NCBI GenBank assembly: GCA_023139775.1
Contig: JAGLMY010000222.1
Location: 1 to 36,415 of the forward strand
Direction of reading: 5' to 3'
DNA from: a bacterium
Lineage (GTDB): Bacteria; Oederibacteriota; JAAXVQ01; JAUVAV01
Length of the DNA: 36,415 nucleotides
Shown: one piece after another, positions 1 to 36,415 of the stretch
How the letters are laid out: every line of letters starts with the position of its first letter
How positions within the stretch are numbered: the first letter of the stretch is position 1
Made by a program: the position numbers and the translations under genes
Notes under the pieces: model-generated
Told to the model about the DNA's origin: nothing
Database searches by the model: none
Seen by the model: the letters and a program-made list of their open reading frames with translations, nothing else

Positions 1-2
1 GG

Positions 3-1826
3 GGAGAATTTGAAGACCGGCTCAAAGCAGTGCTCAAAGAGATTGCCGCTGCCAGTGGAGAAGTTATTTTATTTATTGATGAATTGCATACGGTGGTGGG
101 CGCGGGCGCGGCGGAAGGCGCCATTGATGCTTCGAACATGCTCAAACCCGCCCTGGCACGGGGTGAATTGCGCTGTGTTGGCGCCACGACCTTGAATGAA
201 TATAAGAAATATATTGAAAAAGACGCGGCTTTGGAAAGACGCTTCCAAGTCGTTTTGGTGGGCGAACCTACGGTTGCGGATACGGTTTCCATTCTGCGCG
301 GTTTGCGCGAGCGCTATGAGTTGCATCATGGCGTAAAAATTAAGGATGCCGCCCTGGTCGCGGCAGCAGAACTAAGTCACCGGTATATTCAAGGACGTTT
401 TTTACCGGATAAAGCTATTGATCTGGTGGATGAGTCGGCAGCCTGTTTGCGTACGGAAATCGACAGCCTGCCGGCTGAATTGGATGAAGTGGAGCGAAAG
501 GCGCGTCAATTGGAAATCGAGCGCCAGGCGCTCAAACGGGAAAGCGGTCAGGCCGCGCAAGCGCGCAGTCAGGAATTGGAAAAAGAGTTGAAAATACATA
601 CTCAAAAGCGTGATACCATGCGCCAACAGTGGCAGCAGGAAAAACAGGATATTGAACAGGTGCAAAAGATCAAGGAGCAACTGGACCGGTTAAAGCAGGA
701 AGAAGCCAACGCGGAACGGGAAGGCAATTTGGAGCGTGTGGCGGAAATTCGTTACGGCCGTTTGCGGGAACTGCAGGCTGAATTGGAGAAAACCGAACAG
801 GCGTTAACAGAAAAAAGCCAGGGCCAGGCCTTGCTCAAGGATGATGTGGATGAGGAAGATGTGGCTGAAGTGGTGGCACGCTGGACTGGAATTCCGGTAA
901 CTAAACTATTGCAAGGCGATATGACCAAACTAATGACTATGGAAGAGGTGTTGAAAAAACGTGTGGTCGGACAGGATGAAGCGGTACAAGCGGTTTCAGA
1001 CGCTGTGCGCCGGGCGCGGTCAGGTTTGGCTGAACCCAACCGGCCGGTGGGATCGTTCATGTTCTTAGGACCCACGGGTGTGGGTAAAACCGAATTGGCG
1101 CGGGCTTTGGCGGAATTTCTGTTCAATGACGAAGCAGCTATGGTGCGGATTGACATGTCCGAATACATGGAAAAGCATTCAGTGGCACGCTTGATTGGCG
1201 CTCCGCCCGGATACGTGGGCTATGAAGAAGGGGGTCAATTAACCGAAGCAGTGCGGCGCAAACCATACAGCCTTATTCTATTCGATGAAATTGAAAAAGC
1301 GCATTCTGAAGTATTTTCTGTTTTGTTGCAGGTATTGGATGATGGCCGCTTAACTGACGGCCAGGGCCGGACAGTGGATTTTCGCCAGTCCCTGATCATT
1401 ATGACCAGTAATATAGGCGGTCAAACCATATCTCAGATGAGCGGGCGTTCGGAAGAGGAAATGCGCCAAGCGGTTATGACGGAATTGCGTGCGCAGTTCA
1501 AACCGGAATTTTTAAACCGTTTGGATGATCTGATTCTGTTTCACCGATTGTCCGAACAGGTTATCGCGCGGATTGTTGACCGCCAAGTAGCCCGGTTGCA
1601 GGCGCGGTTGGCCCCAAGGCATCTGCGAATTGAACTGGATGATAAAGCCCGGCAATTGTTGGCCAAAGAAGGATATGATCCGGTTTATGGCGCGCGTCCC
1701 TTGAAGCGCGTGCTGCAGCGCCTGGTGACTGATCCACTGGCCAAACGTTTGATTGCCGGAGACTTTGTTGTGGGGGATAAAATTCTAGTGCAGGTTGTGG
1801 ATGGAAACCTGAAGTTGTTAAAGTAG
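3..1826 (+). CDS. clpB: ATP-dependent disaggregase ClpB, 3' part (5' end outside window)
   Basis: This is the C-terminal two thirds of the ClpB/Hsp104 protein disaggregase, which with DnaK pulls proteins out of aggregates in the cytoplasm. The reading frame is open from the first complete codon (base 3) and begins [14 protein letters not shown], just after the first Walker A region, so the start lies upstream of the window. Visible are the NBD1 Walker B motif ([20 protein letters not shown]) and the arginine finger region ALERRFQ. A long charged coiled-coil middle domain follows, which separates ClpB from ClpA/ClpX. NBD2 has Walker [10 protein letters not shown], Walker [12 protein letters not shown], and the typical small C-terminal domain ([18 protein letters not shown]). 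The stop codon TAG (1824-1826) lies inside a dispersed GTAGGGG repeat. The family identification is secure. Confidence 0.96.
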
Positions 1827-1850
1827 GGGCGCCCTTTACGGGTGTCCTTA
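1823..1850. repeat. GTAGGGG palindromic repeat at the clpB stop codon
   Basis: It begins GTAGGGGCGCCC and returns as CGGGTGTCC after a short loop. Its TAG is the clpB stop codon. It is the first of a dense array of related hairpins in the 1827-2440 spacer. Confidence 0.7.
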
Positions 1851-1856
1851 AAAGCA

Positions 1857-1914
1857 ATAGGGGAGAACCTTGCTTGCCTTGCCGAAGCTTTAGCATAGGC
1901 AGGTGTTCGCTCTT
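1857..1914. repeat. GTAGGGG-type palindrome with a second hairpin nested in its loop
   Basis: The outer arms (GGGAGAACCT and TGTTCGCTC) match the simple copy at 1937-1962. Here about 31 extra bases (about 1873-1903, containing TGCCT...AGGCA) sit in the loop. Confidence 0.6.
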
Positions 1915-1936
1915 AAAGTAGGGAACAAATTGTCAT

Positions 1937-1962
1937 GTAGGGGCGAACCTTGTGTTCGCCCT
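1937..1962. repeat. GTAGGGG palindromic repeat
   Basis: Simple hairpin: GGGCGAAC pairs with GTTCGCCC around a four-base loop, CTTG. Same family as the copies at 1823, 1970 and many later positions. Confidence 0.75.
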
Positions 1963-1969
1963 AAAGGCA

Positions 1970-1993
1970 GTAGGGGCGCACTGAGTGCGCCCG
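1970..1993. repeat. GTAGGGGCGCACTGAGTGCGCCCG repeat, commonest sub-type
   Basis: Stem GGGCGCACT/AGTGCGCCC. The same sub-type recurs at 6407, 9019 and 29493, and a close variant at 8972, all between genes. Confidence 0.8.
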
Positions 1994-2027
1994 TGGCTAA
2001 ACCGGTTATTCAAAAGGTGCCTGGCTG

Positions 2028-2161
2028 AAGGATGGTGGCATGTCTGTTTTTTCCAAACGCCGCTTGAGCGTCGGATCAACGGGCAACACTATGGCTGCAA
2101 ATCAACGATTGAGGTTGTTTTCCGCTTACCATTTGGAAAAAACAGACATGCCACCATCCTT
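2028..2161. repeat. 134-bp palindromic (MITE-like) element, copy 1
   Basis: Perfect 30-bp inverted repeats at 2028-2057 and 2132-2161 enclose a 74-base interior that starts ACGCCGCTTGAGCGTC (from 2057). No credible gene is inside. The arms contain GGCATGT and a T6 run. It has the same total length as the element at 2264-2397 and shares interior blocks with that element's reverse complement, so the two are relatives in opposite orientation. Confidence 0.85.
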
Positions 2162-2220
2162 TTAAAAAGTACGTTGTACTATGATCGCTTTTGAGAATTA
2201 GATTATTAAGAAGAAGGTGT

Positions 2221-2250
2221 TTGGTTAATAATATACGGAGATGGTATAAT
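2221..2250 (+). promoter_or_regulatory. Candidate sigma-70-type promoter upstream of the first subtilase
   Basis: TTGGTT (2221-2226) and a consensus TATAAT (2245-2250) are spaced by 18 bases. Transcription would begin near 2257, so the RNA would open almost directly with the 134-base palindrome at 2264-2397 and reach the subtilase start at 2440. Confidence 0.55.
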
Positions 2251-2263
2251 AAACCACTGCTAT

Positions 2264-2397
2264 AGGTATGAGGCATGTGAGTTTTTTCACAACGGGAAGC
2301 CGAAAAACCAGTACATCCTGTTGCTTTTCAATCGTCCCCTTGCCTGTTTGCCTGACGCTCAAGCGGCGTTGTGAAAAAACTCACATGCCTCATACCT
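2264..2397. repeat. 134-bp palindromic (MITE-like) element, copy 2 (opposite orientation)
   Basis: Perfect 31-bp inverted repeats at 2264-2294 and 2367-2397. The interior near the right arm contains GACGCTCAAGCGGCGTT, the reverse complement of a block in copy 1. The arms differ from copy 1 at many positions, yet each copy remains perfectly self-complementary. Only about 40 bases separate it from the downstream start codon. Confidence 0.85.
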
Positions 2398-2439
2398 GTA
2401 CACACCCGGCTATAGTATATTTATCATAAGGATTATCGT

Positions 2440-4038
2440 ATGCGCCACAACATCGCAGGAATTACACTGCTATTCATGCTTTTTGCGCAATCCGTATTAG
2501 CCGGCGAACCGGCGTTGATACCTGTGAAGCAACCTCTCAAGAAAAAAGCCGTTGAAATTTTGGTAAAGTATAGTCAGGGGAGCCGATTCACCAAGCAAAG
2601 CGGTTACTTGGGAAAGCTTCCGGCTTTGCAATGCGAACGCTTTTGTGTTCCAAAACAGCAGACCGCTGAGGCCATGGCCAAAAGCAGGCAGGCGGATCCG
2701 CAGGTGGAATGGGTTCAACCTAATTATTGGCGTTATGCCTTGGCCACTGAAGTGGTTCCTGATGATCCGTACTATCGTCCGGAACAAAATCAACGTCAGT
2801 ATCAGCAATGGTATCTTTCCAAAGTGAATGCCAATTTTGCCTGGTCTGTGGCAGATGGCAGTGAGAATATCACTGTTGCGGTGGTGGACTCAGGAGTGGA
2901 TTTGAACCATCCGGATTTAAAAAATCGTCTGGTGCGCGGCGCGACTTTGGTAAGCCAAGAAGATTATTCTCCAACTTCCGAAGGTATGGATGATCATGGT
3001 CATGGCACCCATGTGGCTGGTATTATCGCGGCGCAAAGTAACAACAACCTCGGGATCAGCGGCTGTGCCTGGAAGGGCAAAATCATGCCCATCAAAGTTT
3101 TGAACAATAAAGGCGAAGGACTGGATTCGGATATTGCTGTTGGCATTCGTTGGGCAGTAGACGCGGGAGCGAAAATTATTAATCTCTCCCTTGGCGGATA
3201 TGGCGACGATGGCAGTCCACCGCCGGTATTGCAGGAGGCAGTAGATTACGCGTACTCTCAAGGATGTTTAGTCATTGCTGCTGCGGGAAATACCGGCGAT
3301 AATACAGTTCACTATCCAGGCGCCCTGGAACATGTTATAGCAGTTGCTGCTACAGATCCGTGGGATCAGCGCGCTGCTTATTCCACCTATGGTTCCTATG
3401 TGGATTTGGCAGCGCCCGGAGGCGCCGGCGCAGATCAATTTTCCCGAGCCACAGGTATGTTAAGCACCTATTGGAATGAAAACAGCCATATTACCGATAA
3501 ATCCTCCGGGTCTGAGGCAGGAGAGTACGCAATCATGGCAGGCACTTCCTTTGCGGCGGCCGTGGTTTCCGGAGCCGCGCTGGTGGTCTGGGGAAATCAA
3601 CCAAGCTATACAGTGGACGAGGTTGAAAATGTTTTATTGGATAGTGCTGTGGATGTGGGAGCAATTGGCGCGGATATCCGGACCGGTAATGGCCGAATAG
3701 ATCTTTTGGCTGCTCTGGGTAATCCGGTAGTTGAACGGACGGCCTTAACCTCATACAACTATCCCAATCCGTTTTATCCGGAAAAAGATACTACTACCCG
3801 GATTGTTTTTTTTCTGGATGAGCCTGCTGAAACAAAAGTCAGGATATATGATTCAGCGCGGGAATTGGTCTGGCACAAAAAAATAGCGGCCGCGGAAACC
3901 CTGGCAGGTAAAAATACGCTGACTTGGGATGGAACCAATGATTTAGGACAAAGGGTCGCAAATGGCGTGTATTTTTACCGGTTAACCACAGCCCCAGGAT
4001 TAGCCGGTAAATTAAAAACCATCGCGGTGGTGCGATGA
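2440..4038 (+). CDS. Secreted subtilisin-like serine protease (S8) with C-terminal FlgD-like/YPNPF module
   Basis: A signal peptide (residues 1-21, ending QSVLA) is followed by a probable inhibitor-type prodomain to about residue 105. The S8 catalytic domain carries Asp150 (VAVVDSGVD), His188 (HGHGTHVAG), the oxyanion Asn284 (AAGN) and Ser370 (GTSFAA). All catalytic residues are present, so it should be active. From about residue 438 comes an Ig-like FlgD-type module beginning YNYPNPF and ending WDGTNDLGQRVANGVYFYRL, which in other phyla can act as a sorting or anchoring domain. The start is supported by AAGGA about 8 bases upstream of the ATG. The last codons overlap the next gene (ATGA), so the two are translationally coupled. 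Substrate and final location, outside the cell or on its surface, are inferred. Confidence 0.9.
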   Translation: MRHNIAGITLLFMLFAQSVLAGEPALIPVKQPLKKKAVEILVKYSQGSRFTKQSGYLGKLPALQCERFCVPKQQTAEAMAKSRQADPQVEWVQPNYWRYALATEVVPDDPYYRPEQNQRQYQQWYLSKVNANFAWSVADGSENITVAVVDSGVDLNHPDLKNRLVRGATLVSQEDYSPTSEGMDDHGHGTHVAGIIAAQSNNNLGISGCAWKGKIMPIKVLNNKGEGLDSDIAVGIRWAVDAGAKIINLSLGGYGDDGSPPPVLQEAVDYAYSQGCLVIAAAGNTGDNTVHYPGALEHVIAVAATDPWDQRAAYSTYGSYVDLAAPGGAGADQFSRATGMLSTYWNENSHITDKSSGSEAGEYAIMAGTSFAAAVVSGAALVVWGNQPSYTVDEVENVLLDSAVDVGAIGADIRTGNGRIDLLAALGNPVVERTALTSYNYPNPFYPEKDTTTRIVFFLDEPAETKVRIYDSARELVWHKKIAAAETLAGKNTLTWDGTNDLGQRVANGVYFYRLTTAPGLAGKLKTIAVVR

Positions 4039-5015
4039 GAAACGTATGTCAACCAACAGGATGGTTGCTCAGCCTCGTAGTACTGCTGGTTGCTGGAACT
4101 GTTTATGCGGAAGGGACCGGCGGACAGGCCGGCGCGTATTTGAAGCTGGGTATGGATGCGCGTGCCAAGGCTTTGGGCAGCGCTTATACCGCAGTGGCCA
4201 CGGATGCTGCTGCCGGATATTGGAATCCGGCAGGTTTGGGATTGGCGTTGCGCCAGCAGGTCATGGCCGCCTACACGGCCTTTCCTGAGGGCGGTGATTA
4301 TTCACAAATCGCCTATGTCCTGCCTGTGAGCGAGTTCACATTTCCTGAGGATCAGCGATCCGCCGGTACGGGTCAATTTTCACTAGGATCTTTGGGCATT
4401 ACGATCCTGAGGTACGCGGCGGCTTATAATATTGAAGCGCGCCAGGTGGATTCCATCAATCCGGATTATTATTTTTCAGACATTGAAGGCTGCTATGGAT
4501 TCGCCTATGGTATATCATTGAATCCGGAGTGGAGCGTGGGGTTGGGTGTGAAAGGATTGTATCATGAATTGGATCAGGTGGATGCCACCGGGTTTGGGAT
4601 GGATGCAGGTGTAGTTTGGCAGGGATTTCCCGGGCTTTCCGTGGGGTTCGCGGTTCGCGATGCCTACAGTAAATTGCAGTGGTCTACCGGCTGCCAAGAA
4701 GTGTTTCCCGCCACACTGAAAGCCGGCGCAGCGTACCAGCGCGAGTTTGGAAAAGCCCAGGTAGTTTTGGTGAGTGTTGAAGCTACACACAATTTAACTT
4801 CAGCGCTTCTAAGGCTGCACGCTGGTTTGGAATATGCCTTTGAAAAAATACTTTTTATACGGATGGGTTATGATGACGGGGTTTTGGCCGCGGGCGGCGG
4901 GGTACGTATTCCTTGGTTGGGTTGGGAACAAGCTGCCTGGCGGATTGACTATTGTGCCCAGGAAGATCGTATTGTAGGCTGGGACCATTGGTTTAGCTTG
5001 AAACTGGAGTTGTGA
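4035..5015 (+). CDS. PorV/PorQ-like (UPF0164-type) outer membrane protein
   Basis: A signal peptide (about residues 1-25, ending GTVYA) precedes the recognisable N-terminal signature of PorV/UPF0164 proteins: AGAYLKLGMDARAKALGSAY, then DAAAGYWNPAGL. The remaining 250 residues alternate polar and hydrophobic residues as expected for a beta-barrel, ending in SLKLEL. In Bacteroidetes PorV is the barrel that carries type IX cargo to the surface sortase, but that role is only suggested here. The start ATG overlaps the upstream subtilase stop by four bases, so the protease and barrel are made together. A second subtilase/PorV pair lies at 9062-11733. Family assignment is good; function is inferred. 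Confidence 0.85.
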   Translation: MRNVCQPTGWLLSLVVLLVAGTVYAEGTGGQAGAYLKLGMDARAKALGSAYTAVATDAAAGYWNPAGLGLALRQQVMAAYTAFPEGGDYSQIAYVLPVSEFTFPEDQRSAGTGQFSLGSLGITILRYAAAYNIEARQVDSINPDYYFSDIEGCYGFAYGISLNPEWSVGLGVKGLYHELDQVDATGFGMDAGVVWQGFPGLSVGFAVRDAYSKLQWSTGCQEVFPATLKAGAAYQREFGKAQVVLVSVEATHNLTSALLRLHAGLEYAFEKILFIRMGYDDGVLAAGGGVRIPWLGWEQAAWRIDYCAQEDRIVGWDHWFSLKLEL

Positions 5016-5085
5016 ATTTATTTTCAAAGGGCATTCGCAAGGGGTGCCCCTGCGGTTTTTAATTTTCTGTACCCGGGAAGCGGTA

Positions 5086-5114
5086 TTGACAAAAAGCTCA
5101 TTTTTAAGTAAAAT
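5086..5114 (+). promoter_or_regulatory. Sigma-70-type promoter for the yicC-coaBC gene group
   Basis: Consensus TTGACA (5086-5091), a 17-base spacer, then TAAAAT (5109-5114). Transcription from about 5121 would place the palindrome cluster 5135-5226 in the 5' leader ahead of the gene at 5256. Confidence 0.7.
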
Positions 5115-5134
5115 CTTTTATTCTCTTTATATCT

Positions 5135-5226
5135 GTAGGGAACGGTCCCCAACTGGAATGCCTGTAGGGAACGGTCGCGACCGAAGGGAATCCCATTTGT
5201 AGGGAACGGTCGCGACCGTTCCCTAC
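5135..5226. repeat. Cluster of three GTAGGGAACGGTC palindromic repeats
   Basis: Three GTAGGGAACGGTC arms start at 5135, 5164 and 5199. The last (5199-5226) is a perfect 28-base palindrome around GGTCGCGACC; the first two are incomplete or overlap. The same sub-family occurs at 25808, 32293 and 32480. Confidence 0.8.
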
Positions 5227-5255
5227 AGGATAATTAAAATCAGGAAACGGAGTGC

Positions 5256-5501
5256 ATGAAAACAAAAACAAAACCTCAGGAAATCCGGATTAATACTTCT
5301 TTCCTGGTTATTTTGCTGGTCATGGGATTACTGGGTCTTATCACTCTGATTACGATTTTATCCATTCAACCGGTTGGATCGGCAATTATCAAAGTGATTT
5401 TCATATATGCCATCGGTTTTTTGGGAGCCGGACTTTTAATCGCGGCGCTGGTTAATCGTTTGGTGGATCATCGTGATTCCGAGACAGGAGAGCCGGCATG
5501 A
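5256..5501 (+). CDS. Small two-helix membrane protein, unrecognised
   Basis: This 81-residue protein is not recognised. After a short basic N-terminus (MKTKTKPQEIR) there are two hydrophobic stretches, about residues 14-37 and 46-66, and a charged tail (RLVDHRDSETGEPA). It would be an inner-membrane hairpin. Its start follows a purine-rich GGAAACGGAG ribosome site, and it is the first gene after the TTGACA/TAAAAT promoter. It overlaps yicC by four bases (ATGA), which argues that it is a real, co-translated gene. No function can be assigned. Confidence 0.65.
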   Translation: MKTKTKPQEIRINTSFLVILLVMGLLGLITLITILSIQPVGSAIIKVIFIYAIGFLGAGLLIAALVNRLVDHRDSETGEPA

Positions 5502-6376
5502 TAACAAGCATGACAGGCTATGGTCGCGGCGAAGCCAGGAATGGCCGTTTGGCTGTGGCGCTGGAGGTAAAAACCGTCAATCACCGGCATCTTGAAGTAA
5601 TGGTTAAATTGCCAGGCGGTCTCTGGGAACTGGAACCGCTAATTAAAAAGAAAGCGCGCGAGATGGTACGTCGCGGACGTGCGGAAGTATATTTGCATTT
5701 GCTTTCTCCGGTAGCCGGGACGCGGGAACCGGTCGTAGATGTGGATCTGGCAGCCAAATATTTACGCGCTTTGAGCAAAGCGGGCAGTTGCTTAGGGATT
5801 ACGGGCAATGTGGATCTCTCCATGATTGCGCGTTTGCCGGAAGTGGTTCGGGTGGAGGATCGTCCGATTCAGACCACCATGGTCAGCTCTTTGGTGGAAC
5901 GCGCCCTGCAGCAAGCGTTAAAGCGTGTGAGCACCATGCGCCGTACTGAGGGCAAACGGTTGGCTGTGGATATTAAGCAACGCTTGAATTCCATCCGGAG
6001 ATTATTGCCTAAAATTCAGCAACGCTTGCGGAGCAGTATGCGACAACAGGAAAAACGTTTGCGTAAGAAGATCGCTTTATGGTTAAGCACGGACAATGTC
6101 GAAGCCAAACGCATCACACAGGATGCGATGCTCAAGCATATACGTTCCGATGTCACAGAAGAAATTGTTCGTCTCAACTCACATTTAAGTCAGTTTTTGG
6201 TTTTTATGCGCCAATGTGAACCTGTGGGCAGGCGTTTGGATTTTTTGATCCAGGAAATGAACCGTGAAATTAATACTATTGGAGCCAAAGCTGCTGACGC
6301 GGTCATAGCCCAGTTTGTTGTGACTGTGAAAGAGGAAATTGAGAAAATTCGCGAGCAGGTCCAAAATTTAGAATAA
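5498..6376 (+). CDS. yicC: YicC-family endoribonuclease
   Basis: It has the full 292-residue length of the YicC/YloC family, with the diagnostic N-terminus MITSMTGYGRGEA, the block VKTVNHRHLEV and the DUF1732-type C-terminus (RRLDFLIQEMNREINTIGAKA). The family contains RNA endonucleases involved in mRNA and small-RNA turnover. The central part (about residues 150-220) is strongly basic and helical. The gene overlaps the small membrane protein upstream and precedes remA and gmk, the same yicC-remA-gmk-rpoZ order seen in Firmicutes and many deep-branching phyla. Identification is secure. Confidence 0.95.
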   Translation: MITSMTGYGRGEARNGRLAVALEVKTVNHRHLEVMVKLPGGLWELEPLIKKKAREMVRRGRAEVYLHLLSPVAGTREPVVDVDLAAKYLRALSKAGSCLGITGNVDLSMIARLPEVVRVEDRPIQTTMVSSLVERALQQALKRVSTMRRTEGKRLAVDIKQRLNSIRRLLPKIQQRLRSSMRQQEKRLRKKIALWLSTDNVEAKRITQDAMLKHIRSDVTEEIVRLNSHLSQFLVFMRQCEPVGRRLDFLIQEMNREINTIGAKAADAVIAQFVVTVKEEIEKIREQVQNLE

Positions 6377-6406
6377 ACGGATGTCCGGCGTACGCCCAAT
6401 AATATT

Positions 6407-6455
6407 GTAGGGACGCACTGAGTGCGCCCGCGGTGTTGCGCACTGAGTGCGCCCG
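6407..6455. repeat. GTAGGG...CGCCCG repeat, one full and one partial copy
   Basis: A full unit (6407-6430, CGCACTGAGTGCG core) is followed by a second core (6438-6455) lacking the GTAGGG arm. It fills most of the yicC-remA gap and ends 17 bases before the remA start. Confidence 0.75.
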
Positions 6456-6472
6456 CAACGAGCAGGTGTCTT

Positions 6473-6763
6473 ATGGAATTAACGCTCATCCCAATCGGGT
6501 ACGGCAATATAGTGGTCGGCCAAAGAATAGTTGCTATTATTGCTCCGGATTCTTCTCCGGTCAAACGACTGCGGGAAGAAGCCGCTGCGCATGGGAAACT
6601 TATTGATGCCACGCACGGACGACGAACACGGGCGGTGATTATTACGGATTCGGATCATGTTGTGCTTTCGGCCCTGCAGCCGGAAACCATTTCGCAGCGA
6701 TTTGGCGGCAATGGAACGCAGGAGTCCAACTCCACTGAGACCCGGACCCGGAACAAAAAATGA
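6473..6763 (+). CDS. remA: RemA-like DUF370 protein (extracellular matrix regulator family)
   Basis: The 96-residue product beginning [21 protein letters not shown] matches the RemA/DUF370 family: short beta-strands, then the hallmark [25 protein letters not shown]. In Bacillus RemA is a DNA-binding ring protein that activates matrix and osmoprotection genes; here the target is unknown. The frame is open further upstream into the repeat at 6407-6455, but the ATG at 6473 has AGGTG five bases before it and matches the family N-terminus. The C-terminal tail after SQRF is polar and longer than usual. Its stop overlaps the gmk start (ATGA). Confidence 0.9.
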
Positions 6764-7398
6764 AGCGCCAAGGAGTACTCATTGTGGTTTCTTCCCCGTC
6801 CGGTGGCGGCAAGACAACCATTTGTGAACAGTTGTTAAAGCAAGACCGGAATTTGGTGCGCAGCATATCTGTGACTACCCGGGAACCACGTGGTTGTGAA
6901 AGCCAAGGACGTGATTATTACTATATGGATATGCTCAAATTCCGGCAATTAAAAAAACAAGCTGCTTTTTTGGAATGGGCGCAAGTGCACGGACATTGTT
7001 ACGGAACCTTGCGGCAAGCGGTTGCCAAAGAGCAACAACGCGGCAAAGATGTTCTGCTGGTCATTGATGTACAGGGCGGAATGGCAGTGAAAAAAAAAGA
7101 TCCCCGGGCAGCATTGATTTTTGTGCAGCCGCCTACACTTAAAGCCTTACAGTCCCGCTTACAAGGACGCGGGACCGATGGCCAAGACACTATTCGAAAG
7201 CGTCTGCAAAACGCGCGCTGGGAAATGTCCTGTGCGCAATATTATGACTATGTGGTCGTGAATGAGTATTTGCCCAAAGCAGTGGAACAGGTACAGGCGA
7301 TTATTACGGCAGAGCGATTGCGGGTAATGCCAACCCCGAAAAGCAGAGAAAGATGGGATAAAAACCGTAGAGACGCGATTAATCGCGTCTCTACATAG
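6760..7398 (+). CDS. gmk: Guanylate kinase, C-terminus encoded by a dispersed repeat
   Basis: It catalyses GMP + ATP to GDP + ADP. The P-loop SPSGGGKTT sits at residues 12-20, followed by the GMP-binding block ([20 protein letters not shown]) and [10 protein letters not shown]. The 212-residue length is normal for the family. The final ten residues, [10 protein letters not shown], are encoded by a 28-base palindromic repeat (7367-7394) that recurs identically at 13972 and 35853, followed at once by TAG. So the natural C-terminus has been replaced or extended by a repeat insertion. The core enzyme is complete and should be active. It is co-transcribed with remA (four-base overlap). Confidence 0.94.
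7367..7394. repeat. 28-base GTAGAGACGCG palindrome inside the gmk coding region
   Basis: A perfect palindrome (GTAGAGACGCGATT and its reverse complement), identical to the intergenic copies at 13972-13999 and 35853-35880. It is read in frame as the gmk C-terminus. Confidence 0.92.
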
Positions 7399-7414
7399 AA
7401 CAATCCATGTATCC

Positions 7415-7461
7415 TCTGCGTGTATCGGCGGCTAAATTTAATTCCGGCTTGTCCGGGCTAT
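7415..7461 (+). repeat. Truncated copy of the GCCGAT-palindrome element with its CCGG tail
   Basis: Only the right half is present: GCGTGTATCGGCGGCTAAATTT then the tail CCGGCTTGTCCGGG. Full-length copies lie at 11736, 21976 and 29573. It ends about 20 bases before the rpoZ start. Confidence 0.75.
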
Positions 7462-7481
7462 AGTGAAAGGAGATAAAGAAG

Positions 7482-7691
7482 ATGCATCATCTGGATTTTG
7501 AAAAAATTATCGACAAATTGGGCAGTAGGTACGAAGCCGTGATTCGTATGTCCGTGATTGCCCGTAAAATGGCTGATGAGGGAATTACTGAAGAGAATAC
7601 CGGTGGCAAGAAAATCACCAGCGCAGCTTTAAATCAGTATTTGGAAGAAAATAAGCTGCTGATGACCGACAAAGCCGAAATCAAGGAGTAA
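7482..7691 (+). CDS. rpoZ: RNA polymerase omega subunit
   Basis: This 69-residue protein fits the RpoZ family in size and sequence: LGSRYEAVIRMSVIARKMADE near the N-terminus, then the conserved segment KITSAALNQYLEENK. Omega binds the beta-prime subunit and helps assemble RNA polymerase. A strong AAAGGAG site lies about ten bases upstream of the ATG. It sits between gmk and coaBC, the standard gmk-rpoZ-coaBC order, which adds weight. It is separated from coaBC by only three bases. Confidence 0.92.
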   Translation: MHHLDFEKIIDKLGSRYEAVIRMSVIARKMADEGITEENTGGKKITSAALNQYLEENKLLMTDKAEIKE

Positions 7692-7694
7692 GCC

Positions 7695-8960
7695 ATGCTT
7701 AGCGGCCGCCGTATTGTTCTGGGAATTACCGGGAGTATTGCGGCCTATAAAGCCGCGGATTTGGCACGTCAATTGGTAAAAGCCGGAGCAGAAGTTACGG
7801 TCGTGATGACGGAAAACGCCTGTCGTTTTATCACTCCCTTGACCTTTCGCACGCTAACCCGTGGACCGGTGATCACCGGTTTTTTTGCCGAGCAGGCTGA
7901 ACCTGTGCCGCATATAGCGTTGGCACAGTGGGCTGAGCTTATTCTAATAGCGCCGGCTACCGCGGATACCATTGCCAAAACAGCCGTTGGCCGGGCTGAT
8001 GATCTATTGACCGCAATGCTGTTGGATACTACGGCGCCGATTCTCTGGGCTCCGGCTATGAACACCCGCATGTGGGACAATTCAGTTACCCGGGAAAATG
8101 TCAAAAAGCTTACCCAGCGTGGTCATCACTGGGTCCAGCCAACAGAAGGGGAACTAGCCTGCGCTGAAACCGGCAGAGGACGATTGGCGGAAGTTGAGGA
8201 CATTGTCGCGGCTGTACAGAATCTATTGCTTCCTGCGAGCCGTTTGACCGGCAAGCAGGTGCTCATCACAGCCGGACCGACACGCGAACCCTGGGATGCG
8301 ATTCGTTTTTTATCCAACCGTTCTTCAGGCAAAATGGGGTATGCACTGGCTGAGGAAGCGAGGCGCAGAGGAGCGAAGGTTACCTTGCTGTCCGGACCGG
8401 TGGCCTTAATTCCTCCGGCTGGAATTGATCTGGTAACTGTAAACACAGCCCGGGAAATGTATGCTGCCGCTAAAAAAGCATTTGTACAGACCGATATATT
8501 TATGGCCGCTGCTGCAGTAGCGGATTTTCGTCCGGCCGAAAGCAAAACAAATAAAATAAAAAAATCCAAAGCCCCGGAAACAATTGCGCTGGTTCCGAAT
8601 CCTGATATACTCCTGGAATTAGGCCAACACAAGGGTGAGAAAATTGTGGTCGGTTTTGCCGCGGAAAGCGATAAGGTAGTGGACGCAGCCAAACAAAAAC
8701 GGGTTAAAAAAAATTGTGATCTGATGGTAGCCAACGCGGCAGGTGGAGAAGCTGATGCTTTTGCTGCTGATCACGCCCAGGTTTTTATACTGGATAACCA
8801 GGATCAGGTGGAAGCCTTGCCGTCCTTGCCCAAAGCGCAGGTGGCGTCTGTAATCTGCGACCGGATTGAGACGCTGATAAAAGAAAAGAATTCACCGCAT
8901 ACCCAAAAAACGGGCACGCGGAGACGCAGAGGACGCAAAGAAAACGAAGAGGAAAAATAA
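7695..8960 (+). CDS. coaBC: Bifunctional CoaBC (phosphopantothenoylcysteine synthetase/decarboxylase)
   Basis: Two steps of coenzyme A synthesis in one protein. The N-terminal flavin-dependent decarboxylase CoaC starts GRRIVLGITGSIAAYKAADL and has active-site His73 (PHIALAQWAE), the PAMNTRMW motif (residues 120-127) and Cys156 in GELAC. The CoaB synthetase domain starts at about residue 186 (VLITAGPTREPWDAIRFLSN, then RSSGKMGYALAEEA). It ends with the family motif NAAGGEADAFAADHAQVFIL. The last 20 or so residues (HTQKTGTRRRRGRKENEEEK) are a highly basic, low-complexity extension beyond the family end. They are encoded by ACGCGGAGACGCAGAGG-type sequence that looks like a dispersed repeat. Confidence 0.95.
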   Translation: MLSGRRIVLGITGSIAAYKAADLARQLVKAGAEVTVVMTENACRFITPLTFRTLTRGPVITGFFAEQAEPVPHIALAQWAELILIAPATADTIAKTAVGRADDLLTAMLLDTTAPILWAPAMNTRMWDNSVTRENVKKLTQRGHHWVQPTEGELACAETGRGRLAEVEDIVAAVQNLLLPASRLTGKQVLITAGPTREPWDAIRFLSNRSSGKMGYALAEEARRRGAKVTLLSGPVALIPPAGIDLVTVNTAREMYAAAKKAFVQTDIFMAAAAVADFRPAESKTNKIKKSKAPETIALVPNPDILLELGQHKGEKIVVGFAAESDKVVDAAKQKRVKKNCDLMVANAAGGEADAFAADHAQVFILDNQDQVEALPSLPKAQVASVICDRIETLIKEKNSPHTQKTGTRRRRGRKENEEEK

Positions 8961-8971
8961 AATTAATAATA

Positions 8972-9042
8972 GTAGGGGCGCACCGAGTGAGCCCGCCGCA
9001 TACGTCCGCAATGAACATGTAGGGGCGCACTGAGTGCGCCCG
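8972..9042. repeat. Two GTAGGGGCGCAC palindromic repeats in tandem
   Basis: Units at 8972-8995 (imperfect stem, CACCGAGTGAG) and 9019-9042 (perfect CACTGAGTG core) fill the gap between coaBC and the second subtilase. Confidence 0.8.
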
Positions 9043-9061
9043 TAAGAAAGAGTAATTATTT

Positions 9062-10687
9062 ATGAAGCAAACACTAAGCCGTATTCTAATTGCTTCCTTT
9101 TTATCACTGTTGATTTTTTCCTCAAGCTTTGCCCGGCAGCCATTGCCCGGACCGGAAGACTTTGAACCCGGTGTGCTGTTAGTAAAATTCAAAGCTGCTG
9201 TGTCTGCTGAAACAATTTCCGAAACAGCGACAACATTCGGAGTACAGACCAATCAGCTTGCCGATGTACTGCAAGCCATGCGCGCGCAATATAAAGTCGT
9301 TGCCTCCACAACTTTAACTCCTCTTAACATTGAGCGTTGGCAATTTTTAGACCAACACGCTTTAACCCGGACCAGGCAAACCATTCTGCACACCGGTTTA
9401 GTGGAGTATGTGGAGCCGAATTACCAGCGCGTGGCACAGGCGCCGCGAACGGATGGTCCGAATGACACCTATTATCAAGCAGGTAACCAATGGTGGTTGG
9501 AAGCCGTTTCCGCGGACCGGGTTTTTGCGGAAAATATTTTGCCGGTCGGACAGGAAGTGATTGTGGCTGTTTTGGACAGCGGGATTTTATTAACGCACGA
9601 AGATCTAACGGCTAACCTGGTGTTGGGAAAAGATTATGTGATACAAAATGGCGTGGGTAATGATGATGATGGTCATGGTACGCATGTCGCGGGTATTGCC
9701 GGCGCGGTGACCAATAATAATCTGGGCATGGCCGGAATAGCAGGAACCGCCAATGTCAAACTTATGCCAATAAAAATATTGGATCATGATGGTTTTGGGT
9801 ATGACTCTGATATTGCCCAGGGAGTGATCTGGGCGGTGGACCATGGCGCCCGGGTTCTTAACCTGAGCTTTGGCAGTACAGCCATGGGAAAAGTATTGGA
9901 AGATGCCATTGGTTATGCCTATCAAAAAAAATGTGTGATTATCGCGTCTGCTGGAAATGATGGAGACCTGGATAACCCGGTTATTTATCCGGCTGCGTAT
10001 GACAAAGTGATTGCGGTCGCGGCGTGTACCTTGGCAGGAGTTCGGGCCGCCTATTCCGAGTATCATGATTATGTGGATTTGGCAGCGCCGGGCGGTGATG
10101 ACGGCACGAACGCGGAAAGAATGTTAAGTACCTATAACCAAACAAACGATTCGTACGCCTATGCTTTCGGCACTTCCATGGCCGCACCGGTGGTTTCCGG
10201 AGTGGCGGCCTTGCTGGTTCTCCAGGATCCGAGACGCACGGCCGAAGAAATTAAACAATTGCTGGTCAGCACAGCTGATAAAATCGGCAGCCTGCAAAAT
10301 GATACTGATGGTTGGAATCGCTATTTGGGTTGGGGCCGGGTGAATTGCTTTCAGGCCTTAACGCGTTTTATTACGTTTCAAAGCCGGACAACCGGCCGCG
10401 CATCCTACAATTACCCTAATCCATTTAGTCCGGTGGTGGGAGAGCAAACGCATATTTTAATTCCTGTTGCGGAAACCGGAGCGCGCGCGCGTTTGCGGAT
10501 CTTTGATAGTCTGGGATACTTGGTTTGTGAAAAGGATAATACCGGCACACAGATCTGGGCAGGCAGCATTATTACGTGGGACGGCCACGATAAAAACGGT
10601 GATTGGGTGGCCAATGGTGTGTATCCGTATATTTTGGATGTGGACGGCAAACGTTATAAAAATAAAATAGTGGTTTTGAACAAATGA
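9062..10687 (+). CDS. Second secreted subtilisin-like protease (S8) with FlgD-like C-terminal module
   Basis: A 541-residue relative of the protease at 2440. A signal peptide (about residues 1-25, ending SSFAR) is followed by an inhibitor-type prodomain (GVLLVKFK... to VEYVEPNYQ) and an S8 domain with Asp172 (AVLDSGI), His205 (GHGTHVAG), Asn299 (SAGND) and Ser372 (GTSMAAP). All catalytic positions are intact. The C-terminal Ig-like module begins YNYPNPFSP near residue 448 and ends WDGHDKNGDWVANGVYPYIL. It is again followed directly by a PorV-like gene, and its stop codon overlaps a possible ATG for that gene (10684). No good AGGAGG is visible; GAAAGAG lies about 11 bases upstream. Confidence 0.9.
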   Translation: MKQTLSRILIASFLSLLIFSSSFARQPLPGPEDFEPGVLLVKFKAAVSAETISETATTFGVQTNQLADVLQAMRAQYKVVASTTLTPLNIERWQFLDQHALTRTRQTILHTGLVEYVEPNYQRVAQAPRTDGPNDTYYQAGNQWWLEAVSADRVFAENILPVGQEVIVAVLDSGILLTHEDLTANLVLGKDYVIQNGVGNDDDGHGTHVAGIAGAVTNNNLGMAGIAGTANVKLMPIKILDHDGFGYDSDIAQGVIWAVDHGARVLNLSFGSTAMGKVLEDAIGYAYQKKCVIIASAGNDGDLDNPVIYPAAYDKVIAVAACTLAGVRAAYSEYHDYVDLAAPGGDDGTNAERMLSTYNQTNDSYAYAFGTSMAAPVVSGVAALLVLQDPRRTAEEIKQLLVSTADKIGSLQNDTDGWNRYLGWGRVNCFQALTRFITFQSRTTGRASYNYPNPFSPVVGEQTHILIPVAETGARARLRIFDSLGYLVCEKDNTGTQIWAGSIITWDGHDKNGDWVANGVYPYILDVDGKRYKNKIVVLNK

Positions 10688-10689
10688 TT

Positions 10690-10747
10690 GTAGGGGCACG
10701 ATGCTTGTCCGACATCACTTTAGCGACGTCGGATGCCGTGCCCCTAC
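10690..10747. repeat. 58-base GTAGGGGCACG palindrome between subtilase and PorV genes
   Basis: Left arm GTAGGGGCACGATGC, right arm CCGTGCCCCTAC, with additional inner pairing (GTCCGAC/GTCGGA). It fills most of the gap between two genes that overlap in the other cassette. Confidence 0.8.
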
Positions 10748-10767
10748 CGCCAAAGGAAAAATGGCAC

Positions 10768-11733
10768 ATGGATTCATATTGGACACGAAAAACATTGCTC
10801 GGCATTTTAACGGGTTTGTGCATTCTGCTAACAGTTGTAGTGCCAAATCGCATGGAGGCTGCCGGCCAGGCAGCGGCGTATCTGCGCGAAGGCGTAGGTG
10901 CCCGGGCTTTGGGCATGGGTAATGCGGGAACCGCGGTGTCGCAGGATGCTTCTGCTGCCTATTGGAATCCGGCTTCCCTGGCCTTTATGCCTCTGCCTGC
11001 CAGTTTTGTCGCGCAGACTGTGATCTTGGGCTGGGAACGCTCTTGGAGTTATCTGAGTATTGCGTATTCCGACTTCACCACTGGTGATGAAAAATTTTCC
11101 TATGCCGCGAGTTGGATCAGTTTTTCAGCCGGTGGTGATCTGGAAGCCCGTGCGGTCAACCGTCCGGAACCGGATCACATCTTTCGTGATTCCCAAAACA
11201 TGATTTCGTTTTCTGTCAGTGCCGGAAGTTTGAGGGATCTCTTTTCCCTTGGCCTGAATGTAAAAATGATTTTTCACAGTTTGGATACGGAATCAGCCAA
11301 TGGTTTTGGTTTTGACCTGGGGTTGTGGAACGAGATCGCGGTGGGCACACAATGGGGAGTTGTATGGCAGGATGTGTACACTACCTTGGGTTGGGAAGAT
11401 TGGCACGCGGATCGGGTGCCGGCCTATGTGCGCCTGGGTGCGGCGCAGTATTTTTTGGACAAACAACTGCTCCTGACCGGTGATTTGGGTCTGGAATTTT
11501 TTCACGCGGCCGGGGCTTTTCGGGATATGCGAGTTCATCTGGGTTTGGAATATTTTCTTATGCCGGCTCTGGCGCTGCGTGCCGGGTGGGACACGGACCG
11601 CTGGACCACAGGAGTTGGTTGGGAATTTTATATTCAAAAAGCGGCTTGGGTACATCTGGATTATGCCTTGGCCGGAGAACGTTTAAGCGACGAGGGCATC
11701 ACCCAATTTATCTCTCTGACGGTAAATTTTTAA
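10768..11733 (+). CDS. Second PorV/PorQ-like outer membrane protein
   Basis: Family signature AGQAAAYLREGVGARALGMG then SQDASAAYWNPASLAF, followed by a beta-barrel-like remainder ending ISLTVNF. With the ATG at 10768 the protein is about 321 residues and has a normal signal peptide (MDSYWTRKTLLGILTGLCIL), with AAAGGA about 11 bases upstream. The same frame is open back to an ATG at 10684 that overlaps the subtilase stop as ATGA. Using it would put 28 residues encoded largely by the repeat in front of the signal peptide, so 10768 is preferred. Role: partner of the adjacent secreted protease, by analogy with the 2440-5015 pair; inferred. Confidence 0.83.
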   Translation: MDSYWTRKTLLGILTGLCILLTVVVPNRMEAAGQAAAYLREGVGARALGMGNAGTAVSQDASAAYWNPASLAFMPLPASFVAQTVILGWERSWSYLSIAYSDFTTGDEKFSYAASWISFSAGGDLEARAVNRPEPDHIFRDSQNMISFSVSAGSLRDLFSLGLNVKMIFHSLDTESANGFGFDLGLWNEIAVGTQWGVVWQDVYTTLGWEDWHADRVPAYVRLGAAQYFLDKQLLLTGDLGLEFFHAAGAFRDMRVHLGLEYFLMPALALRAGWDTDRWTTGVGWEFYIQKAAWVHLDYALAGERLSDEGITQFISLTVNF

Positions 11734-11735
11734 AA

Positions 11736-11875
11736 CCTAACCCGGACCAGCCGGAACAAAAATATAACCGCCGATACACGCCGATATACGCAAATTAAAA
11801 ATCTTTTTTATCCATTATGCAATAAACATTTGCGTTTATCTGCGTGTATCGGCGGTTAATTTTCTTTCCATTTTG
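11736..11875 (-). repeat. GCCGAT-palindrome element, full copy in reverse orientation
   Basis: Begins two bases after the upstream stop with the tail (CCTAACCCGGACCAGCCGG), followed by the palindrome TAACCGCCGATACACGC...GCGTGTATCGGCGGTTA (11765-11858) and CCATTTTG. Direct-orientation copies are at 21976 and 29573, a fragment at 7415. Confidence 0.85.
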
Positions 11876-11908
11876 TAAGATACTAAGCCACCGAAAGGAG
11901 CCGAAAAT

Positions 11909-12649
11909 ATGGCAAGTGTTAAAGCGGAATTACTATTGCATGTACAGCGTTTGAAACATTACCTGCGTAAGCGCATGCATAATGGCGAGCCGGCCACTGT
12001 GTTTCAAAAAATCCGGCCGGCTCAACCGGGCAGCTCAACTGCCGCGACGGCAGCTGCTTCCGGAAGCACAGCGGCAAAACTGTATTCGGAATTTGAGCAA
12101 TTGGCACAGACTGTACAATCGTGCACTCAATGTAAATTGGCGCAAACACGAAAACACGTAGTTTTTGGCGAGGGGGATATACAGGCCAAATTGGTTTTTG
12201 TGGGTGAAGCGCCGGGAGTGGATGAAGATAGTGAAGGCCGGATTTTTGTGGGCGCGGCCGGCAAATTGCTTACCCGGATTATTGAATCTATCGGTCTGGC
12301 CAGAGAGGAAGTCTATATCTGCAATGTCTTGAAATGCCGTCCGCCGGGAAATCGAAATCCGGCTCCGGATGAAATTACAGCTTGCCAAAACTATTTGATC
12401 AAGCAACTTGAATTTTTACAGCCCAAACTCATATGCGTTCTGGGCACCTTTGCCGCGCAAACTCTGCTGGGATCACAGGAACCGATCGGACGTTTGCGAG
12501 GGAAAACGTATACCTATCAGAACATACCCGTGATACCTACCTTTCATCCGGCTGCACTGCTCTATCATCCACAGAATAAAAAATTGGTCTGGGAAGATAT
12601 GAAACGAGTGGCAAAAGCGTTGGGCATAACAATTTCTGCCAGAAAATAA
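11909..12649 (+). CDS. Type-4 (iron-sulfur) uracil-DNA glycosylase
   Basis: Family 4 UDGs remove uracil from DNA and are widespread in thermophiles and many candidate phyla. Four cysteines suited to a 4Fe-4S cluster are present: Cys72 and Cys75 (CTQC), Cys143 (LKCRPPGNRNP) and Cys159. Motif 1 reads GEAPGVDEDSEGRIFVG (from residue 99) and the C-terminal motif HPAALLYHP is intact. An N-terminal 60-residue extension, Ala/Ser-rich at 40-56, precedes the catalytic domain. AAAGGAG eight bases upstream supports the ATG. The similar phage-type DNA polymerase N-terminal domain is an alternative label, but this stands alone. Part of DNA base-excision repair. Confidence 0.92.
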   Translation: MASVKAELLLHVQRLKHYLRKRMHNGEPATVFQKIRPAQPGSSTAATAAASGSTAAKLYSEFEQLAQTVQSCTQCKLAQTRKHVVFGEGDIQAKLVFVGEAPGVDEDSEGRIFVGAAGKLLTRIIESIGLAREEVYICNVLKCRPPGNRNPAPDEITACQNYLIKQLEFLQPKLICVLGTFAAQTLLGSQEPIGRLRGKTYTYQNIPVIPTFHPAALLYHPQNKKLVWEDMKRVAKALGITISARK

Positions 12650-12732
12650 AATCCAATTCTTCATTAGACACTTAAAAAACGCATCATAACTATAATATTT
12701 ACAGCAAAAACTAAACAACTACAATTTTGTTA

Positions 12733-12760
12733 TTGACATCCACTATATAATGGGTATTAT
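12733..12760 (+). promoter_or_regulatory. Sigma-70-type promoter for the PD40 propeller gene
   Basis: TTGACA (12733-12738) and TATTAT (12755-12760) separated by 16 bases, about 40 bases upstream of the GTG start at 12800. Confidence 0.65.
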
Positions 12761-12799
12761 CGTAAAAAGGAGCACAATATAATAGGGAGGTTAGGATTT

Positions 12800-13900
12800 G
12801 TGAAAATCCGGTTCACTTCTTCTCCTTTTGATGATGACGGAACTCTCTTAAAAGCATTGCTTCTTTTTGTGTTGCTTATTATTATACTTGTTTTTCTTTT
12901 TGGGCCGCCGGTCTATCCTGTGCCAACAGGACGTACTGCAAATGTTCCTGGGATAATATTGTCTTCTAAAATTGTGCCTATCATGAAGATTACTACGAAA
13001 CCAAAAGTTTTATACCTTGCGGAAAAATCCTCGTTTCCACCGGTGATTGCGAACACGCCTCAGCCAACACCAACTCCAGCCGGCGGCGGGATTCTGCATA
13101 AAATTGCTTTTGCTTCCAACCGGGCTGATGGCCGGCATTATCAATTATATATGATGGATGCCAATGGAAAAAAAATGGAACGCTTGCATGAGTCCAATAG
13201 TTTTGATCGTGATCCGCATTTTTCCTATGACGGAACACGCTTGGCATTTACCTCGAACCGGACTGGGCGCTATCAAATTTACATTCTTGACTTAGCTACC
13301 CGGGCAGTGAAGCAGATTACGCACGGTAGAAACGATAAAACCAATCCCTTTTGGAGTCCGAACAATCAGCAAATTCTCTTTACCAGCCACAACCAGGAAT
13401 CAGCTGAATTAGGCATCATGAACGCGGAAGGAACCGGTATCCGGCAGCTGACCAATGATTTTGGCCACAGCCATGGTTACGGGTTTTCACCCAATGGTAG
13501 TTGGATCTCTTTTGAATCGACCAGGAACAATCGGAATGAAATTTTTATGTATGACATTTTGGCTAAAACTTCAACACCTATTATTGCAAACGATGAGCTG
13601 ACCTATCAGGGTGATCCGGTCTTCTCGCCGGCAGGCCGTAAACTGGTATTTACTTCCAATAATTCGGATAAAAATAAAAGGCAACTGTATATCTACGATC
13701 TGGACTGGAAGAAATATTATCGAATTACGCATGATGATATGGATAAAGACGACCCGATTTTTTCGCCGGACGGATCAAAGATAGCCTATGTGGCGTGTTG
13801 GGAAAATGCCTGGAATATTTTCATCACGGACGCAGACGGCAAGCATGCGCGCAATGTGACCAAAAGCTATTATGACAATGTAGTCCCCAGTTGGCGTTAA
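12800..13900 (+). CDS. Membrane-anchored TolB-like PD40 beta-propeller protein
   Basis: One transmembrane segment (about residues 15-34, LLKALLLFVLLIIILVFLFG) is followed by a Pro-rich linker (PQPTPTPAGGG, residues 91-101). A C-terminal propeller is built of repeated PD40 units such as DPHFSYDGTRLAFTSNR, NPFWSPNNQQILFTS, GYGFSPNGSWISFES, DPVFSPAGRKLVFTS and DPIFSPDGSKIAYVA. This is the TolB/DPP4-like repeat. TolB proper is a periplasmic Pal partner of fixed two-domain layout, which this is not, so the name tolB is not used. The start is GTG with a GGGAGG site nearby. The likely location is the periplasmic face of the inner membrane. Ligand unknown. Confidence 0.85.
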   Translation: MKIRFTSSPFDDDGTLLKALLLFVLLIIILVFLFGPPVYPVPTGRTANVPGIILSSKIVPIMKITTKPKVLYLAEKSSFPPVIANTPQPTPTPAGGGILHKIAFASNRADGRHYQLYMMDANGKKMERLHESNSFDRDPHFSYDGTRLAFTSNRTGRYQIYILDLATRAVKQITHGRNDKTNPFWSPNNQQILFTSHNQESAELGIMNAEGTGIRQLTNDFGHSHGYGFSPNGSWISFESTRNNRNEIFMYDILAKTSTPIIANDELTYQGDPVFSPAGRKLVFTSNNSDKNKRQLYIYDLDWKKYYRITHDDMDKDDPIFSPDGSKIAYVACWENAWNIFITDADGKHARNVTKSYYDNVVPSWR

Positions 13901-13971
13901 TTGTTCACAATCAGCTTGACGAAGTAGAAAAAGAGGCATAAAAAATATAGTGGGCTGTTGCTGCTTTCCGC

Positions 13972-13999
13972 GTAGAGACGCGATTAATCGCGTCTCTAC
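13972..13999. repeat. 28-base GTAGAGACGCG palindrome
   Basis: Identical to the copy at the 3' end of gmk (7367) and to 35853. It lies 18 bases before a related palindrome with compensated changes (14018). Confidence 0.92.
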
Positions 14000-14017
14000 A
14001 ACAGATTGAAATAAAAG

Positions 14018-14045
14018 GTAGGGGCGCGATTAATCGCGCCCCTAC
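14018..14045. repeat. 28-base GTAGGGGCGCG palindrome
   Basis: Perfect palindrome sharing the CGCGATTAATCGCG centre with 13972-13999. The outer stem reads GGGG/CCCC where the neighbour has GAGA/TCTC. Confidence 0.92.
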
Positions 14046-14080
14046 AAGATACTAAAAACTAAAGGGGGATAAAAGATTAT

Positions 14081-15427
14081 ATGAAAAAAGCGCTTGTTCT
14101 ACTCACAGCACTGTTGTTACTGGTTGGCAGTGTAAACCCGGCGGATGCCAAGAAGGCCGAAAAAGCCGCAAGTAAAACCAGCACAGCGTATACACCACTC
14201 ACTGCCGCGGAACAAATTACCGATATGACCGCTGGTTTTGCCTTCAATGGCGGGATTGATATTAAAATATTTGATATGGTAAATACGAATTATAGCGAGA
14301 CTTCAGACTGGTATTTTTATCCGGTCTATCGCATGGCAGTGGCACAGGTTTTTGACAAGCGGAATTTTGGGTTGTATGCTGATATTGAGAAACCCGGTTA
14401 TGCCAACATCACTTATCCCTTCATTAAAGTGAATGAACTCTATGCCAAATTTCAACAAGATACGTTTTATGTCAAACTCGGTCGTCAGGTGTTTGGCGAC
14501 AAAGATGATCTCCTGCTGGGTCTGCAAAACGATGCTATTTCTCTGGGATTTGATCTGGGAACCACAGATCTCTTATTCTTCCTGGCCAGAACACAGATTA
14601 CAACTCCCTGGAATACGGGTGGGAATATTGAGAGTGTGATCGGATTTGTGCCGTATTTTGGTTTGGGTGATACGATGGGTCTGCGTGGTTATCTTTTGAT
14701 TGGTATGGAGCCGATTACCATCACCACCGGGACCCCACCCGACACGTCGACCAAAGATACAGTCAACACCGCGATTCAGGCCGGAGGAAAATACTCCCTG
14801 GATATGCCGGTCGGATCCAACGGCACGTTCGATTTGGATGCTCAGTTGGGCATTCAATTCGGACTGGCTCGAACCGCCGGTGATGATTCCATTGATGCCA
14901 TGGGTTTGGGTCTCAAGCTGGATGCCGCCTATGCTTCACAAGTTGAGACATTTGGATTTATGGTGGGCGCTCATGTTGTCTACACCAGCGGTGATCCGGA
15001 TCCGGCAGTGAATACCAAATGCGGATTTGGAAGTTCTAATGCTTTGCCTGGTTCAGGTCCGGGATTGTTCTCGAAAATTCAGGATGGCGCCGGACCCTAT
15101 ACCTATTTGGACGGACACTTGGTAAGTGATAATAAAACCCAGAATTATGTTGGAGTGATGGCTCTGGGTGTGACAGGTGAATTTTCGTTTGGCGCCTGGA
15201 AACCAGGTTTGGGGATCTGGATATATTCCAATACCGATGATGAGGGCAAGAGTCTGGGCACGGAATTGAACGAGTGGCTGATCTGGGAACTTTCCCAAGT
15301 GATCTCTTTTTATCAGCAAGCCGCGCTCTTTATCCCCAATCGCGATGGTATTGGGTGGCCGCCCTCGCCGGCCGATGCTCCCAAGAGCGCGATGAAGCTA
15401 TTGTTTGGCAGTTCCATTACTTTTTAG
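14081..15427 (+). CDS. Putative outer-membrane beta-barrel (porin-like) protein
   Basis: A 448-residue secreted protein with a clear signal peptide (MKKALVLLTALLLLVGSVNPADA), a short Lys/Ala-rich spacer, then a long run of amphipathic strands with aromatic girdles (DWYFYPVYRMAVAQVFDKR, DTFYVKLGRQVFGDKDDLLLG). It closes with an aromatic C-terminal residue (LFGSSITF) of the kind recognised by the BAM complex. The segment KLGRQVFGDKDDLLLG resembles alginate-export or porin-type barrels, but no exact family is claimed. AAAGGGGG lies ten bases upstream of the ATG. It has its own upstream spacer with two palindromes, so it may be a single-gene unit. Transported substrate unknown. Confidence 0.75.
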   Translation: MKKALVLLTALLLLVGSVNPADAKKAEKAASKTSTAYTPLTAAEQITDMTAGFAFNGGIDIKIFDMVNTNYSETSDWYFYPVYRMAVAQVFDKRNFGLYADIEKPGYANITYPFIKVNELYAKFQQDTFYVKLGRQVFGDKDDLLLGLQNDAISLGFDLGTTDLLFFLARTQITTPWNTGGNIESVIGFVPYFGLGDTMGLRGYLLIGMEPITITTGTPPDTSTKDTVNTAIQAGGKYSLDMPVGSNGTFDLDAQLGIQFGLARTAGDDSIDAMGLGLKLDAAYASQVETFGFMVGAHVVYTSGDPDPAVNTKCGFGSSNALPGSGPGLFSKIQDGAGPYTYLDGHLVSDNKTQNYVGVMALGVTGEFSFGAWKPGLGIWIYSNTDDEGKSLGTELNEWLIWELSQVISFYQQAALFIPNRDGIGWPPSPADAPKSAMKLLFGSSITF

Positions 15428-15498
15428 TATCTTAGTTCTCAAATTCGTGCTTTTTATGGCGGAAAACTATTCGCCGTAAAGAGCGCAAAAATTTTTTT

Positions 15499-15593
15499 TT
15501 GACAGGATAACAGGATTGATAGGATTTATTTAAAATCCCGTATATCCTGATAATCCTGTCAAAGATTTTCAGTTCCGGCTGGTCCGGGTTAGG
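15499..15593 (+). repeat. TTGACAGGATAACAGGAT palindrome joined to the CCGG tail
   Basis: A 64-base palindrome (15499-15562, TTGACAGGAT...ATCCTGTCAA) is followed by CCGGCTGGTCCGGGTTAGG, the tail otherwise attached to the GCCGAT palindrome. The terminal AGG forms part of the ribosome-binding site of the gene at 15603. Confidence 0.8.
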
Positions 15594-15602
15594 AGTTGAA
15601 TT

Positions 15603-16061
15603 ATGAATACGAAAGCTTGGTTACTTCTGTGGGGATTTTTTCTGTGTGCCGGGATTATGCTTAGCGCCGGTTGTTTTACCATGCCCACCTCACCGGCCTT
15701 GCTCACCAGTGGTGGTAGTGCTGACAGTAGCGGCGGTCACCATCATCCGGGAGATGACCCGGAGGGCGTGTTTGTGCCAACACCCACACCTGCTCCAACC
15801 TATGGCGGGGGAACAGGCAATGGATCGATCAGCGGAACGGTTTCCAATTCCGCCGGCGGACAGATTATTGTTTTCGCGGTTCTCGGTAGCACGAGTGTTT
15901 TTGCAGAAGTGCACATTGTGGGAGACGGTCCGTTTACGCTTAGCGGTTTGTCTGACGGAGATTACGAGGTAACGGCGCTGGAAGGTACGAGTATGACCAA
16001 TGAAGAACGGGTAACCATTAGTGGTGAAAATGCGGTCACCGATGTGCGTTTGAGTTTTTAG
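15603..16061 (+). CDS. Putative lipoprotein with carboxypeptidase-regulatory-like domain
   Basis: A 152-residue exported protein. The signal sequence ends in the lipobox LSAGC, with the acylated cysteine at residue 24. A Ser/Gly/His and Pro/Thr-rich spacer (GGHHHPGDDPE, VPTPTPAPTYGGG) follows, then a small beta domain from about residue 74 (GSISGTVSNSAGGQ... LSGLSDGDYEVTALEG) resembling the CarboxypepD_reg fold often used in surface proteins. AGGAG in the repeat tail lies seven bases upstream of the ATG. The location, inner or outer membrane leaflet, cannot be decided. Function unknown. Confidence 0.75.
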   Translation: MNTKAWLLLWGFFLCAGIMLSAGCFTMPTSPALLTSGGSADSSGGHHHPGDDPEGVFVPTPTPAPTYGGGTGNGSISGTVSNSAGGQIIVFAVLGSTSVFAEVHIVGDGPFTLSGLSDGDYEVTALEGTSMTNEERVTISGENAVTDVRLSF

Positions 16062-16207
16062 CCCGGGGAATTTTTGAAAGAGGGTAAAGGTTATATAAGG
16101 AAAAGCAAAAAGGCGATGGGTATGATGCTCATGTTTGCCCAAAACAATAGAAATCCGGCAATAATCTTTTGCCGTAAGCGGAAAATATAGCTGTGGCGGT
16201 AAAAATT

Positions 16208-16250
16208 AAGGGGCGGAAAGTGCGAAGCATTTTTCCGCCCCTTTTTGTTT
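16208..16250 (+). terminator. Rho-independent terminator upstream of priA
   Basis: A 12-bp stem AAGGGGCGGAAA/TTTCCGCCCCTT (16208-16219 with 16232-16243) with a 12-base loop, followed by TTTGTTT. It closes the transcript of the lipoprotein gene. Confidence 0.8.
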
Positions 16251-16311
16251 TATATTTCGATCACTTACCGGATAAACATGGCGCTGTATTTTATAAAGGG
16301 GAAATTATTTC

Positions 16312-18486
16312 ATGCTTGTTTTCGTTGCTTTAGCCATACCGCGTTTGCAACCGCTGACCTATAGCTGGCCGGAAAGCACTCCATTGCTTCCGGGTATGCG
16401 GGTTACGGTTCCTTTGGGGCGCAGGACAGTGGTGGGAGTAGTGGTTGGAGAGGCTGCGGAGAGCAAAGGCCGCGTGCTGAAAAATGTGATCAATACCTTG
16501 GATGAGAAGCCGGCCCTAACCAAAGAGCTGCTCAAACTTGGCCGGTGGATGGCGGAGTATTATCAGTGTACCTGGGGTGAGGCTTTGGCAGCCATGCTGC
16601 CGGTTAATGTTCCGGTAAAAAAAATGGAGCGTTTCTCTATGGCTGCTCTTGCGCCGGAAAAACAGTTGTCGCGAGGTATTGCGCAACGGCTGGTGGAACG
16701 TTTACAGGCCGGACCGTGCTTGCGTGCTGAGCTGTTGGAAGGGTTTTCAACCCAGGCTGCGCGTGTTTTGCAAAGCCTGATCAAACAGGGCTGGGTCCAA
16801 TCTGAATTTATTTCTGTGCCGGCCAAGCCCGAACCGGTCTATTCCAGGCAACCGCGCACACGAAGTACGCCCTTGCAGCTGAATGACCATCAAGCCAAGG
16901 CGTTGAGCGCTATTCAATCGGCATTGCAGCGGCAAGAATATGCCGGTTTTCTTTTACACGGAGTGACTGGTAGTGGTAAGACAGAAGTCTATTTGCAGGC
17001 AATCGCGCAGACTTTGGAACAAAAACGCGGGGCGATTTTTTTAGTACCTGAGATTTCACTCACACCCCAGACGCGCGCGCGCATCGCAGATCGTTTTGGC
17101 GCTCACGTAGAAGTCTTGCATTCCGGGATAACCACCAAAGAACGGAGTGGAGCCTGGAGGCGCATACGAGCAGGAACTTCCCAGGTCGTGTTGGGTGCGC
17201 GCTCAGCCATTTTTGCGCCAGTGCATGATCTGGGCTTGATTGTGGTAGACGAGGAATATGAGAGTTCTTACAAACAAGAGGACTCGCCCCGTTATCATGC
17301 CCGTGATATTGCTGCGGTGAGGGCCAAAGCCGGCCAGGCTGTGTTGGTTCTGGGGTCCGCTACACCAGCCGTTGAAACGTATTACAATGCGCAATTCGGA
17401 AAGTATCAATTATTGGAAATGCCCGAACGTGTGGATGCTAAGCAACTCCCAAAAGTTCGCATTGTGGACATGAGTCGTGAAATCAATCCGCAGCCCGGGT
17501 TGCCTATTTTTTCTCAAGTATTATTAGAGGAAATCGAGAAACGTCTGGATGCTAAAGAACAAAGTATTTTATTCTTGAATCGGCGCGGATATGCGCCTCT
17601 GGTGATGTGTCCGGAGTGCCGGCATATTTTGACCTGTCCGGATTGCAGTATCTCGCTGGTCTATCATCAATCCAGTGACCGCTTGCTGTGTCATAGCTGT
17701 GGAAAATCCCAGTCACCACGACCTGCTTGTCCCAAGTGCGGGACAGCTTGCATCCGTTTGGCTGGAGCCGGGACACAACGTGTGGAAGCAGAATTGCAAA
17801 AATATTTTCCTCGCGCCGGGATACTGCGTTTGGACCAGGACACAGTCCGCAAACGCGGGGTATTGGAAAAAATCATGGATCAATTTGGAAAAAGGCAAGG
17901 TGATATTCTGGTAGGAACACAGATGGTAGCCAAAGGCATTGATTTTCCGGGCGTGACTTTAGTGGGCATTATATCCACAGATACGGCGCTGCATTTTCCG
18001 GATTTTCGGGCGGAAGAAAGAACTTTTCAATTACTCGTACAAGTTGCCGGACGTGCCGGACGGGGTGGTAAGCCCGGCCTGGTCTTGGCACAAACACTCA
18101 ACAGCGGGCATCCGATCATTGCTTTGGCACAAAAGCAGAATTATCTTGATTTTTACAACCGGGAAATTGAACAGCGCCGGGATCTTCTTTATCCGCCGTT
18201 TGCGCGTATGGCCAATATTATACTCCAAGGTAAAAATTCCACAGCTGTTCGGAATTTTGCCAAACGCGTGGTTGCAACAATGCGAAAATCAGCCGGCAAA
18301 CGTGATATTATTCTCGGACCGGCGCCTTCGCCCAGAGAGCGAATCGCCCAAGAGAGTCGCTTTCAAATACTGGTTAAAAGTATTAACTACGCGGCCCGGA
18401 GCCGTGTTTTGAGTTCTGTGGCGCAAATTAAAGTGCCTTTTGGGATCCGTTTTATCGTAGATGTTGATCCGCAAAATATGTTATAA
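16312..18486 (+). CDS. priA: Primosomal replication-restart helicase PriA
   Basis: PriA reloads the replication machinery at stalled forks. The 724-residue protein has the N-terminal DNA-binding domain (MLVFVALAIPRLQPLTYSWP), Walker A GVTGSGKT at residues 217-224 and LVPEISLTPQ. The Walker B box reads DEEY at 313-316 where PriA usually has DEEH. It continues SSYKQEDSPRYHARD, LVLGSATPAVET, eight zinc cysteines (C433, C436, C442, C445, C460, C463, C473, C476) and helicase motifs V and VI (GTQMVAKGIDFPGVTLVG, QVAGRAGR). Apart from the Tyr it looks complete. It starts about 60 bases after a strong terminator, so it begins a new unit with def and fmt downstream. Confidence 0.96.
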   Translation: MLVFVALAIPRLQPLTYSWPESTPLLPGMRVTVPLGRRTVVGVVVGEAAESKGRVLKNVINTLDEKPALTKELLKLGRWMAEYYQCTWGEALAAMLPVNVPVKKMERFSMAALAPEKQLSRGIAQRLVERLQAGPCLRAELLEGFSTQAARVLQSLIKQGWVQSEFISVPAKPEPVYSRQPRTRSTPLQLNDHQAKALSAIQSALQRQEYAGFLLHGVTGSGKTEVYLQAIAQTLEQKRGAIFLVPEISLTPQTRARIADRFGAHVEVLHSGITTKERSGAWRRIRAGTSQVVLGARSAIFAPVHDLGLIVVDEEYESSYKQEDSPRYHARDIAAVRAKAGQAVLVLGSATPAVETYYNAQFGKYQLLEMPERVDAKQLPKVRIVDMSREINPQPGLPIFSQVLLEEIEKRLDAKEQSILFLNRRGYAPLVMCPECRHILTCPDCSISLVYHQSSDRLLCHSCGKSQSPRPACPKCGTACIRLAGAGTQRVEAELQKYFPRAGILRLDQDTVRKRGVLEKIMDQFGKRQGDILVGTQMVAKGIDFPGVTLVGIISTDTALHFPDFRAEERTFQLLVQVAGRAGRGGKPGLVLAQTLNSGHPIIALAQKQNYLDFYNREIEQRRDLLYPPFARMANIILQGKNSTAVRNFAKRVVATMRKSAGKRDIILGPAPSPRERIAQESRFQILVKSINYAARSRVLSSVAQIKVPFGIRFIVDVDPQNML

Positions 18487-18524
18487 AAAAGCACGTTTTT
18501 TTTTTACATTTACATAAGTGTGCC

Positions 18525-18554
18525 TTGAAACTAAGGGAAAAGATGTTATATAAT
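18525..18554 (+). promoter_or_regulatory. Sigma-70-type promoter for def-fmt
   Basis: TTGAAA (18525-18530) and TATAAT (18549-18554), 18-base spacing. A second TATAAT overlaps at 18554-18559. The leader to the def ATG at 18583 would be only about 20 bases. Confidence 0.65.
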
Positions 18555-18582
18555 ATAATGCTGGTTGAAGAAGGTGATTAAA

Positions 18583-19128
18583 ATGGCAATAGTACCGGTA
18601 TGCACGTGGGGTCATCCGGTTTTAAAAACTCGGGCCCAAAAAGTGGTTGAAATTACGGATGATATTCGTTGCTTGGTTCGGGATATGCAGGAAACCATGC
18701 AAGCACAAAACGGTGTCGGTTTGGCAGCCAATCAAGTTGGTGAAGCCATACGGATATTTGTGGTTGAAATTCCGCAAAAAACCACTGAGCCGATCCGTTA
18801 TACTTTGATTAATCCTGAATTGACGTACAAGAGTAAAACCAAAGAGAGTCAAGATGAAGGTTGTTTATCTTTTCCGGAAATATACGGTCCGGTTGAGAGG
18901 TTTTTGGAGGTGGAAGTGCGAGGTACGGATTTGGACAACCAACCGGTCGTGGTACGCGGGAGCGGATTGTTGGCGCGCGCCATGCAGCATGAATTGGATC
19001 ATTTGGATGGTATGGTCTTTGTGGAGCGCATGAATATTGTGCACCGCCTGTGTCTGAAAAAACAATTGAAAGCCTTGGCGCAAAAGACCAAAGCCAGGTT
19101 GGCCGGACAAGGGATAAAGAAATATTAA
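18583..19128 (+). CDS. def: Peptide deformylase
   Basis: It removes the formyl group from new protein N-termini and uses a metal ion. All three family motifs are present: GVGLAANQ (residues 44-51), EGCLSFP (92-98, metal ligand Cys94) and QHELDHLDG (His136, Glu137, His140). The frame is open to a TTG at 18565, but the ATG at 18583 is preferred. It has AAGGTG six bases upstream, and MAIVPVCTWGHPVL gives the normal family N-terminus. The next gene, 22 bases on, is fmt, its usual partner enzyme. Confidence 0.95.
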   Translation: MAIVPVCTWGHPVLKTRAQKVVEITDDIRCLVRDMQETMQAQNGVGLAANQVGEAIRIFVVEIPQKTTEPIRYTLINPELTYKSKTKESQDEGCLSFPEIYGPVERFLEVEVRGTDLDNQPVVVRGSGLLARAMQHELDHLDGMVFVERMNIVHRLCLKKQLKALAQKTKARLAGQGIKKY

Positions 19129-19150
19129 TGGTGAAAAGAGAAAGGACGTT

Positions 19151-20113
19151 ATGCGTCCTCGTTTGATTTTTATGGGGACACCGGATTTCGGGGTTCCTAC
19201 ATTTCGGTATTTAGTGGAGAACCACTATCCGGTTGCAGCGGTGGTAACCCGTCCGGACAAACCCAAAGGACGCGGTTATCAATCGTCCGTGTCTGCTGTG
19301 AAAGCCATGGCCCTGGAATTGGGATTGCCGGTGTTGCAACCCTTGGATGTGAATCACCGGGAATTTTTAGAACAATTAAAGGCGTTACAAGCAAAGGTTA
19401 TTGTAGTCGCGGCTTTTGGCCGGATTTTAAAAACGGAATTGTTGTACTTGTTACCCTTAGGCTGCATTAACCTGCATGGATCCTTGCTTCCCAACTACCG
19501 GGGAGCGGCTCCGATCCAGTGGGCAATCGCCCAAGGGGAAAAGGAAACCGGAATCACGGTTCAGATTATGGCGGAAGAAGTAGACAGCGGAGCGATTCTG
19601 GTGCAGCGAGCAATTCCGATCGGACCGGACGAGTGTTGTCAGGAGGTATACCAAAAATTGGCTGCTGTGGGAGGTCCGGCAACAGCAGAAGCATTGGAGA
19701 AGCTGGCGGAAAAGGGCAGGGCAGCCGGTATGGCTCAGGATGAGACCCAGGCTACTTTAGCACCCCGGCTGCGCCGGGAAGACGGCTGCTTGGACTGGAC
19801 TCAGCCGGCAGAGCGGATTCATAATCGAGTACGTGCGTTTAATCCCTGGCCAGGCACCTATTCCTTTGCCAGGGGAAAACGATTGAAAATTATAACCACG
19901 CAAAGAGCAAAACGATCCCTGCCCAAAGACACACCTCCGGGAAGCATCCTGGAAGTGGACAATGCGACTGGGTGGTTGGTTGCCGCGGGACATGGTACCA
20001 CGCTGCGAGTGGTGCGAGTACAATGCGACAATGCCAAAGAGATGGCGGCGCAATCTTTTACCTGCGGGTATCGTGTCGGAGTAGGTAGCGTGCTGGGACT
20101 AAGGAGGGAATAA
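19151..20113 (+). CDS. fmt: Methionyl-tRNA formyltransferase
   Basis: It formylates initiator Met-tRNA with 10-formyl-tetrahydrofolate. The N-terminal domain begins RLIFMGTPDFGVPTFRYL and contains the catalytic set NLHGSLLPNYRGAAPIQWAI (Asn107, His109) and Asp145 (EEVDSGAI). The C-terminal OB-like domain begins near residue 210 (IHNRVRAFNPWPGTYSF). The 320-residue length is typical. An AAAGGA site lies before the ATG. It forms a def-fmt pair and is separated by two bases from the response-regulator gene. Confidence 0.95.
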   Translation: MRPRLIFMGTPDFGVPTFRYLVENHYPVAAVVTRPDKPKGRGYQSSVSAVKAMALELGLPVLQPLDVNHREFLEQLKALQAKVIVVAAFGRILKTELLYLLPLGCINLHGSLLPNYRGAAPIQWAIAQGEKETGITVQIMAEEVDSGAILVQRAIPIGPDECCQEVYQKLAAVGGPATAEALEKLAEKGRAAGMAQDETQATLAPRLRREDGCLDWTQPAERIHNRVRAFNPWPGTYSFARGKRLKIITTQRAKRSLPKDTPPGSILEVDNATGWLVAAGHGTTLRVVRVQCDNAKEMAAQSFTCGYRVGVGSVLGLRRE

Positions 20114-20115
20114 AA

Positions 20116-20505
20116 GTGGCGTCAAAACGTATCATCATTGTGGACGATGATCCTGGTATAGTGGAATTGTTTCAGGATATTTTGGAAGGGAAGGGATACG
20201 AAGTCCAGACTTTTCATCGTGGTTGGGAAGCTTTGCAGGCAGTATCGCGTCAACGTCCGGATTTGATGATTCTGGATATCATGATGCCGCGGGTGAATGG
20301 TTATGAAGTCTGTCAGATCATGAAAGAAAATCCCAAGACCAAACAAATTCCGGTTATTTTTTTGACCGCGCTTTCCCACCAGGAGGCGTTGCGCCTGGCA
20401 GCCGAAGGTGGCGCGGATGATTTTTTGGTAAAGCCATGTACTCCGGAGCGGTTGATCCGGCACGTGGAAAGGCATTTAAGTATGCTTAAAACCGAGGAAG
20501 AATAG
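20116..20505 (+). CDS. Single-domain response regulator (receiver only)
   Basis: A 129-residue CheY-like receiver: acidic pocket Asp11/Asp12 (IIIVDDDPG), phospho-acceptor Asp54 (LMILDIMMPRVNGYEV), Thr84 (FLTA) and Lys106 (LVKPCTP). There is no output domain, so it must act by protein contact or on a partner enzyme. The start is GTG with a very strong AAGGAGG upstream. It lies two bases after fmt and ten bases before the nucleotidyltransferase-like gene, which suggests these two are used together. No histidine kinase is seen in the window. Confidence 0.92.
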   Translation: MASKRIIIVDDDPGIVELFQDILEGKGYEVQTFHRGWEALQAVSRQRPDLMILDIMMPRVNGYEVCQIMKENPKTKQIPVIFLTALSHQEALRLAAEGGADDFLVKPCTPERLIRHVERHLSMLKTEEE

Positions 20506-20515
20506 AGGAAGCATA

Positions 20516-21226
20516 ATGGAACTGGACAAAATTCTCCACCAAGCGCAGGCAGAATTAAAAAAAAGTTTTGGCGATGATTTGGAAAGTCTTTTGGTGTATG
20601 GTTCAGCGGCTATTGGTGATTATACACCCGGTGTCTCGGATATAAATTTGTTGGTAGTGCTGAAAAGAGTAAACATTTATATTCTGGACAGTATGCGCGA
20701 TTTCATGAAAAAAATGGGCCGGGCATTTGTGACCGCGCCGTTGGTGATGACCCGGGAGCACATTCGCACGTCAGCGGATGTTTTTCCCATTGAATTTTTG
20801 GAAATCAAAGAGAAGCACCGTATGCTTATAGGTGAAGATTATTTTGCTGATCTGAAAATTGACATAAAAAACTTGAGGCACGAATGCGAGCATGAATTAA
20901 AGGGCCGGGTCATCCGAATCCGGCAGAGTTTTATAGAAGCCAAGGGATCGAGTCATGAATTGAAAGAACTGCTCATATCCGCACACACAGCCAATTTCCC
21001 GGCCTTTCGGACGGCCTTGCGGTTGAAAGAAGCAGCGCCGCCCATGAAAAAAGAGGAAGTGACTGCGGCCTTGTCCGTGCACTTTGACTTGGATGTGGAA
21101 TTATTTCATACCATCAAACGGCTCCGGATGCATGAGATCAAATTGAATGCGGGCAGCTTGCGTGAATTGATAGGTAAATATTTAAGTGAGGTTGAAAAAC
21201 TTGCAGCCATTGTGGACCGTTTGTAA
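20516..21226 (+). CDS. Nucleotidyltransferase-like protein (altered catalytic site)
   Basis: The N-terminal 100 residues have the minimal nucleotidyltransferase fold signature: LLVYGSAAIGDYTPGVSDINLLVVL (GS at 29-30, Asp42). The second metal-binding position of the usual S-D-x-D motif is Asn44, so catalysis is doubtful. The rest is helical and charged (EHELKGRVIRIRQSFIEAKG..., LSEVEKLAAIVDRL). An AGGAAG site precedes the ATG. Its stop lies 41 bases inside the next gene. Placed just after a lone receiver, it may be a regulatory target; that is inference. Relatives of unknown role with the SDINLLVV pattern are familiar from other deep-branching bacteria. Confidence 0.75.
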   Translation: MELDKILHQAQAELKKSFGDDLESLLVYGSAAIGDYTPGVSDINLLVVLKRVNIYILDSMRDFMKKMGRAFVTAPLVMTREHIRTSADVFPIEFLEIKEKHRMLIGEDYFADLKIDIKNLRHECEHELKGRVIRIRQSFIEAKGSSHELKELLISAHTANFPAFRTALRLKEAAPPMKKEEVTAALSVHFDLDVELFHTIKRLRMHEIKLNAGSLRELIGKYLSEVEKLAAIVDRL

Positions 21227-21977
21227 AACCTTTTTTGCTGTTCTGCTCCTTTCCGTACTGCTTGTCAATCCGGTACCCGGAGCAACTGCCGCGAAGGCGC
21301 CTCAGGTGCCGCGACCAGTCGGTTTTGTAAATGATTATGCCCAGGTGCTTAGTGAACCGGCTAAAGCGCAACTAAATGCTCTCTCAACCAGTCTGGCGCA
21401 AGCTACCGGCGCGCAGATGGTTTTTGTGATTATGCCCAGCATTGCTCCTTACGATGAATTTACCTATGGCCAGGCTATTTTTGATGCTTGGGGCATTGGT
21501 CAAAAAGGCAAGGATAATGGACTCTTGTTTTTAATTGCCATCAAAGAAAAGCGTCTTCGTATTCATACGGGGTACGGTGTAGAGGGAGTGTTGCCGGACG
21601 GCAAGTTGGGACGTTATCGGGATGAATACTTGCGGCCCTATTTAAAGAAAAACCAGATAGGCGCCGGCTTGGCCAACATTGGTCTGGTCTGTGCTCAGGA
21701 TCTGGCCCAAGAGGCCGAGGTACAGTTGAATATCAACGGAACACCAAAGCGGTTTCCGCGCCAAAAAAGTCAGGGGACCCCCGGGCGCCTGATTATCATG
21801 ATTGTTTTATTGGTGTTCCTCAGTGTGATTTCGAGACTAAACCGGCGTCGTCGTTCTGTGACCGGTGCCTATATTCCAGGGGGCTACTATCGCAGCGGTG
21901 GCGGTGGTTTTGGTGGCGGCTTCTCGGGTTTTGGCGGCGGTTTTTCCGGTGGCGGCGGCGTGGGTGGCGGCTGGTAA
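21186..21977 (+). CDS. TPM-domain (YgcG-type) membrane protein
   Basis: A signal or anchor segment (about residues 15-30) is followed by the TPM domain: VGFVNDYAQVLSEPAKAQL, then FTYGQAIFDAWGIGQKGKDNGLLFLIA and RIHTGYGVEGVLPDG. A transmembrane helix follows at about 203-220 (LIIMIVLLVFLSVISRL) after a basic stretch. A Gly-rich tail ends FSGGGGVGGGW, the usual ending of this family. The start used is GTG at 21186, inside the upstream gene; TTG at 21192 is an alternative. It precedes lemA, and TPM/LemA pairs recur in many phyla, probably as a membrane complex of undetermined role. Confidence 0.88.
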   Translation: MRLKNLQPLWTVCKTFFAVLLLSVLLVNPVPGATAAKAPQVPRPVGFVNDYAQVLSEPAKAQLNALSTSLAQATGAQMVFVIMPSIAPYDEFTYGQAIFDAWGIGQKGKDNGLLFLIAIKEKRLRIHTGYGVEGVLPDGKLGRYRDEYLRPYLKKNQIGAGLANIGLVCAQDLAQEAEVQLNINGTPKRFPRQKSQGTPGRLIIMIVLLVFLSVISRLNRRRRSVTGAYIPGGYYRSGGGGFGGGFSGFGGGFSGGGGVGGGW

Positions 21978-22106
21978 AGAAAATTAACCGCCGATGAACG
22001 CCGATAAACGCGGATATTTATAGCTTAAGGGATAAAAAAGATTTTTAATTTGCGTATATCGGCGTGCATCGGCGGCTAAATTTGGTTCCGGCTGGTCCGG
22101 GTTAGG
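21976..22106 (+). repeat. GCCGAT-palindrome element, full copy
   Basis: Runs from AAAGAAAATTAACCGCCGAT to the tail CCGGCTGGTCCGGGTTAGG. It starts at the stop codon of the TPM gene and ends 19 bases before the lemA ATG, so it fills the whole gap. Confidence 0.85.
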
Positions 22107-22124
22107 AAAAAAATAGGAGGTGTT

Positions 22125-22718
22125 ATGGAAAAAACAGGATTGGCAGTACTTTCGATTGTGGGTGTTGTCCTGGCAGTGTTTTTGTTGGTCTTGCTGGGTG
22201 TGGTTTTTTATGTAATCGGAAGTTATAACAGTTTGGTCAAAATGGATGAGTCCGTAAAAACCGCATGGTCACAAGTCGAGAATCAATTGCAGCGGCGCAA
22301 TGACCTGATTCCCAATTTGGTTAATACGGTCAAAGGGTACGCCTCACATGAGAAGGGGATTTTTGAGAATGTGGCTGAAGCCCGGGCCAAGTTGGCCGGG
22401 GCTCAAAACCGGAATGAAAAAATTGCTGCGGCCGGTGAAATGTCAAGTGTACTGGGACGTTTGTTTGCCATTGTAGAAAATTATCCACAACTCAAAGCGG
22501 ACATGAATTTTCGGCAACTACAGGATGAATTGGCCGGTACAGAGAACCGGATTGCGGTTGAACGTATGCGGTACAATGAGACTGTGAAGCTTTTTAATCA
22601 GAGCATCCGCGTTTTTCCCAAGAATATCATTGCCGGTATGTTCGGTTTTGAAAAAGCCAATTTATTTGAGGCGGAAGAAGGAAGCAAAGAAGTGCCGAAG
22701 GTTGATTTTACACAGTAG
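22125..22718 (+). CDS. lemA: LemA family protein
   Basis: A 197-residue protein with one N-terminal transmembrane helix (residues 7-30) and the LemA helical bundle: YNSLVKMDESVKTAWSQVEN, QLQRRNDLIPNLVNTVKGYA, then FRQLQDELAGTENRIAVERMRYN. Most of the protein would face the periplasm. The role is unknown, but the gene is regularly paired with TPM-domain genes as here. AGGAGG six bases before ATG is an excellent ribosome site. The TAG stop (22716-22718) is part of GTAGGGACG, a repeat arm. Confidence 0.93.
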   Translation: MEKTGLAVLSIVGVVLAVFLLVLLGVVFYVIGSYNSLVKMDESVKTAWSQVENQLQRRNDLIPNLVNTVKGYASHEKGIFENVAEARAKLAGAQNRNEKIAAAGEMSSVLGRLFAIVENYPQLKADMNFRQLQDELAGTENRIAVERMRYNETVKLFNQSIRVFPKNIIAGMFGFEKANLFEAEEGSKEVPKVDFTQ

Positions 22719-22734
22719 GGACGATTGGGGACGT

Positions 22735-22837
22735 GGGGACGTTGATCGGTAATACGGTTATCCAGAATCACTAATATTTATGAAGAAATCCAAAGAGTCA
22801 GCAAATAAAGATAACCGTATTACCGATCAACGTCCCC
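22735..22837. repeat. 103-bp palindromic element, copy A, left of rnpB
   Basis: Perfect 28-bp inverted repeats (22735-22762 and 22810-22837; GGGGACGTTGATCGG arm start) around 47 bases. Copy B at 23266-23368 is identical except for three transitions in the loop. It ends a few bases before RNase P RNA. Confidence 0.92.
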
Positions 22838-22840
22838 CGA

Positions 22841-23237
22841 GGTGGAGTAGTCCGGGCGGCCGCTCTTGTGAGGGCGCGATGACCGCGCCCCTACAGGGGA
22901 GGAAAGTCCGAGCTCCCAGGGCAGAGTGCTGGGTAACACCCAGTCGCGGTGACGTGAAGGAAAGTGCCACAGAAAATATACCGCCCTGCACCCTTGTGGT
23001 GCAGGGTAAGGGTGAAATGGTGAGGTAAGAGCTCACCGCGCTCCGGGTGACCGGAGTGGCAGGGCAAACCCCGCTTGGAGCAAGACCAAATAGGAGGGAT
23101 GTGTCTGGCAACAGACACAAACCACGGCCCGTGGTTCCCTCGGGTTGGTCGCTTGAGGCGCAGCGTAAGTTGCGTCCCAGATAAATGGTCGCCATCTCTG
23201 GCAACAGAGAGACAGAACTCGGCTTATGGACTACTCC
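22841..23237 (+). ncRNA. rnpB: RNase P RNA, bacterial type A, with a repeat hairpin in helix P3
   Basis: Catalytic RNA that matures tRNA 5' ends. Landmarks: the terminal helix GGAGTAGTCC (22844-22853) pairs with GGACTACTCC (23228-23237). GGAGGAAAGTCCGAGCTCC (from 22899) is the universal P4 5' strand, and ACAGAACTCGGCTTAT near 23212 is its 3' partner. AGGGCAGAGTGCTGGGTAAC and GGGCAAACCCCGCTTGGAGCAAGACCAAATAGG are the conserved P8-P12 region, and two GCAA tetraloops are present. The P3 arm contains the palindrome 22868-22894, a member of the dispersed repeat family. A T8 run (23242-23249) after the closing helix fits termination. No convincing promoter was found in the preceding element. Confidence 0.94.
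22868..22894 (-). repeat. GTAGGGGCGCGG palindrome inside RNase P RNA helix P3
   Basis: On the minus strand it reads GTAGGGGCGCGGTCATCGCG and then CCCTCAC, the dispersed palindrome type. As RNA, AGGGCGCG pairs with CGCGCCCC... to cap helix P3. Confidence 0.85.
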
Positions 23238-23249
23238 TTAATTTTTTTT
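23228..23249 (+). terminator. RNase P RNA 3' end with T8 run
   Basis: The 3' strand of the closing helix is followed by TTAATTTTTTTT. The long-range helix is not a classic terminator hairpin, so the call is tentative. Confidence 0.45.
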
Positions 23250-23265
23250 CGCTTTACGAATGATT

Positions 23266-23368
23266 GGGGACGTTGATCGGTAATACGGTTATCCAAAACC
23301 ACTAATATTTATGAAAAAATCCAAAGAGTCAGCAAATAAAGATAACCGTATTACCGATCAACGTCCCC
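23266..23368. repeat. 103-bp palindromic element, copy B, right of rnpB
   Basis: Same length and same perfect 28-bp arms as copy A, in direct orientation to it. It ends 22 bases before the DAHP synthase start codon. Confidence 0.92.
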
Positions 23369-23390
23369 CCGTTACTTTGAGGTGGTTCCG

Positions 23391-24404
23391 ATGATTATTG
23401 TCATGAAACCAGGCGTGCCCATGCAGGAAATTCGTCAGATCATGGAGCGCATAAAGAAAATGAAGTTAGCGCCGCATCTGCTGCGTGGTACTGAGCGCAA
23501 TGTCATTGCAGTGATTGGTGATGAACGGAATTTGCAGCGAGAGCCCTTGGAAGCGATTCCCGGGGTGGAAAATGTCATGTCCGTACTCAAGCCCTATAAG
23601 CTGGCCAGTCTGGAAGGGCATCAAGAAAGAACAGTAATCAGCACCGGAGGTTTTGTAATTGGCGAAAAAAAAATAGCCGTCATCGCCGGTCCCTGTACAG
23701 TTGAAAACCAAAAGATGTTGCTGCAAACAGCACGTCATATCCAACGTCAGGGGGCCTGCGGTTTGCGGGGCGGGGTTTTTAAGCCGCGTACCAGTCCTTA
23801 TGCTTTTCAGGGTTTGAAAAATGCCGGATTAAAAGTACTTGCTCAAGTACGCAAGAGTTGCCGGATTCCGGTGGTTACCGAAGTGTTGGATCCCCGCGAT
23901 GTGAAAGCGGTTGCCAAGTGTGCGGATATATTGCAAGTGGGCACGCGTAATATGCAGAATTATGAACTTTTGAAAGCAGTTGGCAAACAGAAAAAGCCGG
24001 TACTTCTCAAGCGCGGTATGGCCGCAGGGGTTGATGATTTTCTAATGTCAGCTGAATACATTATGGCGCAAGGAAATTATAAAGTGATTTTATGTGAGCG
24101 TGGGATTCGCACGTTTAATGATTATGCCCGGAACACTTTGGATTTAACCATCATCCCCGCCTTAAAAGAGAGAACACACTTGCCGGTTATCGTGGATCCG
24201 TCACATGGTACGGGTAAGAGAAAATATGTGATGCCCATGGCGAGGGCCGCGATTGCCGCCGGAGCGGATGGGCTGTTGATTGAGGTGCATCCGCATCCGG
24301 AGCGGGCCTGGGTAGATGGCCGGCAATCACTTTCTTTGCAAGAATTCACAGAATTGATGAGAGAAATACAGAGTATAGCCCATGCTATTGGCAGGACTTT
24401 ATAA
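23391..24404 (+). CDS. aroF: 3-deoxy-7-phosphoheptulonate (DAHP) synthase, type I-beta with N-terminal ferredoxin-like domain
   Basis: First enzyme of the shikimate pathway, joining phosphoenolpyruvate and erythrose 4-phosphate. An N-terminal 70-residue ferredoxin-like domain (MIIVMKPGVPMQEIRQIMER... VMSVLKPYKLAS) precedes the barrel. Motifs: AVIAGPCTVEN, LRGGVFKPRTSPYAFQG, ILQVGTRNMQNYELL, PVLLKRGM, ILCERGIRTF, and metal-site DPSHGTGKR and EVHPHPERAWVDG. The frame runs back to a GTG at 23382, but the ATG at 23391 follows GAGGTGG by five bases and suits the family N-terminus. No other shikimate gene is in the window. Confidence 0.93.
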   Translation: MIIVMKPGVPMQEIRQIMERIKKMKLAPHLLRGTERNVIAVIGDERNLQREPLEAIPGVENVMSVLKPYKLASLEGHQERTVISTGGFVIGEKKIAVIAGPCTVENQKMLLQTARHIQRQGACGLRGGVFKPRTSPYAFQGLKNAGLKVLAQVRKSCRIPVVTEVLDPRDVKAVAKCADILQVGTRNMQNYELLKAVGKQKKPVLLKRGMAAGVDDFLMSAEYIMAQGNYKVILCERGIRTFNDYARNTLDLTIIPALKERTHLPVIVDPSHGTGKRKYVMPMARAAIAAGADGLLIEVHPHPERAWVDGRQSLSLQEFTELMREIQSIAHAIGRTL

Positions 24405-24496
24405 TTGCGCGGTATGGGTGTATGAAAATTAAATATTTATAGGTATTTTATTGGCAATCCAGGGGAAAAAGAAAAATCCAGGAAGGATTCAAGCAG

Positions 24497-25780
24497 ATGA
24501 ATCTTCGTATTATAATAACTACTGTTTTTATTTTTTTGGCAGGAGCTTTAACCGTTCAGGCGGCAACTTTTGGCGAGCAAGGGAGCGGCACAGGAGACTT
24601 GTCCGGTCTTGACGGTTATCTTTATGCAACCCAGTACAACAATTCCACGGCTGGTAATATCAATCGTATTTTTGTGTATTTAACAGCCGCCGGCGCTACC
24701 GGAGCGCAGGGGAGAATGGCGGTTTACGACAATGGCGGAACCAACCTGCCGGAAAGTCTGGTAGTACAAAGCAATACCCAAACCCTGGTAGCTGGATGGA
24801 ATGAATTCGTGGTGGCCTCAGCGGCAGTATCCGCTGGTACGTATTGGATTTCTTTTCAATTTGACACATCCAATACCCGGATTGGGTATTATATCGGCAC
24901 TGTACAACAAACACAATATAGAGCGTTTTCTCCTGTGCAATCGTTTCCTGCTTCTTGGGGCACACCCGATGGCAATGGTGCTTTTGATATCTGCATGTAT
25001 GCTACGGAAATCACTCCCACCCTAACAGTTACACCCACCTATACCGGAACTGCAACACCCACCTATACCCGGACAGCTACCCATTCGCCAACCAGTACAA
25101 ATACACCAACCTATACAATGACGAATACTGCTACTATAACTCCTACCAATACTGTAACCTCCACCTTGACTTCCACCTTAACACCCACACCGACCGGCAC
25201 GATTACACCAACATATACCGGTACGGTTTCACCGACACCGTTTATTTCCAGAACCTATACACCGACCGCTACATTTACGGCCACATCTTCTTTCACTCCC
25301 ACTTCAACCATTACCATAACTTCGACCATTTCGCAAACAGCTACCGTGACTCCAACTTATACAGTTACTTTAACTTCAACCCCGGTCTATTCGCCGACCG
25401 TGACACGTACCGGCACCATAACTCCCACGCTCACCACCACACCCACACCCCGTCAGGCCTATAATGATCTGACCGAAGTACGGGTGTTTCCCAATCCCTG
25501 GCGCGGCGATATTGTTAGGGTGCAAAGACGGGTTGTGATTGAAAATTTGACTAGGGATGCCACTGTGTATATCTATACTATAGACAGTCGACTGGTGAAG
25601 GAGATTCCACCCGGAGCCAATGAAGACAATGGCCGGACCAACAATCCGGGTAACAATGGACGTGCGGAATGGGGCCTGGCCAACCAAGACGGCGATCCGG
25701 TGGCCTCAGGGGTGTATGTGTATGTGATTAAAGATCCGGCTGGTAATTTCAGACGAGGGAAAATTGCGATTTTAAAATGA
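24497..25780 (+). CDS. Secreted Thr/Pro-rich linker protein with FlgD-like C-terminal module
   Basis: A 427-residue protein in three parts. After a signal peptide (ending LTVQA, residue 22) comes a beta-rich domain (about 25-170) with jelly-roll-like strands (NINRIFVYLTAAG, TYWISFQFDTSNTRIGYYIG). A low-complexity Thr/Pro/Ser linker (about 175-318) is built from degenerate TPTYT, TSTLT and TITPT units and contains almost no charged residues. The C-terminal module opens VRVFPNPWRGD and ends VASGVYVYVIKDPAGNFRRGKIAILK, like the FlgD-type modules of the two subtilases. The linker would be heavily O-glycosylatable. It is probably a cell-surface or exported protein. Catalytic function is not evident. 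Confidence 0.75.
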   Translation: MNLRIIITTVFIFLAGALTVQAATFGEQGSGTGDLSGLDGYLYATQYNNSTAGNINRIFVYLTAAGATGAQGRMAVYDNGGTNLPESLVVQSNTQTLVAGWNEFVVASAAVSAGTYWISFQFDTSNTRIGYYIGTVQQTQYRAFSPVQSFPASWGTPDGNGAFDICMYATEITPTLTVTPTYTGTATPTYTRTATHSPTSTNTPTYTMTNTATITPTNTVTSTLTSTLTPTPTGTITPTYTGTVSPTPFISRTYTPTATFTATSSFTPTSTITITSTISQTATVTPTYTVTLTSTPVYSPTVTRTGTITPTLTTTPTPRQAYNDLTEVRVFPNPWRGDIVRVQRRVVIENLTRDATVYIYTIDSRLVKEIPPGANEDNGRTNNPGNNGRAEWGLANQDGDPVASGVYVYVIKDPAGNFRRGKIAILK

Positions 25781-25807
25781 TTCACCGCGGCGAAATTAAA
25801 TATTTCT

Positions 25808-25865
25808 GTAGGGAACGGTCCCCCAACCGGAATTTTTGTAGGGAACGGTCGCGACCGTTCCCTAC
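25808..25865. repeat. Two GTAGGGAACGGTC palindromic repeats
   Basis: A half-unit (from 25808, GTAGGGAACGGTCCCCCAACC) is followed by the perfect 28-base palindrome 25838-25865, identical to 5199-5226. It ends 24 bases before recX. Confidence 0.85.
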
Positions 25866-25889
25866 TTCGGGCAAGGAGGAGTTATTTCT

Positions 25890-26519
25890 ATGCCTCGCAT
25901 TACGGCCATTGAGATACAATCCAAACAAAAAAATCGACGTTCGATTTTTGTGGACCAGGAATTTATTTGCGGCCTGGATCAGTCAATAGTTGCCAAGCTG
26001 CGTTTGACGACCGGACAAGCAGTTGCGATCAAAGAGCTCAAGAACATAGTTCGGGAAGAAGAAATAAATTGGGCCAAGGAAAAATGTTTGCGTTGGTTGG
26101 ATCATCGGGCGCGAACTCGCCGGGAATTAGCCGGGCGTTTACAACAGCATGGGGTTGAACCTGAAGTGTCGGAAGCTGTTCTCAAGCGGTTGCAGGAAAT
26201 CAAACTGGTTGATGATGAAGCCTACGCGCGAGGGTTTATTCAAGAACGTGTGCGCTTACAAGGTGTTGGCCGGCGCCGGCTGCGTTTGGAATTAAGCAAA
26301 CGTGGGCTAGATCATGAAATAATAGAGATGGCCCTGCAAGAGAACGTGGCTGAGGACGAGAACCAAGCCTGTGAGGCAGAGGCTAAAAGAAAGGTCCGAA
26401 CGTATGCCCGGTTGCCTGTTTTTGTTGCCAGGCGGCGGTTAATTGCTTTTTTAAGCCGTAAAGGATTTGATTTTGAGACCATAAACCCCATTGTGCGCCT
26501 GGTGCTGCCGGAAGAGTAA
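25890..26519 (+). CDS. recX: Regulatory protein RecX
   Basis: A modulator of RecA filaments. The 209-residue protein shows the RecX helical repeats: CLRWLDHRARTRRELAGRLQ, then LQEIKLVDDEAYARGFIQER and GVGRRRLRLELSKRGLDHEII, closing with RRRLIAFLSRKGFDFETI. An N-terminal beta-rich segment (ITAIEIQSKQKNRRSIFVDQ) is also typical of the longer RecX form. A strong AAGGAGGAG site supports the start. recA is not in the window. alaS follows downstream, and recX-alaS is a common order in many bacteria. Confidence 0.92.
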   Translation: MPRITAIEIQSKQKNRRSIFVDQEFICGLDQSIVAKLRLTTGQAVAIKELKNIVREEEINWAKEKCLRWLDHRARTRRELAGRLQQHGVEPEVSEAVLKRLQEIKLVDDEAYARGFIQERVRLQGVGRRRLRLELSKRGLDHEIIEMALQENVAEDENQACEAEAKRKVRTYARLPVFVARRRLIAFLSRKGFDFETINPIVRLVLPEE

Positions 26520-26601
26520 ACGGCGCGCGGTACTATATTTATTAAAAACGGGTACTGTCAAAAATAACATGAAAGAAAAATGAAATAATTTTCTGAAAAT
26601 A

Positions 26602-26736
26602 TCCACCACAAAGGCACAAAGAACACTAAGGAGCACTAAGGAAAAATTAAGTGATAAGAGTAAAACAATAAACATTAATAAATATTAATTTTGTGTTTCT
26701 TTGTGAACCTTTGAGCCTTTGTGCCTTTGTGGTGGA
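26602..26736. repeat. 135-bp imperfect palindrome CCACCACAAAGGCACAAAG
   Basis: Left arm TCCACCACAAAGGCACAAAG (26602-26621), right arm CTTTGTGCCTTTGTGGTGGA (26717-26736), with further imperfect pairing inward and an AT-rich loop. It occupies the middle of the 340-base recX-alaS gap; no gene is visible in that gap. Confidence 0.85.
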
Positions 26737-26862
26737 TCTTTTTAAGATATTTTATTATGGGGGAGATACCTATAAAACAAGAAAAATCCTGAATTACCAA
26801 TAGTTTAAAGAATTGAAGATAAAATATTTTGACAATACCTAAAAACGCTGTTGGAGGCAAGT

Positions 26863-29490
26863 ATGCAAAGCAATGAAATCCGTCGAAAATTCATTGAGTA
26901 TTTTAAAGAGCGTGGTCATATCCATCAACCCAGCGCCGGCCTGGTGCCGGATGATCCGACTGTGCTTTTTACAGTGGCAGGTATGGTCCAGTTCAAGCCG
27001 TATTTTATGGGAACCGGTGCCAAACCCTTTACCCGGGCCGTGACTTCACAGAAATGCCTGCGAACCAATGATATTGAAAATGTAGGTTTTACGCCCCGGC
27101 ACCATACTTTTTTTGAGATGCTGGGTAATTTTTCTTTTGGTGATTATTTTAAAAAGGAGGCCATTGTCTGGTCCTGGGAGTTTTTAACCAAGGTTATTGG
27201 TTTGGATCAGGACAAACTCTGGGTTACTATTCACCGTGAGGATGATGAAGCGTATACGATCTGGAAAGAAGAGGTTAAAATTCCCGAAAAACGGATTGTG
27301 CGTATGGGAGAGGAAACTAACTTCTGGACCATGGGAGAGACCGGGCCGTGTGGTCCCTGCAGTGAAATTCTCTATGATATTGGTCCGGTAGCCGGCAAAC
27401 CCGAAGCCGGACCGGATGAGGATGAGGATCGCTATTTGGAAGTATGGAATTTGGTGTTTACTCAATACGACCGGCAGGCGGACGGCAGCAGGCAACCTTT
27501 GCCCCAAAAAAATATTGATACCGGCATGGGGTTGGAGCGTTTGGTCGCGGTCAGTCAAGGAGTTCCAACCAATTTTGATACGGATTTGTTCCAGCCGTTG
27601 ATTCAAGCCATTGCCAAAGAAACCATGACGCGATATGGCAAGGATGCCAAAAGTGACAGCTCCCTGCGCGTGATCGCGGATCACATTCGCTGCGCTGCCT
27701 TTCTGATAACAGACGGCATATTGCCCGGCAATGAGGGTCGCGGCTATGTGTTGCGCCGGATTTTGCGCAGGGCAGTGCGGCATGGGAAATTGTTGGGGAC
27801 CAGTGATGTTTTTCTGTATCGCTTAGTTCCTTATGTGGTGGAGCTGATGAAAGGCGCCTATGGGGAGATTGCCGAACGTCGCGAGCATGTAGTGGCTGTG
27901 GTCAAGGGGGAAGAAGACCGCTTTCAACATACGCTGGATTCCGGTCTGGCCATATTAAACGATATTATTGCGGAGATGAAAAAGGAGAAAAAAAGCAGTA
28001 TTCCCGGCAAACAAATTTTTCAACTGTATGATACCTACGGTTTTCCTCTGGATTTGACCAGGGAAATTGCGCAGGAGCATAAACTGGTTTTAGATGAGGC
28101 AGGTTTTGAGCAGGCCATGAAAGAACAACGTGAGCGCGCTCGTTCTGCCTGGGTGGGTAGCGGTGAGAAAGATTTCGCGCCCCTGATTCGTGAGCTGGGC
28201 GGGAAATTGACGCCTACTCATTTTTGCGGATACCAGGAGTACAATACCAATGCGCAGGTTATGGCCGTGATCCATAAAGATAAGCAGGTTGAGCAGGCAC
28301 AGGCCGGGGATGATATTATTGTGGTTCTCAACCACTCCACTTTCTATGCGGCTTCCGGCGGTCAAGTGGCGGATCAGGGAGAAATTATTACCGCGAACGG
28401 TAAAATGGAAGTCACTAATGTGTTGAAAAGTCCGGAAGGCTTGTATTTGCATTACGGCCAGGTAAGGCAGGGCAAGATAAGGCTGAATGAATCCGTAAAG
28501 GCGGCGATTAAACATTCCGAGCGTCGCGCTACAGTCCGGAATCATACGGGTACGCATCTTTTACACGCAGCTTTGCGTCAGGTATTGGGCAAGCATGTGG
28601 AACAAGCCGGATCAGAAGTGCGGCCGGCTGGCTTCCGTTTTGACTTTAGCCATTTCCAGGCAGTCACGCAACGGGAATTGGATCGCGTTGAAGAAATTGT
28701 GAATGTCCATATTCTGGAAAATCAACCGGTTGTGATCCAGGAAGTAGCAATCGAGGAAGCCAAAGCCAGGGGCGCGATGGCTTTGTTCGGTGAAAAGTAC
28801 GGAGACGTAGTGCGCATGGTACAAATCGAAGAATTTTCCTGTGAATTATGCGGTGGCACGCATGTGCGGGCAACCGGAGATATCGGTATGGTTCGCATTA
28901 CTTCTGAAGCCGGCGTGGCGGCCGGTGTGCGTCGGATCGAGGCCATTACCGGGGACTATGCTTTTCGGGAAACTAAACGCCAACAGTTGGTGCTGCGGGA
29001 TGTGAGTGGAATTCTGCGTACCGCGGAAGCCGAGATTCCCACCCGGGTCGAGAAATTGCTGGCACGGGTCCGGGAACTGGAAAAAGAGAAGGAAAAAAAT
29101 CAGCTCAAGCAAGCCGGTAAAAATGTTGACGATTTGGTAAAGCAGGCGCAGAATATAAACGGCATTACCTACATTGCGGCGGAATTGTCCGGATTTAATT
29201 CCAATGCCTTGCGGGCTGCAGCAGATATACTAAAACAAAAGCTGGGTTCAGGTATGGTGGTCTTGGGCAGTGTGGCAGAAGGCAAAGCCTCATTGATTGC
29301 CGCGGCGACCAAAGATCTAGCCGGTAAAAAGATACATGCCGGGAATTTGGTGCGTGAAATTGCCAAGCAGATTGAGGGGTCGGGCGGTGGCCGGCCTGAT
29401 TTTGGACAAGCAGGCGGAAAAAAACCTGAACAGATGGCTAAAGCGTTGGAAGCCACCAAGGCCGTTATTGAAAAAATGACGGCGAATTAA
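26863..29490 (+). CDS. alaS: Alanyl-tRNA synthetase
   Basis: It charges tRNA-Ala. The full class-II architecture is present in 875 residues: motif 1/2 region (SAGLVPDDPTVLFTVAGMVQ, ENVGFTPRHHTFFEMLGNFS), motif 3 (NIDTGMGLERLVAV), and the editing domain with zinc ligands HTGTHLLHAA and CELCGGTHV. The C-terminal oligomerisation/C-Ala domain ends in a DHHA1-type Gly-rich block (EGSGGGRPDFGQAGG). The frame begins at a TTG (26851), but the ATG at 26863 has GGAGG five bases upstream and gives the family start MQSNEIRRKFIEYFK. It is followed three bases after its TAA by a GTAGGGG repeat. Confidence 0.97.
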   Translation: MQSNEIRRKFIEYFKERGHIHQPSAGLVPDDPTVLFTVAGMVQFKPYFMGTGAKPFTRAVTSQKCLRTNDIENVGFTPRHHTFFEMLGNFSFGDYFKKEAIVWSWEFLTKVIGLDQDKLWVTIHREDDEAYTIWKEEVKIPEKRIVRMGEETNFWTMGETGPCGPCSEILYDIGPVAGKPEAGPDEDEDRYLEVWNLVFTQYDRQADGSRQPLPQKNIDTGMGLERLVAVSQGVPTNFDTDLFQPLIQAIAKETMTRYGKDAKSDSSLRVIADHIRCAAFLITDGILPGNEGRGYVLRRILRRAVRHGKLLGTSDVFLYRLVPYVVELMKGAYGEIAERREHVVAVVKGEEDRFQHTLDSGLAILNDIIAEMKKEKKSSIPGKQIFQLYDTYGFPLDLTREIAQEHKLVLDEAGFEQAMKEQRERARSAWVGSGEKDFAPLIRELGGKLTPTHFCGYQEYNTNAQVMAVIHKDKQVEQAQAGDDIIVVLNHSTFYAASGGQVADQGEIITANGKMEVTNVLKSPEGLYLHYGQVRQGKIRLNESVKAAIKHSERRATVRNHTGTHLLHAALRQVLGKHVEQAGSEVRPAGFRFDFSHFQAVTQRELDRVEEIVNVHILENQPVVIQEVAIEEAKARGAMALFGEKYGDVVRMVQIEEFSCELCGGTHVRATGDIGMVRITSEAGVAAGVRRIEAITGDYAFRETKRQQLVLRDVSGILRTAEAEIPTRVEKLLARVRELEKEKEKNQLKQAGKNVDDLVKQAQNINGITYIAAELSGFNSNALRAAADILKQKLGSGMVVLGSVAEGKASLIAAATKDLAGKKIHAGNLVREIAKQIEGSGGGRPDFGQAGGKKPEQMAKALEATKAVIEKMTAN

Positions 29491-29492
29491 CC

Positions 29493-29559
29493 GTAGGGGC
29501 GCACTGAGTGCGCCCGATCAACATATGCCTGTAGGGGCGAGATGACCTCGCCCACACAA
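29493..29559. repeat. Paired GTAGGGG hairpins, unit 1
   Basis: Two hairpins (29493-29516 and 29531-29557) joined by ATCAACATATGCCT and ending CACACAA. The same pair with a different first stem is at 29741-29808, on the other side of the palindrome 29573-29711. Confidence 0.8.
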
Positions 29560-29572
29560 CTGAAATTCTTTG

Positions 29573-29711
29573 CAAAATGGAAAGAAAATTAACCGCCGAT
29601 ACACGCAGATAAACGCAGATATTTATAGCTTAATGGATAAAAAAGATTTTTAATTTGCGTATATCGGCGTGTATCGGCGGCTAAATTTGATTCCGGCTTG
29701 TCCGGGTTAGG
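29573..29711 (+). repeat. GCCGAT-palindrome element, full copy
   Basis: CAAAATGGAAAGAAAATTAACC at the left end (reverse complement of the right end of 11736-11875), the palindrome CCGCCGATACACGC...GCGTGTATCGGCGG, then tail CCGGCTTGTCCGGGTTAGG. Confidence 0.85.
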
Positions 29712-29740
29712 TTATTAGAATTTCGAATTTGCATTAATGT

Positions 29741-29808
29741 GTAGGGGCGACCCTGGCGGTCGCCCGATCAACAAATGCCGTAGGGGCGAGGTCACCTCGC
29801 CCACACAA
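29741..29808. repeat. Paired GTAGGGG hairpins, unit 2
   Basis: First stem GGGCGACC/GGTCGCCC, linker GATCAACAAATGCC, second stem GGGCGAGG/CCTCGCCC, end CACACAA. The linker matches unit 1 at 29493 but the first stem differs. It ends 17 bases before the phasin-like gene. Confidence 0.8.
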
Positions 29809-29825
29809 TTCAAGGAGGTTTTACC

Positions 29826-30197
29826 ATGGATCATTTTAAAAAAATCTTTTTAGCAGGTGTAGGGGCGCTTAGTCTTTCCAAGGACCGAGCTAAAATTGTG
29901 GTCCGGGAACTTATTGCCCAAGGCAAAATCCGGGAAAAAGAGGGCCGCAAATTGGTGAACGATATGATGAAACGCGCTGAAAGCACGCGCAAAGATGTTG
30001 AGCATACCATCAATGAACAAGTGGCTGTTGCTGTTAAGAAGATCAATCTGGTAACCCAAGATCAGCTAAAAAAAACGGAACGTCGCATCCATGATTTGGA
30101 GCGTGAACTGGCCAGGAAAAACAAGACCGCGTCGACTGCCAGGAAGACAGTAAAAAAAACCACGACTGTTCAAAAAAAATCTAGTGAAAACAGTTAA
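29826..30197 (+). CDS. Phasin-family (PHA granule-associated-like) protein
   Basis: A 123-residue, almost wholly helical, Lys/Glu-rich protein. The N-terminus FKKIFLAGVGALSLSKDRAK and the following KIVVRELIAQGKIREKEGRKLVNDMMKRAE match the phasin/PhaF-like family that binds polyester granules or acts as a general helical scaffold. Residues 60-95 look like a coiled coil; the tail (from about 97) is a Lys/Thr/Ser-rich low-complexity stretch. AAGGAGG nine bases upstream fixes the start. The ATG of ubiB follows its stop with no gap, so the two are co-translated. No PHA synthase is in the window, so a granule role is unproven. Confidence 0.8.
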   Translation: MDHFKKIFLAGVGALSLSKDRAKIVVRELIAQGKIREKEGRKLVNDMMKRAESTRKDVEHTINEQVAVAVKKINLVTQDQLKKTERRIHDLERELARKNKTASTARKTVKKTTTVQKKSSENS

Positions 30198-31871
30198 ATG
30201 ATTCTGCTTCCAAATATTGGCAATGCCATTCAGGATATCAATCGTTTTGGTGAGATTCTGACAATTTTAACCCGTCATGGGTTTGGTTTTTTTATTGATC
30301 GCTTGCATTTGGAAGGGTATTTGCCGGCTAAAAGCCGGGTAACACGCCAAAAAAAAATCACAGCCTCAGTACCAACACGTATACGTCTCATGCTGGAGGA
30401 ATTGGGTCCTACCTTTATTAAAATGGGCCAAATACTTTCCATGCGTCCGGACCTCCTGCCCCCGGACTTTATCAAGGAATTATCCAAATTACAAGACCGG
30501 GTCGCTCCCTTTACAGAACCCAGCGCAGAAAGTATTGTTTACGATGCCTTGGGCGGTCCGGTGAGTAAAATATTTAAATCCTTTACTAAAACTCCGTTCG
30601 CAGCTGCCTCCATTTCCCAGGTGCATGCGGCTGTGACCAAAGACAATAAAAAAGTAGTGGTAAAAGTACAGCGGCCCGGATTAAAACGTGTAGTGGAGTC
30701 GGATCTGGAGATTTTACGGTTTTTGGCTCGAGCTTGGGAAAAGCTGGGAGACGTGGCTCTACCGCGAAAGCCGGTTGAGTTTATCGATGAATTTGAACAA
30801 ATTATTATCGCGGAATTGGATTTTATGACCGAGGCCCGGCATCTGGAACACTTTACCAAAAATTTTAAAAACCGTCCAGGCTATCATTTTACCAAAGTAT
30901 ATTGGTCCCTGACATCCTCCCGGTGCTTGACTTTAGAGTATATCGAAGGCAGGAAACTGACCGATTTACCCAACCGTATGACCACAGACGCGAAAAGCAA
31001 ACTAGCTCAATCCTTGTTTGATGCCTACATTTACATGACTTTGGAGGATCGCTTTTTTCACGCTGACCCGCATGCCGGTAATTTCATACTGACGGTCGAG
31101 AACAAATTGGCTTTTTTGGATGCCGGACAAGTAGGACGTTTAGATACGGAAACAGTGGTCGCATTTACCGATATGCTCCTGGCCTTGGTAAGTAAAGACA
31201 GCGACAATTTGGTGGACGCCTATTTGCGCTTGGGTACCGCGGATGAGGGTGTTGATCGCCGGAGGTTAAAGCGCGATACCGGAATTTTTTTAGAACAGTA
31301 TTATGATTTTCCAGTGGAACGGATATCATTTGGCAAAGCCTTGCAGGATTTGATCGGCTTGAGTATGAAATACCGCATTACCTTGCCGCCGGATTTTGTC
31401 ATTCTGGCTAAAACTTTTCTAGGTGTGGAAGGCCTGGCCAGAAAACTGAACCCAGAATTGAACTTGATAGATGCAGTCCAACCCATGGCTGAGGTTATTC
31501 TACGCCGTCGTTACAAGCCGGAACAGATTGCCCGCGTGTTGTATGACCAACTGCAGGATCTTTGGCGGTTTTTAAAAGGTTTGCCCAATCAATTGCAGGA
31601 CCTGTTGGGAAAGTTGCAGCATGGCCGGTTAAAGATTGAATTTGAGCACAAAGGACTGGAAGAGCTGCAGCACAAGCTGGATCGAGTCGGAAATCGGCTC
31701 TCGTTTTCCCTGGTCATTGCGGCCTTGATTGTGGGCTCTTCCTTGATTTTATCTTCGCAGATTGGTCCTAAGTGGGGAGGATTTTCCATCTTAGGCTTGA
31801 TTGGCTTTTTGATGTCAGGTTTTTTTGGCTTTCTGCTGATCATCGCCATATTGCGTTCCGGCCGCATGTGA
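30198..31871 (+). CDS. ubiB: UbiB/AarF (ABC1/ADCK) family kinase-like protein
   Basis: An atypical protein-kinase-like ATPase linked in other organisms to quinone or lipid handling. Family features in order: KMGQILSMRPDLLP (residues 75-88), the Ala-rich loop AAASISQVHAA (125-135), the lysine in VVVKVQRPG (156), HADPHAGNF (288-296), and FLDAGQVGRLD, where the metal-binding DFG of most members reads DAG (308-310). Two transmembrane helices end the protein (about 507-526 and 535-553). The 557-residue length is normal. It sits between a phasin-like gene and ruvX and overlaps ruvX by one base. No quinone-synthesis gene is nearby. The symbol is a family label. Confidence 0.92.
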   Translation: MILLPNIGNAIQDINRFGEILTILTRHGFGFFIDRLHLEGYLPAKSRVTRQKKITASVPTRIRLMLEELGPTFIKMGQILSMRPDLLPPDFIKELSKLQDRVAPFTEPSAESIVYDALGGPVSKIFKSFTKTPFAAASISQVHAAVTKDNKKVVVKVQRPGLKRVVESDLEILRFLARAWEKLGDVALPRKPVEFIDEFEQIIIAELDFMTEARHLEHFTKNFKNRPGYHFTKVYWSLTSSRCLTLEYIEGRKLTDLPNRMTTDAKSKLAQSLFDAYIYMTLEDRFFHADPHAGNFILTVENKLAFLDAGQVGRLDTETVVAFTDMLLALVSKDSDNLVDAYLRLGTADEGVDRRRLKRDTGIFLEQYYDFPVERISFGKALQDLIGLSMKYRITLPPDFVILAKTFLGVEGLARKLNPELNLIDAVQPMAEVILRRRYKPEQIARVLYDQLQDLWRFLKGLPNQLQDLLGKLQHGRLKIEFEHKGLEELQHKLDRVGNRLSFSLVIAALIVGSSLILSSQIGPKWGGFSILGLIGFLMSGFFGFLLIIAILRSGRM

Positions 31872-32296
31872 TGAAAAAAACCGGACGTGTCCTGGGTCTG
31901 GATTTTGGCGCTCGCCGGATTGGAGTGGCTATATCAGATCCTTTGGGCATTACTGCCCAGCCACTTACCACCATTCGCAATAAAAAAGCGACCTGCCTGT
32001 CAGAACTGACCCAACTTATTCTGGAGAAAGAGGTCATCCTGTTGGTGGTCGGCTTACCGCGGCACATGAGTGGCCAGGAGGGTGAAAAAGCGCTGGCTGC
32101 CAGGGAGTTTGGGGAACGCTTAAGCCAACAGGCGAAAGTTCCGGTTCAGTACATTGATGAGCGTCTGACCACTGTGGCAGCACAACGTGTGCTCACTGAA
32201 AGCGGCATGTCAGGAAGTAAACAAAGACAAGCAGTTGATAAATTAGCCGCGGTTTTAATTCTGCAAACCTGGATGGATAGACAGCAGCGAGCGTAG
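31871..32296 (+). CDS. ruvX: RuvX/YqgF Holliday-junction resolvase-like nuclease
   Basis: A 141-residue RNase H-fold protein: LGLDFGARRIGVAISDPLG (catalytic Asp in the first strand), LLVVGLPRHMSGQEG, YIDERLTT and the closing DKLAAVLILQTWMD. The family acts as a junction resolvase and in pre-16S rRNA 5' processing. The frame extends upstream into ubiB; the ATG at 31871, overlapping the ubiB stop as TGATG, gives the standard length. Its stop codon TAG (32294-32296) lies in the GTAGGGAACGG repeat at 32293. Confidence 0.93.
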   Translation: MKKTGRVLGLDFGARRIGVAISDPLGITAQPLTTIRNKKATCLSELTQLILEKEVILLVVGLPRHMSGQEGEKALAAREFGERLSQQAKVPVQYIDERLTTVAAQRVLTESGMSGSKQRQAVDKLAAVLILQTWMDRQQRA

Positions 32297-32365
32297 GGAA
32301 CGGTCCCCCAACCGGAAGGCTTATTGAAAAATAAGGGATTCCCTTTGGTTGCGACCGTTCCCTAC
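32293..32365. repeat. 73-base GTAGGGAACGGTC hairpin, copy 1
   Basis: Arms GTAGGGAACGGTC and GACCGTTCCCTAC with an inner CCAACC...GGTTG helix and AAGGCTTATT...AATAAGGG pairing. It differs from copy 2 (32480-32552) only at bases 32303 and 32355, which pair with each other. Confidence 0.93.
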
Positions 32366-32479
32366 AGCCCCGGCTATAAATGTAAAATTAATGTAATTTA
32401 TCGGTTTCCAGAGAAATCCGAAAGAGAAATATCCTTGTGTTCTAAAGGAAATATGATAAACTACCTAAACAATAATTTT

Positions 32480-32552
32480 GTAGGGAACGTTCCCCCAACC
32501 GGAAGGCTTATTGAAAAATAAGGGATTCCCTTTGGTTGCGAACGTTCCCTAC
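32480..32552. repeat. 73-base GTAGGGAACGTTC hairpin, copy 2
   Basis: Identical to copy 1 except T at 32490 and A at 32542, a matched pair in place of G-C. The 114 bases between the copies (32366-32479) hold no recognisable gene. Confidence 0.93.
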
Positions 32553-32593
32553 TGAAGATGACAAAAATATTCATATGGGCACTGATTATCAGA

Positions 32594-34033
32594 ATGAAAA
32601 CCTATATTTTAAATCCTACTCTAAAAAATGAAGATCAATTTATTCGTGAAGGCCGTTGTATGCAAAAAGCCTCCTCCTGGGCCACTGCCTGGCCGCCCAT
32701 CTCCCTGGCTTTGCTGGGAACCCTGGCCCAGAAATGGGGAGAAGTCCGTTTATTGGATGGCAATGTGGAACCCCCGAGTATGGCAGAACTGCTGGCAGAC
32801 ATTCGGTCTTTTGCTCCGGACTGCTTGTTGGTCAATACCGGATTTCCCTCTATTGACGCGGATATGGCTGTTGCCAAAGCCATTAAAAAAGCTTTTCCAG
32901 AGATAAAACTGGTTACCTATGGGGTGTACTTTACCATGCTGAAAAAAGAGGGATATGCCAATTATCCTTTTCTGGATGTGGCCATGGTGGGTGAACCGGA
33001 AGAAACGTTTATGGAGTTGCTGGAAGCGTTTGCCACAGGCAAAAAACCATTGAGTACCATCCGCGGCATTATCTACCAAGAAAACAATCAGATCAGCATG
33101 ACGGAGATTCGTCCCTTGTTGGAGGATCTGGACAAGTTGCCCAGGCCCAATCGTAAGCTGCTAAAAAACGAGCGCTATCGCTTGCCGCACAACAACAAGG
33201 TTTATACTTTGGTCAATTCCGCGCGCGGCTGTCCTTTTGATTGCACCTATTGCATTGTAAAGACCTTTTACGGAAAAAAGCTGCGCAAGCATTCCATAGA
33301 GTATGTGATCCGGGAAATCAAGCAATGTCAGGAAGAATTTGGCATACAGGAATTCCTGTTTTGGGAAGAAGCCTTTACCTTAGATAAAAATTATGTCCTA
33401 ACACTCTGTGATGCCATCCTTAAAAACAACTTAAACATCAAGTGGGCAGCCACTACCCGGGTCAGCTCTTTGACCGAAGAAATCGTGGCAGCTATGAAAA
33501 AAGCCGGCTGCTATTTGGTAGGGTTGGGAATCGAGAGTTCCAGCCAGGAAATACTCGATCTAGCCAAGAAAAAGCAGACCATAGCGGAAATCGAGCGCGC
33601 GGTTGCGATCTGTAAAAAATTTAAGTTGCAGACCATGGGTCACTTTATTTTTGGCTTGCCGGGCGAAACCCGGGAAACAGCGGAACAGACCTTAAAATTC
33701 ATGAAACGCTTGGGTATTGATTACATGCAGTGTTATTGTGCTGTGCCGTATCCTGGGACTGAGCTGGGTGAAATGGCCAAAGCCAAGGGGTGGGTGTGCG
33801 CGGAAAAATGGTCGCAATATGATTTTGGCGGCAACTCCATTATGAATACCGACCAATTAACCCATGCGGAAGTAGATGACTTTCGGCGCCGGGCTTTTTG
33901 GGGTTTTTATTTTCGTCCCTGGTACGTGCTCAAAAAAATACTTACAGACCTCTCCATACGGCAACTTTTCAGATTGTCGAACTTCACGGATTGGATGAAA
34001 CTCATAGGAATCGGAAAGCAGAGGACAAAATGA
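32594..34033 (+). CDS. B12-binding-domain radical SAM enzyme
   Basis: The N-terminal domain (about residues 1-150, from MKTYILNPTLKNEDQ through LLDGNVEP and VAMVGEPEETFMELL) resembles the cobalamin-binding fold of B12 radical SAM proteins. The radical SAM core has RGCPFDCTYC, ligands Cys203, Cys207 and Cys210, then GLGIESSSQEILDLAKK and MGHFIFGLPGETRETAEQTL. The C-terminal region is aromatic (RAFWGFYFRPWYVLKKIL). The frame also has an ATG at 32558; neither start has a clear ribosome site, and 32594 is chosen because it begins the first strand of the fold. It overlaps the glycosyltransferase gene by four bases (ATGA). Reaction unknown; lipid or surface-polymer modification is plausible from context. 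Confidence 0.82.
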   Translation: MKTYILNPTLKNEDQFIREGRCMQKASSWATAWPPISLALLGTLAQKWGEVRLLDGNVEPPSMAELLADIRSFAPDCLLVNTGFPSIDADMAVAKAIKKAFPEIKLVTYGVYFTMLKKEGYANYPFLDVAMVGEPEETFMELLEAFATGKKPLSTIRGIIYQENNQISMTEIRPLLEDLDKLPRPNRKLLKNERYRLPHNNKVYTLVNSARGCPFDCTYCIVKTFYGKKLRKHSIEYVIREIKQCQEEFGIQEFLFWEEAFTLDKNYVLTLCDAILKNNLNIKWAATTRVSSLTEEIVAAMKKAGCYLVGLGIESSSQEILDLAKKKQTIAEIERAVAICKKFKLQTMGHFIFGLPGETRETAEQTLKFMKRLGIDYMQCYCAVPYPGTELGEMAKAKGWVCAEKWSQYDFGGNSIMNTDQLTHAEVDDFRRRAFWGFYFRPWYVLKKILTDLSIRQLFRLSNFTDWMKLIGIGKQRTK

Positions 34034-35193
34034 GTAAATTTGATATCAGTCTGGTTATCCCTTGTTTGAATGAAGAAAAGACCCTGAAAGTGTGTATTCA
34101 AAAGGCGCAAAAAGCTTTCAAACAGGTAAAGATGATGGGTGAGGTGGTGGTGGTGGATAACGGTTCCACAGACCGCTCGACAGCAATAGCCCAAAAAGCC
34201 GGGGCCCGGGTGGTGTCGCATTCCATGCGCGGGTATGGCAGCGCCTTGAAACGCGGAATTGCTGAGGCTAAGGGAAAATACATCATTATGGGTGACGGGG
34301 ACAACACCTATGATTTTTTGGAAATTCCCAAGTTTATTGAACAATTAAAGCAGGGTGCTGAGCTGGTTATGGGCAGCCGCTTACGCGGTAAGATCGAAAA
34401 AAATGCCATGCCCTGGCTCCACCGCTATGTGGGAACTCCGGTATTGACCACGATTATGAATATATTCTACGGCTCCAAAATTTCGGATACCAATTGCGGG
34501 ATGCGTGGTTTTACTAAAAAGGCAATTGAATCCCTTAAATTACGCTGCAATGGCATGGAATTTGCGACTGAAATGGTTATCAAAGCGGCGCAGAAGAAAT
34601 TGAAAATGGTTGAGTTTCCGATTGATTATTATGCTACTTTACCGGACCGGGTGCCCAATTTGCACACATTTCGGGATGGCTGGCGGCACCTCCGTTTTAT
34701 CCTGCTGTTGGCGCCGCGCTACTTATTCTTGCTGCCCGGATTGGTTATCTTTTTAGCTGGTTTGAGCTTGTCCTTGCTCTTGTTTATTCAGAATCAGGTC
34801 AGTTTTTTAAACATTCCCTTAGGGCTGTCCACAGCCATGTTTGCCAACGCGCTCTTGTTTATGGGGTTGCAGATCGGCTTGTTCGGCGTGTATGCGGTTA
34901 TCTTTAATACTTCCCAGGGTCTGATGGACGAGGATGGCTTGAGCCGCTGGATCAATAAGTACTTCAATCTGGAACTGGGTCTGGTGATTGGCAGTATAGT
35001 CTTATTTCTGGGTCTGGTGATCAGCGGAGGTACTATCAGCACCTTGCTCAAGGTTTCAGCCAGTATGGGCAGTGTCAATATTCCGGTAACTAAATTGGCG
35101 ATTATTTCTGTTTTTACTATTTTACTGGGTATTCAGATTGTGTTTTCGTCGTTCTACTTAAGCCTCTTTAATTTAAAGAAGACTCTGGAATAA
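34030..35193 (+). CDS. GT2-family glycosyltransferase with C-terminal membrane segments
   Basis: A 387-residue family 2 enzyme of the polyprenyl-phosphate sugar transferase kind: SLVIPCLNEEKTLKVC at the start, VVVDNGSTDRSTAIA, GYGSALKRGIAEAKGKYIIMGDGDNTYDFLEI (the DGD metal site) and VMGSRLRG. From about residue 235 there are four hydrophobic helices (LFLLPGLVIFLAGLSLSLLLF, ALLFMGLQIGLFGVYAVIF, LVIGSIVLFLGLVISGG, LAIISVFTILLGIQIVFSS), so it is an inner-membrane protein. GAGGA before the ATG fits. Co-translated with the radical SAM gene, which points to a joint job in envelope glycolipid or polymer synthesis. Donor and acceptor unknown. Confidence 0.9.
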   Translation: MSKFDISLVIPCLNEEKTLKVCIQKAQKAFKQVKMMGEVVVVDNGSTDRSTAIAQKAGARVVSHSMRGYGSALKRGIAEAKGKYIIMGDGDNTYDFLEIPKFIEQLKQGAELVMGSRLRGKIEKNAMPWLHRYVGTPVLTTIMNIFYGSKISDTNCGMRGFTKKAIESLKLRCNGMEFATEMVIKAAQKKLKMVEFPIDYYATLPDRVPNLHTFRDGWRHLRFILLLAPRYLFLLPGLVIFLAGLSLSLLLFIQNQVSFLNIPLGLSTAMFANALLFMGLQIGLFGVYAVIFNTSQGLMDEDGLSRWINKYFNLELGLVIGSIVLFLGLVISGGTISTLLKVSASMGSVNIPVTKLAIISVFTILLGIQIVFSSFYLSLFNLKKTLE

Positions 35194-35209
35194 AAATCCG
35201 CCCTTTGTC

Positions 35210-35235
35210 GTAGGGGCGGGTTCCAAACCCGCCCA
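35210..35235. repeat. GTAGGGGCGGG hairpin
   Basis: Stem GGGCGGGTT/AACCCGCCC around CCA. It lies between convergent genes, where it may help terminate both transcripts. Confidence 0.75.
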
Positions 35236-35258
35236 CAAATCAAATATATGAAATCGTA

Positions 35259-35618
35259 TCAAATATTGCGTTCAGCAATATCACCTACAATAGGAAGCTT
35301 GAAAGCAATACCTTGAGAAGCCTTTACCATCATAAAGAGCCAGATCGAAAAAGCCGCAATGGACAGGAAAAAATTCAGAATAAAGCCTAAGATCGGGATA
35401 ACTTTTAACACCATGATAATCACAAAGAGACCGCCAAATACCATGGTGGATTGCAGAGCATGGAAACGGACAAAAGGATTGTCTTTTTCCAAAATGTAGA
35501 AAAAGATACCAGTCACAAATCCTAGCAGGTAGGCAAGCGCTCCTGCCACACTGGGTTCAATGCCGGATTTAGTGGTGCCCAAATCATAATCCGGTTTACG
35601 ATGGGAATGAACTGGCAT
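35259..35618 (-). CDS. DUF4870-like small membrane protein
   Basis: The only minus-strand gene recognised. Its 119 residues begin with a polar 20-residue segment (MPVHSHRKPDYDLGTTKSG). Three hydrophobic stretches follow (about 25-42, 58-75 and 79-98). The pattern VAGALAYLLGFVTGIFFYILEKDNPFVRFHALQS is that of the DUF4870/Tic20-like membrane family. AAGGGGGG sits upstream of the ATG and a TTTACA/TATAAT promoter about 40 bases further up, so it is a stand-alone gene facing the glycosyltransferase gene. Function unknown. Confidence 0.85.
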   Translation of the reverse strand: MPVHSHRKPDYDLGTTKSGIEPSVAGALAYLLGFVTGIFFYILEKDNPFVRFHALQSTMVFGGLFVIIMVLKVIPILGFILNFFLSIAAFSIWLFMMVKASQGIAFKLPIVGDIAERNI

Positions 35619-35658
35619 CGAAATACCCCCCTTGGAATGAAAACTTTAGACAAGCGAT

Positions 35659-35687
35659 ATTATAGTAATGTCGCCGGCTTTTGTAAA
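35659..35687 (-). promoter_or_regulatory. Sigma-70-type promoter for the DUF4870-like gene
   Basis: On the minus strand TTTACA (35687-35682), 17 bases, TATAAT (35664-35659), about 40 bases upstream of the start codon. Confidence 0.7.
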
Positions 35688-35852
35688 CAGTAAAGACGTG
35701 TGCCTGGGAAAGGATTTGTGCCGGTGCCAGGCCGGAAGAAGAAAACAGGCTGCCTTGGTATGTTGCTTTGGCGGAAATTCTGAAGACAGAAGCAGAAATT
35801 TGCGATAAAATATATGTGTTTTTAAAGCTTGTATGAGATGATGATTTTATTC

Positions 35853-35880
35853 GTAGAGACGCGATTAATCGCGTCTCTAC
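35853..35880. repeat. 28-base GTAGAGACGCG palindrome
   Basis: Identical to 7367-7394 and 13972-13999. It lies 26 bases before the third subtilase gene. The rest of the 35619-35906 gap shows only the minus-strand promoter. Confidence 0.92.
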
Positions 35881-35906
35881 AGTATAGAGATCAAAAAGAG
35901 GGGATT

Positions 35907-36415
35907 ATGTTAAAAAAAACCATATTCTGTATCTTTTCTGTTCTTTTTATCTGTGCCTCAGCCTGGTCTCAAACCCGGCCTGATAAAAGCAGTTTACCCA
36001 CTTTGCCCCATCCTTCTCAAAAAACTAATGATTATATCCCCGGTGAAGTGATTGTAAAATACCGCTCTGTCTTTACCACCACTGATTGTAACCTTTTTAA
36101 TACGCAAGTTCAGGCCAGCGCGGTGAATAAGATTACAGCACAAGCCGCTTTTCATAAGCATTTCAAAACACAAGTGAAGAAAAAAAACCGTATGAAGGAT
36201 TGGGAGTTATTACGCTTACCGGAGGGTCAATCCGTTAGCGCAGCAATTGCGGACATGAAAGAAAACGCTCTGATTGAATATGTGGAGCCGAACGGCCGTG
36301 TTTATGCTGCTGCGTCCTCTACTACCTTCACACCCAATGGAGTTTTCAATGATCCTTATTATACGGATGGCTCCACTCAGTGGTGGATTGACCGGACTCA
36401 AGGCGATGAGGCGGC
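35907..36415 (+). CDS. Third secreted subtilase-like protease, 5' part (runs off window)
   Basis: The frame is open from ATG 35907 to the last base. A signal peptide (MLKKTIFCIFSVLFICASAWSQ) is followed by a segment like the prodomains of the other two proteases: YIPGEVIVKYRSVF (compare GVLLVKFK in the 9062 gene), WELLRLPEGQSVSAAIADMK, LIEYVEPNGRVYAA (compare VEYVEPNYQ), then NDPYYTDGSTQWWIDRTQGDEAA (compare NDTYYQAGNQWWLEAVSADR). The catalytic domain would lie beyond the window, so protease identity rests on this N-terminal match. AAAGAGGGG lies before the ATG. It would be the third member of the same exported family in 36 kb. Confidence 0.8.
   Translation, partial: MLKKTIFCIFSVLFICASAWSQTRPDKSSLPTLPHPSQKTNDYIPGEVIVKYRSVFTTTDCNLFNTQVQASAVNKITAQAAFHKHFKTQVKKKNRMKDWELLRLPEGQSVSAAIADMKENALIEYVEPNGRVYAAASSTTFTPNGVFNDPYYTDGSTQWWIDRTQGDEA

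Follow-up and report, generated by a model that had tools for sequence, protein, structure and literature searches.

A GTAG-tagged REP element has very probably been inserted at the apex of helix P3 in the RNase P RNA gene (rnpB) of the draft genome G000, where it would form a hairpin in the RNA, and the same kind of event, probably a separate one, seems to have befallen the related genus represented by G002. The gene lies on contig JAGLMY010000222.1, in a stretch of 36,415 nucleotides referred to below as the window. The element would have entered on the minus strand and either replaced or overgrown the old distal part of P3. Once transcribed, it would form a hairpin that stacks on the basal pairs of P3, leaving P3 roughly twice as long and the catalytic core unchanged, and RNase P function is presumably intact.

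The complete gene occupies positions 22844-23241 of the plus strand (RF00010, 322.3 bits). Its Infernal match to this Rfam covariance model spans model positions 1-367 with the core helices retained, and no other RNase P RNA match is present in the draft genome (3.59 Mb, 362 contigs, 90.6% complete). By its fit to the model, the product is assigned to bacterial class A RNase P RNA, with catalysis predicted. Directly around the gene, two 105-nt elements, 97% identical and in the same orientation, occupy 22734-22838 and 23265-23369. They carry 28-nt terminal inverted repeats (GGGGACGTTGATCGGTAATACGGTTATC), have a third copy in L074 (G000:C16) and look like MITEs.

Helix P3 extends over 22863-22899 of the plus strand and consists of a basal CUCU/GGGG part and an extension derived from the repeat, as read from the cmscan structure line. 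The minus strand of 22868-22894 is GTAGGGGCGCGGTCATCGCGCCCTCAC. An earlier note, made from the letters of the window, had described this segment as a palindrome akin to several intergenic copies, with which both its sequence and the genome-wide repeat counts agree. The note had also assigned it to P3, and the covariance model indeed places it there, model position 20 pairing with 43; Infernal treats the repeat as 13 inserted bases at the tip plus one non-standard pair. It is flanked by the basal strands of the helix, CUCU starting at 22863 and its partner GGGG at 22896-22899. Folded alone, P3 forms two paired stretches of 8 and 7 bp separated by an A·C mismatch (-25.7 kcal/mol, z = -4.3), as expected of the hairpin continuing P3 that the note had proposed. 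The old P3 was not, however, simply lengthened: the basal CUCY/GGGG pairs are retained, but the short distal part found in relatives (GGA...UCC) is absent in G000. The A·C mismatch appears to have come with the repeat variant, with no clear sign of decay, since the closest copies, at 29531 and 29780 (GTGTGGGCG...CGCCCCTAC, other strand), are mismatched at the same place.

The repeat in P3 belongs to a large family. The 10-mer GTAGGGGCGC occurs 103 times in the G000 genome, against 8 occurrences of the reversed control, which marks the repeat as high-copy and dispersed. A search with the closest variant, GTGNGGGCGNGNTNACCNCGCCCCTAC, allowing up to 2 mismatches yielded 35 strand hits and its reversed control none, and GTAGGGGCGCGG, also at up to 2 mismatches, is found 15 times in the window where 2.9 would be expected. 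Two intergenic copies on the plus strand belong to the same variant as the P3 copy: GTAGGGGCGAGATGACCTCGCCCACAC at 29531-29557, detected by variant pattern search, and GTAGGGGCGAGGTCACCTCGCCCACAC at 29780-29806, which shares 23 of 27 bases with the P3 copy (BLAST, 86% over 29 nt). A motif search of the window located a fully palindromic copy, GTAGGGGCGCGATTAATCGCGCCCCTAC, at 14018-14045 (plus strand), and another variant, GTAGAGACGCGATTAATCGCGTCTCTAC, is fully palindromic at 13972-13999 (plus strand) and occurs also at 7367-7394 and 35853-35880. Several stem variants of the GTAG palindrome thus coexist in this genome.

Could P3 have grown by ordinary drift and come to resemble the repeats by chance, both being GC-rich hairpins? 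P3 is known as a peripheral helix whose length varies, and it does differ in length among the relatives compared here. The likeness nevertheless runs through stem and loop, with the best BLAST copies agreeing in as many as 27 of 30 bases (E ~1e-5, in ~700 kb of G000) and reversed controls of zero, and the same coincidence would be required in G002, where 26 of 29 bases match a form of the family. We consider drift very improbable and have rejected chance resemblance on these grounds. The opposite direction of transfer, with the P3 hairpin as the source from which the dispersed repeats were retro-copied or transposed, would also account for a sequence common to both, and is hardly credible. GTAG palindromes are present in G001 too, whose P3 contains none, several stem variants exist within one genome, and the dispersed copies found by BLAST in ~700 kb of G000 carry no flanking rnpB sequence; this origin was rejected as well. 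Insertion of a repeat into P3 therefore stays the preferred reading.

By anatomy, the P3 repeat is a 27-nt palindrome with a stem GGGCGCG/CGCGCCC and a 5-nt loop, and its minus strand begins with GTAG at 22894-22891. The opposite end varies: it is TCAC in the P3 copy and ACAC at 29531 and 29780 (partly paired), and CTAC in many other copies (fully paired). REPs, as miniature palindromes of 20-40 bp, are thought to be mobilised by RAYT transposases, and G000 encodes a REP-associated tyrosine transposase (RAYT; NF047646, 84.6 bits, cut-off 80). Contig C135 of G000 holds another RAYT-like ORF, which is flanked on either side by GTAGAGACGCGAT repeats and contains a further one in frame; these repeats are of the GTAGAGACG variant, other than that of P3. 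The ORF is 198 amino acids long (L200, G000:C135, 146-739), and the in-frame repeat copy encodes CCRDAIHRVSD directly after the NHIH motif. Movement of the P3 repeat may have been RAYT-mediated.

GTAG-tagged REPs have been described as high-copy palindromes of 20-40 bp with a GTAG end, short loops and G-T stem pairs (Di Nocera et al. 2013, PMC3733652). The G000 repeats share with them size, GTAG end, a GC stem (7-8 bp here), short loop, G-T pairs and copy number, as well as RAYT genes in the genome and an occasional location inside genes. Judged from anatomy and the RAYT in the genome, assignment of the dispersed palindromes to GTAG-tagged REPs is good but not perfect, because many copies, unlike classical REPs, pair GTAG with CTAC. 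The intragenic elements of PMC3733652 are located in protein genes, whereas the host in G000 is a ribozyme.

P3 was compared in relatives from other genera: G001, G005 and G002 of the same family and G006 of the same order. In G001, G005 and G006, P3 is short and free of the GTAG repeat, with the tips GGAAGTATTTATCC, GGAAGTAGTTTTCC and GGGGGTTCCCCCC, respectively, between basal CTCY and GGGG; it folds with 7-9 bp in G001 and G005. A shorter P3 without the repeat in the nearest relatives is what the earlier note had expected of an insertion, and insertion into P3 is well supported. The repeat may have been tolerated there owing to its self-complementarity. Neither a target-site duplication nor a clean empty site is visible at the P3 repeat. 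In G003, rnpB runs off the end of a contig (L116, G003:C89), and the missing 5' half was not recovered from that assembly; no rnpB was found in the G004 assembly.

In G002, the apex of P3 is TGTAGATACGTTGCAATGTAACGTATCTACA, a GTAG palindrome of another variant than in G000. A family form, GTAGAGACGTTGCAATGCAACGTCTCTAC, lies ~45 bp upstream of G002 rnpB; G002 contains one further copy of it and G000 three. With respect to GTAGAGACGTTGCAATGCAACGTCTCTAC, one pair in the P3 copy of G002 has changed on both sides (G-C to U-A) and another from G-C to G-U, so that pairing in the RNA has been retained. Genomes of 84,980 species were scanned for a single pattern, TGTAG and CTACA separated by 17-25 nt with GAGGAAAGTCC just after them, which is so strict that it would miss the G000 copy itself (GTGAG on the 5' side). 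Of the 4 matches, a single one lies in what appears to be an RNase P RNA, where P3 is not repeat-like, and the scan hence gave no further case. Since the scan gave no other, the two P3 cases in one family do not look like a coincidence of P3 sequence.

Whether these two cases go back to one insertion or two was weighed from trees and from the stems themselves. A single ancestral REP insertion in P3 of the family, with the stem later swapped or converted in G002 (or in G000) and lost in G001/G005, would explain why the insertion point, CTCYT | repeat | AGGGG, is identical in both genera. The two stems, however, are of different variants (GTAGGGGCG, 27 nt; GTAGAGACGTTGCAATG, 29 nt), and both variants have dispersed copies elsewhere. 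The best AlaS tree, with moderate support (82-91/93), places G002 outside a group of G000, G003 and G001/G005, so that the short-P3 G001/G005 are nearer to G000 and an extra loss would be needed. AU tests did not reject G000 and G002 as a clade (p 0.14), and the RNase P RNA tree was unresolved. We regard a single insertion as rather unlikely. Two independent insertions, in G000 and in G002, are likely yet not proven, because the AlaS tree favours them and the AU test leaves the G000 + G002 grouping standing.

In ~700 kb of G000, which contain five tRNA genes, 4 of 74 palindromic copies are exactly centred in another perfect inverted repeat of at least 5 pairs. Over 2000 trials, controls with re-paired flanks averaged 0.36 and never exceeded 3; with shifted registers the count was 0 or 1. 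One of the four dyad-centred copies is nested inside another GTAG palindrome. These counts suggest that the elements insert preferentially at hairpin tips or dyad centres, and since they seem to do so, target preference may matter beside tolerance at P3. At P3 itself, preference is not separated from selection, because selection removing other insertions from rnpB would leave the same picture. The case provides a way to distinguish directed insertion of REPs at hairpin apices from mere tolerance at such sites.

Of 45 genomes from the phylum, 13 carry another dispersed palindrome, CCCTTCGACARGCTCAGGG, with 49 copies in all at up to 1 mismatch. Three of the 49 copies lie inside rnpB (G002, G029 and G041), against 0.007 expected if copies were evenly distributed, a figure that is indicative only, because the test was set after the first case had been seen in G002. 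The covariance model places all three in P12, the G002 copy being read in the opposite sense to those of G029 and G041. Calling CCCTTCGACARGCTCAGGG dispersed in G029 and G041 rests on relatives, since at up to 1 mismatch neither genome has a copy outside rnpB. In G027 and G017, the 3' side of P12 is made up of longer variants, CCCTGAGC...GTCGAAGGG. Palindromes of this type are thus present in P12 of five genera (L027 in G002, L088 in G029, L047 in G041, L044 in G027 and L092 in G017). It is conceivable, at somewhat less than even chances, that hairpin apices of structured RNAs are preferred landing or refuge sites of miniature palindromic transposons, and that GTAG REPs (P3, two genera) and CCCTTCGACARGCTCAGGG-type elements (P12, five genera, three families) have repeatedly remodelled peripheral RNase P RNA helices in this phylum. 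Capture of mobile hairpins at helix tips would explain in concrete terms why peripheral RNase P helices vary in length.

Repeats inside rnpB and REPs inside genes are already known. A literature search found no published precedent for a REP in RNase P RNA, or for one recurring as an RNase P helix tip at one apex, and the main text on GTAG REPs (PMC3733652) mentions neither RNase P nor rnpB. According to PMC2858038, which cites Vioque 1997, STRR repeats lie within rnpB of heterocyst-forming cyanobacteria; as in G000, repeats of the genome are there found inside the RNase P RNA gene, but STRRs are short tandem repeats, whereas the G000 repeat is a single palindromic mobile element. Yeast mitochondrial GC clusters (PMC4478555) resemble the G000 repeats in being short, mobile and palindromic and in merging with one another; they are mitochondrial, and the portion of that text which was searched does not mention insertion into RNase P RNA. 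Rickettsial palindromic elements are likewise palindromes tolerated inside functional genes. They differ from the G000 repeat in having a CGTC tag and no dedicated transposase, and have been described in protein genes (PMC3733652). The P3 case would mean that an essential ribozyme can take up mobile hairpins, here a REP, as part of its structure.

Further repeated elements were observed in the window. A GTAGGGAACGGTC palindrome with a further hairpin at its centre is present at 32293-32365 and 32480-32552, the two copies being 97% identical and 187 nt apart. A dispersed 131-nt element (CGCCGATACACGCAGAT type) occurs at 21976-22106, 29581-29711 and 11736-11867, and also in L075, L167 and L141.
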